DNA from: Shimia sagamensis
GTDB taxonomy: Bacteria > Pseudomonadota > Alphaproteobacteria > Rhodobacterales > Rhodobacteraceae
DNA: 64,000 bases
Assembly: GCF_900182745.1 (NCBI RefSeq)
Contig: NZ_FXTY01000002.1
Location: 186,001-250,000, forward strand
Direction of reading: 5' to 3'
This document shows positions 1 through 64,000 of the stretch, piece after piece. Position 1 is the stretch's first letter; each line of letters starts with the position of its first letter. The translations under genes were made by a program, and so were the position numbers. The notes beneath the pieces are model-generated. The model was not told where the DNA came from. It was given only the letters and a program-made list of their open reading frames with translations, and did no database searches.

Positions 1-3000
1 CACTCGCGCCATGTCGGCCTCATATTGCGTGATCAGCGCTCGCTCCATCTTACGCTCCGGATGGCGCCCAAAGGGATCAAGCGGTGTGCCGCGCAACCCT
101 TTCATCTTCGCCAAGATGGGGAACAGACGCATCATGCCTTTGCCATACTCCGTCTTTAGTGGACGCCCATTTGGACCCTCTTTGGCCAACAGGGGAGGTG
201 ACAGATGCACCTTCATCTCAAAATTGCCTTCAAAGACCTCTTCCGCCTTGGCTCGGGTCTCCAAATGCAATCGCGCCACCTCATATTCGTCTTTGTAGGC
301 CAACAGTTTATGATAACCCAACGCCACGGCCTTTTTCAGACGGATATCCTCAATGCCATCGACCAGAGTGCGGTATTTTCTTGCCAAACCGTGGCCCTGA
401 TATTTCACCAAGTGATCCGCGCGGAAGGCGATCTTCTCTTCTAGCGTCTTGGGCTTCTGCACCACATTGGGTGCCAGCATGCCCGCAGCCTGTTCTGGAT
501 ACAGCACCGCCCACCGGCCAATCTCAAACGCGCGCAGATTTTTCTCCACTGCCGCGCCATTCAATTCAATCGCGCTAACAATCGCCTCGTGACTGATTGG
601 AACAAGCCCTTTCTGCCACGACGCCCCAAACACCATCATGTTGGAGAAAATCGCATCCCCCATCACAACCCGCGCCAGCTCCGACGCATCAAACAAAGCC
701 AATTTTTCCCGCAACCGGGCTTGCAAGGCCACTTCCAACCGGCCTGTGGGCAGCTTGAATTCCGTATCCTGCGTAAAGCTACCGGTGATGATCTCATGAC
801 TGTTCACCACAGCCCCGGTCCGGCCTTCTGATGTCAGCCCCAAGGTCTTTGCCCCGGCACTCACCACCAGATCGCCCCCTATCAGCGCATCACACTCGCC
901 GGTGGCCACGCGCACCGCGCTTATCGCTTCCGGCGTTTCTGCCACGCGACAATGGATATGCACCGCGCCACCTTTCTGTGCGAGACCGGCCATCTCCATC
1001 ATGCCGGCCGCTTTGCCGTCAATCTGCGCCGCTTGGGACAGGATCGCCCCGATGGTCACAACCCCGGTGCCGCCAACGCCGGTAATCACCACGTTATGGG
1101 TGCCTTCGATCGGCTTGATCTCCGGCATCGCCATCTGCGGCAACTCCAACGCTGCTGTGGCACCTTTGCGAATTTTTGCCCCTTCAACAGTCACAAAACT
1201 CGGGCAGAATCCGTTCAAGCAGCTGAAATCCTTGTTACAACTCGATTGATTGATCTTGCGCTTGCGACCCAGTTCGGTCTCGGCTGGCTCGATGGAAATA
1301 CAGTTGGACTGCACCCCGCAATCGCCGCAGCCTTCACAAATATCGGTGTTGATAAACACCCGACGATCCGGATCCGGAAATTGTCCGCGTTTACGCCGAC
1401 GTCGCTTCTCGCTGGCGCAGGTCTGGACATAAACAATACAGCTCACCCCACTGATTTCACGGAATTTTCTCTCCACATCAGCCAACTCAGCACGCTCATG
1501 GAAGGTGATGCCTGACGGGAACACAGAAGGGTCCACGTCTTCTTTTTCGTCGTAGACCACCGCCACATTTTGCACGCCCATTGCGCGCACCTCGTCGGCA
1601 ATTTTCTGGGGGCTCAGGCCACCATCATTGGCCTGCCCGCCCGTCATGGCCACCGCGTCGTTGAACAGGATTTTGTAGGTGATGTTGGTTTCTGCCGCCA
1701 ATGCCGCGCGAATGGCCTGCACTCCGGAGTGGTTGTAGGTGCCATCCCCCAGGTTCTGGAACACATGTTTGGTCTTGCTAAATGGCGCCTCGCCAATCCA
1801 GTTGGCCCCCTCGCCGCCCATATGGGTAAAGCCGGTGGTCTCCCGATCCATCCACTGCACCATATAGTGACAGCCAATTCCGGCATAAGCCCGACTGCCT
1901 TCTGGCACTTTGGTGGAGGTGTTGTGTGGACAGCCGGAACAGAACCACGGCGTACGCACCGCAATATCCTCGGCATTGTCTGCCCGCTGCGCTTCTTTCA
2001 GCGTATTCATACCGGCCTTCACCGCATCGGTGCCCCGACCTTCCTCGACCAGAATGTCGCCGAGCTTTTCGGCAATCATAATCGGATCAAGAGCCCCACG
2101 GGTTGGGAACAGCTCCTCGCGCCCCAGGCTGCCATAGCCGCCTTTGTACCAACCATAGACCCGTCTCCCACGCCGGTCGTCAAAGATTGCTTCTTTGATC
2201 TGCACCTCGATCAGCTTGCGCTTCTCTTCGACGACGACAACCAGGTCGAGTCCCTCGGCCCATTCCTCAAATGACATCATATCCAGCGGGAAGGTCTGAC
2301 CCACCTTATAGGTGGTGATGCCAAGCCGCTCTGCTTCGCTTTCATCAATGCCCAGCAAGTCCATGGCATGCACCAGATCGAGCCAGTTCTTACCGGCGGC
2401 CACAAAGCCAATTTTCGCACCCGGCTTGCCCCAGACCCGCTTGTCCATCTTGTTGGCCCGGCTAAACGCCTCCGCGGCAAAGCGTTTGTGGTCAATCATC
2501 CGCGCTTCCTGCGCGTGCGGCGTGTCGTGCAAGCGGATGTTCAAACCGCCTTCTGGCATCGCAAAGTCAGGCACAACAAAGTCCAACCGATGCGGGTCAC
2601 CATTCACCACCGCCGTGGCTTCAATGGTGTCTTTCATGGTCTTGAGCCCCACCCAGACCCCGGCAAACCGGCTCAGCGCCAGACCATAGAGACCGTAGTC
2701 CATGACCTCCTGCACACCGGCAGGCGACACAACCGGCATATAGGCATCCACAAGCGCCCACTCAGACTGATGCAACACGGTGGAACTTTCCCCGGTGTGA
2801 TCATCGCCCATCGCCATCAGCACGCCACCGTTGGGGCTGGTACCTGCCATGTTGGCATGGCGCATCACATCACCGGTGCGGTCCACGCCCGGCCCTTTGC
2901 CGTACCAAAGCCCATAAACGCCATCAAACTTACCTTCGCCACGCAGCTCTGCCTGTTGGCTGCCCCACAGCTGCGTCGCCGCGAGGTCCTCGTTTAACCC

Positions 3001-3240
3001 GGTCTGAAACAACACATCATGCGCCGTGAGTTCTTTCTCGGCCCGCATCATCTGACTGTCCACCGCACCCAGCGGCGAACCACGATACCCTGTTACATAG
3101 CCAGCGGTATTGAGCCCAGCTGTGGTATCCCGCGCCTTCTGCATCAGCATCAACCGCACCAAAGCCTGTGTGCCATTTAGCATCACACTATCTTTGGTCA
3201 GGTCCAATCGGTCATTCAAAGACACCTTTTGGATACTCAT
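1..3240 (-). CDS. indolepyruvate ferredoxin oxidoreductase, single-chain (3' end outside window)
   Basis: Oxidatively decarboxylates aryl pyruvates such as indolepyruvate to aryl-acetyl-CoA, passing electrons to ferredoxin; it acts in the cytoplasm in aromatic amino acid breakdown. 1080 codons are visible and the frame is still open at base 1, so the C-terminus is cut off. The N-terminal half carries the pyrimidine-binding region and a thiamine-diphosphate motif beginning GDGTYNHSG (near 1750). A ferredoxin-like cysteine cluster, CEGCGDCGVQSNC, lies near 1300-1345. The gamma-type domain follows, starting around VVITGVGGTGVVTIG. This is the fused alpha/gamma architecture of proteobacteria. The ATG at 3240 follows a GAGGGGAG ribosome-binding site. 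An inverted repeat at 3287-3307 lies in its promoter region. Family identity is secure; the preferred 2-oxoacid is inferred. Confidence 0.93.
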   Translation of the reverse strand, partial: MSIQKVSLNDRLDLTKDSVMLNGTQALVRLMLMQKARDTTAGLNTAGYVTGYRGSPLGAVDSQMMRAEKELTAHDVLFQTGLNEDLAATQLWGSQQAELRGEGKFDGVYGLWYGKGPGVDRTGDVMRHANMAGTSPNGGVLMAMGDDHTGESSTVLHQSEWALVDAYMPVVSPAGVQEVMDYGLYGLALSRFAGVWVGLKTMKDTIEATAVVNGDPHRLDFVVPDFAMPEGGLNIRLHDTPHAQEARMIDHKRFAAEAFSRANKMDKRVWGKPGAKIGFVAAGKNWLDLVHAMDLLGIDESEAERLGITTYKVGQTFPLDMMSFEEWAEGLDLVVVVEEKRKLIEVQIKEAIFDDRRGRRVYGWYKGGYGSLGREELFPTRGALDPIMIAEKLGDILVEEGRGTDAVKAGMNTLKEAQRADNAEDIAVRTPWFCSGCPHNTSTKVPEGSRAYAGIGCHYMVQWMDRETTGFTHMGGEGANWIGEAPFSKTKHVFQNLGDGTYNHSGVQAIRAALAAETNITYKILFNDAVAMTGGQANDGGLSPQKIADEVRAMGVQNVAVVYDEKEDVDPSVFPSGITFHERAELADVERKFREISGVSCIVYVQTCASEKRRRRKRGQFPDPDRRVFINTDICEGCGDCGVQSNCISIEPAETELGRKRKINQSSCNKDFSCLNGFCPSFVTVEGAKIRKGATAALELPQMAMPEIKPIEGTHNVVITGVGGTGVVTIGAILSQAAQIDGKAAGMMEMAGLAQKGGAVHIHCRVAETPEAISAVRVATGECDALIGGDLVVSAGAKTLGLTSEGRTGAVVNSHEIITGSFTQDTEFKLPTGRLEVALQARLREKLALFDASELARVVMGDAIFSNMMVFGASWQKGLVPISHEAIVSAIELNGAAVEKNLRAFEIGRWAVLYPEQAAGMLAPNVVQKPKTLEEKIAFRADHLVKYQGHGLARKYRTLVDGIEDIRLKKAVALGYHKLLAYKDEYEVARLHLETRAKAEEVFEGNFEMKVHLSPPLLAKEGPNGRPLKTEYGKGMMRLFPILAKMKGLRGTPLDPFGRHPERKMERALITQYEADMARV

Positions 3241-3286
3241 CTTGCGCTCCCCTCGCTGGACGGTCATTCCTATATAAGCAATTTAT

Positions 3287-3307
3287 TAGGTCACAAAGTC
3301 TGACCTA
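3287..3307 (-). promoter_or_regulatory. inverted repeat in the indolepyruvate oxidoreductase promoter region
   Basis: Perfect 7-bp arms TAGGTCA and TGACCTA are separated by 7 bases, 47-67 bases upstream of the ATG at 3240. The position and symmetry suggest an operator for a dimeric regulator. No regulator gene of an obvious matching family is adjacent. Confidence 0.4.
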
Positions 3308-3454
3308 TGCAATCATTTTTTTGAACACTCGTTCCTTTAACCCTCCCGGGTTGCACAGAAAACACCGCAGAACTACGGCTTAGTGATCTGATCACAAACA
3401 AAAAACCGGCGCGCAGCCCCCTGCACACCAGTCCGAAACAATTGCCAAGAAAAC

Positions 3455-5065
3455 TTAGCCTGCAGATTTGCCCACCGCTTTTGGCAACGACAGCGGCACG
3501 GTTGGAAGGTCGTCCCATTTGGTCTCCAACAACTCTTCCACCTGCGCTGCTGGAACAGCTTTCTCAAACAAAAACCCCTGCGCCCGCTGACAATCCAGAT
3601 AGCTCACATAGGCCAAATCCTCGACCGTCTCGATGCCTTCGGCGGTCACTTCCAAATGTAACCCCTGTGCCAGCGACACAATGCCTGAGACAATTTTCTG
3701 GCTTTGCGGATGATCCGAAATATCAGTCACAAAGCTGCGGTCAATTTTCAAACGGTCAAATGGCAGGTTCTGCAAGCACGCAAGGCTGGAATAGCCGGTG
3801 CCAAAATCATCCAGCGCAATCGACACGCCAAGTGTCTTGAGTTCGTCTAGCTTTTCTCGCGCCACATCAAAATCGTCGATCACGGAGCTTTCGGTAATTT
3901 CAACAATCAGCCGCTTCGGATCAAAACCGGTGCTTTCCAACACCATACGGATCGACGGGACCAAATTGAGGTCTTTGAATTGAACCCCAGAGACATTGAA
4001 CGACACAGTCAGCGGTTGCGCCCATTCATTGGCCTGAGAACACGCCTGTCGCAACACACTGAGACCCAAGGCGCCAATCTGGCCACTGTCTTCAGCGATC
4101 TCGATAAACACCCCCGGCGGGATGAACCCGCGCTCCGGATGGTTCCAGCGTGCCAAAACTTCGACGCCGCTCACAAGATTGTCGTCGATCTCCACAATCG
4201 GTTGGAACCATGGCTCAACCTGATCATGTGCAATCGCCTCACGCAGATCAGCTGCCAGCTTTTCCCGATCCATCGATTGACGGTCTTGCTCTGCATCATA
4301 CCACGCAAACCGGCCACGGCCCTGAGTTTTAGCCACATACATCGCCTTATCCGCACGACGCATCACCTCGGAGATGTCGTCGCCTTGACGCAATGCCACC
4401 AGCCCAACGGACGTGCCGATAAACACGCCGATTTCGCCAAAATGGAAAGGCCGTGCAATTGCATGCACCAATCGTTGCGCAGCCCGTTCCGCCTGCGCCG
4501 CGTTTACGAGAGGGTCCAGCAAAATGGCAAATTCATCTCCCCCAAGCCGCGCCACTGTGCCGCCGACGCCCGCTTCCGTTTTCAACCGCTCCGCAACTTC
4601 AATCAGGGTAGCATCCCCAACCGCGTGCCCATGCAAGTCGTTCACAGGCTTAAACTTATCCAAATCCAACAACGCAATGTATCGTACGGTTTCCGCTGTT
4701 TTGGCTTCCTTCACCAAACCTTCCGCAACTTCTTTGAACGCACGGCGGTTCATCACACCAGTCAACGGATCATGCCGCGCATTCGCCTCTGCGCTTTTGC
4801 GCATTGCTTCACGCTCTTGGGACATGCTCCGCAAATGCCGCCCCTGAAAAACCACGGAAAACAAAAGCGCGACGGTCAGCAATACCACGAGTAGTGCCAG
4901 CTCATCCAGCTCCCAGTCTTCATGCTCGCGGCTGTACTCGTAGAACTCTTCAAAAAGTTCATATTCACCGAGGATAGGAAACAAAACGAGCGCAAACAGG
5001 AAAATACCGCCGTGCACCATGTGATGCCACCGGAGCTTGGCTTTGATCCTTGAAAATGCTCGCAT
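3455..5065 (-). CDS. membrane-anchored GGDEF-EAL protein (cyclic-di-GMP turnover)
   Basis: 536 residues with two membrane segments (about 18-34 and 55-74) around a short acidic loop. A GGDEF domain follows (signature GGDEF at 175-179), then an EAL domain (EVL at 302-304, DDFGTGYSS at 419-427, KID at 440-442, EGIET near 476-480). The diguanylate cyclase signature is intact. No RxxD inhibitory site is visible five residues before it. The phosphodiesterase motif reads EVL rather than EAL, but the catalytic glutamate and the other loops are kept, so either activity is possible. I chose the ATG at 5065 because GAGG lies just upstream; the frame stays open to 5224 but that stretch looks non-coding. 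The gene is monocistronic, with 214 bases to the next gene. Confidence 0.88.
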   Translation of the reverse strand: MRAFSRIKAKLRWHHMVHGGIFLFALVLFPILGEYELFEEFYEYSREHEDWELDELALLVVLLTVALLFSVVFQGRHLRSMSQEREAMRKSAEANARHDPLTGVMNRRAFKEVAEGLVKEAKTAETVRYIALLDLDKFKPVNDLHGHAVGDATLIEVAERLKTEAGVGGTVARLGGDEFAILLDPLVNAAQAERAAQRLVHAIARPFHFGEIGVFIGTSVGLVALRQGDDISEVMRRADKAMYVAKTQGRGRFAWYDAEQDRQSMDREKLAADLREAIAHDQVEPWFQPIVEIDDNLVSGVEVLARWNHPERGFIPPGVFIEIAEDSGQIGALGLSVLRQACSQANEWAQPLTVSFNVSGVQFKDLNLVPSIRMVLESTGFDPKRLIVEITESSVIDDFDVAREKLDELKTLGVSIALDDFGTGYSSLACLQNLPFDRLKIDRSFVTDISDHPQSQKIVSGIVSLAQGLHLEVTAEGIETVEDLAYVSYLDCQRAQGFLFEKAVPAAQVEELLETKWDDLPTVPLSLPKAVGKSAG

Positions 5066-5169
5066 TGTTGCCTCGCGTGTTGGATACAATGCTTGTGACA
5101 GCCGCATCCTAACCAAACGTAAACCAAAACTTACCGATGATTGAAATTTCCTAGGAATCCAGCGCCCTA

Positions 5170-5225
5170 TTTGATCAAACCACGCGAGAACCACCTTATC
5201 TTCAACCAAAATCTGTTTGATCAAA
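5170..5225. promoter_or_regulatory. two TTTGATCAAA palindromes upstream of the GGDEF-EAL gene
   Basis: Identical 10-bp palindromes at 5170-5179 and 5216-5225 have centres 46 bases apart. They lie 105-160 bases upstream of the chosen start at 5065. Paired identical palindromes suggest a dimeric regulator. They do not fit the FNR consensus, which needs a 4-base spacer. Confidence 0.35.
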
Positions 5226-5376
5226 TTCCGAACACCCTATGCCAAGTTTTTTGATGCCTACCCTTATGTGGTGCTCCGCCTCCCCATTTGGATAGGTTTC
5301 ACTCCAAGCAGCTGATTTTTCGCAAAAACTTCACTTTCGCTCAGCATCCCAAGGGCGTAAGACCGCCCTCCATCCG

Positions 5377-5421
5377 CTCATGTGGACACGATTTTCTTTG
5401 ACTGAGAACTAACCACATGAG
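5377..5421. promoter_or_regulatory. inverted repeat just upstream of the lysR gene
   Basis: Arms CTCATGTGG and CCACATGAG are perfectly complementary (9 bp) with a 27-base spacer, ending 24 bases before the ATG at 5446. The placement would suit autoregulation of the LysR gene. Confidence 0.35.
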
Positions 5422-5445
5422 ACACAACAAAAAAACGGAGCCAAC

Positions 5446-6351
5446 ATGGACTGGGACAAGCTCAGGATTTTTCACGCTGTTGCCGACGCTGGCAGCCTCA
5501 CGCATGCTGGCGATGTGCTGCACCTGTCGCAATCGGCTGTGTCCCGGCAAGTCCGCGCGCTTGAGGAAAGCCTGAACACCACCTTGTTCCACCGCCATGC
5601 CCGCGGCTTGATCCTAACCGAACAAGGTGAGCTGCTGTTTGATGCCACCACGGCGATGAACAAACGACTGGATGCCGCCTCCGCGCGCATCCGTGACAGC
5701 GAAGAGGAAGTGTTTGGCGAATTACGTGTCACCACCACCATTGGTTTTGGCACTCTCTGGCTGGCCCCTCGCTTGGCAAAGCTCTACGAGCAATACCCCG
5801 ACCTCAACATCGACTTGATGCTGGAGGAAAAGGTGCTCGATCTGCCCATGCGCGAGGCTGATGTGGCCATCCGCATGAAAGAGCCAAGTCAAGCAGACCT
5901 GATCCGCAAACGGTTGATGAGCGTGCGCATGCGCCTTTATGCCTCCCAGAGCTATCTGGAGACGCATGGCGAACCGGAATCCCTGAAAGACCTCACAGAG
6001 CACCGCCTGATCTGCCAAAATGTGACCTCCGAGCAGGTCGGTGCCGGCGCCAGCTTTGTCACCAGCCTGCTGGCCAATGACATCACCAAGATGCTCTACG
6101 TGAACAACTACTTTGGTGTGTTGCAAGCGGTGAGCCACGACCTCGGCATTGGTGTTTTGCCGGACTACCTGATGCAGGATTTTCCTGATTTGGTGCGCGT
6201 TGGGACTGAAATTGAATCAGCTGAAGTCCCAGTTTACTTGGCCTTCCCGGAGGAATTGCGCCAATCCAAGCGCATTGCGGCCTTCCGGGACTTTGTGCAG
6301 GAAGAGATCATTTTGCATCGCAAGCAATTGCGGGAAAAGGACATTTCCTAA
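5446..6351 (+). CDS. LysR-family transcriptional regulator
   Basis: 301 residues, the usual LysR length. An N-terminal winged helix-turn-helix (about 1-60) contains the typical QSAVSRQVRALE recognition region, followed by a linker helix. A periplasmic-binding-protein-like effector domain starts around residue 90. The ATG follows CGGAG. No cognate target is obvious: the divergent neighbour is the GGDEF-EAL gene and the next gene downstream is the mechanosensitive channel, beyond a strong terminator. Its effector is unknown. The inverted repeat 24 bases before the start may be its own operator. Confidence 0.92.
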   Translation: MDWDKLRIFHAVADAGSLTHAGDVLHLSQSAVSRQVRALEESLNTTLFHRHARGLILTEQGELLFDATTAMNKRLDAASARIRDSEEEVFGELRVTTTIGFGTLWLAPRLAKLYEQYPDLNIDLMLEEKVLDLPMREADVAIRMKEPSQADLIRKRLMSVRMRLYASQSYLETHGEPESLKDLTEHRLICQNVTSEQVGAGASFVTSLLANDITKMLYVNNYFGVLQAVSHDLGIGVLPDYLMQDFPDLVRVGTEIESAEVPVYLAFPEELRQSKRIAAFRDFVQEEIILHRKQLREKDIS

Positions 6352-6397
6352 GCTATGCAACGCGCGCATAGCGGGCATGCTGCACCTGCGACAGAAT

Positions 6398-6520
6398 ATC
6401 TCTTGAAGGTTCGCAAACTGACTACTAATTCATCTCTTGAAGGCGATGATTGCTTATACGCTCATCACCTTCACCTCCCTGTTGGACTAAGGCCGAGCTT
6501 AATGCTCGGCCCTTTTTTTT
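6398..6520 (+). ncRNA. candidate small RNA with anti-Shine-Dalgarno motif and intrinsic terminator
   Basis: The 286-base gap between lysR and the channel gene ends in a strong intrinsic terminator. Immediately before it is an imperfect stem (GGCGATGA about 6442-6449 with TCATCACC about 6462-6469). Then comes the C/U-rich stretch CCTTCACCTCCC (6468-6479), complementary to ribosome-binding sites. A 12-base direct repeat ATCTCTTGAAGG (6398-6409, 6432-6443) lies upstream and contains CTTGAA, similar to a heat-shock-sigma -35 element. Rhodobacterales and Rhizobiales sRNAs such as CcsR and the alpha-r14/15 families carry CCUCC motifs. The 5' end is unknown, and a lysR 3' UTR product is an alternative. 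Confidence 0.4.
6491..6520 (+). terminator. rho-independent terminator
   Basis: GGCCGAGC - TTAAT - GCTCGGCC gives a perfect 8-bp GC-rich stem, followed by eight T residues (6513-6520). Confidence 0.92.
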
Positions 6521-6543
6521 GCATTTCACAATCTGAAATTACT

Positions 6544-6571
6544 TGTTCGCATTTGCAAAGTAAGGCGAACA
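6544..6571 (+). promoter_or_regulatory. inverted repeat upstream of the MscS-type gene
   Basis: TGTTCGC (6544-6550) and GCGAACA (6565-6571) form perfect 7-bp arms around a 14-base spacer that itself contains TTTGCAAA. The repeat lies 67-94 bases upstream of the ATG at 6638. This is a candidate operator only. Confidence 0.3.
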
Positions 6572-6637
6572 CTCCTTGACCTAGTCACGTAAAAGTCATC
6601 TCTTTGAATCAATCTTTTTTTGATCGTAGAGTACCTT

Positions 6638-8920
6638 ATGAGACAAATCGTTTCGAGCATTCTTCTGACGCTTTCCTTATGCGTCACAACAATGACAGTG
6701 GCACAGGCCCAAGGCGTGCCACTCACTACCTTATCCTCCAGCCCCGCCGAGGTGGCAGAGATCAACCCCGAAGAAATGACAACCGACGCCATCAACGCGA
6801 TGGTGGCACGTATGTCTGATGACGAAGTCCGAGCGGTGCTGTTGGATCGACTGGATGCCGTTGCTGCGGCAGAAGCAGGGCAGGACACGCCCAAAAGCCT
6901 CGTGGAACGTGGCACAGTCTTATGGCAGGCATTCTCCCAACCGCTTCTGGGCGCGCTCCGCACTCTCCCGGCTTTGATCCCAGCGCAAGTTCAGGCGTTC
7001 AAAGCCTTTGGCGAAACGCACGGGGGCATGGGCGGTGTGCTGACCCTCTTTGGGCTTACGGCTTTGTTGCTCGCCGTTGGCCTTGGCGTCGAATACGCCG
7101 TACGCACTTGGGTCATCAAAGTGCGCAACCCGGAGGCCGCGCAGGGCGACACCACACTGCGTGAGGCCGTCACCTTCCTGCTAAAACGTTTCCTGCGGGA
7201 AATCTTTGGGTTGGTGATCTTCTATATCACCGTACGAGCCCTTGGCCGTACCGTTCTAGACGCCCAGCAGGTCACTTTTGTTGCTCCGTTTATCGGTTAC
7301 ATGATTTGGATGCCACGCATCGCCGCCGCCTTCTCACGCTTCCTAATGGCCCCCAACCGTCCGGATCTGCGCCTGGTGAATGTCAGCGATCATTGGGCGG
7401 CGTTTATTCACCGCCACATCATTGGCATTGTCGTCTTGGGTGGCGCGACCATTTTTGTCGTCGCCTTCAACAAATTGAACGGCATTAACCCAGGCGAAAC
7501 CCGCATCGGCTTTTGGCTAGACTCCCTGGTCTATGTCTACATCGCGTATGTTGCTTGGACCGCCCGCGAAGGCCTCAGCGACATGATGCGCGGTGACGAT
7601 CCAGACCGCACCGAATTTGACGAGGCCCTCGCCCGCGGCTACCCCTTCTTTGCAATGGCTGTGGCCGGTGCAACTTGGGTGCTGGTCTCCACATTGATTG
7701 GACTAGGAAAAGTTCAGCTTCTGCTTGGCGGCGCCCACTATACCACCATGTTCTGGTTGTTGATTGCCCCGGTGATCGACACCGGCATCCGCGGGTTGGT
7801 GCGCCATCTGGTCCCCCCAATGCAGGGCGAAGGAATAGTTGCCGAAGAGGCCCATATCGCAACCAAACGCAGCTATGTGCGCATCGGGCGCGTGATCGCT
7901 GTTGGTGCTGTCCTGATGATCATCACCCGCGCCTGGAATGTGTCGCTGATGAGCTTGCTTCAGGAGGGCGCAGGCATCGGCGACAATCTGTTCAGCTTCG
8001 CCATGACCGTAATTGTTGGCTATGTGGTTTACGAGGCGATGAGCCTCTACATCAACCGCCGCCTCGCCGCAGAAATGACGGCGCTTGGCTTGACCCAGGA
8101 CGACGCTGGTGGCGACGAAATGGGCGGTGCTGGTGCGTCGCGACTTTCCACAGTTCTGCCTTTGGCCTTGGTCACTGCCCAGGGCGCAATCATTGTGGTC
8201 TTCACTCTCCTGTCCATTGGCAACCTTGGCGTGGACATCACGCCTCTGTTGGCTGGTGCTGGTATCGCCGGTCTGGCGATTGGTTTTGGCGCGCAGAAAT
8301 TGGTCACCGATGTGGTGTCCGGTGTGTTCTTCCTGGTGGATGACGCTTTCCGCGTGGGTGAATACGTGGAAATCGAAGGCACTATGGGTGCGGTTGAGAA
8401 AATCTCGATCCGCTCCATGCAACTGCGCCACCACCGCGGTCCTGTGCACACCATCCCATACGGCGAAATCCCCAAACTCACGAACTATTCCCGTGATTGG
8501 GTGATTATGAAACTCAAGTTCACCGTGCCATTTGACACCAACCCCAATCAGGTCAAAAAGATCTTCAAAAAGATTGGTCAGGAAATGCTGGTGGAAGAAC
8601 TCTACAAAGACGACTTCTTGCAGCCGTTCAAATCGCAAGGTGTGTTTGACTTTGATGACGTCGGCATGATCATTCGAGGCAAGTTCATGGCCAAACCGGG
8701 CAAACAGTTCATGATCCGCAAAGAGATCTACAACCGGGTGAAATCCGAATTCAACGCTGCTGGTATCGACTTTGCCCGCCGCGAGGTCCGTGTGGCCTTA
8801 CCCGACGGCGCCAAGGATCTGCCAGAGAAAGATCAAGCCGCCCTCACCGCCGCGGCGGCAGCAGCAGCGCAGCAGCAAGAAGAGCAAGCCGCGGCCACAC
8901 CTTCCAAAGGGCCAGATTGA
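6638..8920 (+). CDS. large MscS-family mechanosensitive channel, inner membrane
   Basis: 760 residues. An N-terminal signal peptide (MRQIVSSILL...AQA) is followed by a periplasmic part of about 100 residues, then a long multi-span membrane region. The MscS core is in the C-terminal third: the glycine/alanine-rich pore helix region starting GAGIAGLAIGFGAQ, the VEIEGTMGAVEKI beta domain, and IPYGEI. Such proteins open on osmotic downshock. The C-terminus ends in an alanine/glutamine-rich tail. I chose the ATG at 6638 because it starts the signal peptide; an in-frame TTG at 6620 is the alternative. The gene is 23 bases upstream of an Omp85-type barrel gene, so the two are probably co-transcribed. 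The specific subfamily is not resolved. Confidence 0.87.
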   Translation: MRQIVSSILLTLSLCVTTMTVAQAQGVPLTTLSSSPAEVAEINPEEMTTDAINAMVARMSDDEVRAVLLDRLDAVAAAEAGQDTPKSLVERGTVLWQAFSQPLLGALRTLPALIPAQVQAFKAFGETHGGMGGVLTLFGLTALLLAVGLGVEYAVRTWVIKVRNPEAAQGDTTLREAVTFLLKRFLREIFGLVIFYITVRALGRTVLDAQQVTFVAPFIGYMIWMPRIAAAFSRFLMAPNRPDLRLVNVSDHWAAFIHRHIIGIVVLGGATIFVVAFNKLNGINPGETRIGFWLDSLVYVYIAYVAWTAREGLSDMMRGDDPDRTEFDEALARGYPFFAMAVAGATWVLVSTLIGLGKVQLLLGGAHYTTMFWLLIAPVIDTGIRGLVRHLVPPMQGEGIVAEEAHIATKRSYVRIGRVIAVGAVLMIITRAWNVSLMSLLQEGAGIGDNLFSFAMTVIVGYVVYEAMSLYINRRLAAEMTALGLTQDDAGGDEMGGAGASRLSTVLPLALVTAQGAIIVVFTLLSIGNLGVDITPLLAGAGIAGLAIGFGAQKLVTDVVSGVFFLVDDAFRVGEYVEIEGTMGAVEKISIRSMQLRHHRGPVHTIPYGEIPKLTNYSRDWVIMKLKFTVPFDTNPNQVKKIFKKIGQEMLVEELYKDDFLQPFKSQGVFDFDDVGMIIRGKFMAKPGKQFMIRKEIYNRVKSEFNAAGIDFARREVRVALPDGAKDLPEKDQAALTAAAAAAAQQQEEQAAATPSKGPD

Positions 8921-8943
8921 TCCAGCCCCACAAAGGACAAACC

Positions 8944-10080
8944 ATGACGGCAACCCTTGCCACATATACCAAAGCAGCCGCCCGGATCCTTCCGGGCGCT
9001 GCGCTTGCGACCTACCTGTCGTTCTCCGCCGCTCAGGCTGACCCGTTTGCCAACGACATGGTGAATGGCTCTCTCGACGACGCCCGAACCCAAGACACCC
9101 CGCTGGGCTTTGGCAATGGCTCGGTTGTGGTTGCTCCGGTGCCGTTCAAAAACGTTCTCATTGGCGCAGGGCTTGTACTTGGTGGCGGCTACCTCTTCAC
9201 CATTGATGAAGGCAGCGACACCTCCATCCTTGGCGCAGGTGTTATGCGCTCTGACAACGGCACCAACGCCTATGGGTTAGGCGGCAAGTTTGTCTGGGAT
9301 GAAAACCGCTGGCAGGTCAGCGCCAGCCTGGGCCAGGCTGAAGGTTTCTATGATCTCTTCATCGGCGGCACCCCGGTGCCGGTGCGCCAAACCGGCGACG
9401 TCGTCAACCTCAGCGTGCTGCGCGGCTTAAACTCCGACCTACTGTTTGGCGGCTCCATGCGCTATCTAGACACAACTTTGGGCTATGACAGCACTGGAAC
9501 CGGTCTGCCCCCTTTGCCCGAAGGCCACCTCGAAGTGGGCACATTTAGCCTTCTGGCCAAGTGGGACACCCGTGACGACGATTTTTCCGCCCGCAACGGC
9601 CACCTACTCGACGGCGCGCTGACCTACGGCCAAATCCTAAACGCCAGCGGCCGCGATTACAGCAAGGCCGTTCTGACCTACAACCACTACCTGCCCATTG
9701 GGGATCAAAACAGCATTGCGACCCGCTTTGCAGGCTGCGCCAGCAGCGAAGACACCCCGTTTTTTGACCAATGCTCTCTGGGCGGCACCGACGGCTTCCG
9801 CGGCTTCAGCCCAACCGAGTTTCTCAACGACGCACTGCTTTCAGCACAGGCCGAATACCGCCACCAGATCAGCAGCCGCTTCTCTGGTGTGGCTTTTGCA
9901 GGTTTTGGCAACACCGGCAGCAGTCTCGGCCGCATCGGTGACTCCGACGTCCGGTATGCAGGTGGTCTGGGCCTACGCTTCCAACTCTCCAAAAAGTTCA
10001 AAGCCGTGTTTTCCGTCGACATGTCTTACAACGACCGTAAAGAGGACCTTCTCTACATCTATGTGGGCCAACGCTTCTAA
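8944..10080 (+). CDS. small Omp85-superfamily outer-membrane beta-barrel without POTRA domains
   Basis: 378 residues. A signal peptide (cleavage near AAQA-DPF) leads into alternating beta-strand sequence typical of an outer-membrane barrel. The protein ends in phenylalanine (YVGQRF), as the barrel-assembly machinery expects. Omp85 signatures are visible: GTDGFRGF (the RGF loop motif that enters the barrel) and the near-terminal strand AGGLGLRF. BamA- and TamA-type proteins are longer and carry POTRA repeats, which are absent here; this resembles the stand-alone 'bacterial surface antigen' barrels. The ATG at 8944 follows AAAGGAC. Its place directly behind an MscS-type channel suggests an envelope-stress or transport unit, but its cargo is unknown. 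Confidence 0.8.
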   Translation: MTATLATYTKAAARILPGAALATYLSFSAAQADPFANDMVNGSLDDARTQDTPLGFGNGSVVVAPVPFKNVLIGAGLVLGGGYLFTIDEGSDTSILGAGVMRSDNGTNAYGLGGKFVWDENRWQVSASLGQAEGFYDLFIGGTPVPVRQTGDVVNLSVLRGLNSDLLFGGSMRYLDTTLGYDSTGTGLPPLPEGHLEVGTFSLLAKWDTRDDDFSARNGHLLDGALTYGQILNASGRDYSKAVLTYNHYLPIGDQNSIATRFAGCASSEDTPFFDQCSLGGTDGFRGFSPTEFLNDALLSAQAEYRHQISSRFSGVAFAGFGNTGSSLGRIGDSDVRYAGGLGLRFQLSKKFKAVFSVDMSYNDRKEDLLYIYVGQRF

Positions 10081-10161
10081 CGAGGCGTTATAAGGCTTCC
10101 CCTTTTGCACTCGCTGTCCTAAAAGCCCCTCAATTGCTGTTTATTTGGGGACTCTCGCGAC

Positions 10162-12321
10162 ATGCAGGAACCGGCCATCACCACCGATCTCATCGAAGCT
10201 CATGGACTGAAGCCTGACGAATACAACCTGATCCTGGAGATCATTGGCCGCGAGCCAACCTTCACAGAGCTGGGTATTTTCTCTGCGATGTGGAACGAGC
10301 ACTGCTCTTACAAATCCTCCAAAAAATGGCTGCGCACCCTGCCCACCGAAGGCCCACAGGTGATATGTGGTCCTGGTGAAAATGCTGGTATCGTGGACAT
10401 TGGTGACGGCGATGCGGTTGTTTTCAAAATGGAAAGCCACAACCACCCGTCCTATATTGAACCCTACCAAGGCGCCGCCACCGGTGTTGGCGGCATTCTG
10501 CGCGACGTCTTCACCATGGGTGCACGTCCTGTGGCGGCAATGAACTCCCTGTCCTTTGGTGAACCTGATCACCACAAGACCACACAGCTAGTAAACGGCG
10601 TTGTCGAAGGCGTCGGCGGCTACGGCAACTGCTTTGGCGTCCCGACTGTTGGTGGCGAAGTCCGCTTCCACCCGGCCTACAACGGCAACTGCCTTGTAAA
10701 CGCCTTTGCTGCGGGTCTCGCCAAAACTGACAGCATCTTTTACTCCGCCGCCTCCGGCATCGGCATGCCTGTGGTCTACCTCGGCGCCAAAACCGGCCGT
10801 GACGGTGTGGGCGGCGCAACCATGGCGTCTGCTGAATTTGACGACACCATCGAAGAGAAACGCCCCACCGTGCAGGTTGGCGACCCTTTCACCGAAAAAC
10901 GCCTGATGGAAGCCACGCTGGAGCTGATGCAGACAGGCGCTGTGATCTCCATCCAGGATATGGGTGCCGCAGGCCTGACCTGTTCCGCCGTGGAAATGGG
11001 CGACAAAGGCAAGCTGGGCGTGAAGCTCAACTTGGAGGACGTACCTCAGCGCGAAGCCAATATGACAGCTTACGAAATGATGCTGTCTGAGTCCCAGGAA
11101 CGCATGCTGATGGTGCTGAACCCAGAGCTTGAGGCCGAAGCCCGTGCCGTGTTCACCAAATGGGATCTCGACTTTGCCATCGTAGGTGAAACCATCGCCG
11201 AAGACCGCTTCCTGATCCTGCACAACGGTGAGGTCAAAGCGGACCTGCCGCTGTCGCCACTGTCCGGCCGCGCACCAGAATATGACCGCCCATGGGTAGA
11301 GACCCCAGCGGCTGAAGAACTGGCGGACGTGCCCCAGATTAACGCGATCGACGGCCTCAAAGGCCTGATCACTTCGCCCAACTACGCGGGCAAACAGTGG
11401 GTCTATGAGCAATATGACACCACCGTGATGGGCGACACCGCCCAGCGTCCCGGCATGGGCTCCGGCGTGATCCGCGTGCACGGCACCGACAAAAAACTGG
11501 CCTTCACCTCTGACGTGACCCCACGCTACGTAAAAGCCAACCCCATCGAGGGTGGCAAACAGGCTGTGGCCGAAGCTTTCCGCAACTTGTCCTCCGTGGG
11601 CGCAAAGCCATTGGCCACAACCGACAACTTGAACTTCGGCAACCCAGAGAAGCCTGAGATCATGGGCCAGTTTGTTGGCGCCATCAAAGGCATTGGTGAA
11701 GCAGTTGCAGCGCTGGACATGCCGATCGTCTCCGGCAACGTGTCGCTCTACAATGAAACCGACGGCTCCGGCATCTTGCCCACCCCAACCATTGGCGCGG
11801 TTGGCCTGATTGCCGCTGGCGAAGAGCCTATCTTGGGCGAGGCACGTGATGGCCACGTCGCCCTGTTGATTGGCGACACCGAAGGCCACCTTGGCCAATC
11901 TGCCCTGCTGGCCGAAGTCTTCAATCGCGAAGAAGGTGACGCACCGCACGTTGATCTTGAGGCGGAACGCAAAAACGGCGAGTTCATTCGCAACAACCGC
12001 GACTGGATCAAAGCCTGTACTGACCTCGCAGATGGCGGCCTCGCGCTCGCAGCCTTTGAAATGGCCGAAGCAGCTGGCGTGGGTGTGCAGATCGACATGG
12101 ACGACACCCCAACCCTGTTTGGCGAAGATCAAGCCCGTTACTTGGTGGCCTGTAACTTCGATCAGGCAGAGGCGCTGATGATCAACGCAGCCAAAGCAGG
12201 CGTGACTGTCACTTCTGTGGGCAAATTTACCGGCGACACCGTAAAATTCGGCGCCTCCGAAGCCCCATTGGAAGAGCTCTCCGCCACGTTCCGCAGCAGC
12301 TTTGCCGCCGCTGTCGCCTAA
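10162..12321 (+). CDS. purL: phosphoribosylformylglycinamidine synthase subunit PurL
   Basis: Makes FGAM from FGAR, ATP and glutamine in purine synthesis, together with PurQ and PurS. 719 residues, the length of the small PurL found in PurSQL-type organisms. Landmarks are [12 protein letters not shown] near the N-terminus, the ATP/metal-binding [18 protein letters not shown], and the repeated AIR-synthase-like halves. The ATG at 10162 follows GGGGA. The next gene begins directly at the stop codon (TAA-ATG), so at least two further genes are probably on the same transcript. purQ and purS are not in the window. Confidence 0.98.
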
Positions 12322-12798
12322 ATGAAAGCCAACGCGCCGATCTTTTACATCCTGTCACAGATCGGCGTGTTTTGCATTGTCTACACACTGTTGTTGGCCA
12401 CCCACACCAGCAGCATTGCGGTTGATTTCTGTGCGCCGGATTACGCATCCCGTACCGCAGTTTTTGCCGCCAAGGTCGCAATATTTTCGGCTCTGATCCA
12501 CGCGCCAGGATTGGTTGTTGCGCATCGTTTTGCCGACACCCCTTGGGGCCTCGCTGCGCTTCCTATGCTCTGCGCGCTTGGTTTTGTGGCTATTTATTAC
12601 GGCAATGACGTTTTTCTTCGCGCGGCCTCAGGCGGCTCCTGCACGGAAGAAATAATTCCCCGCTCCATATTCCGCCCGGAATGGCACCACAGTTTCCTGC
12701 AACTCTGTACACGCATTTTGGCTTATGGCTGGGGCATCGCATCCTTGCTGGTGCTCTACAAAACCTCCAGAATGCCGATAGACATCTATGAAGACTGA
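12322..12798 (+). CDS. four-span membrane protein of unknown function
   Basis: 158 residues. Hydrophobic segments lie at about 8-25, 45-63, 75-92 and 130-146, with a cysteine-containing loop (GGSCTEE). The ATG is immediately after the purL stop codon, so translation is probably coupled. I recognise no family. Its conservation behind purL in relatives would be the first clue to its role. Confidence 0.65.
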   Translation: MKANAPIFYILSQIGVFCIVYTLLLATHTSSIAVDFCAPDYASRTAVFAAKVAIFSALIHAPGLVVAHRFADTPWGLAALPMLCALGFVAIYYGNDVFLRAASGGSCTEEIIPRSIFRPEWHHSFLQLCTRILAYGWGIASLLVLYKTSRMPIDIYED

Positions 12799-12813
12799 CG
12801 CAGGCCTTTTGCC

Positions 12814-13335
12814 ATGACACTGCCCGTCGCCTTGCCCACACTCACCGACGATTGCAGCAATTGCGCGGCGCTTTGCTGTGTTGCTTACCCGTTTGACGCG
12901 GACGAAGACTTTGCCCTGCTCAAACGCGCCGATATCCCCTGCCCCAACCTCTCAGACAGCTGCCTCAACTGCACCGTCCACGCCGATCTGCTGCCCAAAG
13001 GCTTTGGCGGTTGCGTCGCGTACCAATGCGCCGGGGCTGGACAGCGTGTCACTCAGGAGCTGTTTGAAGGCGAAACCTGGCGCGACGACCCCGACCTTCT
13101 GGAACATATGACCTACGCCCTGCGCGTGGTCCGTCCAATCCACGAAGCCCTGCTGCTTCTGCAAGAGGTCAGCAACCTCCCGATCCCCGCAAGCGCCAAA
13201 CGCCAGGCTCTGTCCCTCATAACGGCGCTCTGCCCGGACAATCCCAAATCGGTACATGACTTCGAAGTCCCCGAGGTCCAAGACGCCTTGGCCGACGTGC
13301 CAGCTTACCTGCAATCGCTTGCGCCTTTCCTGTGA
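12814..13335 (+). CDS. cysteine-rich protein with putative metal-binding N-terminal domain
   Basis: 173 residues. The first 80 contain nine cysteines in a recognisable arrangement: CSNCAALCC, then PCPNLSDSCLNC, then GFGGCVAYQCAGAGQ. The same pattern (C-x2-C-x4-CC, then H...GF-x-GC-x-x-Y-x-C-x-GAGQ) begins many actinobacterial pentapeptide-repeat proteins, as I recall them. Here no pentapeptide repeats follow; instead there is a helical C-terminal half. Metal or Fe-S binding is inferred only from the cysteines. It follows purL and the membrane protein with 15 bases of spacing. Confidence 0.75.
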   Translation: MTLPVALPTLTDDCSNCAALCCVAYPFDADEDFALLKRADIPCPNLSDSCLNCTVHADLLPKGFGGCVAYQCAGAGQRVTQELFEGETWRDDPDLLEHMTYALRVVRPIHEALLLLQEVSNLPIPASAKRQALSLITALCPDNPKSVHDFEVPEVQDALADVPAYLQSLAPFL

Positions 13336-13422
13336 CATTACGCGCCTGACATCGAAATCGCCTTGCAGAGCCCAAACCCAAAGCCTACATTTTTGGGCAA
13401 CGACACAAAGGAACAGCCGACC

Positions 13423-13659
13423 ATGCCAATGACCACCCATGAAATCGAGGAACTGCTGCGCGAGACCTTCCCGGATGCCGACATCCAAGTGGGTGGCAGC
13501 GACGGCGTGCACATGTCCGCGATGGTGATTGACGAAAGCTTCCGCGGCAAAAACCGCGTGCAACAACAGCGCGCTGTTTATGCCGCACTAAAGGGAAAAA
13601 TGGACGGCTCGACAGGCGAGTTGCACGCCCTCGCGCTGACAACCAAAGCACCTGAATGA
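13423..13659 (+). CDS. bolA: BolA-family protein
   Basis: 78 residues covering the whole BolA fold (DADIQVGG, the SFRGKNRVQQQRAVYAAL helix region). BolA proteins bind a [2Fe-2S] cluster together with monothiol glutaredoxins and act in iron-sulfur trafficking and iron sensing. The glutaredoxin partner lies 345 bases downstream on the same strand, which supports this role. The ATG at 13423 was chosen because AAAGGAAC lies upstream. Overlaps the start of a small membrane-protein ORF. Confidence 0.93.
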   Translation: MPMTTHEIEELLRETFPDADIQVGGSDGVHMSAMVIDESFRGKNRVQQQRAVYAALKGKMDGSTGELHALALTTKAPE

Positions 13660-13874
13660 TGCCATCGATAGCCGCCATCACCTTTGGTATTATTGGCTTG
13701 GTGGTTGTCGCCATCGCGGCGGAGGTTTATCTCAAACGCAACCGGCGAACGTCCCTTTCGTCGATGAAACCCAAATCCAGCGACGTGCGTCACCATGCAA
13801 CGGAGGAACATAGTATGACCGCTCTCGTTGCCAAAAATGACCGGCTGGAGAAAGAAAACACCAAGCGCAAATGA
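13656..13874 (+). CDS. small single-span membrane protein between bolA and grxD
   Basis: 72 codons starting at ATG 13656 (or 13659), overlapping the bolA stop. It has an N-terminal hydrophobic helix (about residues 5-24: AAITFGIIGLVVVAIAAEVY), then a basic, lysine/arginine-rich tail. Stop-start overlap with bolA and a well-formed membrane helix favour a real gene. I do not know the family, and the low-complexity tail gives no functional hint. Confidence 0.5.
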   Translation: MMPSIAAITFGIIGLVVVAIAAEVYLKRNRRTSLSSMKPKSSDVRHHATEEHSMTALVAKNDRLEKENTKRK

Positions 13875-14004
13875 GCTCGCTTCTCGACATTCTAGGTGGC
13901 GTCACCATCTGTTCAGATGTACGAGGTTTTTTGAAACACGGCCCCTCTTACTGGAGGCGCACCCGCGCCATAGACCGATGGCGACATAACAAGGAAACGC
14001 AACA

Positions 14005-14367
14005 ATGACCGACGTTAAAGACCGCATCGCTGAAATCGTAAAAGCCAACGACATGGTGCTGTTCATGAAAGGCACCAAGGACATGCCGCAGTGTGGCTTC
14101 TCCTCCCGTGTAGCTGGCGTGCTGAACTACATGGCGGTGGACTACGCCGACGTGAACGTGCTCGCGGATGAAGAAATCCGTCAAGGCATCAAAGACTACT
14201 CCGACTGGCCCACCATCCCGCAACTCTACATCAAAGGCGAGTTTGTTGGCGGTTGTGATATCATCACCGAGATGACCCTGTCCGGCGAGCTTGACACTCT
14301 GTTTGCCGACAACGGCTTGGCGTTTGACAAGGACGCAGCCGACAAAATTCGCGAGGCCAACGCCTAA
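14005..14367 (+). CDS. grxD: monothiol glutaredoxin Grx4/GrxD
   Basis: 120 residues with the monothiol active site C30-G-F-S, the WPTIPQLY cis-proline strand and the GGCDI glutathione-binding motif. It carries [2Fe-2S] clusters as a homodimer or as a heterodimer with BolA, and delivers them to apoproteins. A clear AAGGAAA site precedes the ATG. bolA upstream on the same strand forms a conserved functional pair. A hairpin terminator follows. Confidence 0.96.
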
Positions 14368-14397
14368 GCTTTGCACCACAACCATCTGTTTGAAAAC

Positions 14398-14427
14398 AAA
14401 AACCCGCCAGAGAATGGCGGGTTTTCT
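14398..14427. terminator. bidirectional terminator between grxD and cytochrome b561
   Basis: AACCCGCCA - GAGAA - TGGCGGGTT gives a 9-bp stem (14401-14423), with T residues downstream and A residues upstream. It suits both converging genes. Confidence 0.85.
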
Positions 14428-14429
14428 GT

Positions 14430-14963
14430 TTATGATCGACCCGTCATGCGGGACCAAGTGCCATCCTTGTCCATTACCACATGCTTGAGCGCTCCAAGGA
14501 TATGCAGGAGAACTGTGGCAATCATCAGCTTGGCAAAAATCCCATGCACTGCACCCCCCAGTGATTTTAGCGCGCTGATCTCGGGGCCACCGGGGATTGC
14601 GAACAGACCAAAAACCCCGATCTCTCGGCCGCCAAAATAGGACATCATCACACCGGACATCGGCATCACAACGATACCGACCAATAAAATCACATGCGCC
14701 CAATGCGCCAATTTGGTTTGCCATCCGTCCTGCACCGCGGCCAGAAATCCCTGGCGCAGTCGCCAGTACACCCGCCAGCTGCCCAGTATCAAAACCACAA
14801 GGCCAATTGACTTGTGAATACCCATGAAAGTTTGCTTTTCTGGACCACGAGGCAAAAACTGCGACATGTAAATACCCCCTGCAAGCATGCCAATCATCAA
14901 GACAGCCACAAGCCAATGATTTAGTCGCGACATCCGATCATAGGCGGTCTGTTGTTGAGCCAT
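14430..14963 (-). CDS. cytochrome b561 family protein (di-haem membrane cytochrome)
   Basis: 177 residues with four transmembrane helices. Haem-ligand histidines are placed as in CybB-type b561 proteins: LNHW in helix 1, GIHKSIG in helix 2, HWAHV in helix 3 and LLHILGALKH in helix 4. Members of this family move electrons from quinol in the inner membrane; E. coli CybB is a superoxide:ubiquinone oxidoreductase. The ATG follows GGGAGG. The gene is monocistronic. Confidence 0.92.
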   Translation of the reverse strand: MAQQQTAYDRMSRLNHWLVAVLMIGMLAGGIYMSQFLPRGPEKQTFMGIHKSIGLVVLILGSWRVYWRLRQGFLAAVQDGWQTKLAHWAHVILLVGIVVMPMSGVMMSYFGGREIGVFGLFAIPGGPEISALKSLGGAVHGIFAKLMIATVLLHILGALKHVVMDKDGTWSRMTGRS

Positions 14964-15051
14964 ATCAGCCTCCCTAAGGCAATGAGATTACAGGTGACAA
15001 AGGCACCTATGTCTCTAACGGCCACCCGCCCCAAATCCGTCGCCAAAGGCC

Positions 15052-15082
15052 AAAAAAAACGCCCGTACCATTTGGCACGGGC
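15052..15082 (-). terminator. intrinsic terminator of the zapA operon
   Basis: Read on the minus strand: GCCCGT / ACGGGC arms with an inner GCCAAATGG stem-loop, followed by eight T (A run at 15052-15059 on the plus strand). Confidence 0.88.
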
Positions 15083-15114
15083 GCATTAGCGCTAGAGTTA
15101 GAACCACGCGGTTT

Positions 15115-15510
15115 TTATCCCGCCGCCTTCTCTTCCACCAGATCCGCAAGGCTCTCTGCCCGCGCCGCCATCTCGGCCAGTGTCTGCGTCACCTCTTCAG
15201 GAATGGTGGGCACTTCCACCTTTGCGGGCTCCGCCTTTGGGGCCTCGTGCAATGCTTGGATTTCCTTTTCCCGCGCCGCAATCTTGGCTTCCGCATCGCG
15301 CAGCTGATCTTCCAGACCAGCCGTTTTGTCGGCCAACATCAGACCAGACATCAGCAACATCCGCGCTTCAGGAATTCGTCCGGCTTGCCCAACAAGCACC
15401 CGTGCCTGTTCATCCACCATCTGTGCCGCTGCCCGCAGGAAATGCTGCTCCCCGTCCTGACAGGCCACTTCAAAAACCCGGCCGCCAATTTCAATTTGTA
15501 CTTCAGGCAT
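15115..15510 (-). CDS. zapA: cell division protein ZapA
   Basis: 131 residues. The N-terminal ZapA head (VQIEIGGRVFEVACQDGEQ) is followed by the dimerising coiled coil (RMLLMSGLMLADK...DAEAKIAAREKEIQAL). ZapA cross-links FtsZ filaments at midcell. Its ATG overlaps by one base the TGA of the upstream coiled-coil gene, so the two are translationally coupled. The C-terminal 40 residues are longer than in E. coli ZapA and proline/glutamate-rich. Confidence 0.93.
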   Translation of the reverse strand: MPEVQIEIGGRVFEVACQDGEQHFLRAAAQMVDEQARVLVGQAGRIPEARMLLMSGLMLADKTAGLEDQLRDAEAKIAAREKEIQALHEAPKAEPAKVEVPTIPEEVTQTLAEMAARAESLADLVEEKAAG

Positions 15511-16331
15511 CAGGCGTCTCCCGTTTCTTTGCTGTCTTCAACCGTGTCGGCAAGCGGCTCCGCAGTCTCAACCGCGATCTCTTCTGGCGCGGCATCACTA
15601 TCGTCCACGTCCGCGTCCGGCGCGGCGACAGCCAAACCATGCACCAACGGGCGCAGCTCTGCCAAAATCACGGCTGTTTCCGCGCTCTCCGCTTCACGCA
15701 ATGCACTCAACGTATCCAGGTCAGCTTTCAACGCGCCATTCACAGCAGACGGATCCACCATGCCGTCTTTTTCAACCTGCTCACGCAACACCTGGTTGGC
15801 GGAGCGTTCACGCCGCGCCATCTGACGCAACCGGCGCAGGCGTGTGCCCAACTCGGCCAGCATCACACGGTTCTCTTCCACCGCTTCGGTCAAAGCCGCG
15901 TCTTCCGCAGGCGCCACGTCTCCAGCGCTCTCCGGTACTGAGCCAGCTTGACTTGCGGCCTCTTCAGCAGCATCGGCCGCAGCGGCGGCTGCCGTTTCTG
16001 CCGCTTCCGCCCGTGCTTCCGCCGTGAGCAAGGCTGCGCTGGTGTCTTCCGCCGTGCTCTCGGCAGCTTTCAGCGCATCCTCAGCGTCTGTCTTGGCGGT
16101 TTGCGCTGCACCCAGCTCTTCCTCAAGCTCGGTCTGCCGCGCGGTCAACGCCCGCACACGCTCCTCCATTTGCGCCGTCACCAGCGCTTCATTCTCCAAT
16201 GCCCGACGCAATGCCTGTACGTCTTCGCCCTCATCAGGCTCAGCAACCGCCGCCTGCATACCGTCCACACCTCGCGCAATGCGTTCCAGCGCTGCGGTCA
16301 GCCTGCCTTCCAGTTCGCTGATGTCGCTCAT
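15510..16331 (-). CDS. coiled-coil protein upstream of zapA (ZauP-like)
   Basis: 273 residues, strongly alanine/glutamate-rich. Heptad-like coiled coil spans about 35-130 and again about 150-215, with acidic tails. In Caulobacter the gene upstream of zapA encodes ZauP, a coiled-coil protein that partners ZapA at the division site. Operon position, one-base overlap and coiled-coil content make this its likely counterpart. Low sequence complexity means homology cannot be proved by eye. The start at 16331 has a suitable purine-rich site (GGAAAGGACGAGGCAT-ATG). Confidence 0.75.
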   Translation of the reverse strand: MSDISELEGRLTAALERIARGVDGMQAAVAEPDEGEDVQALRRALENEALVTAQMEERVRALTARQTELEEELGAAQTAKTDAEDALKAAESTAEDTSAALLTAEARAEAAETAAAAAADAAEEAASQAGSVPESAGDVAPAEDAALTEAVEENRVMLAELGTRLRRLRQMARRERSANQVLREQVEKDGMVDPSAVNGALKADLDTLSALREAESAETAVILAELRPLVHGLAVAAPDADVDDSDAAPEEIAVETAEPLADTVEDSKETGDA

Positions 16332-16583
16332 ATGCCTCGTCCTTTCCGGTCCGGTTCTTAATGACCCGCGTTCTTTTGCGCGCCTTTCTTTCTTAACGAA
16401 TCAAAGAACGGCGCTCAATGGCCTGATATTAGCCGCTGAAATTGCAAATTGCGCCCCCAATCGGCGGGAATTCACCACGCCAAACCCGGTCAAATTCACA
16501 GCCAACAGCCTTGCCAGCTTGCTATTGGCCTTAAAACTGCTATTCACCCGGCAACCCAACCCTTTAAACGAAGGAGCGCATCC

Positions 16584-18605
16584 GTGGACATCGCCGCACT
16601 GCGTGAAAAGAACCCAGAACATTGGATGAAAGCCGCCGCCATTCGCGCCCTGACGCTGGATGGGGTTGCCGCTGCCAACTCCGGTCACTCCGGCATGCCA
16701 ATGGGCATGGCTGATGTGGCCACTGTGCTGTTTGAAAAGCACATGAAATTTGACGTGGCTGCGCCAAACTGGCCGGACCGCGATCGTTTCATCCTGTCCG
16801 CGGGCCACGGCTCCATGCTGATCTACTCCCTGCTCTATCTGATGGGCGACAAGCAGGTCACCCATGAACAGTTGAAAAACTTCCGCCAGATGGGCGCTTT
16901 GACCGCAGGCCATCCGGAAAACTTCCTGTTGGATGCCGTGGAAACCACCACTGGCCCGCTGGGTCAGGGCATCGCCAACGCTGTGGGTTTTGCCATGGCC
17001 GAGGAAATGCAGCGCGCACAGTACAGCCGCAAGCTGGTCGATCACAAAACCTATGTGATTGCCGGTGATGGCTGCCTGATGGAAGGCATCTCCCAAGAGG
17101 CCATCGGCCTGGCAGGTCGCCATTCTCTGGGCAACCTGATTGTCTTCTGGGACAACAACAACATCACCATCGACGGCACAGTGGAACTGTCTGACCGCAC
17201 CGATCAGGTGAAGCGCTTCAAAGCCTCCGGCTGGCACGTTCAGGAGATTGACGGCCACGATGCTGAGGCCATCGACGCCGCCATCGAAGCCGCCAAGAAA
17301 ACCAACAAGCCATCAATGATCGCGTGCAAAACGCACATCGCGATTGGCCACGCCGCGCAAGACACCTCCAAAGGCCATGGCGCGCTGACTGACGCTGATC
17401 AGATGAAAGCCGCCAAAGCTGGTTACGGCTGGACCTCCGCGCCATTCGACGTCCCTGCCGACGTCAAAGCACAGTGGGAAGCCATTGGATCCCGTGGCGC
17501 TGCTGACCGCGAAGCTTGGGAAGCCCGCTTTGCCGAAGCCTCCAAGCAGAAACAAGACCGTTTCAACCGCGCTTATGCTTTGGATGTGCCAAACAAACTG
17601 TCGGCCACCATCAAAGCCCTGAAGAAACAGATTTCTGAGGACCAGCCCAAGGTTGCCACACGGAAATCTTCCGAAATGGCCCTGGCTGCGATCAACCCGA
17701 TCATGCCAGAAACCGTGGGCGGCTCTGCGGATCTGACCGGCTCCAACAACACGTTGACGGCTGATCTGGGTGTGTTTGACACCGACAACCGCAAAGGCCG
17801 CTACGTCTACTGGGGCATTCGTGAGCACGGCATGGCGTCGGCGATGAACGGCATGGCGCTGCACGGCGGTATCCGTCCTTACGGCGGCACCTTCTTCTGC
17901 TTCACCGACTACGCGCGTCCCGCTATGCGTCTGGCGGCCCTGAGCAAAATCCCAACCGTGTTTGTCATGACCCATGACAGCATCGGCGTGGGCGAAGATG
18001 GCCCAACTCACCAGCCGGTTGAGCATCTGGCAATCTGCCGCGCCACGCCAAACACCTATGTGTTCCGCCCAGCTGACTCCGTGGAAACTGCCGAAGCCTG
18101 GGAAATTGCCCTGACCTCCAAAGACACCCCATCGGTCATGGCCCTGACCCGTCAGAACCTGCCAACGCTGCGGACTGAGCACAAGCTGAAGAACCTCACC
18201 GCGCAAGGCGGTTATGTTCTGGCCGAAGCGACCGGCAAACGTCAGGCCATTCTGATCGCCACCGGTTCTGAAGTGTCGCTTGCGATGGAAGCCAAGGCTC
18301 TCTTGGAAGCCGACGGCATCGGCACCCGCGTGGTCTCCATGCCATGTATGGAGCTGTTTGCCGCCCAAGACGAAGACTACCGCCGCAAGGTGCTGCCTGC
18401 GGGCGCTGCTGTGCGTGTGGGTGTTGAAGCCGCTGTACGCAACGGCGGCTGGGATCAGTGGCTCTTGGGTGAGCGCGCCCGTCCAGGCAAGTCCGACTTT
18501 GTCGGCATGGACGGCTTTGGTGCCTCGGCCCCAGCGGGTGAGCTGTTCGAGAAATTCGGCATCACCGCCGCCAATGTGGCGCAGAAGGTCAAAGACTTGC
18601 TTTAA
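16584..18605 (+). CDS. tkt: transketolase
   Basis: 673 residues, full length. Transfers two-carbon units in the pentose phosphate pathway using thiamine diphosphate. Landmarks are [11 protein letters not shown] at the N-terminus, the ThDP motif [12 protein letters not shown] with the following WDNNNI, and the E1-type glutamate region [13 protein letters not shown] at 16584 is the start: AAGGAG lies 7 bases upstream and the protein then begins as the family does ([11 protein letters not shown]). The upstream open frame is not conserved-looking. A strong terminator follows. Confidence 0.97.
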
Positions 18606-18915
18606 GTCGACCGCATATCCCATTGAAAAGGCGCCTCATTATGGGGCGCCTTTTTTTCTAGGGACGTTTTCAGCCACGTGCTGCCACAAGAAAGCCCAGC
18701 AGAAAGTGGATCAAACTTTGACACAACAAACCGCCGGGTGAGACACAGGGATCGCGGCAATTTGACCTCTTGCTCGCCCACCCGGGATCAATTCAAAAAT
18801 AGGGCGCAACAGATTGGGCGCTGAGCGCGGTCCGTAATGGACAACCGCAGCGCTTCGGCCCTTTCGTGTGAGTGTTGCCACGATACCTACAGGGTCGAAA
18901 TTCAGGAGCCCTGTA
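18606..18915 (+). other. 310-base intergenic region upstream of tryptophanase
   Basis: Starts with the transketolase terminator and ends with the AGGAG site of the tryptophanase gene at 18903-18907. I looked for a Trp-containing leader peptide of the TnaC kind and found none. One short ATG frame (18837 onward) has no tryptophan codon and no ribosome-binding site. No other structure is evident. Confidence 0.6.
18626..18657 (+). terminator. intrinsic terminator after tkt
   Basis: AAGGCGCC and GGCGCCTT arms around TCATTATGG, followed by a run of seven T ending at 18657. Confidence 0.92.
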
Positions 18916-20286
18916 ATGAAAACTATCATCGAACCATTCCGCATCAAATCGGTTGAACCCATCCGCATGACCACGCGCGATGAGCGGAAAACGTTGATCA
19001 AAGACGCACATTTCAACCTCTTTGGCCTGCAATCAGACGACGTGTTGATTGATCTTTTGACCGACAGCGGCACAGGCGCGATGAGCGCCAAACAATGGTC
19101 GGCTGTTATGAGCGGTGATGAAAGCTATGCTGGATCGCCATCGTTTTATCGGTTCCAGGCGGCTGTGAAAAACCTCATGCCGTTCAAACATGTCATTCCC
19201 ACCCACCAAGGCCGCGCCGCTGAGGCAATCTTGTTTTCGATGTTTGGCGGAACCGGAAAAAACATCCCGAATAACACGCATTTTGACACCACCCGAGGCA
19301 ACATCGAAGCATCGGGTGCAGAAGGCCACGATCTGGTGATCGCCGAAGGCCTCGACCCCTCCAATCTGCACCCGTTCAAGGGGAACATGGATTTGGCCCG
19401 GCTCGAGGCTTATTTGCAAGAACACGGCGACACCGTGCCTTGCGTGATGATCACAATCACCAACAATGCAGGCGGTGGCCAACCTGTCAGCCTGGAAAAC
19501 ATCCGCGCGACCGCCGCTCTGGCGCGCAAATTTGGCAAGCCGTTTTTCATTGATGGGTGCCGGTTCGCCGAAAACGCCTGGTTCATCAAACAACGCGAAG
19601 AAGGCCAGAGCAGCCGCTCGATCACCGACATTGTGCGTGACTGTTTTGCCGTCGCCGACGGGATGACCATGAGCGCCAAGAAAGATGCGTTTGGCAACAT
19701 CGGCGGATGGTTGGCCCTCAACGATGATGATCTGGCTGAACAAGCCCGCAACCACTTGATTCGGACCGAAGGTTTTCCGACCTACGGCGGTTTGGCAGGG
19801 CGCGATCTGGAGGCTCTGGCCCAAGGCCTGACCGAGATTGTGGACGAGGATTACCTGCGCTACCGCATCCGGACCAACACCTACATAGTCGACAAGTTGG
19901 ATGCGCTCGGCGTGCCTGTGGTGAAACCCGCCGGTGGGCACGCCGTGTTCATTGACGCCCGCGCCTGGCTACCTCACATCCCTCCGCTGCAATATCCGGG
20001 ACAGGCCTTGGCCGTGGCACTTTATGAATTGGGCGGCATTCGTGGTTGCGAGATCGGGACCGTTATGTTCGGGGCACATCCAGATGGAACCGAAACACCT
20101 GCGGCCATGGACCTTGTTCGGCTTGCCATCCCTCGGCGGACCTACACCCAAAGCCATGCCGACTATTTGGTCGAGGTGTTCGAGGAATTCGTAGAGCACA
20201 AAGATAGCCTGACAGGGTTTCAGATCACGCGGCAACCCGATTTGATGCGCCATTTCACCTGTCAGTTTGAAAGGCTTGCAGACTGA
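18916..20286 (+). CDS. tnaA: tryptophanase (L-tryptophan indole-lyase)
   Basis: 456 residues, beta-eliminating lyase family with PLP. SAKKD at 253-257 holds the Schiff-base lysine (K256). The choice between tryptophanase and tyrosine phenol-lyase rests on two sites. FDTT has Asp124, where tyrosine phenol-lyase has Thr. CEIG (378-381) has Ile380, where tyrosine phenol-lyase has the substrate-binding Arg381. Both match tryptophanase, so the products should be indole, pyruvate and ammonia. AGGAG lies upstream of the ATG. There is no TnaC-like leader and no adjacent tryptophan permease, unlike the enterobacterial operon. Confidence 0.88.
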   Translation: MKTIIEPFRIKSVEPIRMTTRDERKTLIKDAHFNLFGLQSDDVLIDLLTDSGTGAMSAKQWSAVMSGDESYAGSPSFYRFQAAVKNLMPFKHVIPTHQGRAAEAILFSMFGGTGKNIPNNTHFDTTRGNIEASGAEGHDLVIAEGLDPSNLHPFKGNMDLARLEAYLQEHGDTVPCVMITITNNAGGGQPVSLENIRATAALARKFGKPFFIDGCRFAENAWFIKQREEGQSSRSITDIVRDCFAVADGMTMSAKKDAFGNIGGWLALNDDDLAEQARNHLIRTEGFPTYGGLAGRDLEALAQGLTEIVDEDYLRYRIRTNTYIVDKLDALGVPVVKPAGGHAVFIDARAWLPHIPPLQYPGQALAVALYELGGIRGCEIGTVMFGAHPDGTETPAAMDLVRLAIPRRTYTQSHADYLVEVFEEFVEHKDSLTGFQITRQPDLMRHFTCQFERLAD

Positions 20287-20603
20287 CTTTCAGGCGAGCG
20301 GTAACAAGAATGTCCTGAAACGCTCGCGTGGTAGCTTTACCACGCGGGCAGTTCTCTTGATCCTGACCAATGATGATGATGTCGGCTTCGTAGGTAGGGG
20401 AAACGCCAATCAAAAAGCTGCGGCGGCAACTTTACGCTCGAAGCAGACCTTAGCCACAACCGCTCCGTGGCATGGTCATCTCCGCACATCCAATTTACAG
20501 TATTCCTGAAACAGACCCTACCCCAATTCCCCCCTATCTTTACCTGCCGTAAGTCACTATCAGCCATACGACGCCCATCGCGCCCTTTGCCTAGGATTTC
20601 CCG
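20287..20603 (+). other. 317-base intergenic region with nested hairpin after tnaA
   Basis: Between tnaA and plsC. It contains the perfect 9-bp hairpin CGCGTGGTA-GCTT-TACCACGCG (20325-20346), overlapped by an alternative pairing GCGAGCG / CGCTCGC about 20 bases apart. No T run follows, so it is not a classical terminator. The rest holds the plsC promoter region; no ORF with coding character is visible. Confidence 0.5.
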
Positions 20604-21350
20604 ATGCTTGCCACACTTGCCAAACGGACGCTGCTGGTCCTCACCGGCCCGTTTATTTTCCTGTTTGTGGCCTTCATCCCAACGCTCTGCGGCAAACGCC
20701 CCGGCTTTCGCGGCTGGTTCTGGCGCACCGTGTCGCGCTGTTGCTCCTGGCTGCTGTGGTTCCTTGACGTCAAGGTCGAGATTTCCGACGCCGCCGTTGA
20801 GGCCCTGCGCACCGATCAAAACTCCATTATCGCTGTGAACCACCGCAGCCATCTCGATGGCTTCTCCATGCTGCATGTGATCCCGGACGAAAAATGGGTG
20901 ACTTTTGGGGCCAAGAAAGAGCTTTGCGAAGCCGCGCTACTCAAACGTGGATTTGACGGCGCAGGCCTCTTGAAGATCGACCGCCAAAAAGGCCGCGACG
21001 CACTCAGTTCCCTCACGGATGCCATCGCTGAGATGCCCAAACGCCGGTCACCAATCCTCTTTGTAGAAGGCACCCGCGCCACCAAACCCGGCTTATCCCC
21101 TTTCAAAGCCGGCGCCGTGCTGATTGCCCAACAAACCGGCCGCGCCGTACGGCCGTTTGTGATCAGCCACTCCGATACACTTCTGCCGCGTGGCAAATTC
21201 TTTCCGTTCAAAGGCAGCATCCACATCGACGTTCTGGACCAGATGCAGTTTGACGCGGAAGAAAACACCGACGCTGCGGTGGCCCGCCTGCGCGCTGCCA
21301 TGGCCGTTGCCTATGATGCGCAAACCGGCGAAACAACCGAACAGACCTAA
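20604..21350 (+). CDS. 1-acyl-sn-glycerol-3-phosphate acyltransferase (PlsC family)
   Basis: 248 residues. An N-terminal membrane segment (about 8-28) precedes the acyltransferase block: NHRSHLD gives the catalytic H-x4-D, with LLKIDRQKG and FVEGTR as the following conserved blocks. It acylates lysophosphatidic acid at the inner membrane in phospholipid synthesis. Roseobacters usually carry several paralogues, so which acyl acceptor this one uses is inferred. AGGA precedes the ATG. Converges on the LpxL-like gene. Confidence 0.88.
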   Translation: MLATLAKRTLLVLTGPFIFLFVAFIPTLCGKRPGFRGWFWRTVSRCCSWLLWFLDVKVEISDAAVEALRTDQNSIIAVNHRSHLDGFSMLHVIPDEKWVTFGAKKELCEAALLKRGFDGAGLLKIDRQKGRDALSSLTDAIAEMPKRRSPILFVEGTRATKPGLSPFKAGAVLIAQQTGRAVRPFVISHSDTLLPRGKFFPFKGSIHIDVLDQMQFDAEENTDAAVARLRAAMAVAYDAQTGETTEQT

Positions 21351-21373
21351 TACCGCCTGCCCGCATAAAAACG

Positions 21374-22255
21374 TCAGCGGCGCATGTCTTTCCAGCGGCG
21401 CAGCAGCCAATACCATTGGTCCGGTTTTTCCAATATCCGCGCCGACAGGTTGTCGTTAAACATCTGCGTCATGGTACGTGGATCACTCGGCGCAATCGGC
21501 GCCTCAAACTCCACATCAATGTCACTGCTGTCGTCGCGCCGGGTGCCAAACACCGGCATCAAAGGCACGTCATATTTCAGCGCCAACCGTGCCGCTGCCA
21601 AAGAGGTCAGCGCGTCAAACCCCAGAAACGGCATCATCTCGCCGTCCACGGTTTTTTCATCGAGCAGGATTGCGACAAATCCGCCAGCCCGCAGATGTTT
21701 GATCATGGCTTTGGTGCCATTGGGCCCGGTGGTCAGCGCAGGTTTGCCTCCCTGTTCAATGCCCCGCTCTAACAGCCGCTGGTAATGCCGGTTGCTCTGA
21801 CGTCGGTACACGCCAGCAGTCTCCATGCCCCGGTGTTTTAGCACCGCGCGCACCGCTTCCCATTGGCCAAAATGCCCGGACACAAGAATGGCACCTTTGC
21901 CTTCATCCCGCATCTTTTCCAAAATCTCCAGCCCCGGCCCGGAGATATGAAAATTCTCCTGTCCCGCCTGAAACCCGGTGTTGTGAAACACCTCAAACAA
22001 GGTGCGCCCCATGTTCTGGCCCATTTTGCGGCTGAGCACCAACCGCTCCGCCCGCGCCATATCCGGGTAAATCCGCAAGATCTCCCGGTCAAACCGCCGC
22101 CGTGCGATTGGAATCCACCGCATGACCCAGCCGACCAGATAACCCAGACTGCGCGCCCGCCCGTCAAATCCACGCCACTTGGAATAGGTCAGCGCTGTCC
22201 ACAACGGAATGTAGCGCAGATGTTGCCAGATGTATTTGAAAGGGCGTGAGAGCAT
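21374..22255 (-). CDS. LpxL/HtrB-family lauroyl acyltransferase (lipid A secondary acylation)
   Basis: 293 residues, typical for the family. The H-x4-E catalytic motif is in SGHFGQWE, followed by YRRQSNRHYQR and DEKTVDGE blocks. An N-terminal hydrophobic segment anchors it to the inner membrane. These enzymes add secondary acyl chains to Kdo2-lipid IVA. The glutamine and tryptophan after the histidine match LpxL-type members. Monocistronic by spacing (206 bases to the gene upstream). Confidence 0.88.
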   Translation of the reverse strand: MLSRPFKYIWQHLRYIPLWTALTYSKWRGFDGRARSLGYLVGWVMRWIPIARRRFDREILRIYPDMARAERLVLSRKMGQNMGRTLFEVFHNTGFQAGQENFHISGPGLEILEKMRDEGKGAILVSGHFGQWEAVRAVLKHRGMETAGVYRRQSNRHYQRLLERGIEQGGKPALTTGPNGTKAMIKHLRAGGFVAILLDEKTVDGEMMPFLGFDALTSLAAARLALKYDVPLMPVFGTRRDDSSDIDVEFEAPIAPSDPRTMTQMFNDNLSARILEKPDQWYWLLRRWKDMRR

Positions 22256-22461
22256 GCGCCCTATATGGGCATGTTTTGGGGCATGTCCACCGCAATGTGT
22301 TGAGTGACCGGGGAAATCTGAAATGCGCGTTTAGAAATTTCTTTGATCAACGGAGCAGTTGTCGAGGTGTCTTTTGAAGAGGAAACGCATCCCAATTCTC
22401 TGGGCCTTGAGTTGGGGCTTGGTTCCGGCAGATCAACAGTCCCGTGCGCACCAACAAAAGG

Positions 22462-22899
22462 TTAATCACTCGCCGCTTCTGCCTGTTCCAAAACTTTAAG
22501 CGCCTCCCGCGCCACATCCACACGCAGATCATAACACACATCTATCTCGGTGAGGTCGCCGACATCTGCCCCAATGACTTGCAGTACGTCTTTCAACTCC
22601 CTCCCAGACAGCCTCAGGTAATCCGGGTTTTCACCAGGCAGCACATTAAAGAGCCTTCCCGCAAATCCCGTGGATTTGCTTTTTGCCTGTTCGGCAATCT
22701 TCAAGCGCAAATCTAAGAAAACCAAAAGCTCTCTCTGGGCGCGCGGCGCAAGAGACAAGCGTTGCTCAAACGCGAACTGCGTAGACGGAACCGTAATGAA
22801 TCGCATGTGGCGCTCAGGATAACTGGATCGTGTGCTGATCCATTTTTGGTACCACGGGCGCACTTCCCGGATCACCGGCAGGTCGGCATCAACGACCAC
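22462..22899 (-). CDS. hypothetical protein coupled to DUF808 gene
   Basis: 145 codons starting with GTG directly after the TGA of the DUF808 gene; an internal ATG at 22806 would shorten it by 31 residues. The sequence is charged and mostly helical, without membrane segments or cysteine clusters, ending in a helix (REALKVLEQAEAASD). I do not recognise the family. The abutting stop/start suggests translational coupling with the membrane protein upstream. Confidence 0.55.
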   Translation of the reverse strand: MVVDADLPVIREVRPWYQKWISTRSSYPERHMRFITVPSTQFAFEQRLSLAPRAQRELLVFLDLRLKIAEQAKSKSTGFAGRLFNVLPGENPDYLRLSGRELKDVLQVIGADVGDLTEIDVCYDLRVDVAREALKVLEQAEAASD

Positions 22900-23874
22900 T
22901 CAATGCGCCGCTTTCTTACCGCTCACAGCACCCCAAATCGGCGCAATCACCTTGGTGGCCACCGGGATCAACACCAATCCCAGCGCAACCCCAAACACCC
23001 CATCCAGCGCCGCTTTGGTGGTCCAGGCGACAAAGCCCTCATAGGCCGCTGGCACCTTATGGCCTACGGCGTGGGCAATGTCGTGAATGTGATGCCCCAG
23101 CCAGCCAAAGCCGAGCACTTCCATGCCGTGGATCACAATCGAGCCGCCTACCCACAGCATTGCCGCGGTGCCAATGATGGTCAGCAGCTTCATAAAATAC
23201 GGCATGCCTCGCACCAGCCAGCGCCCCAAGGTGCGTGTCAGCGACAAGCGCCCACCGGCATACATCGCCAGACCCACGTCATCCATCTTCACAATCAGCG
23301 CGACGGAACCATAGACCGCCACGGTGATGCCCACCCCGGCCAAGGCCAGTGTCGCCGCTTCCATCCAGAAGTTGCTCTCGGGAATGCCGGACAGGATGAT
23401 GGTCATGATTTCTGCGGACAGTATAAAGTCGGTCTTGATCGCCCCGGCGGCTTTCTTCTCTTCAAGATGCGCCGGATCGTCGGACACCTCAGATACCTCT
23501 GCGGGATGTGCTTCATGTGGCACCAAAACGTGGAATATCTTCTCGGCACCCTCAAAACACAAGTACGCCCCACCGATCATCAACAGCGGCGAAATCAACC
23601 AAGGCGCAAAATTTGCCAGAAGCAGCGCCGCAGGTAGCAAAATGATCAACTTGTTTTTGATCGAGCCTTTGGCAATTTTCCAAATGATTGGCAGCTCACG
23701 CTTGGCTTCAAAACCCTGCACGTATTTTGGAGTCACGGCGGCATCGTCGATAACCGCACCAGCAGCTTTGGCACTTGCTTTGGCCGCGCCCGCCGCCACA
23801 TCGTCAATTGAGGCCGCCGCCACTTTGGCAATTGCAGCCACATCATCCAACAACGCCAGCAAACCGCCTGCCAT
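22900..23874 (-). CDS. DUF808/YedI-family inner-membrane protein
   Basis: 324 residues. It starts with the family pattern MAGGLLALLDDVA, then ALA-rich helices, KRELPIIWKIAKGS, and several membrane helices (for example LIILLPAALLLANFAPWLI and LISPLLMIGGAYLCFEGAEK). This matches E. coli YedI. Function is unknown in the family. The ATG at 23874 was preferred over the one at 23889 because GGGAG lies 8 bases upstream and the family begins there. Confidence 0.9.
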   Translation of the reverse strand: MAGGLLALLDDVAAIAKVAAASIDDVAAGAAKASAKAAGAVIDDAAVTPKYVQGFEAKRELPIIWKIAKGSIKNKLIILLPAALLLANFAPWLISPLLMIGGAYLCFEGAEKIFHVLVPHEAHPAEVSEVSDDPAHLEEKKAAGAIKTDFILSAEIMTIILSGIPESNFWMEAATLALAGVGITVAVYGSVALIVKMDDVGLAMYAGGRLSLTRTLGRWLVRGMPYFMKLLTIIGTAAMLWVGGSIVIHGMEVLGFGWLGHHIHDIAHAVGHKVPAAYEGFVAWTTKAALDGVFGVALGLVLIPVATKVIAPIWGAVSGKKAAH

Positions 23875-24099
23875 CTTACGCACTCCCATTACCTCGATCT
23901 GAGGCTATCTGTCCTGTTGGCTCTTCATGCCTCACCAGAGCAGATTTGCAAAGAGCTGTTGCACGTCAAGGCCTTGCGGCGTGCGGCGCGGTCACACCTG
24001 CGCGCGCAAATTTGCACTGTTCAAAAACAGTCGCGATACAGACAGAATACCGACGTGATTATGGGCCTGAATTTCGTGTGTTAATGCATCTGCAGCGGC

Positions 24100-24597
24100 T
24101 TAGGCTTTGCCCAACCGATCCATCAATGCGTCATTCACCGCTGGCGTGACAAATTGCGACACATCCCCGTCCAAGCGCGCGATCTCTTTTACCAGTTTTG
24201 ACGCAATCGCCTGATGTTTCAGATCGGCCATCAGAAACACGGTCTCGATGCTGCTGTCCAACGCACGGTTCATGCCAACCATTTGATATTCATACTCAAA
24301 ATCTGTGACAGCCCTAAGGCCACGCACAATAATCTGCGCCCCAACTTCTTTGGCACAATCGATCAGCAGGTTCTCAAACGGATGCGCAATAATCTCTGTA
24401 CCGGTTTCTTTGGACAGCTTCGCGCATTCGCCTTCAATCATCGCCACCCGCTCTTCGAGGTCAAACATTGGCCCTTTGTCGCGATTGATCGCCACACCAA
24501 TCACCAGCCGATCCACCAATACAGCAGCTCGACGGATAATATCTATATGTCCCAATGTGATAGGATCAAACGTGCCTGGATAAAGTGCGGTGCGCAT
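24100..24597 (-). CDS. coaD: phosphopantetheine adenylyltransferase
   Basis: 165 residues. Catalyses the penultimate step of CoA synthesis, joining phosphopantetheine and ATP to dephospho-CoA. The N-terminal nucleotidyltransferase motif YPGTFDPITLGHIDII is intact, as are IIVRGLRAVTDFEYEYQM and the C-terminal SSKL-like ASKLVKEI. The ATG at 24597 has GGGGGAGG upstream. Monocistronic or distal to the CBS gene (120-base gap). Confidence 0.97.
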   Translation of the reverse strand: MRTALYPGTFDPITLGHIDIIRRAAVLVDRLVIGVAINRDKGPMFDLEERVAMIEGECAKLSKETGTEIIAHPFENLLIDCAKEVGAQIIVRGLRAVTDFEYEYQMVGMNRALDSSIETVFLMADLKHQAIASKLVKEIARLDGDVSQFVTPAVNDALMDRLGKA

Positions 24598-24717
24598 ATC
24601 TGCCTCCCCCGATGGGTCTTGCGGTCCTATGCGCACGCAACATTATTGCGCAGCCATTTGCAAGGGGTCATTCGATCATAGGTAGTTCTGCGGGACACAG
24701 AACGTCACGGCACAGTC

Positions 24718-25152
24718 TCAGTGCCCCATAATCATGCCTTCAAGCGCGTCTTTCTCCATCGCCAATTCCGACAGCCGCGCTTTCACTGTATCCCCCAATG
24801 AAACAAGGCCTACCAGCTTGCCGTCTTCCAAGACCGGCATGTGGCGAAAGCGCCCTTGTGTCATCTGCTCCAGCACGGACACCGCATCGTCATTGCGACC
24901 ACAGGTCACAAGCTCGGTGGTCATGTAATCGTCGATCTTATCTGACATGCAGCCCGCACCGCGCTTAGCCAGTTCGCGCACAATATCCCGCTCCGATAAT
25001 ATCCCTGCAAGCGTGTTGCCGTCAGGCGAAACCACAACGGTACCGATCCCCTTGTCTGCAAGGATTTTGGCCGCCTCCTCCACCAAGGTTCCCGGTTTCA
25101 CAGTCAGCACTCCTTCAGAGCCTTTGGACTTGAGAATTTGGTGTACGAGCAT
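24718..25152 (-). CDS. tandem CBS-domain protein
   Basis: 144 residues consisting of two CBS motifs (about 8-62 and 72-128): KGIGTVVVSPDGNTLAGILS and GRFRHMPVLEDGKLVGLVSL. These pairs bind adenine nucleotides and act as energy sensors. There is no attached catalytic domain. The partner cannot be told from the context (coaD downstream, LysR gene upstream). GGAG precedes the ATG. Confidence 0.92.
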   Translation of the reverse strand: MLVHQILKSKGSEGVLTVKPGTLVEEAAKILADKGIGTVVVSPDGNTLAGILSERDIVRELAKRGAGCMSDKIDDYMTTELVTCGRNDDAVSVLEQMTQGRFRHMPVLEDGKLVGLVSLGDTVKARLSELAMEKDALEGMIMGH

Positions 25153-25220
25153 GGCGATCTCCGCTTAAAGTTTGTTTTGGCGCTCCCTGAAAATCAGCGT
25201 TGCCGCATCCTAAGCGCTTG

Positions 25221-26117
25221 TCAAGTTTGACCTTCTAGGTGGGCAACCTCGTGCCGGATGCCTTCACACAGCGCCTCAGAGAAGCGGTTCAGTCGCTCAA
25301 GACGCCGATCATCCGCGTGGCGGATGAGATAAAAACTGCGCGTCAAGCTGATTTCATCTTTCAAAACCTTGACCACACCACGCCCCCAGGGAATGGCAAA
25401 GTCATGTACCACACCAATACCCGCACCACAGCGTACCCAGTTGAATTGTACAGAAGCTGAATTGGAAGCCAGCCGCACACGGTCAATCCCAGTTTCGCTG
25501 AGGTAATCCAGTTCCTTGTCAAAAATCATGTCCGGGATGTATCCCGTAACCATATGATCTTTGAGGTCTTCAACACAGGTGATCTTGGGACGGTTGCGCA
25601 GGTACCATCTCGCGGCGGCCAGATGCAATTTATAGTCGGTAATCTTCTGCACGGTCAGCCGCCCCGCTGTTGGCGCGCTCACCGCCACCACCAAATCCGC
25701 TTCTCGACGCGACAAACTCACAACACGCGGCAGAGCCACAATCTGAATGTCCAGATCCGGATTGTCATCTGCAATCCGTCCGCATACCCGCGGCAAAAGG
25801 TAGTTGGCCACACCATCCGGCGCACCAATGCGGATTTGCCCAGACAATCCAGAGCTTTGCCCGACCATCTCTTCGGTGGCTTCCTGCAAACTCTGTTCCA
25901 CGCGCAACGCATGTCCCATCAACCTCTGCCCCGCGTCGGTCAGCGCATAACCGGTTGGCGATTTTACAAACAAAGGGGACTCAAACGCGGTTTCCAACCG
26001 CGCCACACGGCGCCCCACCGTGGCAGGGTCAACGTGCAATCGACGCCCCGCTGCCGACAGGCTCTCTTCCCGAGCTACCGCCAAAAACACCCGCAGATCA
26101 TCCCAATGTGCCGCCAT
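25221..26117 (-). CDS. LysR-family regulator divergent from mmsA
   Basis: 298 residues. The N-terminal helix-turn-helix (WDDLRVFLAVAREESLSAAGRRL) has the LysR variant VGRRVARLE, and an effector-binding domain follows. ATG at 26117 has a GGTGGGGG site. The gene is divergent from mmsA across a 100-base spacer holding a 10-base direct repeat, so it is the natural candidate regulator of valine catabolism. A role as a general regulator is the alternative. Confidence 0.9.
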   Translation of the reverse strand: MAAHWDDLRVFLAVAREESLSAAGRRLHVDPATVGRRVARLETAFESPLFVKSPTGYALTDAGQRLMGHALRVEQSLQEATEEMVGQSSGLSGQIRIGAPDGVANYLLPRVCGRIADDNPDLDIQIVALPRVVSLSRREADLVVAVSAPTAGRLTVQKITDYKLHLAAARWYLRNRPKITCVEDLKDHMVTGYIPDMIFDKELDYLSETGIDRVRLASNSASVQFNWVRCGAGIGVVHDFAIPWGRGVVKVLKDEISLTRSFYLIRHADDRRLERLNRFSEALCEGIRHEVAHLEGQT

Positions 26118-26130
26118 GTTACCCCCACCT

Positions 26131-26182
26131 ATTTTTGCAAAGCCGTTTTGAACAGTTGCCTCTTTTCCATTGATTTTTGCAA
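26131..26182. promoter_or_regulatory. direct repeats ATTTTTGCAA in the lysR/mmsA divergent promoter
   Basis: Identical decamers at 26131-26140 and 26173-26182 lie 42 bases apart (about four helical turns). The first continues to the palindrome TTTGCAAA. Related elements lie upstream of the isobutyryl-CoA dehydrogenase gene. Confidence 0.5.
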
Positions 26183-26217
26183 GCCTATTCTTGTCCCAAA
26201 TGTCAATGGAGGATGCC

Positions 26218-27717
26218 ATGCAAGAGTTGACTCATTTCATCAATGGTGAGCACGTCAAAGGAACGTCCGGCCGCTTTGCCGACGTCATGAACCCAGCAAC
26301 GGGTGAAGTTCAAGCCAAAGTACCGCTCGCCAACAAGGCCGAGATGGACATCGCCGTCGCCGCCGCACAAGCAGCTCAGCCGGCTTGGGCCGCTGTGAAC
26401 CCACAGCGCCGCGCCCGCGTGCTGATGAAGTTCGTTGACCTGTTGAACCGCGACATGGACAAGCTGGCTGAGGCACTGAGCCGCGAGCACGGTAAAACCT
26501 TCCCGGATGCTAAGGGCGACATCCAGCGTGGTCTGGAAGTTGCAGAATACTGCATCGCCGCACCTCAGATGCTGAAAGGTGAATACACCGACGCAGCCGG
26601 TCCAGGTATTGATATTTACTCCATGCGTCAGGCGCTTGGCGTGACCGCGGGTATCACACCGTTCAACTTCCCAGCAATGATCCCAATGTGGATGTTTGCC
26701 CCGGCAATCGCTTGCGGCAATGCTTTCATCCTAAAGCCGTCTGAGCGCGATCCATCCGTGCCACTGATGCTGGCGGAACTCCTCGAAGAAGCGGGTTTGC
26801 CAAAAGGCATCATTCAGGTTGTGAACGGCGACAAAGAAGCCGTGGACGCGATCTTGTTCGATCCGATCATCCAGTCCGTAGGCTTTGTAGGCTCAACTCC
26901 GATTGCGGAATACATCTATGGCACTGGCTGTGCTCAAGGTAAGCGCGTTCAGTGCTTCGGTGGTGCAAAAAACCACATGATCATCATGCCAGACGCCGAT
27001 CTGGACCAAGCCGCAGACGCACTGGTTGGTGCAGGATACGGTGCGGCTGGCGAACGTTGCATGGCGATTTCTGTAGCAGTCCCAGTTGGCGAGGAAACCG
27101 CTGACAAGCTGCGTGACAAGCTGATCCCACGCATCGAAAAACTGAAAATCGCGCCATACACGGCGGGCGATGATGTGGACTACGGTCCTGTTGTGACCAA
27201 AGCCGCACAGGAAAACATCCTGCGTCTGGTCCAGACCGGCGTCGACCAAGGCGCAGATCTTGTGGTCGATGGCCGCGACTTCAGCCTGCAGGGCTATGAA
27301 GATGGTTTCTTTGTGGGTCCACACCTGTTTGACAACGTCACCAAAGACATGGACATCTACAAAACCGAGATCTTCGGCCCCGTCCTGTCCATGGTGCGCG
27401 CGCAATCCTATGAGGAAGCGCTTGGTCTGGCGATGGACCACGAGTACGGCAACGGCACCGCGATCTACACACGTGACGGCGACACCGCCCGTGACTTTGC
27501 CAGCCGCATCAACGTCGGCATGGTTGGCGTGAACGTGCCAATCCCTGTGCCACTGGCCTATCACACCTTTGGCGGTTGGAAAAAATCCGCTTTTGGAGAT
27601 TTGAACCAACACGGTCCGGACTCGTTCAAGTTCTACACACGCACCAAAACCGTGACCTCCCGCTGGCCATCAGGTATCAAAGAAGGCGGCGAGTTCCACT
27701 TCAAACAGATGGATTGA
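26218..27717 (+). CDS. mmsA: methylmalonate-semialdehyde dehydrogenase (CoA-acylating)
   Basis: 499 residues, aldehyde dehydrogenase fold. Converts methylmalonate semialdehyde to propionyl-CoA, the last step of valine degradation. The family-specific start MQELTHFINGEHVKG, the ITPFNFPAMIPMWM block and the catalytic cysteine in GERCMAIS are present; the glutamate of ordinary aldehyde dehydrogenases is replaced, as expected for a CoA-dependent enzyme. ATG 26218 follows GGAGGA. A strong terminator lies downstream, so it is transcribed separately from the other valine genes 3 kb away. Confidence 0.96.
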   Translation: MQELTHFINGEHVKGTSGRFADVMNPATGEVQAKVPLANKAEMDIAVAAAQAAQPAWAAVNPQRRARVLMKFVDLLNRDMDKLAEALSREHGKTFPDAKGDIQRGLEVAEYCIAAPQMLKGEYTDAAGPGIDIYSMRQALGVTAGITPFNFPAMIPMWMFAPAIACGNAFILKPSERDPSVPLMLAELLEEAGLPKGIIQVVNGDKEAVDAILFDPIIQSVGFVGSTPIAEYIYGTGCAQGKRVQCFGGAKNHMIIMPDADLDQAADALVGAGYGAAGERCMAISVAVPVGEETADKLRDKLIPRIEKLKIAPYTAGDDVDYGPVVTKAAQENILRLVQTGVDQGADLVVDGRDFSLQGYEDGFFVGPHLFDNVTKDMDIYKTEIFGPVLSMVRAQSYEEALGLAMDHEYGNGTAIYTRDGDTARDFASRINVGMVGVNVPIPVPLAYHTFGGWKKSAFGDLNQHGPDSFKFYTRTKTVTSRWPSGIKEGGEFHFKQMD

Positions 27718-27750
27718 TCCAGACACAAATCTGTGTTCGTTTGTATACAA

Positions 27751-27776
27751 ACGGGCGGCGTTGCGCCGCCCGTTTT
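27751..27776 (+). terminator. intrinsic terminator after mmsA
   Basis: GGGCGGCG-TTG-CGCCGCCC, an 8-bp GC-only stem extended by A-C/G-T flanks, followed by TTTT. Confidence 0.9.
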
Positions 27777-27799
27777 CCATTGCAAAAGGAAGTCGCGAT

Positions 27800-28219
27800 T
27801 TGTCAGTTTCGTTTCGGATTCTTTCGTCTCTTGGGTTGGTGTATGTACACTATGCGGGCCACGCAAAAATGGCAGACACCTTACACGCCTTTTCCGAATA
27901 CGCGCAGCATCCGGACTTTCGCCCCGGCCAAAAGCAGTTTGTTGATCTCAGCCAATTGACGGGCTGGGACGAAGACTATCTTGAGCTGATGAAGGCACAG
28001 GCAAAAAAGGCAGAGACGTTTACCGGCAACAACGCGCAGACTCTGATCACCTACTTTGCGCCAACCGAGATTGGACAAAAACTGGCCCGCCTTGCACTTC
28101 GCAGCTGGGAGCCCTTTCCTTCGGTTGTGCCAATCATTCTGGACACCGAGGAGCAAGCCCTTGCCATTCTCGGCGTGCCACGCACCAACCTCAATCAACT
28201 GCTTAAGCCTGCTGGATAA
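27800..28219 (+). CDS. SpoIIAA/STAS-like domain protein, probable TTG start
   Basis: 139 residues from TTG 27800. The layout beta-strand (FRILSSLGLVYVHYAG), helix (ADTLHAFSEYAQHPDF), strand (QKQFVDLSQL) is that of small SpoIIAA/STAS-like proteins common in alphaproteobacteria. The first strand lies before the first ATG (27869), so an upstream start is needed. The in-frame TTG has AAGGAAG seven bases ahead. The start lies only 24 bases after the mmsA terminator, so its expression needs read-through or an overlapping promoter. Function unknown. Confidence 0.6.
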   Translation: MSVSFRILSSLGLVYVHYAGHAKMADTLHAFSEYAQHPDFRPGQKQFVDLSQLTGWDEDYLELMKAQAKKAETFTGNNAQTLITYFAPTEIGQKLARLALRSWEPFPSVVPIILDTEEQALAILGVPRTNLNQLLKPAG

Positions 28220-28399
28220 TCGCATCAGGTGTGTCGCATTCCACAATAGCTGGACGTATTTCCACGGGCTGGCTAAAGTTTGATCCAATTGCCGCTCATT
28301 TTTCACCACCGGAAAGCGGACATTTCGCCGCCAGATTAAGCCGCATTTAAAGGCTCTGCGTCACAGTTTTTGCAGCACTCAATGGCGAGACATCGGACA

Positions 28400-30274
28400 A
28401 TGGCCTTCAGATATCCACGTGTGATCTTTCACGTCTTCACGTTTGTGACGGCCTGCGCCCTACTGTCTTTCACCGTGCCGTTCCCAGCGTGGGCACAGCA
28501 GACAACAGCACAATCCCACAACCTTTCCGACGTCCCATTTGCCTCTCAAGAGAAGGTCACTTTGCGAGGGGAATGGGGGTTCCACTTTGGGGCACGTTTG
28601 CCTGCTCAAGAAGCGGCAGCAGCGGCAGGCGCCAATCAGTTGGACACTATAATGGTTCCGCTCGACTGGGCCATGTGCTTGCCCGACTTGGAACAGAACC
28701 GTTATGCCCATGGCTACGCAACGTATGTCACGCAGCTCACCTTGCCCTACGCCGCAGACACCCCACTCACCATTGTCTTTCCCCGGGTTGCCGACGCTTA
28801 CGAAGTTTTTTGGGTGCCACGCAACACACCGGAAAACGCCACAAAAATTGGCGGCAGCGGCACAATGTCAGGCCCCATTCGCTCATCCTACATCTCCCAA
28901 TCTTACCCTTTGGACTTTCGGGGGGACGGCCACCTCGTGGTACATGTGCGCAAAGAAATGCAAAGCTACGGCGGCATAATTGGCGCGCCATTCATTGCTT
29001 CTGCAGAACACTTTCAAAACACCCTGCAACGGGATCGCATCATCGACGGCCTTGTTATGGGCATCACGTTTTTCGCGATGATGTTGAACCTGTTTTTGTT
29101 TGTTGTACATCGCAAAGACCCGGCAACGCTTCTTCTGGCCCTAACAGCATTTGCTTTCCTTCTTCGATCGGTGATCCTTGCAGGTATGCTCGAAATTCAG
29201 TTTGGCGCTGATATTCGCGCCTTCCGTGTGCGCCTGGAATACGTGGGAATTCTGCTGATCGCGTGGGCCAGTTTTGCGCTGCATCAAACTCTGTTGTGGC
29301 GCCGTTTTTCGGATCTCAGCGCCCCACTGGTTGCTGGTGTGATAGCCATGCTCGGTAGTGCCATTCTTTTCACGGCGCCCTTGTCGCTTGTCACCGACAA
29401 TCTGATCTATGTCCAACTGTATTGCGTCGCCATATTTGGACTGATCATGGCAACGAGCATTCGCGCAATCTCCAAGCGTAAACAAGACGCCTGGTTTTAC
29501 ACGCTTGGATGGTTTGTACCGCTCCTTGCAGGGGTCAACGATATTGTGGTCAGCCAATCGTACAAAGGCGTCTATGTGATCAATTACGCCTTTTTGCTCT
29601 TCCTGTGTGTCTACAGCCTCAAGGTTGGCCGCCGCGTGACCCGGACCATCAGCCGTGCCGATCTGCTGGATCAAGAACGGGCCACTTTACAACAATTGCA
29701 TAGAGACGCAAAAGACACCGCGAGCCGTGACCACCTCACTGGCCTACTCAACCGGCAAGCCTTTGACAACGAGCTCACATTGGCGTGGCGGGAAAAAGAC
29801 TACTCCATCCAAGGCATCTCTTTGGTGATCTTCGACATCGACCACTTCAAACTTGTGAACGACACCTATGGCCATCCAGCTGGCGACGATGTGTTGCGTG
29901 CCGTTGCTGATCTGGTGCAGGCCGCAAACCTGCGCCGTGCTGATCGGGTGTGTCGCTTCGGTGGTGAAGAGTTTGTTATGATCCTTCCCGACACCTCCTG
30001 TGAAAACGCCAAGATTGTTGCGGAACGTATGCGCAATCGAATTGCTACCATGACTACCGAGTGCACCGGCAATGTCAGCCTGCGCGTCACCGCGAGCTTT
30101 GGCATCGCCTGCGGCGGGCCCAACACCGATCTTGAAAAAGGCGAATTACTGCTTCGTGCCGACGAAGCGCTCGACCACGCCAAATCGAGCGGTCGCAACC
30201 GATCGGTGACCTACGCGCAAATGATCGAAGAAAATGCGGATCCAAACGCAACCGATCTCCAGGAAGCAGGCTAA
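28400..30274 (+). CDS. 7TMR-DISM receptor with C-terminal GGDEF (diguanylate cyclase)
   Basis: 624 residues. A signal peptide (MAFRYPRVIFHVF...AWA) is followed by a periplasmic galactose-binding-like domain of about 180 residues (WGFHFG...VPLDW...YATYVTQLTLP). Seven transmembrane helices (DISM type) lie between about 210 and 415, then a short coiled linker and a GGDEF domain with FGGEEF and DHLTGLLNR. An active diguanylate cyclase that senses an external, perhaps sugar-like, ligand is the likely role. The start is uncertain: ATG 28400 gives the best signal peptide, and 28382 is possible. It lies between valine genes but has no evident link to them. Confidence 0.85.
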   Translation: MAFRYPRVIFHVFTFVTACALLSFTVPFPAWAQQTTAQSHNLSDVPFASQEKVTLRGEWGFHFGARLPAQEAAAAAGANQLDTIMVPLDWAMCLPDLEQNRYAHGYATYVTQLTLPYAADTPLTIVFPRVADAYEVFWVPRNTPENATKIGGSGTMSGPIRSSYISQSYPLDFRGDGHLVVHVRKEMQSYGGIIGAPFIASAEHFQNTLQRDRIIDGLVMGITFFAMMLNLFLFVVHRKDPATLLLALTAFAFLLRSVILAGMLEIQFGADIRAFRVRLEYVGILLIAWASFALHQTLLWRRFSDLSAPLVAGVIAMLGSAILFTAPLSLVTDNLIYVQLYCVAIFGLIMATSIRAISKRKQDAWFYTLGWFVPLLAGVNDIVVSQSYKGVYVINYAFLLFLCVYSLKVGRRVTRTISRADLLDQERATLQQLHRDAKDTASRDHLTGLLNRQAFDNELTLAWREKDYSIQGISLVIFDIDHFKLVNDTYGHPAGDDVLRAVADLVQAANLRRADRVCRFGGEEFVMILPDTSCENAKIVAERMRNRIATMTTECTGNVSLRVTASFGIACGGPNTDLEKGELLLRADEALDHAKSSGRNRSVTYAQMIEENADPNATDLQEAG

Positions 30275-30290
30275 CCTGCGCCTCTCCTGC

Positions 30291-30362
30291 AATTTTGCAA
30301 AACCAATCTGCATAATCGCTGCGTGATAGCGCTATTCTTGCGCCATTCGAGCTTTGCAATCC
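30291..30362 (+). promoter_or_regulatory. TTTGCAA elements upstream of the isobutyryl-CoA dehydrogenase gene
   Basis: AATTTTGCAAAACC (30291-30304, containing the palindrome TTTTGCAAAA) and GAGCTTTGCAATCC (30349-30362) lie 59 bases apart. The first matches the mmsA-promoter element ATTTTTGCAAAGCC at 12 of 14 positions. Confidence 0.45.
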
Positions 30363-30497
30363 AAATACAACGATGGTAATTTAACACATGTTCAATTCGC
30401 GGAGGGGAGGCTGCGAAAGGGCGACAGCGCCCCCTGCCCCTCATCTGCACCTCTTTGGCGTTGGCCTGCCCCACGCCGCGATCTTGAAGGACGAGAC

Positions 30498-31637
30498 ATG
30501 GATTTTGCACTGAGTGAAGAACAGACCCTGATCTTTGATATGGCCAAAGGTTTTGCCGAGGAGCACATCGCACCTCACGCGCAAAAGTGGGAGTCCGAGG
30601 GCAGCATTCCAAAAGAACTTTGGCCACAAATTGCTGAGTTGGGTCTGGGCGGCATTTACGTCTCAGAAGAATACGGCGGCTCCGGCCTATCACGACTGGA
30701 CGCCACTTTGGTGTTCGAAGCCCTCGCCATGGCCTGTCCCTCTGTTGGCTCCTTCCTGTCGATCCACAACATGTGTGGTGGCATGATCGACAAATTTGGG
30801 TCTGAAGAGACTAAGCAGAAATGGCTGCCGGACCTCTGCACCATGAATAAAGTCTTCTCCTACTGCCTAACTGAGCCCGGCTCAGGCTCTGATGCTGCGG
30901 CCCTGAAAACCCGCGCAGACCGCACAAACGACGGTTACACATTGAACGGCACCAAAGCCTTCATTTCCGGCGGCTCATACTCTGACGCCTATGTCTGTAT
31001 GGTGCGCACTGGCGAAGACGGCCCCAAAGGCATCTCTACTGTGGTGGTGGAAGACGGCGCGGAGGGCCTGTCCTTTGGCGCATTGGAAAAGAAAATGGGC
31101 TGGCTCAGCCAACCCACCTCACAAGTCCAGTTTGACGACTGCACCGTGCCTGCCGACAACCTGATTGGCGAAGAAGGCAAAGGTTTCAGCTACGCCATGG
31201 CAGGTCTGGACGGTGGTCGCCTGAACATCTCCGCAGGCGCTTTAGGTGGCGCGCAGAAGGCGCTGGACCTGACAGTGCAATACATGTCCGAACGCAAAGC
31301 TTTCGGAAAATCCATCAACCAGTTTCAGGCACTGCAATTCCGCCTCGCGGAGTATGAAACCAAACTGCAAGCCGCGCGCACCTTCTTGCGTCAAGCCGCC
31401 TGGAAGCTCGACAACGGCGACCACGAAGCGACCAAATTCTGCGCCATGGCCAAACTGATGGTCACCGACGTGGCCTTTGACGTCGCCAACGGCTGCTTGC
31501 AGTTGCACGGCGGCTATGGCTACCTCGCGGATTATGGCATTGAGAAAATTGTGCGCGACCTGCGCGTGCACCAGATCCTCGAAGGCACCAACGAAATCAT
31601 GCGCCTGATCATCTCCCGCCAGATGATATCAGCCTAA
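30498..31637 (+). CDS. acyl-CoA dehydrogenase, probably isobutyryl-CoA dehydrogenase
   Basis: 379 residues, FAD-dependent acyl-CoA dehydrogenase. MDFALSEEQ start, CLTEPGSGSDAAALKT flavin/substrate loop, and the C-terminal ILEGTNEIMRLI with the catalytic-base region. General sequence alone would allow several short-chain substrates. The next two genes encode a 3-hydroxyisobutyryl-CoA hydrolase and 3-hydroxyisobutyrate dehydrogenase, so isobutyryl-CoA from valine is the best inference. ATG 30498 follows AAGGACGAG; the longer open frame upstream has no such site. Confidence 0.92.
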   Translation: MDFALSEEQTLIFDMAKGFAEEHIAPHAQKWESEGSIPKELWPQIAELGLGGIYVSEEYGGSGLSRLDATLVFEALAMACPSVGSFLSIHNMCGGMIDKFGSEETKQKWLPDLCTMNKVFSYCLTEPGSGSDAAALKTRADRTNDGYTLNGTKAFISGGSYSDAYVCMVRTGEDGPKGISTVVVEDGAEGLSFGALEKKMGWLSQPTSQVQFDDCTVPADNLIGEEGKGFSYAMAGLDGGRLNISAGALGGAQKALDLTVQYMSERKAFGKSINQFQALQFRLAEYETKLQAARTFLRQAAWKLDNGDHEATKFCAMAKLMVTDVAFDVANGCLQLHGGYGYLADYGIEKIVRDLRVHQILEGTNEIMRLIISRQMISA

Positions 31638-31646
31638 CCATGACCC

Positions 31647-31673
31647 GGCCGTTCCTCTGGAGCGGCCTTTTTT
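31647..31673 (+). terminator. terminator inside the valine gene cluster
   Basis: GGCCGTTCC-TCT-GGAGCGGCC (9 bp, one G-T wobble) followed by six T, located between the dehydrogenase stop and the hydrolase start. Confidence 0.82.
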
Positions 31674-31691
31674 CAAGACGGAGCGCACCGC

Positions 31692-32732
31692 GTGTCTGAC
31701 ATCAATATCCGCAAATCCGGCCAGACTGGTCGTATCACCTTCACCCGCCCCAAAGCGCTCAACGCCATGTCCTATGACATGTGCATCGCCATCGAAGACG
31801 CGCTCGACGCTTGGGCCACGGATGACTCCGTAAAAATGATTGTCATCGATGCGGAAGGCGAAAAGGCCTTCTGTGCCGGTGGTGACATTGCCGAGCTCTA
31901 TGACACCGGCACCAGAGGCGACTTTACCTATGGCCGCACCTTCTGGGCCGACGAATATCGCATGAACGCAAAACTCTTTGAGTTCCCCAAACCGGTGGTC
32001 AGCTTCATGCAAGGTTTCACCATGGGCGGCGGCGTCGGTGTTGGCTGTCACGGATCCCACCGGATTGTGGGCGAAACCAGCCAAATCGCCATGCCGGAAT
32101 GCGGCATAGGTCTTGTGCCAGACGTCGGCGGATCGCTGATCCTTGCGCGCGCACCCGGTCGTTTGGGTGAATTTCTCGGCCTCACCGCGGCGCGTCTGAA
32201 CGCCGCTGACGCGATCTACGCAGGCTTTGCCGACTACTATATTCCAGAAGATCAGTGGCCCTCACTGATTGAACGACTCGAAGGGACCGCAGACTACACC
32301 CTGATCGACGCGGTAGCTTCCGAGCCCGAGGCTGGCCCATTGACGACTCAACAGGCTGACATAGACGCACACTTCGGCGGAGAGACCCTCAATGACGTTC
32401 TGAACGCTCTGAAATATTCAGACAGCGAATTTGCAGTTGGTGCCCTCAAAAAACTCTCCCGCAACTCTCCCATCGCCATGGGGGCCGCACTGGAAATCAT
32501 TCACCGCGTGCGCCAACGCGACGACATCCGATTTGCTCTGGATCAGGAATATCGCTTTACCTTCCGCGCCATGGATGATGGCGATTTTCTCGAAGGCATT
32601 CGCGCACAAATCATCGACAAAGACCGCAATCCGCAATGGAAATACAGCTTGGACGCCCTGCCCGCTGGCATCGTGACCAAGATGGTTCTTCCGCTTGGGG
32701 CGGATGCGCTAACATTTGAAAAGGGAGAGTAG
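31692..32732 (+). CDS. 3-hydroxyisobutyryl-CoA hydrolase (enoyl-CoA hydratase family)
   Basis: 346 residues, longer than ordinary enoyl-CoA hydratases (about 260) and equal to the HIBYL-CoA hydrolases. Crotonase-fold blocks are KAFCAGGDIAELY (oxyanion hole), FTMGGGVGVGCHGSHRI and MPECGIGLVPDVGGS, where the glutamate is catalytic. It releases 3-hydroxyisobutyrate in valine breakdown. GTG 31692 is used, with GGAG upstream. It follows an internal terminator and is 4 bases from mmsB. Confidence 0.93.
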   Translation: MSDINIRKSGQTGRITFTRPKALNAMSYDMCIAIEDALDAWATDDSVKMIVIDAEGEKAFCAGGDIAELYDTGTRGDFTYGRTFWADEYRMNAKLFEFPKPVVSFMQGFTMGGGVGVGCHGSHRIVGETSQIAMPECGIGLVPDVGGSLILARAPGRLGEFLGLTAARLNAADAIYAGFADYYIPEDQWPSLIERLEGTADYTLIDAVASEPEAGPLTTQQADIDAHFGGETLNDVLNALKYSDSEFAVGALKKLSRNSPIAMGAALEIIHRVRQRDDIRFALDQEYRFTFRAMDDGDFLEGIRAQIIDKDRNPQWKYSLDALPAGIVTKMVLPLGADALTFEKGE

Positions 32733-32736
32733 CACC

Positions 32737-33609
32737 ATGAAGATCGGATTCATCGGACTGGGCAATATGGGTGGCCCCATGGCCGCCAACCTTGCGAAAG
32801 CAGGCCACGAAGTGACTGGCTTTGACATGGCCGACGTCGTGATTGACGGCGTAACTATGGCTGACAGCGGTGCAGCTGTCGCCACCGGTGCAGACGTGGT
32901 CATCACCATGCTGCCCAACGGTCAAATCCTGCGGGCCGTGGCCAACGAGATTATCCCTGTGATGTCCAAGGGTGCGGCCTTTGTGGATTGCTCCACCGTG
33001 GACGTGGACAGCGCCCGCACCGTGGCTGACCAAGCCACCGCCGCAGGCCTCTTGCCGGTGGACGCGCCTGTGTCTGGCGGCGTTGGCGGCGCAGCTGGCG
33101 GCACGCTGACCTTCATGGCAGGCGGTTCCAAAGACGCCTTTGCAAAGGCAGATCCGCTGTTTGATATCATGGGCCAAAAGGCCGTGCATTGCGGCGAAGC
33201 CGGCGCAGGCCAAGCGGCCAAGATCTGTAACAACATGATCCTTGGCGTGACCATGATAGCCACTTGCGAGGCTTTTGCCTTGGCTGACAAGCTGGGTCTG
33301 GACCGCCAGTCGATGTTCGACGTGGTCTCCACCTCATCTGGGTACAGCTGGACTATGAACGCCTACTGCCCGGCCCCCGGCGTTGGCCCACAGTCCCCCG
33401 CTGACAACGATTACCAGCCAGGCTTTGCCTCTGAACTGATGCTCAAAGACCTGAGGCTGTCGCAACAAGCCGCTGAAAGCGCTGATGCCGACACCCCGAT
33501 GGGCCAAGCCGCTGCTGCGCTTTATGAGCAGTTTGTCGAGAATGAAGGCGGGCTTGGCACCGACTTCTCCGCAATGTTGCCACGTTTCGAAAAACGCACG
33601 CGCAGCTAG
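32737..33609 (+). CDS. mmsB: 3-hydroxyisobutyrate dehydrogenase
   Basis: 290 residues. NAD-binding Rossmann start GFIGLGNMGGPMAANL, substrate motif DAPVSGGVGGAAGGTLTFM, and the catalytic lysine in GQAAKICNNM. Oxidises 3-hydroxyisobutyrate to methylmalonate semialdehyde, the substrate of MmsA. ATG 32737 has AAGGGAGAG upstream. It is co-transcribed with the hydrolase gene. Confidence 0.96.
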   Translation: MKIGFIGLGNMGGPMAANLAKAGHEVTGFDMADVVIDGVTMADSGAAVATGADVVITMLPNGQILRAVANEIIPVMSKGAAFVDCSTVDVDSARTVADQATAAGLLPVDAPVSGGVGGAAGGTLTFMAGGSKDAFAKADPLFDIMGQKAVHCGEAGAGQAAKICNNMILGVTMIATCEAFALADKLGLDRQSMFDVVSTSSGYSWTMNAYCPAPGVGPQSPADNDYQPGFASELMLKDLRLSQQAAESADADTPMGQAAAALYEQFVENEGGLGTDFSAMLPRFEKRTRS

Positions 33610-33636
33610 AGTTCCGCCAAATCAGCAATAAAATAA

Positions 33637-33672
33637 AGGGTCGCGCCACGTTTTGCGCGACCCTTCTACTTT
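33637..33672 (+). terminator. terminator after mmsB
   Basis: AAGGGTCGCGC and GCGCGACCCTT form an 11-bp stem with an 8-base loop; the downstream tract is T-rich but interrupted (TTCTACTTT). Confidence 0.78.
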
Positions 33673-33821
33673 CTATCGTACTCAAACCTGCCCTCAATTT
33701 TAATTAATCTTTCCTTACCCCAGCCCCGTTCACGCCACGTTTGCCCAGCAGTTTTTAGGGCGAGCGAGAACCCAAAGAGGTTCCGCGATTGGACAAGAGC
33801 AGAATGCACTGGGGTTAGACC

Positions 33822-35399
33822 ATGCCAACGGCAACGGAACTCAATATCGATACAAACGCCACCGCAACCGCGATGGCCAACGAGATTTTTGGTGACCCAA
33901 CCCGTATTCTTGGCGCCACCTATACCGGCGACGCGGCCTCTTCCGGAATTTACACCGGCGCAGACACAACAAGCGCTGGCGTCGCCCCTGCTGACAGCGG
34001 TGTGATCCTGTCCACCGGTCACGTTGACGACTTTACCAACAGCGACGGTAGCACCAACACCAACCAGTCGGCGTCCACGTCAACCAACACCTCCGGCGAA
34101 GACAACAACGCCCTGTTTAATGCCGCCGCAGGCACCAACACGTTTGATGCCTCTTACCTGACCATCGATTTTAACGGCACCGCCGGTGAGCTGCTGACCA
34201 TCGACTTTGTGTTGTCTTCCGAAGAATACCCCGAATACCTGAGCTACAACGACGCCATTGGTGTGTGGGTCAACGGTGTTGAGGCGCAAATATCGGTCGG
34301 AGATGGCGGTGCAACCGTGGGCAACATCAACGACGCCAACTCCAATATTTACAATGACAACGCTGGCGACCAGTACAACACTGAAATGGACGGCTTTACT
34401 GTCACGCTCACGTTTGTTGTCCCACTTCAGGATGGTGTAAACGAGCTGGTGATTGGCATCGCCGACGCCACCGACACACAATACGACTCCAACTTGCTGA
34501 TCGCAGGTGGCTCCGTGCAAACTGCGATTGTGGCCCAAGACGATGACCTGCGCATCGCCTATGGCAACAGCAAAATCCTCAACGTGCTGGGCAATGACAA
34601 CTCGTCCGCGGGCCCTACCCTGACTATCACACACATTAACGGCACGGCTGTCAGCCACGACGGCAGTGGCGGCCTGCCCAGCAGCGTCACTCTCGCCACC
34701 GGTCAAGTTGTGACCCTGAACGCAGACGGGACGCTCACTGTAGATGCGGACACTGACAACGAAACCGTCTATTTTAACTACACCATCGAAGATTCCGCGG
34801 GAGAGACAGACACCGCGTTGGTCGAGATTGAGCAACACGCACCGTGTTTCACCGTTGGCACACTGATCCGCACATCCAAAGGCGACATCCCGGTAGAGGA
34901 TCTCAAAGCAGGCATGCTGGTCGATACGCTGGACAACGGCTTTCAGCCAATCCAATGGATTGGTCATTCCCACATGCCATCACGTTTTGAGTCCCTGCCA
35001 ATCCGCATCAAAGCGGGCGTGTTGGACAATGACCGTGACCTGATTGTCTCACCTCAGCACCGCGTTCTGCTACAAGGCTACCGCGCCGAACTCCTGTTCG
35101 GCTGTGACGAAGTGCTGGTGAAAGCCAAAGATCTGGTCAATGGCCGCGATGTGGTGCGCTGCGAAACTGACAGCACCATCACCTATTTCCACATCCTCAT
35201 GCCGCAGCATGAACTGCTCTATTCCGAAGGCCAATGGTCCGAGAGCTTCTTGCCTGGCCCAATGACCCGCTATAGCTTTGATCCGTTTGCAAACCGCTCT
35301 CTACGCCAAGTGATGCGCGAGAAAAACATCAGTTTTGAGGACATTGCCGCCCGCCCAAGCCTACGAAGCTATGAGGCAACGGCACTTTTGGCAGCGTAA
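33822..35399 (+). CDS. secreted choice-of-anchor-L / Hint-domain protein
   Basis: 525 residues without a classical signal peptide. Residues about 15-225 match the choice-of-anchor-L domain (GVILSTGHVDDF, LSSEEYPEYLSYNDAIGVWVNG). A cadherin/VCBS-like 'DDDLRIAYGNSKILNVLGND' region follows (about 235-335). A Hint (hedgehog/intein) domain starts at Cys342 (APCFTVGTLI) and includes VEDLKAGMLV, SPQHRVLL and YFHILMPQHELLY. Roseobacter genomes often hold proteins ending in this Hint type, usually secreted by type I systems. The cysteine suggests self-cleavage as in hedgehog, but this is inference. Unusually acidic, with Asn/Asp/Thr-rich composition, unlike its neighbours. Confidence 0.85.
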   Translation: MPTATELNIDTNATATAMANEIFGDPTRILGATYTGDAASSGIYTGADTTSAGVAPADSGVILSTGHVDDFTNSDGSTNTNQSASTSTNTSGEDNNALFNAAAGTNTFDASYLTIDFNGTAGELLTIDFVLSSEEYPEYLSYNDAIGVWVNGVEAQISVGDGGATVGNINDANSNIYNDNAGDQYNTEMDGFTVTLTFVVPLQDGVNELVIGIADATDTQYDSNLLIAGGSVQTAIVAQDDDLRIAYGNSKILNVLGNDNSSAGPTLTITHINGTAVSHDGSGGLPSSVTLATGQVVTLNADGTLTVDADTDNETVYFNYTIEDSAGETDTALVEIEQHAPCFTVGTLIRTSKGDIPVEDLKAGMLVDTLDNGFQPIQWIGHSHMPSRFESLPIRIKAGVLDNDRDLIVSPQHRVLLQGYRAELLFGCDEVLVKAKDLVNGRDVVRCETDSTITYFHILMPQHELLYSEGQWSESFLPGPMTRYSFDPFANRSLRQVMREKNISFEDIAARPSLRSYEATALLAA

Positions 35400-35481
35400 G
35401 ATTTCTCGCTCCGCTTGAGGGAAGTCAATTCACATTCCAATATCGAGATATATATTCACCTCATCTCTAGGAGGGAAACAT

Positions 35482-35676
35482 ATGTTTGCGAAAAATGTTG
35501 GCGGCATCGAAAAGGTGCTGCGCGTTGTCATTGGGCTGGCCCTGATTGCAGGAGCGCTCATGGGGTATGGCACATGGATGTGGATAGGCATTATCCCCTT
35601 GGCCACAGCTCTCTTGGGCTCCTGTCCGCTATATACCATACTGGGCAAAGGCACCTGTCCACTGCACAGAAAATGA
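35482..35676 (+). CDS. DUF2892 small inner-membrane protein
   Basis: 64 residues forming two short helices: VGGIEKVLRVVIGLALIAGA and WIGIIPLATALLGSCPLY, with CPLY and CPLHRK at the C-terminus. This is the YgaP-type membrane domain without its rhodanese part. A very strong AGGAGG site lies ahead of the ATG. Its stop codon touches the stop codon of the converging XRE regulator. Function unknown; elsewhere the family is often linked to sulfur chemistry. Confidence 0.9.
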   Translation: MFAKNVGGIEKVLRVVIGLALIAGALMGYGTWMWIGIIPLATALLGSCPLYTILGKGTCPLHRK

Positions 35677-36447
35677 TCACGCTTTGGCCAGCGCCTCCAA
35701 CGTGAGGCGCGTGGCTTCATCAGCCGGGAACATCATCTCAATGCGAAGTTCGCTGAGAGCGATGTCTTCAGTGGAGCCAAATTGGCTTATGGTTGAAAAC
35801 AACGACAGATGCATACCGCCAAAATCATAGACGGCTGGTATAATCGCAGGCTTGATACCATCTACGTTCAACACCTCGCTTCCTAGCATCGATTGCATCC
35901 GCGTGATCCCGTCTTCCAGCACTGGATCGTGCCCAAAATGCGCACTTTCGACCCGCAATCGCGCAATCATGTGACGTAGAATTTCTTTATAATTCACAAG
36001 AGCTTGCTGTACGATCTTCGAGTCAATCATCATGTCTACAAGACTGTCCCCCATAACCACTTCGAAACCGGCCATCAACCGCTCCGACACCGTGTTCATC
36101 GCCACCAGGCGCCAGTGCCGGTCCATGGCAATCGCCGGATAAGGCTCGTGCCGCTTCAACGTCCATTCCATCGCTGCCCGCATCGGCGCCATATCGTCAG
36201 CGGAAAGCGTCCGCTCCGCATAGGCAGGACTCATGCCTGCCGCCGTCAACATCCGGTTGCGCTGGGCAACTGGCACATCCAGCTCATCACACAGCCGCAA
36301 CACCATGCCTCGGCTGGGTCGTGACCGGCCTGTTTCCAAAAATGAGATGTGTCGCGAACTCACGCCAGCCGACAGCCCGAGGTCCAGCTGGCTCACCCGC
36401 CGCACCTGCCGCCATTCTTTGAGAACTGCACCAAAATCGACACCCAT
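35677..36447 (-). CDS. XRE-family regulator with MmyB-like ligand-binding domain
   Basis: 256 residues. An N-terminal helix-turn-helix (LKEWRQVRRVSQLDLGLSAG, VSSRHISFLETGRSRPS) is followed by the MmyB/MLTR-type ligand-binding domain starting DRHWRLVAMNTVSERLM. Family members respond to small ligands, reportedly fatty acids in some cases. ATG 36447 follows GAGGGAG. Divergent from the small membrane protein gene at 36575, which is its most likely target. Confidence 0.9.
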   Translation of the reverse strand: MGVDFGAVLKEWRQVRRVSQLDLGLSAGVSSRHISFLETGRSRPSRGMVLRLCDELDVPVAQRNRMLTAAGMSPAYAERTLSADDMAPMRAAMEWTLKRHEPYPAIAMDRHWRLVAMNTVSERLMAGFEVVMGDSLVDMMIDSKIVQQALVNYKEILRHMIARLRVESAHFGHDPVLEDGITRMQSMLGSEVLNVDGIKPAIIPAVYDFGGMHLSLFSTISQFGSTEDIALSELRIEMMFPADEATRLTLEALAKA

Positions 36448-36574
36448 ATTTCGCTCCCTCAGGTTCACAGTCACTCTAACGCATTTTGGAAGCAAAGCAC
36501 TTACCCCACAGGTAATTGTTTTACCTCACCCAAGCGGCGCAATGTGCCCGCATACACATAGTGGGAGACAAAAC

Positions 36575-37009
36575 ATGACACAGGATCGCGCGATCTATCT
36601 TTTGAAACTGACCTCAATTGGCACGGTGATTTTTGGCCTCATACCGCTTTTTGCCCTCGCCGGCAGCTACTACGGCATCGTTGGCTGGTTCATGGACCTG
36701 ACACACCTGCCGCTCGACGGCGCGCAGAGCTTTGGTGGCAACAGCGAAAAGGTCCTTGCCGCGATAGGCGGTGGCCTGATGGTCGGCTTAGGTTTCATGA
36801 TCTGGCAAATCACCATCCGCGTTTATGCAAATGACCCAACCACCGGGGCCACAATCATCCACTGGGGTATTTGGAGTTGGTTTGTGATCGACAGCACAGG
36901 TTCTGTCCTAGCCGGCGCATGGTTCAATGCGGTGCTGAACACTGGTTTTCTTTTGATGTTCATCTTGCCCATCATTCTGGCGAAACCGCGCCAAGCCGTT
37001 GCGGCCTAA
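36575..37009 (+). CDS. small membrane protein divergent from XRE regulator (possibly BphX-like)
   Basis: 144 residues with four hydrophobic helices (about 12-35, 58-76, 93-112 and 118-136). The pattern resembles BphX-like membrane proteins, but I cannot confirm this by eye. GTGGGAG lies upstream of the ATG. The 127-base divergent spacer with the XRE gene suggests control by that regulator. Confidence 0.75.
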   Translation: MTQDRAIYLLKLTSIGTVIFGLIPLFALAGSYYGIVGWFMDLTHLPLDGAQSFGGNSEKVLAAIGGGLMVGLGFMIWQITIRVYANDPTTGATIIHWGIWSWFVIDSTGSVLAGAWFNAVLNTGFLLMFILPIILAKPRQAVAA

Positions 37010-37045
37010 AGAAAACGGGCGGAGGTTTCTGTAACCACCGCCCGC
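37008..37045 (-). terminator. terminator downstream of uvrA
   Basis: GCGGGCGG and CCGCCCGT with an inner GGTT/AACC pairing form a stem of about 12 bp with one mismatch. It is followed on the minus strand by TTTTCTTTA. Confidence 0.8.
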
Positions 37046-37050
37046 TAATC

Positions 37051-39912
37051 CTATTCCGCTGCCACTTTTTTCTTCGGCACCAGCATGTCTTTCAGATAAT
37101 GCCCGGTGTAGCTCGCTGCCACTTTGGCCACCTTCTCCGGCGTGCCTTTGGCAACAATCTTACCACCGCCATCCCCCCCTTCAGGGCCAATATCAATGAT
37201 ATGATCAGCGGTTTTCACCACATCCAGATTGTGCTCGATCACCACAACGGTGTTGCCCTGATCGACCAATTCATGAAGCACTTCCAGCAACTTACGAACA
37301 TCTTCAAAGTGCAGACCGGTGGTTGGCTCATCAAGAATATAGAGCGTGCGCCCGGTTGAGCGCTTCGCCAGCTCTTTGGACAATTTCACCCGCTGCGCCT
37401 CACCACCTGAGAGCGTTGTCGCCTGTTGTCCCACCTTGATGTAGCCCAGCCCAACCCGCATCAGCGCGTCCATCTTGTCGCGAATGCTGGGTACCGCTTT
37501 GAAGAACTCCTGCGCCTCTTCGACAGTCATATCGAGCACGTCAGCAATGCTTTTGCCTTTGAACTTGATCTCCAGAGTTTCACGATTGTAGCGCGCGCCC
37601 TTGCAGGTCTCACATTCCACGTACACGTCCGGCAAGAAGTGCATTTCGATCTTGATGACGCCGTCCCCCTGACAGGCCTCACAACGTCCACCTTTGACGT
37701 TGAAACTAAACCGCCCAGGCTTATAGCCCCGCGCTTTTGCTTCCGGCAGACCGGCAAACCAATCCCGAATTGGCGTAAACGCCCCGGTATAGGTCGCGGG
37801 ATTGGACCGCGGCGTACGGCCGATAGGGCGCTGGTCAATGTCGATCACCTTATCCAGATGTTCGAGCCCCTTGATGGTTTCACAGGGTGCAGGCGTCTGC
37901 CGCGCCCCATTCAGGCGCATCGACGCGGTTTTGAACAAGGTCTCAATGGTCAGCGTCGATTTCCCGCCACCGGACACACCGGTCACACAGACAAACTTAC
38001 CAAGTGGGAAGTCCGCCGTGACTTTGCGCAGGTTGTTGCCCGTCGCTTTCACCACCGTCACAGACTTGCCATTGCCCTCACGCCGTTCGGTTGGCACCGC
38101 AATTTCACGCGCACCAGACAGATACTGCCCGGTCAAGGACGCCGGATCAGCGGCAATATCTTCCGGTTTGCCTTGCGAAACAACCTGCCCACCATGCACA
38201 CCAGCCCCAGGGCCAATGTCGAACACATAGTCCGCCTCACGCACAGCCTCTTCGTCATGCTCGACGACAATCACAGTATTGCCCTGATCGCGCAGGTTTT
38301 TCAGCGTGGTCAGCAACCGGTCATTATCTCGTTGATGCAGGCCAATCGACGGCTCATCCAGCACATACAGCACCCCTGTCAGGCCAGAGCCAATCTGGCT
38401 GGCCAACCGGATACGCTGGCTCTCACCACCGGACAGCGTGCCACTGTTTCGTGACAGCGACAGGTATTCCAATCCAACATTGTTCAGGAACCCAAGCCGT
38501 TCCCGGATCTCTTTGACAATGGCTTTTGCGATCTCTTGCCGCTGCGGTGTCAACGCCGCGGGTACGCTTTCAATCCAAGCCAAGGCCTCGCGGATCGACA
38601 GCTGTACCACGTGTCCAGCATGTTTGTCCGCAATCCGCACCGCCAGCGCCTCTTCACGCAAACGGTGCCCACGACACGCCCCACATGGGCGGTTGTTCTG
38701 ATAGTTCTCAAACTCTTCGCGAATCCAGTTTGAATCGGTCTCCCGATACCGGCGTTCCATGTTTGGGATCACACCTTCAAACACACGGGTCACCTGATAT
38801 ACACGCCCACCTTCGTCATAGCGGAACTCAATCTCTTCCTCGCCAGAGCCATAGAGGAACACCTGCTGCACATGTTTCGGCAGATCTTTCCAAGGCGAGT
38901 TTTTGTCAAATTCGTAGTGCTTGGCCAAAGCCTCAATGGTTTGCCGGAAATACGGCGACTTGCCTTTCCGCCACGGTGCCAACGCCCCATCATAAACCTT
39001 CAAGGTCACATCAGGGACCACCAAACGCTCATCAAAGAACAGCTCTTTGCCAAGTCCATCACAGGTCGGACAGGCCCCAAACGGTGCGTTAAACGAAAAC
39101 AGGCGCGGCTCGATCTCAGGAATGGTGAAGCCACTGACAGGACAGGCAAATTTCTCGCTGAAGGTAAGCCGCTCCGGATCACCTTCCTTGGGTGCCGTCT
39201 CCAGAACCGCAATACCATCCGCCAGATCAAGCGCCGTCCGCATGCTGTCAGCGAGACGGGTCTCCATGCCCTCACGCACCACAAGCCGGTCCACCACCAC
39301 ATCAATGTCATGGCGAAATTTTTTGTCCAGTGTGGGTGGCTCATCCAGCTCATAAAAAGCGCCGTCCACCTTCACCCGTTGGAAACCCTGCTTGCGCAGC
39401 TCCAAAAACTCTTTGCGGTATTCGCCTTTGCGGTCCCGCACAATCGGCGCCAAAAGATAGCCCCGCGTGCCCTCCTCCAACGTCATGACCCGGTCAACCA
39501 TATCCTGCACCTGCTGCGCCTCAATTGGCAGACCTGTGGCAGGCGAATATGGCGTGCCCACGCGGGCAAACAACAGACGCAAATAGTCGTATATCTCCGT
39601 CACAGTGCCCACTGTCGAACGTGGGTTTTTAGAGGTGGTCTTCTGCTCAATCGAAATCGCTGGAGACAGGCCGCTGATGTGGTCCACATCCGGCTTTTCC
39701 ATCATATCAAGGAACTGCCGCGCATAGGCACTCAGGCTCTCGACATAGCGCCGCTGCCCTTCCGCATAGATTGTGTCAAACGCCAATGAGGATTTACCAG
39801 AGCCCGACAGACCGGTGATCACCACCAGCTGATCGCGCGGAATGTCCACGTCAATCGACTTCAGATTGTGCTCGCGCGCGCCACGCACTTCGATGTTCTT
39901 CAGCTCGGCCAT
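37051..39912 (-). CDS. uvrA: excinuclease ABC subunit A
   Basis: 953 residues. Damage-recognition ATPase of nucleotide excision repair. Both ABC modules are complete: Walker [10 protein letters not shown] and GVSGGGKST, signatures LSGGESQR and LSGGEAQR, and zinc-binding pairs CPVSG...CPTCDGLG and CEACQGDG...[13 protein letters not shown] 39912 begins [17 protein letters not shown], as in the family. A LexA-type box 66-81 bases upstream indicates SOS control. ssb, a common neighbour in other bacteria, is not here. Confidence 0.98.
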
Positions 39913-39978
39913 TCAAACCCCCAACGGATACGGCACCAGACATAGGGGATCGCTGCCCCTCTGCCAACCAGATATCGC

Positions 39979-39993
39979 GAACATACAGAGAAC
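39979..39993 (-). promoter_or_regulatory. LexA box (GTTC-N7-GTTC) of uvrA
   Basis: On the minus strand GTTCTCTGTATGTTC; on the plus strand GAAC-ATACAGA-GAAC. This is the direct-repeat SOS operator of alphaproteobacteria, placed 66-81 bases before the uvrA start. Confidence 0.85.
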
Positions 39994-40157
39994 ATTTTAG
40001 TTCGCCAAGACAGAATCTGCGGCGCCCCGAACCGATCGCAATTTCTGGACATAGGTATCAAAGACCACATTTTGAAGGCCAATCTGGATGTGTTTCAAAC
40101 TTGCGCACCTTTCGTCATGCTGTCATTCCCCCAAGTGGTTGACTGACCTGGGACCTC

Positions 40158-40517
40158 ATGTTATTCACCCATATGGTTGAACGAAACGACACGGACCAAT
40201 TGAGCGCCATTCTCAAGGCGGCATCAGAGCCAAACCGGCGTGCGATCCTGACCCTTCTGGCCCAAAACGGCCCCATGAAGGTCACGGACATCGCCGCCCG
40301 GTTTGATCTGAGCCTGAACGCAATCTCCAAGCATATCAAAGTGCTGGAAGCTGCAGGTTTGGCCAGTCGCCGCACAGAATGGCGGGAACACCTCATCGAG
40401 GTGCAAATGGGTCCTTTGTCGCAAATCGAAAACTGGTTTGCCGACCTGCGCTCCATTTGGGCGCTGCGGTTGGACGCCCTCGAAGCTGCCCTATTGGAGG
40501 AAGACAACAATGACTGA
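40158..40517 (+). CDS. ArsR-family winged-helix repressor
   Basis: 119 residues with the ArsR helix-turn-helix: ASEPNRRAILTLLAQNGPMKVTDIAARFDLSLNAISKHIKVLEAAGL read in two parts. No metal-binding cysteine pair (CVC) is present, so it is not an arsenic sensor. It overlaps an AHSA1 gene by 8 bases, a familiar pairing in which the ArsR protein represses its own operon. Start ATG 40158 has GGGA upstream; 40173 is an alternative. Confidence 0.9.
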   Translation: MLFTHMVERNDTDQLSAILKAASEPNRRAILTLLAQNGPMKVTDIAARFDLSLNAISKHIKVLEAAGLASRRTEWREHLIEVQMGPLSQIENWFADLRSIWALRLDALEAALLEEDNND

Positions 40518-40935
40518 CCTAGCGCTGGAAGTGTCCCGCTTTCTACCTTTCCCACCAGAACGTGTTTTTGACGCCTGGCTTGACCCAAAAATGATGCAGA
40601 AATTTTTGGTACCTGCCCCGGGAATGACTGTGCCGGAGGCCAGCAATGACCCTGTGGTCGGTGGCCGGTTTCGTGTGGTGATGCAGGCCTCCGATGTCGA
40701 AGAAGGCTGGCCGCACGAAGGAGAATACCTCGAAATTGATCGCGCAAACCGCCTGCGCTTCACATGGGTTTCCCCTTATTCTCAAGAGGATAGCGAGGTC
40801 ACCCTAATCTTGACAGCCGCCAATGACGGTACCAACCTGACCCTCACACACGTCCGCTTCCCGTCGCAAGAAAGCCGCGACAACCACGAAGGTGGCTGGA
40901 CACGCATCTTGGAAGCATTGGAGACCACCCTATGA
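40510..40935 (+). CDS. SRPBCC/AHSA1-domain protein
   Basis: 141 residues with the START-like helix-grip fold: RFLPFPPERVFDAWLDPKMM at the start and GGWTRILEALE at the end helix, matching the Aha1 C-terminal homology family. It binds a hydrophobic ligand in a cavity; no enzymatic function is known for most members. Overlaps the ArsR gene and the DUF1761 gene, so all three are co-translated. Confidence 0.92.
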   Translation: MTDLALEVSRFLPFPPERVFDAWLDPKMMQKFLVPAPGMTVPEASNDPVVGGRFRVVMQASDVEEGWPHEGEYLEIDRANRLRFTWVSPYSQEDSEVTLILTAANDGTNLTLTHVRFPSQESRDNHEGGWTRILEALETTL

Positions 40936-41300
40936 ATTGGATCGCATTTATTGCTGGCTTTGTCGCCTCAGCCGCCTTTGGATTTTTGATCTACGGCCCC
41001 GTTTTGGGCCTGCAAAAACGCTGGGCCGAGGGCAGCAACATCGACCCAACGCCGCCTGAAAAAATGCCAATGGGGCCGCTGGTCACCAATTGGATTGCGA
41101 TCGCACTCTTGGCCTATATCGTTGCTCTGAGCGAAACCACACAGAACCTGGCAGTGGCCCTCCTCGCCATTCTCGCGTGCGCCGCTTACGTGGCCAACAC
41201 CGGCGCCTGGATCAACAAGTCACGCTTCGCGATCACCGTGGATGTCAGCTATGTGCTTGGTTCCGGCGTACTGATGATTTTGGCGCACGCCATTTTGTAA
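40932..41300 (+). CDS. DUF1761 membrane protein
   Basis: 122 residues with four membrane helices: N-terminal IAFIAGFVASAAFGFLIYG, then LVTNWIAIALLAYIVAL, VALLAILACAAYVANT and YVLGSGVLMILAHAIL. This is the DUF1761 layout. ATGA overlap with the AHSA1 gene. Function unknown. Confidence 0.88.
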   Translation: MNWIAFIAGFVASAAFGFLIYGPVLGLQKRWAEGSNIDPTPPEKMPMGPLVTNWIAIALLAYIVALSETTQNLAVALLAILACAAYVANTGAWINKSRFAITVDVSYVLGSGVLMILAHAIL

Positions 41301-41316
41301 GCTCACAACAAACGCA

Positions 41317-41350
41317 CAAAGCCCTGCCATTTCGCGGGGCTTTGTGTTTT
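41317..41350 (+). terminator. terminator of the arsR-AHSA1-DUF1761 operon
   Basis: CAAAGCCC and GGGCTTTG arms (8 bp) around a 12-base loop, followed by TGTTTTC. It partly overlaps the converging MFS gene end. Confidence 0.72.
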
Positions 41351-42516
41351 CAGGCACGCGCACGCGCCCGCTCCAACACCAGATGTAACGCAGCGCCAAT
41401 CAGCAAAAGTATCGCCGACACCAACATCAAGCCACCATAGCCACTCACTGCGACCACCGCCAAAAGGATCGGTGTGCCAATGGTGTTGCCAAAGTTGCCC
41501 GCCTGCGCAAACACCCCATTTGCATTTGCCCGATCCGCGGCCGTGTCATTCAACTCTGGCACCAGCGCAAAACTTGCCCCTTGGATCAGTCCCAAGGCAC
41601 CGGCCAAAACCAAACACGCAAACGGCGATCCCGGCACCAAGATCAGCGCAAGGGCGGCTCCGGCGGAGATCAGAAACCCAGTTTGGATCACGTGTACGGT
41701 GCGCCAGAAACGTAGCAACCAAACCCCAAGCGTCATCGAGCTGATCATGCTCATCAGTGGCATTGCCCCAACCGTAAACGTGCGCCACTCCGGTGCGATG
41801 AACGGCGGCAAAAGCGTCAGCAGGCTGACAAAGCAGAACGTGTAAAACAGCCACCCCACCGCCGCCGCGTTCATAAATGGCGAGCGATAGACCACCCAAT
41901 GCTGCTTGAGCACACCACCAAGGGTCAACAGTGCGTCCGTAACTTCAAACGCCCGCTCATCAGGCAAGCCAATGGTCGCCACGCCCAGCACGCTAGCAGC
42001 CATCCAGACTCCATGCGCAAAATACATCGCATTCAGCCCAAAAACCTCCACCAAAGGCCGCCCCACCCAGGCAAACAGCGCAAAGGCCACACCAAAAAAC
42101 GTGCCCCATAGCGTCAGAGAAAAGGCGCGCTTTTCTGGTGGCGACACTTTGGCAATCAGCGTCGGCGCAGCCACCACAATCGCCAGATGTGCCAAACCCT
42201 CAATCACCCGACTGAGCAAAAACGCATCAAACGACAACCCCAGCGCCTGCACAAATGACACCGCAGCACTGAGACCAAGCCCACCAATCAACGTGCGACG
42301 CATGCCTATCTTGGTCGCTAGGACACCCGCCACGACACCAAGGAAAATCCCTGCCAAACCCAGTATCGACAAGGCAAAGCCCAACCGGGCACCAGCCTCC
42401 GGGTACGCATTTCCGACGTGGTCAAACGTCACGCTAATTTTGGCAAACTGCCCCGCCGCACCAACGCCGGCCAGCCAGATCACCACAACCGGCAGCATAC
42501 TCTGTTGTTTTGACAC
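41350..42516 (-). CDS. major facilitator superfamily transporter
   Basis: 388 residues with twelve predicted helices and the loop 2-3 motif in reduced form (GVLATKIGMRRTLIGG). Substrate unknown; no catabolic gene lies adjacent. The start is GTG at 42516 with AGAGG upstream. It is 59 bases after lpd on the same strand, so it may share its transcript. Confidence 0.88.
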   Translation of the reverse strand: MSKQQSMLPVVVIWLAGVGAAGQFAKISVTFDHVGNAYPEAGARLGFALSILGLAGIFLGVVAGVLATKIGMRRTLIGGLGLSAAVSFVQALGLSFDAFLLSRVIEGLAHLAIVVAAPTLIAKVSPPEKRAFSLTLWGTFFGVAFALFAWVGRPLVEVFGLNAMYFAHGVWMAASVLGVATIGLPDERAFEVTDALLTLGGVLKQHWVVYRSPFMNAAAVGWLFYTFCFVSLLTLLPPFIAPEWRTFTVGAMPLMSMISSMTLGVWLLRFWRTVHVIQTGFLISAGAALALILVPGSPFACLVLAGALGLIQGASFALVPELNDTAADRANANGVFAQAGNFGNTIGTPILLAVVAVSGYGGLMLVSAILLLIGAALHLVLERARARA

Positions 42517-42575
42517 TGAAAAACCTCTATGGCGCGTTCAAAAACCCGATGCGCGCCATGGTCAAGTTAAGTTCG

Positions 42576-43970
42576 TTAAACGTGAATCACCCGATCATAA
42601 GCATCCAACACACTTTCATGCATCATCTCGCTCAGTGTTGGATGTGGGAACACCGTCTGCATCAAGTCTTCCTCAGTGGTCTCAAGCTGACGCCCAACCA
42701 CATAGCCTTGGATCAACTCGGTGACCTCAGCGCCCACCATATGCGCGCCCAAAAGTTCGCCAGTTTTGGCGTCAAACACAGTTTTCACCATGCCCTCTGG
42801 CTCGCCCAAGGCAATCGCCTTTCCGTTGCCCATAAACGGGAAGCGACCAACTTTCACGTCATATCCCAGTTCTTTGGCTTTCGCTTCTGTATAGCCCACG
42901 CTGGCGACCTGCGGATGGCAATAGGTACAGCCTGCGATGCTCTCCGGCTTCACTGGATGTGGCTTCCCGCCCGCAATCAGCTCTGCCACCATGACACCTT
43001 CATGGCTGGCTTTATGCGCAAGCCAAGGCGCACCTGCGATATCTCCAATCGCAAACAGCCCGTCCACGCCGGTTTGGCAGTATTGATCCGTCACCACATG
43101 GGTCCGGTCGATTTTCACCCCCAGCTTTTCAAGTCCAAGGTTTTCGACATTGCCCACAATGCCAACCGCGGAAATCACCGTGTCAAAATCTTGCGTTGTA
43201 ACCTTGCCGCCAGCCTCAATATGCGCCGTGACTTTGTCGGCACCGCGATCCAATTTCTTGACCGTGGATTTTTCCATGATGGTCATGCCTTGTTTGACAA
43301 ATTGCTTTTTAGCAAAGGCACTTATCTCCGCATCTTCAACCGGAAGTACGCGATCCATGACCTCAACAACCGTGGTCTCGGCACCCAAGGTGTTGTAGAA
43401 ACTCGCAAACTCGATCCCAATCGCGCCGGAACCAATCACCAACAGCTTCTTGGGCATATGTGGTGGCACAAGCGCATCCTTATAGGTCCAGACCCGCTTT
43501 CCATCACCTTCGAGCCCAGGCAATTCCCGCGCCCGCGCACCAGTCGCCAAAACGATGTTCTTCGCAGTGAGCTCCTCAACACCCTTTTCGCCCTTTACCG
43601 ACACTTTGCCTTTGGCCGACAAAGTCGCCTCTCCCATGAAGACCGCGATCTTGTTCTTCTTCATCAGGAACGCGACACCTGAGCTCAGCTGTTTGGCCAC
43701 CCCACGCGAACGTTTCACCACCGCATCAATGTCATAGCCAATGCCTTCCGCCTTCAGGCCAAAATCCTTGGCCCGCTCCATCAGGTGAAACACCTCTGCG
43801 GATCGCAACAGCGCTTTGGTCGGAATACAACCCCAGTTCAGACAGATCCCGCCCATGTGTTCACGCTCTACAATAGCCACTTTAAGGCCCAGTTGCGCGC
43901 CACGAATAGCAGCCACGTAGCCCCCCGGCCCTGCGCCAATCACAATCATGTCGAAGTTCTTGCTGGCCAT
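42576..43970 (-). CDS. lpdA: dihydrolipoyl dehydrogenase (E3)
   Basis: 464 residues. FAD-binding GAGPGGYVAAIRGAQLG, redox-active disulfide in GGICLNWGCIPTKALL, NAD site VIGSGAIGIEFASFYN, and the C-terminal HPTLSE histidine-glutamate pair. It reoxidises dihydrolipoamide in 2-oxoacid dehydrogenase complexes. The CLNWGCIP variant is typical of pyruvate-dehydrogenase-type E3. No E1 or E2 genes are in the window. ATG follows GGGGAA. Confidence 0.96.
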   Translation of the reverse strand: MASKNFDMIVIGAGPGGYVAAIRGAQLGLKVAIVEREHMGGICLNWGCIPTKALLRSAEVFHLMERAKDFGLKAEGIGYDIDAVVKRSRGVAKQLSSGVAFLMKKNKIAVFMGEATLSAKGKVSVKGEKGVEELTAKNIVLATGARARELPGLEGDGKRVWTYKDALVPPHMPKKLLVIGSGAIGIEFASFYNTLGAETTVVEVMDRVLPVEDAEISAFAKKQFVKQGMTIMEKSTVKKLDRGADKVTAHIEAGGKVTTQDFDTVISAVGIVGNVENLGLEKLGVKIDRTHVVTDQYCQTGVDGLFAIGDIAGAPWLAHKASHEGVMVAELIAGGKPHPVKPESIAGCTYCHPQVASVGYTEAKAKELGYDVKVGRFPFMGNGKAIALGEPEGMVKTVFDAKTGELLGAHMVGAEVTELIQGYVVGRQLETTEEDLMQTVFPHPTLSEMMHESVLDAYDRVIHV

Positions 43971-44128
43971 GGTATTCCCCGCCTCCCGCTATGTCTTTTG
44001 GCAAGCCTACTGGAACTCCGCAGGACCTTCAACAAAGGGGACCGCCCGTTTTACGCGCAATTATTGACTGGTGGTCGCGCAAGGAGCAGCGCACACTGCG
44101 CTCGCGTCATCGAGTCGGGAACCTTGCC

Positions 44129-44581
44129 ATGAAAACGATCAAAGATCTGCTTATCGCCATGATAAACGCCACCCTGATTTTGGTGGCAATCTGTCTGTTT
44201 TTCCTCTGGCGCCTGTCCGCCACCGCGGAACGTGTTGTCGCCAGTTTTGCGCAAAACTTACAAATTGTGCAGCCGCTGGAAACCAAGGTTGAGGATCTGC
44301 GTAGCGAGGTTGCCAACTTGCGTAGCGATCTTGCGGGCGTTTCCCTGGAAAGCTCAGCCCTGACCGCGCAAGCCACCGAACGTCTGCAAACCCGCGCCAA
44401 CGCGCTGCAATTGGAATTGGAAGGTATCAACAGCAGCCTGGCGCGCCTCGCGGACACGCCAGAAACCTTGATGCAGACAGCTTTGGATGATGTGGCCACC
44501 CGTTTAAGTGGCCGCATCGGCGCCGTGGCAAGTTGCTACGCGCCCGAAACCACGCCGGGCGCCAGCACACCTTCTGAATAA
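44129..44581 (+). CDS. single-span membrane protein with coiled coil
   Basis: 150 residues. MKTIKDLLIAMINATLILVAICLF is an N-terminal membrane anchor. A periplasmic or cytoplasmic coiled coil (KVEDLRSEVANLRSDLAGV, ATERLQTRANALQLELEGI) follows and the C-terminus is Pro/Thr-rich. No family recognised. Ends 3 bases before the converging DUF924 gene. Confidence 0.7.
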   Translation: MKTIKDLLIAMINATLILVAICLFFLWRLSATAERVVASFAQNLQIVQPLETKVEDLRSEVANLRSDLAGVSLESSALTAQATERLQTRANALQLELEGINSSLARLADTPETLMQTALDDVATRLSGRIGAVASCYAPETTPGASTPSE

Positions 44582-44584
44582 CGG

Positions 44585-45160
44585 CTAGCCTGCCGCCTGC
44601 AGTTCCCGCACGGTTGCGCCGTAGCCACCATTGGCGACATAGGCCATTTCCACTTCAGTGGACGCCCGCGCGAGGGCTTCATTGCGATACGGAAAACGCC
44701 CAAACTTACGGATAACCTCACGATGGGCTTGCGCGTGCAACAGATTGCCGTCGCCATCTTCCATCCGCTTCACGAACATGCGCACACAGCGCTCCTGATC
44801 ACAGAGGTTTTCCGAATGCATCAATGGCAGGAAGAAAAACTGCCGCGCCGGCCCGTCGATCTTCTGATCCCATTTTTTGTCGATCGCTAATTTTGCTGCT
44901 GCCAGTGCTTTGCTGTCACTGGCAAAGGCTTTGCCGCTGCCGCGGAACATGTTTCGCGAAAACTGATCTGTCAGGATCAAATACGCCAGCGTACCGCTGG
45001 CATAGGTCAACCATTGCCCCAGTCCACCAGCCCGCGCCTCATTCCATGTTGCCTCAAACCGCTGCCGGATCGTGTCGTCCAACTCTTCGGAAACCACATA
45101 CCACCCGCTCGGCCCAACTTCATCGAGCCAAAACGAAAGTACTTCTTCGGGACCCACCAT
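44585..45160 (-). CDS. DUF924-family protein
   Basis: 191 residues with the family hallmarks LSFWLDEVGP near the start, LILTDQFSRNMFRGSG, and FFFLPLMHSENLCDQERC. This all-helical, TPR-like family is widespread but of unknown function. AAAAGGAGAAGG lies ahead of the ATG. Confidence 0.93.
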   Translation of the reverse strand: MVGPEEVLSFWLDEVGPSGWYVVSEELDDTIRQRFEATWNEARAGGLGQWLTYASGTLAYLILTDQFSRNMFRGSGKAFASDSKALAAAKLAIDKKWDQKIDGPARQFFFLPLMHSENLCDQERCVRMFVKRMEDGDGNLLHAQAHREVIRKFGRFPYRNEALARASTEVEMAYVANGGYGATVRELQAAG

Positions 45161-45307
45161 GTCCCTTCTCCTTTTGCCTGTTCCGCCTAATTAAAAGACG
45201 CTTAGTACTTAGGAGGTTACACCCAGAAAATTAAGAAAGAATAGTCACAAAATGCAACATCCCGACACAGCTCGCGACCTTTTGCGCTAACAGTGGCAAA
45301 GCCTTGC

Positions 45308-46573
45308 TTACCCTGCGGCAGCTTCCTGCTCTTCTTCCATCGCGATTTCGATCGCAACCTCTTGCGCAACCTCAACCGCAACCACAGAAGCGGTTGGCAT
45401 AACGGCGGTGTAGCTGCCGGTTTCATCCACGGGCGCCGCAGGACGACGGGTGGTGCGGTATCCTGCATACAGACCCAATGCGGCAAGCGGAATCACCAGA
45501 TAAATGAAGTATCCGCGAGGTCCGATGGCATCCATCATCCAACCGGTGATCAACGGCCCTGCAATGGCACCAACGCCATTCACAAACACCAGGCCACCTG
45601 AGGCCGCTGCCATATCTTCATACTCAAGGAAGTCATTGGCGTGCGCAATCAGCATGGAATAGAGCGGATTTGAAAAACCACCAATGAAGAGCGCAGCTAC
45701 AAGCAGCATCTGGTAGTTGTCCCCAGCCCAAAAGCCCATCATTGCACCAGCCGCTCCAATCGCCGCCACAAACATGATCAGAATCCGGCGATCCAACCGG
45801 TCACTCATCCAACCCAACGGATACTGAAACACTGTTGCGCCGACATAAAAAGCCGCCACAAACAACGACAGTTCACTCAAGTTCAAACCAGCGCGGGTCG
45901 CAAACACCGCGGACATCCCAAACTGAGCTGAAAACACGCCGCCAAGTAGGAACATGCCGACCACACCAAGAGGAGAGTTGTTGAACAGCTCCTTCAGGCT
46001 CATGGGTTTGGTCGTGTCAAACGCGGGAGTCGGCGACACCGACAGCAAAATGGGGGCAAATGAAATCGAAACCAACACCGAGGGGATCACAAACAACAGG
46101 AACCCTGTGGCGTCCGGAATGGTCAGCATGCCCTGCGCGGCCACAATGCCAAACATCTGCACCATCATGTAAATCGACAGCGCTTTGCCGCGTGTGTCAT
46201 TGGTCGCCGCATTATTGAGCCAGCTTTCCGCCGTCACATACACGCCGGAGAAACACAGCCCCATCAACGTACGACCAGCGATCCAGGCCACCGGATGCTC
46301 CAGCGTCGGATACAGGATCAACACAGCGGAGATCATCGAGGCCATCGCTGCAAAGACCCGCACATGTCCAACACGACGGATCAATTCCGGCGTCATGCGA
46401 CTACCGCCCAGAAAACCAACAAAATAGGCCGACATCACCATCGACATTTCAAAGGTTGAGAATCCGGCCGCCTCGCCGCGAATACCCAGCAACGTGCCGT
46501 GCATGCCGTTGCCCACCATCAGCAACAGCATTCCCAGCAACAGCGGCCATGCGCCTTTAACAAACTGACCCAT
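45308..46573 (-). CDS. MFS transporter, YcaD-like
   Basis: 421 residues with twelve helices: GRTLMGLCFSGVYVTAESWLN and YPLGWMSDRLDRRILIMF are the recognisable blocks of the YcaD/proline-type MFS group. A 40-residue acidic tail with VAVEVAQEVAIEIA-type repeats is unusual and lies outside the membrane domain. Substrate unknown. GAGGA precedes the ATG. Confidence 0.88.
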   Translation of the reverse strand: MGQFVKGAWPLLLGMLLLMVGNGMHGTLLGIRGEAAGFSTFEMSMVMSAYFVGFLGGSRMTPELIRRVGHVRVFAAMASMISAVLILYPTLEHPVAWIAGRTLMGLCFSGVYVTAESWLNNAATNDTRGKALSIYMMVQMFGIVAAQGMLTIPDATGFLLFVIPSVLVSISFAPILLSVSPTPAFDTTKPMSLKELFNNSPLGVVGMFLLGGVFSAQFGMSAVFATRAGLNLSELSLFVAAFYVGATVFQYPLGWMSDRLDRRILIMFVAAIGAAGAMMGFWAGDNYQMLLVAALFIGGFSNPLYSMLIAHANDFLEYEDMAAASGGLVFVNGVGAIAGPLITGWMMDAIGPRGYFIYLVIPLAALGLYAGYRTTRRPAAPVDETGSYTAVMPTASVVAVEVAQEVAIEIAMEEEQEAAAG

Positions 46574-46691
46574 TGAACGATCCTCAATACGACTCTTTTA
46601 CAGATGAGCCGATATGCAAAACACAACCAATGCCATCGCACTCAATCGCGACAGCGTCAGGTCGTTTTACGGCATCGTCGTAGAAAAGTGA

Positions 46692-47741
46692 CTAGGGGAC
46701 CAACAGAGACGCATCACCATAAGAGAAGAACCGGTAGCCTTCCTTCACCGCATGATCATAAATCATACGGACCTCGTCTTGCCCCATCAAGGCACTCACC
46801 AGCATCATCAATGTGGATTTTGGCAGATGAAAGTTGGTCATCAGCGCATCCGCCACATTGAACGTGAACCCAGGATAAATGAAAATATCCGTGTTGCCTT
46901 CCCACGGCCCAACCACGCCACTCTCCCGCGCTGCACTTTCAATCAGCCGCAGCGCTGTGGTGCCAACCGGGATCACCCTGCCACCTGCCGCCTTGGTTGC
47001 GGCGATCTCTCTTGCCGCTGCGTCGGTCACACGCCCCCATTCGGCGTGCATTTTGTGCTCTTTCACGTTGTCGACTTTCACCGGCAAGAACGTTCCAGCC
47101 CCCACATGCAGAGTCACATGTGTAAATTGCACACCTTTGGCTTTTAGCGCTGAGAGCAGTGCATCATCAAAGTGCAGCGAGGCCGTGGGCGCTGCAACAG
47201 CGCCGGAATGTTTGGCCCACACGGTCTGATAGTCGGTCTTGTCTTTTTCATCCGCCGCGCGTTTGGCGGCAATGTAGGGTGGCAACGGCATATTGCCCGC
47301 CGCCTCCAGCGCCGCATCAAAATCGTCGCCCTCAAGGTCAAACTGCACCAGCCCCTGCCCGTCCTCTTTAGACAGCAAGCGCCCCCTCAGCCCGGCAGCA
47401 AAGACAATCTCTTCGCCTTCGCGAATTTTGCGCAAAGGTTTGATCAATGCCGCCCAAGCCCCGCCTGCGCGCGGTTCCAACAACGTCACGTCCATACGCG
47501 ATTGGGTTTCGCCCTCTGGCCCTTGGCGCACGCGATAGCCAGAAAGCCGCGCCGGAATCACTTTGGTGTCATTGAGCACCAGCCGGTCGCCCGGCTGCAA
47601 CAGATCCACCAGATCCGTGACAACCCCATCGGTGATGTCGCCGCCTTTGGCCACCAAAAGGCGCGCGGAACTGCGTGGCTCGGCAGGCCGGGTCGCAATC
47701 AAAGATTCAGGGAGGTCAAAATCAAAATCAGAAAGCTGCAT
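46692..47741 (-). CDS. queA: tRNA preQ1(34) S-adenosylmethionine ribosyltransferase-isomerase
   Basis: 349 residues. Transfers and isomerises ribosyl from SAM onto preQ1 in tRNA to give epoxyqueuosine. Family blocks: [29 protein letters not shown], and the [10 protein letters not shown] and [15 protein letters not shown] motifs. 14 bases separate it from the stop of the AsmA-like gene upstream, so they may be co-transcribed. tgt is not in the window. Confidence 0.97.
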
Positions 47742-47755
47742 CAGAGATCGCGCCG

Positions 47756-50700
47756 TTAGTTACTCAGGTCCGGAGGTGGACGGCGGAAAATCTCTCTAAA
47801 GAAGCCCGGCGTCAAGGCCGAGAGTGGGTTTACCGAGATCTCCGGCTGCTTTGCTGGGCCACGCAGGGTGTAATTGAACCCGATCAGCCCTTCACCCCGC
47901 CGCGCAAAAGGCCGCCCGATCACGTTCACCGCGTAAATTGGAGATACCGTTCCCTGGAAGTTGAACCATTCCTGCGCAAAGCCGTAGGTCCCGTTGGCAG
48001 ACAGCCCCATTGAAGGCCCCGCGGCGCTGCTCTCTCCAATCACCAACCGATCCGGCGTCAAGCGGAAGCGGGCAAACACATCTGTAAACAAGATCCCCGG
48101 CCCGGCCAACTGTTCCACCAATCCCACCACGCTAATCGCATTTAACAACTCCGCAACCAACGGCATTTGCTGAACTTTGACGTCTTTCATCTCCAGCACA
48201 CCGTCATATTCGCCTTTGGAAGCGCGAGGCACCATCGACAGGGTCATCGCCCCTTTACTGGCAGACTTCACCACGCCCATGCGCTGGGCAATCTGCCCGC
48301 CATTGTTGGACGTCACCCGCAACTGTGTGCCGTTCTGATGCGGCGCCAAAGTGCCATACACCAAAGGGCCACCTTTGAAGTTCCCACTAAAACTGCCATT
48401 CAAGCCGCCCTTAAAGCCAAGCTCTGCTTTCACTGGCCCCAGCCGGATATTATCCGTAACAACCACCTCGTCCACATTGGCGGTGATTGGCCCAATACCC
48501 GCTGCACCGCCGCGACCGCTGCTCTTGCTGCTGTCCGGCATATGCCGCATATCCAAACGCCCGCTGGTCATCACCACAGCCGGCGGCGCTTTACCACGCC
48601 CAAGCATTCTTCCAGTGCCGCTCAACCAACGGCCCACCGTAAAACTGTCCATCTGCGCGACACCAAGACCACCACCTTCTGCAATCGAAATGCGACCCTT
48701 GGCCCGCAGCCCTGGAGCCTCAAACACAATCCGGTCGATGGACGGCGACTTGCCTAAGGACATGTCCACTTCAAGATTGCCCTCGGCCTTGGCCTCTTTT
48801 CGCCACCCCAGAGGCGGCGACGACATACGCATGCCTACCAAATCAGACCACAAGCGTAACTTGGGCGCTTCGTCGCGAACAATGTCAATTTCATAGGACA
48901 CTTGCCCAACCTCAGACACCGTGCCCTTGGGCAACCCGACTTCAAACTCATCCAACGCCGCAGCACTCAACTCTGCCGTCCCGCTGAGCCAACTCCGCCC
49001 GGCATTTTCCTTGCCGCCAAACATGTGCCACTTCGCGGTGACCGGAATGTCCTCGACAAACCCATCTCCCCAAACGTCCACCCGCTCCGGTGTGGCCCCA
49101 ACTTGCAATGCGCCCCGCATTTCTTTGCCCGGTAGAAAATGTGTGCTGCGCACATCACTGAGGTCACCCCAAACATCATAGACCACCTCTTCGATGGGCA
49201 GCTTGTCCTTGAGCACCAATTCCACAATGCCAGCCAGGTTTGCCTGCCCGGAGGCAAAATCCACAGGCAGCTTGGCCTTGGTGAACAACTCAAGCGGCTT
49301 GCGATCCAGAAGCGACAACACCGCCTCCACCGGTCCCCGCGCTTGAGCGTGCACCACAGCAGGCGATTTTTTCACCCGCGTGTCCAAGATCACCATATTG
49401 GTGCCCGCCACATCAATGCGGCCCCCTTGGTCCGCTTCAACGTAGCCTGCCTCCGCAGTGATGTGCAGCTTGTGATCCTTCAACACCCCAAACCCGATCC
49501 CATCACGGACCGGAGGCATGGTTTTTACCGGCTTAATGTCGACATCGCGGAATTGGAAATTCACGTATACATCCGGCAGTTCCGCGCCTTTTGACCGCAC
49601 CGCCAGATCAATATCATGTAGAGTTGCTTTATAGATGTTCAGGTCGATCCACTTGCGCAGCTTGTGTTTGAAGCTTTTTGGCCACAGCGCAAGCACGCTT
49701 GCCGGCTCCACCTCGTCCATATGCCCGTTGAGGGCATAAGCCCAGTTTTCGCCTTCAGTTGTCAGACTACCATCCAGTACAATCTGATTGCCGTTCTGGC
49801 GCACCACCAATTGCCCCAGATCCAACTCAAACGGATCAAGCTTCAGCCGGAAGTCCGCAAAAGACCGTTCCAGTGCCACGGGATCATCGTCCAGATTACG
49901 TGGATTGGCGCGAAACTCGTTCAACGTTAGCTGTACCAAAAACTCTTCCGGCAAGCCTTGCGACAAAGACCCGATAAACGCTTCCCCATGGGCGTTAACT
50001 CGCACCATATCACTGCTCAGTGACAGCTCATCAAACCGGATAGCCCCCCGATTTGGGTCATAGGTCAAATAGCTGCGCATGCTTTCGAATGGCACCGGAC
50101 GCACTGCCCTATCCGGCTGCAACACACCGTCCGCAATCTGCAACGTTGCATTCACATTGCCAAGGTTGCCATCACTGTCGATGCTGGCCCTGAGCGCCCC
50201 GGAAATGGGCGCGCGCAAAATCTGCAACCAACTCAATGCGGCGGATTGTGAGGCAATATCTTCGCTGGGAAGATCTTCAAAATTCACCCCAAATTCCGTG
50301 GACCGCGTCCCAAACCGCGTGATCAGCGATGCCTCAATTGTACTGGCGTAGCTGCGGCCGCCCAACAACGTCATTTGTGACGCCAGTTCCACCACTTCAT
50401 CCGTGCGCCGCAATGTGATGTGCCCACCATCCACGGTCCAGGCCTGACGCGCGCGGCGGTCTTCAAATCGGATGGTGACATCCTCGATCTGAAACAAGTC
50501 AAGGTAAGCCAACAACGGCGCCTGCAAATAGCCTTCGATCTGGTCACCAAATGTGGTGATATCCGTGTCGGTCTGAAACGGGCCACCTCCCTGGCCGATC
50601 GAGATTTGCACTCGGCCGTCTTCCTGACGCACCACCAGCAAAGTCACGCCGGACACCTGCACATCGCGCAATGCAATCTGTCGATCCAGAAGCGGTTCAA

Positions 50701-51052
50701 AAGCCAGCCGAGCCCGGACCGTTTCCAGCCGCACCGGCGTCCCGCCCTGCTCCGGCGACACCTGAACTCCTTGCAATTCAATGCTTGGATCCCAGTCATC
50801 TTCGACCACCAGTGCCATGCGCTCAATAGACACATCAACACCGTCAAGTTGTTGATTAAGAGCCGTTTGCACCCGATCGTGCAGCCAGTCCGGTGCCTCA
50901 AGCGGCTTGCCGCTGAGCGCAAATCCTACCACGGCCAAAATCACCACAGGCACTATCAAACTGAACAACGCAATCACGCCAAACCTGCGCGCACGACGTG
51001 GTCGGCGTGAGGGGGGGGCCTCTGTGATCTCCGCCTCCGAATGCACCACCAT
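47756..51052 (-). CDS. large AsmA/YhdP-like inner-membrane-anchored protein
   Basis: 1098 residues from ATG 51052. A basic cytoplasmic start (SRRPRRARR) leads into one membrane helix ([23 protein letters not shown]) and a very long beta-rich periplasmic region. The DUF3971-like part is in the middle and an AsmA-like C-terminal region comes last ([31 protein letters not shown]). This is the YhdP group, which carries phospholipid toward the outer membrane as a bridge. The frame extends to a TTG at 51211 with an acidic Thr/Glu-rich extension; that start cannot be excluded. Divergent from bcp. Confidence 0.82.
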
Positions 51053-51258
51053 CTTGCTGTCTTTTGCAGATTCGGTGGTTTCGGATGTGGTGGCTGGACC
51101 CTCAGACGCGGAGTTATGATCGCCGTTCTCTGTCAGGGTTGATGCCTCTGTGTGTTCTGTTATTCCGGTGCTCGTGGACAAAACTATACCTGCAAGAGAC
51201 GCCCGACCCAAGACCGGATCACCGCTTTGGCAACATCGGGCCGCATAGGAGCAATTTG

Positions 51259-51723
51259 ATGATTGAGACCAACCAGCCTGCCCCCGATTTTATCTTGCCG
51301 TCCACTGCTGGCGACGACGTCACCTTGTCGGCCCTGCAACCCGCACCTGTGGCCCTGTTTTTCTACCCGCGTGACAACACATCGGGCTGCACCAAAGAGG
51401 CGATCGCGTTTTCCCATTTGCTTGAAGAGTTTGCCACAGCTGGCGTAAAAGTCTTTGGCATTTCCAAAGACACCATGAAAAGCCACGACAAGTTTGTTGA
51501 AAAGCAAAACCTGACCGTGCCCCTGTTGTCTGATGAAAACGGCTCCGTTTGTGAAGACTACGGCGTCTGGACCGAGAAAAAGATGTACGGCAAAACCTTT
51601 ATGGGCATTGTGCGGTCCACCGTGTTGATTGATGCAAATGGCAACATCGCCCGCACATGGCCCAAAGTGAAGGTCGACGGTCACGCGGAAGAGGTTTTGG
51701 CCGCCGCGAAAGCGCTCTCATGA
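51259..51723 (+). CDS. bcp: peroxiredoxin, BCP/thiol peroxidase type
   Basis: 154 residues. Thioredoxin-fold peroxidase with peroxidatic Cys44 in DNTSGCTKEA (family consensus usually TPGCT). No resolving cysteine at +5, so a 1-Cys or atypical mechanism is likely. Later blocks KFGISKD-like and FMGIVRSTVLID are intact. Reduces hydroperoxides. Overlaps the DUF455 gene by ATGA. Confidence 0.93.
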   Translation: MIETNQPAPDFILPSTAGDDVTLSALQPAPVALFFYPRDNTSGCTKEAIAFSHLLEEFATAGVKVFGISKDTMKSHDKFVEKQNLTVPLLSDENGSVCEDYGVWTEKKMYGKTFMGIVRSTVLIDANGNIARTWPKVKVDGHAEEVLAAAKALS

Positions 51724-52550
51724 CACAGTCTCTTGCAGAAATGGCGGTCGAGGTGCTCACCACCGCAGACGGCCGCGCCAAAACCACAATTTCCAAACAA
51801 CACGCCGACGCGTGGTTTGCTGCCCGTGAAGCGGGTGCTCCGTTGCCCATCGGCACCGCTAATCCACCGCTGCAACCGGCGCGTCCGGCGCAGCCGGAAC
51901 TGCTGAACCCACGTGACGTGCCCCGACGCAAACCCGGTAGCCCGCAAGGCCGCATCGCGATGTTGCACGCTGTCGCCCATATTGAACTCAATGCGGTTGA
52001 CCTACACTGGGACATCATCGCCCGCTTCACGGACGTCGAGATGCCACTTGGGTTTTATGACGACTGGGTGAAGTCCGCGGCCGAAGAATCCAACCATTTC
52101 AATCTAATCTGCGATAGCCTTGAAGCAAAAGACAGCTTCTACGGAGCGCTTCCCGCCCACGCTGGCATGTGGCGCGCGGCTGAAGACACCAGTGACGATT
52201 TAATGGGCCGCCTCGCTGTGGTACCGATGGTGCTGGAGGCGCGCGGGCTGGACGTTACCCCCGGCATGATCCGCATTTTTGAAAATGCCAAAGACGAACA
52301 AACACTGGAAGCCTTGCGGATCATTTATGCCGAAGAAGTTGGCCACGTTGCCTACGGATCCAAATGGTTTAATTTTCTCTGCGGCCGTCACGCGCTTGAT
52401 CCCAAAGCCACCTTCCATGGCCTTGTGCAAAAATACTTCCACGGCGCCCTAAAGCCGCCATTCAACGAAGAGAAGCGGGCTGACGCCGGTTTGCCACCTG
52501 ATTTCTACTGGCCGCTTTCAGACGAAGAGCCCCCCGCATACGCCCGCTAA
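51720..52550 (+). CDS. DUF455 ferritin-like protein
   Basis: 276 residues. The ferritin-like helical bundle shows metal-ligand candidates in HAVAHIELNAVDLHWD, KSAAEESNHF, VLEARGLDVTPG and IIYAEEVGHVAYG (two E...EExxH motifs), a di-iron arrangement. The family is unassigned; a hydroxylase role like MiaE has been proposed by similarity of fold. Its coupling to bcp (4-base overlap) suggests redox or oxygen chemistry. Confidence 0.9.
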   Translation: MTQSLAEMAVEVLTTADGRAKTTISKQHADAWFAAREAGAPLPIGTANPPLQPARPAQPELLNPRDVPRRKPGSPQGRIAMLHAVAHIELNAVDLHWDIIARFTDVEMPLGFYDDWVKSAAEESNHFNLICDSLEAKDSFYGALPAHAGMWRAAEDTSDDLMGRLAVVPMVLEARGLDVTPGMIRIFENAKDEQTLEALRIIYAEEVGHVAYGSKWFNFLCGRHALDPKATFHGLVQKYFHGALKPPFNEEKRADAGLPPDFYWPLSDEEPPAYAR

Positions 52551-52738
52551 AGATCGGCAACAAACCGCCCATCCCCGCGCAACACCTGCGCCGTATTGCC
52601 GAAACAAGTCAAAAACCTTGCCGGACATGGCGCAGACCGCTAAACCCTTGCCTCAAGGCGTCTGAAAAAGACGTTGGGGACAATGGGATGCGCCGGGGAT
52701 GGCGCTCTCTGGGATGGGACTAAACAAGGAATACTTCC

Positions 52739-54052
52739 GTGAGAACACGACTCGCGATCCGTGTGCACGCGATCCTGGAACGCTTCTTTCCGGAACGCAG
52801 GCTCTTTCTTCGGTCGGACACAGACACCCGCTTCATTCGCCTGAAGCCAAGCACGCAACTCATTGCCTTTGTGGGATCTTCCGCAATTGTCGCTTGGGCG
52901 ATTATTGCCACGGCAATCCTGTTGATGGACAGTATTGGCTCCGGCAACTTCCGTGAACAGGCCAAGCGTGATCAACTCACCTATGAGCAGCGTCTCAACG
53001 ATCTGTCTTCAGAACGTGACACCCGCACCGAGGAAGCCCTCGCCGCGCAGTCTCGTTTCAACTCCGCTCTGACACAGATTTCAGACATGCAGTCCGAATT
53101 GCTTGCCTCTGAAATCCGCCGCAAGGAGTTGGAAACCGGTATTGAGGTCATTCAATCCACCCTGCGCCGCACCATACAGGAACGTGAGGCGGCCCGCGAC
53201 GAAGTTGTGGCCCGTGATCAAGCCCAAGCGGAAACCCAGACGGCCCTCATCGGCTCGTCACCACTGGGCAACGACATGCTAGATGTGCTGTCCACCGCGT
53301 TGAATGAAACGGCAGCTGAACGCGATGAGGTTGTTGCCGACGCTCAACTGGCACTGCGGGCAGCCGAGGAAATGGAGCGCGAGCTGCTCCTGATGGAAGA
53401 GAAAAACGACAAGATCTTCCGCCAGCTCGAAGACGCCATGACCGTATCTGTTGAACCATTGACCAAAATGTTCACCGCCGCAGGCCTGGACACCAAAAAC
53501 CTGATGGACGAGGTCCGTCGCGGCTACCAAGGTCAAGGTGGGCCAATGATGCCCCTCAGCTTTTCCACCAAAGGCGTCGAGATTTCCGCAGAGACTCTGC
53601 GCGCCAACCGCCTGCTTGAGCAGCTGGATCAGTTGAACGTCTACCGTATCGCCGCGGAAACCGTGCCTTTTGACAACCCAATCAAATCCGCCTTCCGCTA
53701 CACCTCTGGCTACGGCATGCGCTGGGGACGGATGCACAAAGGCACCGATTTTGCCGCCCGCTACGGCACCCCCATCTACGCCACAGCAGACGGAGTGGTC
53801 ACCCACGCAGGCTGGCTGTCCGGCTATGGGCGCCTCGTAAAGATCAAGCATGATCACGGAATTGAAACCCGTTACGCGCACCAAGCGAAAATCCGCGTAA
53901 AAGTCGGCCAAAGAGTCTCGCGTGGCGACCATATTGGTGATATGGGCAATTCTGGACGCTCGACCGGCACGCATTTGCACTACGAAGTGCGCGTCAATGG
54001 TCGCGCAGTGAACCCGATGACATTTATCAAGGCTGGAAGAGATGTTTTCTAA
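52739..54052 (+). CDS. M23/LytM metallopeptidase, membrane-anchored, coupled to bactofilin
   Basis: 437 residues. The start is GTG 52739 with AAGGA upstream. A cytoplasmic basic region is followed by one membrane helix (about 42-62), a coiled coil of about 180 residues, and a C-terminal LytM domain with zinc ligands in MHKGTDFAARYG and THLHYEVR. The ligands are all present, so it should be an active peptidoglycan hydrolase. Overlaps the bactofilin gene by 11 bases. In other bacteria such a peptidase works with bactofilin to shape the cell. Confidence 0.92.
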   Translation: MRTRLAIRVHAILERFFPERRLFLRSDTDTRFIRLKPSTQLIAFVGSSAIVAWAIIATAILLMDSIGSGNFREQAKRDQLTYEQRLNDLSSERDTRTEEALAAQSRFNSALTQISDMQSELLASEIRRKELETGIEVIQSTLRRTIQEREAARDEVVARDQAQAETQTALIGSSPLGNDMLDVLSTALNETAAERDEVVADAQLALRAAEEMERELLLMEEKNDKIFRQLEDAMTVSVEPLTKMFTAAGLDTKNLMDEVRRGYQGQGGPMMPLSFSTKGVEISAETLRANRLLEQLDQLNVYRIAAETVPFDNPIKSAFRYTSGYGMRWGRMHKGTDFAARYGTPIYATADGVVTHAGWLSGYGRLVKIKHDHGIETRYAHQAKIRVKVGQRVSRGDHIGDMGNSGRSTGTHLHYEVRVNGRAVNPMTFIKAGRDVF

Positions 54053-54587
54053 GAGCAAGATCAACGACCCCGCACCAACACCAAACACTCCGGCCAAGCC
54101 AGCGGCCGCTGAGACCTCTGCGATCCCGGCCGCACCGGCCAAGGCGAGCGAATTCAAAAGCGCGTCGGCTCCCAAAGCCAAGCCACCTGCCTCCGTGCTG
54201 TCTACTGACCTGCACGTCACTGGCAACATGAAAACCACCGGTGACATTCAGGTCGAGGGCACCGTGGAAGGCGACATTCGCGCCCATCTGCTGACCGTTG
54301 GCGAAACTGCCACCATCAAAGGTGAAATCATTGCAGATGATGTGGTCATCAACGGCCGCATCGTGGGCCGTGTACGTGGTTTGAAAGTGCGCCTGACCTC
54401 CACAGCCCGCGTGGAAGGTGACATCATCCATAAAACCATTGCGATCGAAAGCGGCGCCCACTTCGAAGGCTCTGTGCAACGTCAGGACGATCCACTCACC
54501 GTTGGCAAAGCAGCAGCTCCACGCGCTGCGGCAGCTACCGCAGCAGCCCCGGCGGCGGCACCAGCAGCGGGCAAGCCCGCCAAATAA
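54042..54587 (+). CDS. bactofilin
   Basis: 181 residues. A central right-handed beta-helix of about 100 residues (LHVTGNMKTTGDIQVEGTVEGDI, AHLLTVGETATIKGEIIAD read as repeats) is flanked by disordered Pro/Ala-rich ends, typical of bactofilin. These polymers scaffold morphogenetic enzymes at the membrane. ATG 54042 lies inside the peptidase gene end. Confidence 0.95.
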   Translation: MFSKSKINDPAPTPNTPAKPAAAETSAIPAAPAKASEFKSASAPKAKPPASVLSTDLHVTGNMKTTGDIQVEGTVEGDIRAHLLTVGETATIKGEIIADDVVINGRIVGRVRGLKVRLTSTARVEGDIIHKTIAIESGAHFEGSVQRQDDPLTVGKAAAPRAAAATAAAPAAAPAAGKPAK

Positions 54588-54613
54588 GCGGCATAAACGC
54601 CACAGAGACAGTC

Positions 54614-54645
54614 AACCGCTGCGCCCTGCGCGGCGGTTTTTCTTT
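54614..54645 (+). terminator. terminator after the bactofilin gene
   Basis: AACCGCTGCGC-CCT-GCGCGGCGGTT (11 bp, one G-T wobble) followed by TTTCTTT. Confidence 0.88.
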
Positions 54646-54801
54646 GCGCAACCCACTGAAACCACACAAAAACCCAGACCACACACAAGCGCTTGCCTGT
54701 CCGCCCCGACAAGTCACTCTGCGCCAATTCCCATTTTTCCCCCCTAGGCAGAGCCATGTTCGCTTTCTAGGCTTCCCAAAGGTATATTTGGGAGTGATAA
54801 A

Positions 54802-55491
54802 ATGTTTCAGAAACTCGGCGCAGAATTCATCGGCACCTTCTGGTTGGTGCTTGGCGGCTGCGGCAGCGCTGTACTTGCCGCAGGTGTGGCAGACGTTGGT
54901 ATTGGCTGGCTTGGTGTCAGCTTGGCTTTTGGTCTCACGGTCATGACCATGGCGTATGCCGTCGGTCATATTTCTGGCGGACATTTCAATCCTGCCGTTA
55001 GCCTGGGCCTGATGATTGGAGGCCGCTTTGAAGCCAAAGACCTGATCCCTTACTGGGTTGCGCAGGTGGCTGGCGCCATTGCCGCTGCTGTTGTGCTCTA
55101 CCTCATTGTCTCCGGCGCACCGGAGTTTGCTGGCCCCGGCGGGTTTGCTTCCAACGGCTACGGCGCAGCATCGCCACAGGGCTACTCCATGATGTCGGCT
55201 TTGATCATTGAGGTCGTGCTCACAGCAGCTTTCCTGTTCATCATCCTTGGCTCCACGTCCTCAGGCGCGCCTGCGGGCTTTGCCCCCATCGCAATTGGCT
55301 TAGGCCTGACCCTAATCCACCTGATCTCCATTCCGGTCACTAACACTTCGGTGAACCCCGCCCGCTCCACTGGTGTGGCTCTCTTTGCAGATGGTCCTGC
55401 GCTGTCTCAACTTTGGTTGTTCTGGGTGGCACCTTTGCTTGGTGCCGCAATTGGTGGCATCTTGTGGAAGACCCTCGGGTCTGAAGAGTAA
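54802..55491 (+). CDS. aqpZ: aquaporin Z
   Basis: 229 residues with six helices and both NPA boxes ([11 protein letters not shown] and [10 protein letters not shown]). The aromatic/arginine filter residues HTR-type (FGLTV...SVNPAR) fit a water channel rather than a glycerol facilitator. AAGG precedes the ATG region at 54802. Monocistronic, between two terminator-like spacers. Confidence 0.95.
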
Positions 55492-55592
55492 AACCTGCTT
55501 GAACTCTGCGAGGGCGCACAGCCCTCGCAATGCGTGCCAGTTGACATGGAATCGGTGATCCAAAGCCTTTGTACCAACTCAGGAGACACGTT

Positions 55593-55913
55593 ATGAAACT
55601 AAAATTTCTCGCACTTTTCGCCACAACTTTCTGCGCAACCAGCGCAACTGCAGAAGACCTGTACTTCCTGCTAACAAATGAATCCAGCGCAGCAGTAACA
55701 GCCTTCCACGTCAGCACCTCTTCTTCCGAAAACTGGGAAGAAAACCTCATCGACGGTGGCTATCTCGACTCCGGCTATGAAATCAATGTTCGGATAGCAG
55801 ACGGCCAAACCACCTGTGTCTACGATGTCCTTGCTGAGTTTGCCGATGGTGCAACGTTGGAAGACTACAATCTCGACCTCTGTGAAATGGGCAGCTACAC
55901 CTTCTCAGATTGA
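55593..55913 (+). CDS. small secreted protein of a roseobacter family
   Basis: 106 residues. A signal peptide (MKLKFLALFATTFCATSATA) is followed by a mature domain of about 85 residues (DLYFLLTNESSAAVTAFHVS, NLIDGGYLDSGYEINVRIADG, CVYDVLAEF). Two cysteines remain that could form a disulfide. Similar Rhodobacteraceae proteins are, as I recall, sometimes mislabelled 'argininosuccinate lyase'; the sequence gives no support for that. CAGGAGACAC is its ribosome-binding site. Function unknown. Confidence 0.85.
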   Translation: MKLKFLALFATTFCATSATAEDLYFLLTNESSAAVTAFHVSTSSSENWEENLIDGGYLDSGYEINVRIADGQTTCVYDVLAEFADGATLEDYNLDLCEMGSYTFSD

Positions 55914-55928
55914 CCTCATTAGCCCAGT

Positions 55929-56672
55929 TTACAACACGTTGTAATGATCCAACGCAGGCTCAAACACCTTAGGCCCCTGCAGAGCGAACTTCTCAAACTC
56001 TTCAGTGGCCTTCTGAATCCTGTCACACCGAAACGTGCGTGGCGCATCTCGCAAATGGTCCCACGCCAGCACATACCATACCGGTGAACACAACAGCAGG
56101 TAATGCGGCGCAATCGTGCGCTTTGACTTGGTCCCGTCCTCACGCACGTAGTCAATCTCGACAAGCTTCTGATTGAGAAACGCCTGATGCAGAGTTTGTA
56201 CCACCCGTGGCTTGGGCTTCCCCATCGAGGTTTGCACCGGCAAAGACGCCTGCTCCGCAATCAGAATCCGTTTCTTGATACCTTCTACCGCGCGGCGTTT
56301 TTCCCTGGAAAACGACGCAATCAATTGCCGACGGATCGACCCCATCTGCGCCAAAAACAGCGGTGAGTTCATCTGTTCCGCCACAGCCAGGCTGATCAAC
56401 AGATCCACACTTTCGGCATAGGACAGGTTGAGCCGCCCTACCCCCCAATTCACATCCATGCGCACACCACCGCCACGACCACGCTCTGCCTCAATTGGCA
56501 GGCCCTGTGCCCGCATGATCTCGAGATCGCGCGCAATGGTGCGCCGGCTCACCCCGTGCGTCTGGGCCAAATCCTCCACCGTGCACGGCTCTTCGCCTTT
56601 CAACTGCGCTGCGATTTGATCCAACCGCATCATCCGGGTCTGCGCGTCTGCACGGGTACGTTTCTGTGTCAT
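55929..56672 (-). CDS. YafY-type regulator with WYL domain
   Basis: 247 residues. The N-terminal winged helix-turn-helix (VEDLAQTHGVSRRTIARDLEIM) is followed by a WYL domain with PHYLLLCSPVWYVLAWD. This architecture often controls the adjacent divergent gene. Here that is the small ABM-type monooxygenase gene at 56742, with 69 bases between starts. Confidence 0.92.
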   Translation of the reverse strand: MTQKRTRADAQTRMMRLDQIAAQLKGEEPCTVEDLAQTHGVSRRTIARDLEIMRAQGLPIEAERGRGGGVRMDVNWGVGRLNLSYAESVDLLISLAVAEQMNSPLFLAQMGSIRRQLIASFSREKRRAVEGIKKRILIAEQASLPVQTSMGKPKPRVVQTLHQAFLNQKLVEIDYVREDGTKSKRTIAPHYLLLCSPVWYVLAWDHLRDAPRTFRCDRIQKATEEFEKFALQGPKVFEPALDHYNVL

Positions 56673-56741
56673 GCAACAAATAGGACATAAAACGGCGTAT
56701 TATTCAATATCCCATGCCTGTCACTAATACAGGAGACTGAC

Positions 56742-57062
56742 ATGACCCCGATCACCGTTCTGGCCCCAATCAAACTTGCGCCCAACAAGAGTGAGACCGA
56801 CCTACTCGCGGCTTCCGCCAAATTCCAGTCAGACTTTGTTGCCAACGAGCCGGGCGTGTTGCGCCGCGAACTGGTGCGCGCGGAGGATGGCACCTATCTG
56901 GACATCGTTCAATTCCGCAGCGAGGCGGACATGGCCGACGTCATGGAGAAAGAGATGCAATCCCCGGTCTGTGCAGAGTTTTTCTCCGTAATGGACCTCA
57001 CCGATTTTGACCCTGACGCCCCCATGGACACCTACGTCTCTTTGGAAACCCACGCAGCCTAA
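56742..57062 (+). CDS. antibiotic-biosynthesis-monooxygenase-like (ABM) small protein
   Basis: 106 residues with the ferredoxin-like alpha/beta fold of ABM/dimeric alpha-beta barrel proteins (LAPIKLAPNKSETDLLAASAKFQ; LRRELVRAEDGTYLDIVQFR). A strong AGGAGACTG precedes the ATG. Divergent from the WYL regulator, its probable controller. Substrate unknown. Confidence 0.82.
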   Translation: MTPITVLAPIKLAPNKSETDLLAASAKFQSDFVANEPGVLRRELVRAEDGTYLDIVQFRSEADMADVMEKEMQSPVCAEFFSVMDLTDFDPDAPMDTYVSLETHAA

Positions 57063-57063
57063 G

Positions 57064-58290
57064 TCAGTTGAACACCAGCGTGCGCACCGGCAACAAGATC
57101 GCCTGCGCCCGCATCAGGATGGCATTGGCGATGCCCATGCCATCCACAATCGACGTGGTAAGCCTTGCAAACCCAGTGATTTCACCGGAGGCCATCTCCA
57201 AGCCGCGGTTGGAATAGGCCATGCCGACACAGGTGCTGCCTGGCGGAATGTCATCTGTATGCGATTCATACACAGGTTCCAGGAACACCAGAACAGAGCC
57301 TTTGCGCTGCCGCTCCAGAGCATCCTGCAACGCATCCCCAGGTCGAAACTGACCTGCGGCCACCACACGCTGACGCTCAGAAATCACCATAGGAATGACT
57401 TCCAAAGGTTTGGCCGCACAGGTGATTTCCACCAACATGCCATCTTTCAGTACAGGCGTCGCAATTTGTTTAAACGTCGCAATGAACCGCCCTTGCCCTG
57501 TCACATCCGGCACCAAAATCCCTGCCGGTCGCAGGATAGGGTTCACCAAATCTCCCGGTTTCAACAGAAACTGCGTGACGGCCCCATCCACTTCGGCTGT
57601 CACCGTGGACAGGCGTATTTCTGTGAGCGCCTCCGCCAGCATGGCCTCTGCACTGGCTTTCTGTGCTGGCAAGATTTCCGCCACCCGTGCTTCAATTCCG
57701 CGCAATACCGCCTGAGACCCGTCATAGACCCCTTCCGCCTGAATCACCGCAGAGGTCAATCGCTGCAACTCCTGATCACTGACCACAGAATCGTTGCGCC
57801 GCGCCACTTCTTGTCGCCGTGTCAAATCATCCTGCGCCTGCAAAAACACCGCCTCTGCCGATAAGACCTGTGCCTCTGCTGCGGCAATATCCGCGGTGCC
57901 GGCACCCAATGTCGCCTCGACTTCGGAAATCCGCCGCCGCGCTGTTTCCGCCGACGCTTCCTGTCTGCTGGTATCAAGACGGAAAATTGCATCCCCGGCT
58001 TTCACTTGATCATTGTTGCTCACATAGACTTCGGCCACCCGCCCTGCCCGCTCGGACAAAATCGACACCGTCCGAAATGGCGCCGACACGCTGGTTGCGG
58101 CAGGGTGGAAATGAAAAATCACCGTGATCAGCGCAATCGCCAGAACCGCACATGAGGTCAGCCCCCAGCGCAGCTCATACCACACATTAAACAATGTGAT
58201 CTCATGGCCAATGCGCTTGCCTTGCTTGAAACGGCGATAGAGATAATCCGGTAAAATGGTGATCAGCGCAGAAAAAATCAGCTCAAGCAT
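57064..58290 (-). CDS. HlyD-family membrane fusion protein
   Basis: 408 residues. N-terminal membrane anchor (about 36-55), a long helical hairpin (EAQVLSAEAVFLQAQDDLTRRQ) and lipoyl-like beta domains with VSNNDQVKAGDAIFRLD. It lacks an ATPase or MFS partner next door. The adjacent small membrane protein overlaps by 8 bases, as in E. coli YiaV/YiaW and YibH/YibI pairs. ATG 58290. Substrate unknown. Confidence 0.9.
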   Translation of the reverse strand: MLELIFSALITILPDYLYRRFKQGKRIGHEITLFNVWYELRWGLTSCAVLAIALITVIFHFHPAATSVSAPFRTVSILSERAGRVAEVYVSNNDQVKAGDAIFRLDTSRQEASAETARRRISEVEATLGAGTADIAAAEAQVLSAEAVFLQAQDDLTRRQEVARRNDSVVSDQELQRLTSAVIQAEGVYDGSQAVLRGIEARVAEILPAQKASAEAMLAEALTEIRLSTVTAEVDGAVTQFLLKPGDLVNPILRPAGILVPDVTGQGRFIATFKQIATPVLKDGMLVEITCAAKPLEVIPMVISERQRVVAAGQFRPGDALQDALERQRKGSVLVFLEPVYESHTDDIPPGSTCVGMAYSNRGLEMASGEITGFARLTTSIVDGMGIANAILMRAQAILLPVRTLVFN

Positions 58291-58642
58291 CGGCTGTCTC
58301 CTCGGTGCTTGGCGCGGGCTCTTCCTCAATGGGTGCTCTAAACGCCGGGAACACCTCATGCAGCGGCACCGCCGCAATCAAAATGGCCGCAATCCAAAAC
58401 GCGTTGTTCATTGTGAACAGCGACACCAGCCCCAACATGCTCACCAGTTGCATCTGCACCTTATGTGCGCCTGTGGCCATGCGGTCCGGAATGGATTGAA
58501 TGGTGAAATAGAGCGTACCAAACCCAATCAACACAGCCACAAGAACAACGCCCACAGCCCACATAAACCCGTCGGTCTGCCCCGGTCCCGTGACCCAAAA
58601 CGGCAACACCGCCAGCGCTTCTTCAGACAACGTGCTCTGCAT
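58283..58642 (-). CDS. small inner-membrane protein upstream of HlyD (DUF3302-like)
   Basis: 119 residues with two membrane helices (FMWAVGVVLVAVLIGFGTLYF and LGLVSLFTMNNAFWIAAILIA) and a Pro/Glu tail. VSLFT and gene order match DUF3302 proteins (YiaW/YibI), which pair with an HlyD-like partner. The DUF assignment is tentative. ATG 58642 has GGGAAAAG upstream. Confidence 0.72.
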   Translation of the reverse strand: MQSTLSEEALAVLPFWVTGPGQTDGFMWAVGVVLVAVLIGFGTLYFTIQSIPDRMATGAHKVQMQLVSMLGLVSLFTMNNAFWIAAILIAAVPLHEVFPAFRAPIEEEPAPSTEETADA

Positions 58643-58725
58643 GCCACTTTTCCCGCCTTTGACACTCTTTTTCCAGTAACGCAAAAAAGAGAAACAAAAT
58701 CAACGCGACAGACTGTTCAGTGGAG

Positions 58726-59706
58726 TTATTGTCCCAACATCCATTCGCCTTGTGGCCAAAACGCATGAAAGGCAAAAGCAAACATCACATCATGGGGCAC
58801 GTCCTTGCCGCCTGCATCCTTCACGCGAATAGTGCCCACATCTTTGCTTTTGCCAATGTTGGCTCCGTCCAGCGCCGAGGCTTGTCCTTCCTGCCAGGAG
58901 ATGGTCACGCCTTCTTCAGACACCACGCCTTCCTCCGCCAGCCGCGTCAACGGCCAAGCCCGCTCCCCGACACGCACCACCCGCACCAACGGCGGCACCC
59001 CATGTGGCGGGTTCTCTCCGCTGTACAAGAACGGCCGCGCAGAGCTGTCATAACCGACATAGGGATTGCGTCCGTAATCACGGTTGAAAGACGGCTCTGC
59101 CATCACCAGCCCGTTCGGGTGGCGGGTCTTAAACTGCCCCCAACTTTCCATCCACGTCGGCAAGGCCTTAAGTTTTACTCCGGTCATCTCGCCTACAATT
59201 CCGGTGCCGATTGCCTGCTGCCACCAGCTTTGGGTTTCGCGGTCGTACATCACCATGTCACTGTTGCGCAGCTTGCCGGACACGCCAAAACTCAACACTT
59301 GCCCATCCACAAATCGATCAAACGTGATCGCCGAATTGCACAGCGGGCAAAACGTCACTGCAATTGGGGTGGTGCCCACCGTGTCATTCACAATCTCATG
59401 CCAGGTCAAATAACGGATTGGATAAGCCCGCGGCAGCTCTCCTGCGATTTCCACAGTCACCACTGGCTCACGATCCCCAATCCGGCTTTCGTCACCCACC
59501 CGAATAAACTGCGGATCACTGATCGCAGGGATCCCGTCTTTGGGTGGCCCGCCACTCAATATCTCCACCCAGTTTTTCACACTGTGTTTGGAAAAATCCG
59601 TCTCCGGCCATTCATGTTTCCAAAAGCTTGGATCGGCTGAAGCACCACTTGCAAAAACCGCGACTACAGCGGCAACCATCCAGTGTTTCAATTGCCTTAC
59701 ACTCAT
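58726..59706 (-). CDS. DUF3179 secreted protein
   Basis: 326 residues. Signal peptide MSVRQLKHWMVAAVVAVFASGASA followed by the DUF3179 domain with TFCPLCNSAITFDR (conserved CPLC), SDMVMYDRETQSWW and RDYGRNPY. The CPLC pair and the conserved tryptophan pair suggest a metal or redox site, but the family has no known activity. ATG 59706 has GGGAGG upstream. Confidence 0.92.
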   Translation of the reverse strand: MSVRQLKHWMVAAVVAVFASGASADPSFWKHEWPETDFSKHSVKNWVEILSGGPPKDGIPAISDPQFIRVGDESRIGDREPVVTVEIAGELPRAYPIRYLTWHEIVNDTVGTTPIAVTFCPLCNSAITFDRFVDGQVLSFGVSGKLRNSDMVMYDRETQSWWQQAIGTGIVGEMTGVKLKALPTWMESWGQFKTRHPNGLVMAEPSFNRDYGRNPYVGYDSSARPFLYSGENPPHGVPPLVRVVRVGERAWPLTRLAEEGVVSEEGVTISWQEGQASALDGANIGKSKDVGTIRVKDAGGKDVPHDVMFAFAFHAFWPQGEWMLGQ

Positions 59707-59858
59707 ACTCAAAACCTCCCGCGTCTCCTTTTAGGCTGCGCCGAAACTCCGCTCCATTCCAGCCCTCACACGCAGATGTGACAGCCCTTTACCAATCCTC
59801 AATCCCTCTGCCGCATAGCTAGGTCCGCAGCATTTGCCTCAAAAAAGGAAAATTAAAG

Positions 59859-61079
59859 TTGTTAGAAGAACAACCCTCTGCCGCTGACCTGGATCTCATT
59901 GCCGAGTTTGAACCGCGTTTTGAGATGTTAGACGCCAACAGCCTTGTGGCGCTTGCTGAAAACGCCCCTCTGGGTGACGGCGGCGTACATGCCTCCAATC
60001 TGCTCGCTCAGGCGCTTGAGAAAGACCCGCATAACCATGCGGCGCATCTCCTGAAAGAGCAATTGCATCAAATGTTTGTGCCGCGCTGGCACTTCCCTAT
60101 GTTGGCTGACACCGTCCGCAACCAAGCCTATGCCAAGGCCATTGCTGCCAAGGTCCAGCCGGGCGACATTGTGCTCGACATCGGCTGCGGCGCCGGCCTC
60201 ACCGCCATGCTGGCCGCCCGCGCGGGCGCCAAACACGTCTATGCCATCGAAGGCCAGCCGCTGATTGCCACAGCTGCCAAACAGGTGATCGCCGACAATG
60301 GTTTAAGCGACAAAATCACCGTCCTGTCAAAATGGTCCCACGAGCTGGTCATCGGCGAAGACCTGCCAGACCGCGCCGACGTTGTTGTCTCCGAAATTGT
60401 CGACAGCAATCTGCTGGGCGAAGGTGCCCTGGCTACGCTGACCCACGCCATGGAACACCTCGCCAAACCCAACGCCCGTGCGGTGCCCGAAAGCGGCACA
60501 CTCAAAGCGCAGCTGGTGGAAAGCGCCGCGCTACGTAATCAATACCGCCCACTGGAAGCCGAAGGTTTTGACCTCTCTGCCTTCCACAAGTTTGCCAATG
60601 TGGCACAGGTCACTCCCAACGACTCCGCCGCCTGCGGCCTACGTCCTTTGGGCCCAACCAGCGACCTGTTCCACTTTGACTTTACCCGTCCAGATATGTC
60701 CCACGGCAAAACCACGCTGCCGCTTTTCTGCACCACCATGGGCACTGCCCACGCGGTTGTGGTCAGCTTTGACATGGTGCTGGCACCGGGCATTTCAGTC
60801 TCCAACGACTTAAACACCGACGGCCATTGGGGCCGTTTTTCTTACTTGCTGGAGCAATCCACACCAGTTTCGGTGGGCTCTCAGGTCACCATCACCGCGC
60901 AGCACGACGCCACCAAACTCAGCGTGTCTATCCACGACACGACCCCAGCAGAACGCCCAATCATCTGGCAGCGTGGCGTGAACAGCCGCAGCACCTTCGC
61001 CCCCGTGCCCGAAGCCACGACGTCGTGGTTTGTACCAGACACGCAGGAGACACCCTCCTCCGAGCGTCCGGTGCACTAA
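59859..61079 (+). CDS. PRMT9-like protein arginine methyltransferase
   Basis: 406 residues from TTG 59859 (AAGGAA 8 bases ahead). A short TPR-like helical start (about 22-65) leads to FVPRWHFPMLADTVRNQAY, very close to the block that begins the catalytic region of eukaryotic PRMT9/PRMT7. Then follow SAM motif I VLDIGCGAGL (105-114), acidic E131, the double-E loop E179-I-V-D-S-N-L-L-G-E188, and a GHW at 322-324 where PRMTs have the THW loop. All hallmark catalytic elements are thus present. Bacterial PRMTs are rare; the protein substrate is unknown. Confidence 0.8.
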   Translation: MLEEQPSAADLDLIAEFEPRFEMLDANSLVALAENAPLGDGGVHASNLLAQALEKDPHNHAAHLLKEQLHQMFVPRWHFPMLADTVRNQAYAKAIAAKVQPGDIVLDIGCGAGLTAMLAARAGAKHVYAIEGQPLIATAAKQVIADNGLSDKITVLSKWSHELVIGEDLPDRADVVVSEIVDSNLLGEGALATLTHAMEHLAKPNARAVPESGTLKAQLVESAALRNQYRPLEAEGFDLSAFHKFANVAQVTPNDSAACGLRPLGPTSDLFHFDFTRPDMSHGKTTLPLFCTTMGTAHAVVVSFDMVLAPGISVSNDLNTDGHWGRFSYLLEQSTPVSVGSQVTITAQHDATKLSVSIHDTTPAERPIIWQRGVNSRSTFAPVPEATTSWFVPDTQETPSSERPVH

Positions 61080-61102
61080 AGCACGCACACGAAATCAAAA
61101 AT

Positions 61103-61139
61103 AAAAGGCCCACCGCAATCCCTGCGATGGGCCTTTTTT
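61103..61139 (+). terminator. terminator after the PRMT-like gene
   Basis: AGGCCCA and TGGGCCT outer arms plus CGCA/TGCG inner arms around ATCCC, followed by TTTTTT. Confidence 0.9.
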
Positions 61140-61169
61140 ACGTCCATCACGCCAAAGGCGCGATGCAGA

Positions 61170-61721
61170 TCACTCAGTCACAGTGACTTTTTTCATCAGA
61201 TCGGGCTGGCCAATCACGGCGCCGTTTTGGCCTTTGCCCAGCTTGATCGCATCAACAATGTCCATGCCCTCGGTCACGTGACCAACAACAGTGTACTGAC
61301 CATTCAGATGTGGCGCTGGAGCAAACATGATAAAGAACTGGCTGTTGGCGGAATTTGGGTTCTGGCTGCGCGCCATCCCAATCACACCCCGATCAAAACT
61401 CTTGTCGGAAAACTCCGCAGGCAAATCCGGACGGTCAGAACCACCACGGCCTGCCATGCGCATGTCTTCGCCAAGTTTGCCAAACTTCACATCACCCGTT
61501 TGTGCCATAAAGCCGTCGATCACGCGGTGGAACACCACGCCATCATACTGACCTTCAGCTGCCAAAGCGGTGATCTGCTCAACATGCTTGGGGGCCACAT
61601 CTTCAAACAGGTCGATGGTAATGATGCCATTGGCCTCACCTTCAACCTCGATCTGAATACCGGTGGCCAGCGCAGGGCTGGCCATCACGGCAAAAGCGGC
61701 AGCAAACTTAAGCATCGACAT
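61170..61721 (-). CDS. periplasmic cyclophilin peptidyl-prolyl isomerase
   Basis: 183 residues. Signal peptide MSMLKFAAAFAVMASPALA, then the cyclophilin fold: FHRVIDGFMAQTGD and NSANSQFFIMF hold the catalytic arginine and conserved glutamine/phenylalanine. Assists folding of exported proteins. Its ATG at 61721 overlaps the end of the cytoplasmic paralogue by 14 bases, with AAGGTGG as ribosome-binding site. Confidence 0.95.
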   Translation of the reverse strand: MSMLKFAAAFAVMASPALATGIQIEVEGEANGIITIDLFEDVAPKHVEQITALAAEGQYDGVVFHRVIDGFMAQTGDVKFGKLGEDMRMAGRGGSDRPDLPAEFSDKSFDRGVIGMARSQNPNSANSQFFIMFAPAPHLNGQYTVVGHVTEGMDIVDAIKLGKGQNGAVIGQPDLMKKVTVTE

Positions 61722-62220
61722 CTGCGGCCACCTTGACGCTGATCATGCGATCTGGGTTTGCTGGTGGCTCACCTTTCACAATTGCATCCACGTGGTCCAT
61801 GCCCTCAATGACACGGCCATAAACGGTGTACTGGCCGTTCAGGAAGTGGTTGTCTTTGAAGTTGATGAAGAACTGGCTGTTCGCTGAGTCTGGCATCTGG
61901 CTGCGGGCTGCACCCAATGTACCACGATCGTGAGGCAGTTTGGAGAATTCCGCTTTCAGATCTGGCAACTCAGAGCCACCGGTGCCTGCGCTGCGCAGGT
62001 TGAAATCTTTTTCCATATTGCCGTTGGCCACGTCGCCAGTTTGCGCCATGAAACCGTCGATCACGCGGTGGAAGCACACGTTGTCGTACTGACCAGAGCG
62101 CGCCAGCTCTTTCATACGTTCCGCATGACCCGGTGCCACGTCTGGCAACAGCTCAATAACAACCGTACCACCGGTCAGCTCCATCAGGATTGTGTTCTCA
62201 GGATCTTTGATCTCAGCCAT
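61708..62220 (-). CDS. cytoplasmic cyclophilin peptidyl-prolyl isomerase
   Basis: 170 residues without a signal peptide. Cyclophilin motifs FHRVIDGFMAQTGD and NSANSQFFINF match the following gene closely, pointing to a tandem duplication with one copy exported. ATG 62220 has GAGGAG upstream. It is divergent from pgk across 129 bases. Confidence 0.95.
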   Translation of the reverse strand: MAEIKDPENTILMELTGGTVVIELLPDVAPGHAERMKELARSGQYDNVCFHRVIDGFMAQTGDVANGNMEKDFNLRSAGTGGSELPDLKAEFSKLPHDRGTLGAARSQMPDSANSQFFINFKDNHFLNGQYTVYGRVIEGMDHVDAIVKGEPPANPDRMISVKVAADVDA

Positions 62221-62349
62221 GTCGGCGCTCCTCAATGTAAATTCTTGCCCCGTAGTTAAACATCCCGTCGGCGAATGCCAAGAGAGCGTTGACCCTATGT
62301 CCCAGTGCGCTAGGAATGCGGCAACGGATTTTCTTTGGAGATTGAGACC

Positions 62350-63540
62350 ATGGCGTGGAAGACCCTCGATGAAATGCAGCTGAGCGGCAAACGTGTGCTG
62401 ACTCGTGTGGACATCAACGTGCCTGTGGCTGATGGCCAAGTCACCGACACCACTCGCATCGACCGCATTGTGCCCACAGTGAAGGACATTCTTGCCGCCG
62501 GTGGCAAGCCGATCCTGCTCGCGCACTTTGGCCGCCCCAAAGGCGAACGCGTGCCGGAAATGTCGCTGCAACAACTTGTCCCCGCGCTTGAGGCTGCCTT
62601 TGGCACCAAAGTGATGTTTGCTGCCGACTGTGTTGGCCCCGCCGCCGAAGCTGCTGTAAACGCCCTGGCAGACGGTGACGTCCTTCTTCTGGAAAACACC
62701 CGCTACCACGCGGGCGAGACCAAAAACGACGCCGACCTAACCACCTCCATGGCCAAACTCGGCGACATCTTCTGCAACGACGCTTTCTCCGCCGCCCACC
62801 GCGCCCACAGCTCCACCTGCGGCCTGGCACACGACCTGCCCGCCTGCGCTGGTCGCTTGATGCAGGCCGAACTTTCCGCTCTGGAAGCCGCACTGGCCGA
62901 TCCGGTCCGGCCGGTAACCGCCGTTGTTGGCGGCGCCAAAGTCTCCACCAAACTCGAACTGCTCGGCAACCTGGTGGCCAAAGTCGACAACATCGTGATT
63001 GGCGGCGGCATGGCCAACACCTTCCTCGCGGCCCAGGGCATCGATGTCGGAAAGTCACTGGCCGAGCACGACATGACCAACACCGCGCGCAAAATCCTGG
63101 CCAAAGCCAAAGCCGCTGGGTGCACCATCGTGCTGCCGACCGACGTTGTTGTGGCGCGCGAGTTTGCTGCAAACGCCGCCAATGAAACCGTCGCCGCAGA
63201 CGCCTGCCCAACTGATGCGATGATCCTCGACGCCGGCCCCGCCACCGTCGCCAAAGTGGCTGAGGTGTTTGAAGCCTCCAAAACCCTGATCTGGAACGGC
63301 CCAATGGGTGCCTTTGAAATCGAACCCTTCAACGCCGCAACTGACGCCGCTGCGCTGCAAGCCGCCACCCTGACCAAAGCGGGCAAACTGGTTTCCGTGG
63401 CGGGGGGCGGTGACACTGTCGCCGCGCTGAACGCGTCTGGTGCAGCTGCCGACTTTAGCTACATCTCCACTGCAGGCGGTGCGTTCCTGGAATGGATGGA
63501 AGGCAAAGAGTTGCCTGGCGTCGCGGCCCTAAGCCAGTAA
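62350..63540 (+). CDS. pgk: phosphoglycerate kinase
   Basis: 396 residues. Interconverts 1,3-bisphosphoglycerate and 3-phosphoglycerate with ADP/ATP. Blocks [45 protein letters not shown] and [10 protein letters not shown] are intact. ATG 62350 (MAWKTLDEM) has GGAGA upstream and fits the family start. Followed 169 bases later by aldolase on the same strand. Confidence 0.98.
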
Positions 63541-63551
63541 CACCACCATTT

Positions 63552-63603
63552 GCGCAAATCGCGCAAAACTAAGGCGCAAAATTAATCCGCCCCTCAAATT
63601 AAT
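63552..63603 (+). promoter_or_regulatory. short repeat cluster in the pgk-aldolase spacer
   Basis: Three GCGCAAA heptamers (63552-63558, 63561-63567, 63574-63580) are followed by two AAATTAAT copies 17 bases apart (63579-63586, 63596-63603). The cluster could be regulator sites for the aldolase gene. Confidence 0.4.
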
Positions 63604-63626
63604 GAGCGGTAGCGCCACCATAATTG

Positions 63627-63667
63627 CACCCGTTGTCCGGCTCCTCTATGAGCTAAGACAACGGGTG
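63627..63667 (+). terminator. hairpin after pgk (weak terminator or leader element)
   Basis: CACCCGTTGTC and GACAACGGGTG form an 11-bp stem with an inner GGCTC/GAGCT pairing; only TTT follows. It could be the pgk terminator or a leader structure of the aldolase mRNA. Confidence 0.55.
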
Positions 63668-63709
63668 TTTAACCCATTATTCACAACCACTTTTTGACTG
63701 GGGACAGAT

Positions 63710-64000
63710 ATGTCAAACCAAGCTCAAGCAGAAAAAATCTCCAAAGGCCAAGGCTTCATCGCAGCCTTGGACCAATCCGGCGGCTCAACCCCTAAGGCGC
63801 TTGGCCTCTACGGCGTGAACGCAGATGCCTTCAGCACCGACGCCGAAATGTTTGACCTGATCCACGGCATGCGCTCCCGCATTGCGCAGGCCCCCGCCTT
63901 CACTGGCGACAAAGTGGTTGGCGCAATCCTGTTTGAAATGACCATGGATCGCGACATCGACGGCACCCCTACTCCGACCTACATGTGGGAGCAACGCGGG
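63710..64000 (+). CDS. class I fructose-bisphosphate aldolase (3' end outside window)
   Basis: 97 codons are visible. The sequence MSNQAQAEKISKGQGFIAALDQSGGSTPKAL (read in parts) and GVNADAFSTDAEMFDLIHGMR match the bacterial class I (Fda-type, Schiff-base) aldolase, not the zinc class II enzyme. It cleaves fructose-1,6-bisphosphate in glycolysis. Start ATG 63710 has GGGGACAG upstream. Linkage to pgk fits a glycolytic/gluconeogenic unit. Confidence 0.93.
   Translation, partial: MSNQAQAEKISKGQGFIAALDQSGGSTPKALGLYGVNADAFSTDAEMFDLIHGMRSRIAQAPAFTGDKVVGAILFEMTMDRDIDGTPTPTYMWEQRG

Follow-up and report, generated by a model that had tools for sequence, protein, structure and literature searches.

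A single-module PRMT7/9-type methyltransferase gene in Shimia sagamensis, a member of a scattered bacterial family

PRMT7 and PRMT9, arginine methyltransferases known chiefly in eukaryotes such as animals, act on proteins, and PRMT9 carries several TPRs. The L11 methyltransferase, PrmA, has neither a PRMT barrel nor a double-E loop, and SznE uses free arginine. Bacterial PRMTs are reported to be among the subjects of a 2011 review by Aravind and colleagues on the methylation of chromatin proteins. In other papers PRMT7 is described as acting on proteins and the Trypanosoma brucei enzyme as a single module, as is the protein described here (PMC8399567). SznE (StzE) is described as an arginine-guanidino methyltransferase, with N-omega-methyl-L-arginine as the substrate of its partner SznF (PMC11705231), and SznE has also led to the discovery of an arginine methyltransferase in a different cluster (PMC12637814). 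BlsL is described as a guanidine methyltransferase and compared with PRMT and GAMT (PMC5572114). The literature searched, which fell short of most subscription papers, yielded no description of the bacterial family discussed below, so it may have been described.

The gene concerned lies in a stretch of 64,000 nucleotides of the genome of the marine bacterium Shimia sagamensis, here called the window, and had been predicted from the sequence to encode a bacterial PRMT9-like arginine methyltransferase with a TPR-like start. Its reading frame was found exactly where predicted, at 59859-61079 on the forward strand, encoding 406 aa from a TTG start to a stop ending at 61079. The motifs named in the original prediction were likewise all located: the block FVPRWHFPMLAD at residues 73-84, VLDIGCGAGL at 105-114, E179 and E188 nine apart and GHW at 322-324. 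The GC fraction of the gene is 0.596 against 0.563 for the window. The TTG start is probably real, because the TTG, the upstream AAGGA and the first residues are identical in the six closest same-genus orthologues (L002-L007). The features are as follows.

59859 to 61079, forward strand: PRMT7/9-type methyltransferase gene, 406 aa, TTG start (sequence and profile matches, model, Foldseek)
59845 to 59849, forward strand: probable ribosome-binding site AAGGA, 9 bases before the TTG (read directly; kept in L002-L007)
59985 to 60077, forward strand: one TPR-like hairpin of two helices, residues 43-73 (helices 43-55 and 60-73 in the model; profile aligned with bovine PRMT9)
60084 to 60131, forward strand: N-terminal segment RWHFPMLADTVRNQAY, residues 76-91 (conserved H78, M81, D84 and R87)
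60171 to 60200, forward strand: SAM-binding motif VLDIGCGAGL, residues 105-114 (sequence, alignments)
60249 to 60251, forward strand: E131, presumed ribose-binding acidic residue (E in 71/72 bacterial rows)
60393 to 60422, forward strand: double-E loop, E179 to E188, EIVDSNLLGE (alignment; spacing as in PRMT6, PRMT8, PRMT9 and the mouse PRMT7 N module)
60462 to 60944, forward strand: C-terminal PRMT beta-barrel (model strands; Foldseek matches to whole PRMT chains)
60822 to 60830, forward strand: GHW, residues 322-324, at the THW loop position (W in 70/72, H in 52/72 bacterial rows)
60966 to 61076, forward strand: disordered, poorly conserved tail, residues 370-406 (pLDDT <50 for 374-406; high dN)

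The segment RWHFPMLADTVRNQAY is one that, we presume, closes over cofactor and arginine in PRMTs, and the ribose-binding role of E131 is assigned by analogy. Also by analogy, the dimerisation arm is probably formed by about residues 222-262 of the barrel. A hairpin followed by a T run, picked out by eye and unscored, lies at about 61107-61139, between the PRMT gene and the neighbouring cyclophilin gene.

A phmmer search of PDB sequences gave mouse PRMT7 first at 8.2e-45, followed by bovine PRMT9 (8rbk; 8.1e-29) and human PRMT9 (2.5e-27), then PRMT7 from T. brucei and C. elegans and then type I PRMTs; the best 60 of 70 rows were all PRMTs. The values for PRMT7 and human PRMT9 exclude chance resemblance. 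A profile built from 19 bacterial relatives, picked from 41 loci (L001-L041), found PRMT7 at 1.8e-95, PRMT9 at 7.7e-91 and PRMT6 at 3e-41, and its alignment with bovine PRMT9 starts at residue 104, ahead of the module, and runs into the module gap-free; the stretch of PRMT9 beginning there is, we take it, its last TPR. Over the module the window protein is up to 41% identical to bacterial rows from outside the roseobacters (26% being the lowest within the clade), 33% identical to mouse PRMT7, 29% to PRMT9 and to T. brucei PRMT7, 26% to PRMT6 and 23% to PRMT8. Pfam recognises mainly the SAM domain. Its PRMT_C family scores 15.2 bits on the window protein, under the cut-off of 27, and was matched at E<=0.01 by 14 of the 19 family members; in a search for PRMT_C the genome itself gave nothing at E<=1, and 4 of 14 control genomes gave matches under the cut-off. 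In NCBIfam, none of the best 25 of 59 rows reaches its own cut-off.

The AlphaFold2 model, made from an alignment of the window protein with 36 of the 38 loci L042-L079 (n=37; L055 and L071 left out), has a mean pLDDT of 88.4 and a pTM of 0.82, with pLDDT under 50 at residues 1-4 and 374-406. In Foldseek searches of PDB chains it matched mouse PRMT7 (1.0e-25), bovine PRMT9 (1.2e-25, TMq 0.75 over 380 columns) and T. brucei PRMT7 (9.0e-24), the best 50 of 1983 rows all being PRMTs, PRMT5 included. A Rossmann SAM domain and a C-terminal PRMT barrel are both present, the latter being the feature by which PRMTs differ from L11 methyltransferases. Structure prediction, which the original prediction had proposed as a check on barrel and double-E loop, thus bears out the PRMT fold, with PRMT7 and PRMT9 as the best PDB chains. 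The TPR-like start is borne out in part: the model has a helical hairpin (43-55 and 60-73) immediately before the methyltransferase, profile-aligned to PRMT9, but it amounts to about one hairpin and Pfam reports no TPR for the protein even at E<=1.

Catalytic residues were compared in an alignment of 83 rows, comprising 72 bacterial PRMT7/9-type modules, five eukaryotic PRMT7/9 modules and six rows of the type I side, four of them bacterial. Across the 72 bacterial-type rows R87 is invariant (72/72), and H78 (71/72), D84 (71/72), E131 (71/72), E179 (70/72), W324 (70/72), M81 (67/72), E188 (60/72) and H323 (52/72) are kept to varying degrees. Ten residues (H78, M81, R87, E131, E179, D182, E188, A190, H323 and W324) are identical in all nine roseobacter rows. 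E179 and E188, nine apart, align with the double-E of PRMT6, PRMT7, PRMT8 and PRMT9, the loop reading SEIVDSNLLGEGAL in the window protein, TELFDTELIGEGAL in mouse PRMT7, TETVDAGLFGEGIV in PRMT9 and SEWMGYCLFYESML in PRMT8, and the H and W of GHW align with those of THW in PRMT6 and PRMT8. D182 and A190 are as in the N module of mouse PRMT7, whereas the six type I-side rows have Gly and mostly Met. Membership of the PRMT fold and superfamily is therefore supported, the catalytic set being complete and the C-terminal barrel present. E188 is absent in 12 of the 72 rows, 10 of which form one clade of Azospirillum-type proteins (L025, L029, L030, L032, L035, L040, L041, L050, L062 and L064) with Pro in place of the second Glu. 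Its loss in that clade suggests a different reaction, or none. With E188 lacking in these 12 rows, family membership alone is no proof of arginine chemistry; the window protein has both Glu residues.

A first tree was built from the same 83 rows (91 assembled after omission of nine duplicate loci, less eight near-duplicates), its bootstrap being not fully settled; the eukaryotic PRMTs in the trees are seven rows, all from PDB chains. All 72 bacterial-type rows group with PRMT7 and PRMT9 in a single 77-row clade (100/100, stem 1.15), which places the window protein with PRMT7 and PRMT9 and apart from type I. Outside this clade, with type I, are PRMT6, PRMT8 and four PRMT-like rows of bacterial origin, L076, L078, L079 and L124; the one from a Poribacteria MAG, L076, shares SEWMG and THW with PRMT6 and PRMT8. 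Within the clade, the window protein groups with eight other roseobacter rows (100/100, stem 1.01 changes per column). A second tree, of 59 rows and built with the longest branches removed, put PRMT9 outside the other 53 rows at 90/86, not among the starred branches, and left most of the order open, and in both trees the order of PRMT7, PRMT9 and the bacterial lines inside the clade is not separated. AU tests, on groups named after the first tree had been inspected, rejected a clade of all seven eukaryotic rows (p 0.001) and rejected none of the others: the five eukaryotic PRMT7/9 rows together (p 0.21), roseobacters with PRMT9 (p 0.133) and roseobacters with all five (p 0.147). With the deep order open, both ‘PRMT9-like’ and ‘descended from bacteria’ go beyond these data. 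Profile search and phylogeny, the checks proposed at the outset, accordingly settle the family, with PRMT7 and PRMT9 as best matches and the 77-row clade at 100/100, and leave open the order of PRMT7 and PRMT9. Of the label PRMT9-like, what stands is a PRMT-fold enzyme on the PRMT7/9 side; the protein has one module, PRMT7 is its better match by sequence and its grouping with PRMT9 has the AU p of 0.133.

PRMT7 (mouse 4c4a, T. brucei 4m36) is the best match in sequence and fold, and the double-E loop of the mouse N module ends in GEGAL, as in the window protein. Mouse PRMT7, however, has tandem modules where the window protein has one, and T. brucei PRMT7 has QW rather than HW at the THW place. 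PRMT9 (human 6pdm, bovine 8rbk) shares the SAM domain, the double-E loop with D at 182, the barrel and a hairpin running straight into the module, but it has a second, degenerate module, which the window protein, at 406 aa with one module, has not, and CW instead of HW in its first. Bacterial TPR-PRMTs (L014, L046 and L048) have the same module (identity 40% for L014, 33-36% for L048) preceded by multi-repeat TPR arrays, as against about one hairpin in the roseobacter group. These were three of six family proteins scanned whole; the same scan found no TPR array in L049, L061 or L071. At L048:4408-8359, in Tistlia consotensis, two PRMT-like genes are neighbours on one strand. L071 (5944-8019, Kiritimatiellae) encodes 691 aa with two tandem PRMT modules, the first degenerate (no GxGxG, Tyr for both Glu) and the second intact; it is a bacterial parallel to the tandem PRMT7 and PRMT9, but with the intact module last.

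Relatives of the window protein are widely and thinly spread. The genus, family, class and phylum counts come from different queries and cut-offs, and the weakest matches in the class and phylum counts may be type I-like or other methyltransferases. With the protein as query at E<=1e-10, matches were found in 12 of 60 relatives, including 10 of 25 of the same genus (own genome counted), and, across the class, in 52 of the 385 genomes sampled; with the 19-relative profile, the phylum gave matches in 31 of 299 genomes (at 1e-10) and the family in 7 of 295 (at 1e-30). Among the matches listed are Leisingera, Shimia marina, Tritonibacter, Azospirillum and Sphingomonas, and further Streptomyces, Actinomadura, Phormidium, Prochlorococcus and Owenweeksia. 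Actinomycetota, Cyanobacteriota, Bacteroidota and Kiritimatiellota are represented among those listed, which are no census of phyla. A scan of contigs gave at least 71 loci, of which 38 (L042-L079) were used; 33 others (L080-L112), whose matches were weaker (E 1e-8 or worse) and mostly confined to the SAM region, were dropped. Relatives occur in 11 of 72,556 plasmid records. None of 50,697 phage records matched and no relative was confirmed on viral contigs, there with a single-sequence query sensitive to close relatives only; carriage by phages or viruses was rejected on these grounds. The original prediction called PRMTs a eukaryotic hallmark, which overstates the case, given 52 of 385 genomes of the class, several other bacterial phyla and the SznE described in PMC11705231.

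Within the genus the PRMT gene is accessory. In the window a divergent DUF3179 gene lies upstream and two convergent cyclophilin genes, then pgk, lie downstream (the second cyclophilin being called by similarity to the first, and pgk named from sequence). The two cyclophilin genes (61170-62709) are adjacent, about 57% identical to each other, and paired in all 14 same-genus PRMT-less loci too. The PRMT gene is between the DUF3179 and cyclophilin genes in the window and in L002-L005. L006 has the cyclophilins and no DUF3179 within reach, L007 the reverse and L010 neither, and L008 and L009 have the aquaporin gene on the left. Fifteen same-genus genomes are without the gene, and the cyclophilin gene was located in 14 of them. 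In 11 of these 14 loci (L129, L131-L137, L140-L142) DUF3179 adjoins cyclophilin with no PRMT between, and in L130, L138 and L139 DUF3179 is not beside cyclophilin. L132 has some 800 bases between the two; the best tblastn match to a PRMT in this long empty site has an E of 0.26, and no remnant is claimed. Other roseobacters have different neighbours around the gene, so either the gene moved or its surroundings did. A conserved operon partner was sought and rejected: in an all-against-all comparison of 365 ORFs from the 38 loci L042-L079 no non-PRMT family occurred in more than three loci, and Pfam scans of nine neighbours at four roseobacter loci gave families that differ per locus (two of the nine without any).

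The gene is under strong purifying selection. Against L002-L007 dN/dS is 0.027-0.075 (dS 0.55-0.73), and against seven more distant rows 0.11-0.28, where dS of 1.1-3.0 is near saturation. Mean dN among L001-L007 is 0.186 for residues 363-406 against 0.017 for residues 75-210, the tail past 362 being unconserved.

Public annotation of relatives would make the protein an L11 methyltransferase (PrmA) or another Rossmann methylase: 4 of the 11 plasmid records with a relative call the gene ‘50S ribosomal protein L11 methyltransferase’, and Pfam PrmA matches the window protein at 43.4 bits, over a cut-off of 22. This we consider hardly credible. The Pfam match is limited to residues 94-219, that is, to the SAM-binding domain, the only part that the two proteins share, and NCBIfam prmA scores 36.5 bits against a cut-off of 183.15 (37 bits, over the SAM part, in the genome search). 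A better prmA match exists as a separate PrmA-like gene on contig 5 of the same genome (118.6 bits, positions 89-287), also under that cut-off; of 14 control genomes, 4 reach it. The window protein has the double-E loop and the barrel of a PRMT, and the barrel refutes a PrmA identity; the L11-type or plain Rossmann methylase against which the original prediction had set its own reading is excluded by the prmA score, the separate gene and the barrel. A recent acquisition from a eukaryote by horizontal transfer is also very unlikely. PRMT7 and PRMT9 are indeed the best PDB matches and the trees do not separate them from the bacterial lines, yet the window protein lies within the nine-row roseobacter clade, amid bacterial lines from at least five phyla, and its identity to other bacterial rows reaches 41% (26% being the lowest within the clade), against 33% at most to the eukaryotic ones, all PDB chains. 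On that placement and these identities such a transfer was rejected.

What the enzyme methylates is a separate matter. It might act on free L-arginine or another small guanidino compound, like SznE, with N-omega-methyl-L-arginine as a metabolite or signal. A protein of Streptomyces albipurpureus (L047), 39% identical to that of the window over residues 56-362 and of the same PRMT7/9-type clade, is encoded immediately ahead of a gene whose product matches SznF along its full 472 residues (4.6e-235) and, given this whole-length match, is almost certainly SznE (the sznE-sznF-like pair is at L047:5806-8372). Sharing the clade, it points to free arginine, and homology therefore does not imply a protein substrate. 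Likewise, an SznF-like gene (1.0e-110, 40% identity) stands two genes ahead of a relative on a Pantoea plasmid. The genome of the window, by contrast, has no SznF-like gene at E<=0.01 in a search that found both positive controls (the Streptomyces genome and the Pantoea plasmid), the window copy is surrounded by DUF3179 and cyclophilin genes and no biosynthetic cluster, and the match of L047 to the family profile starts at position 21, leaving the hairpin unrecognised although some 75 residues precede its module. Action on free arginine is a possible, somewhat less likely reading. The Pantoea dispersa region (L163:2030-8477), in which the PRMT-like gene is annotated as an L11 methyltransferase and Rieske, MFS, ATP-grasp and ada genes are near, looks like an N-nitroso natural product cluster. 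It is improbable that the PRMT fold is kept while the methyl group goes to some other N or O acceptor, as in the tyrosine O-methylation proposed for LynB3-OMT, a PRMT-like domain. In PMC10127204 a domain resembling arginine methyltransferases is presumed to be an O-methyltransferase, and one bacterial subclade of 10 rows is without E188, but both Glu residues, R87, H78, H323 and W324 are kept in all nine roseobacter rows. Weak PRMT-module matches lie inside ORFs of about 2190-2480 aa in G067, G196, G294 and G281, which are perhaps multidomain synthetases like the host of the LynB3 methyltransferase domain.

We consider it moderately likely that the window protein works as a single-module arginine N-omega-methyltransferase and belongs to the PRMT7/PRMT9 branch of the PRMT fold, with monomethylarginine as its likely product and a protein or peptide arginine as the favoured acceptor. 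The dimer, residue roles, product, substrate class and cellular role that we infer for it would be along these lines. Two chains would probably pair head to tail via the barrel arm, as single-module PRMTs do. SAM would lie above E131 and the GCGAGL motif, the guanidino group of arginine would be clamped by E179 and E188, H323 and W324 would form a wall of the pocket, and one methyl group would pass to a terminal nitrogen of arginine. Monomethylarginine is the most likely product because the PRMT7-type D182 and A190 replace the Gly and Met of type I. The N-terminal helical hairpin may be what is left of a TPR array such as some relatives have, and may help with the acceptor; as such arrays occur in three of the six family proteins scanned whole, and the window protein keeps the hairpin only, protein or peptide arginine is rated above free arginine, though not by much. 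No gene around the window copy points to a substrate.

The window protein is one member of an under-recognised, scattered bacterial family of PRMT7/9 type, often labelled otherwise, and some genes labelled L11 methyltransferase (those of 4 of the 11 plasmid records) belong to this family. A bolder and rather doubtful proposal is that the bacterial TPR-PRMTs are the prokaryotic stock of eukaryotic PRMT7 and PRMT9, with the TPR-to-module junction of PRMT9 already present, that protein arginine methylation is real in bacteria and that the roseobacter enzyme is a slimmed, accessory form. A broad bacterial family on the PRMT7/9 side, with its TPR-array members and the tandem protein L071, is material for the origin of PRMT7 and PRMT9, and it offers a small bacterial enzyme in which arginine methylation might be tested by simple deletion.
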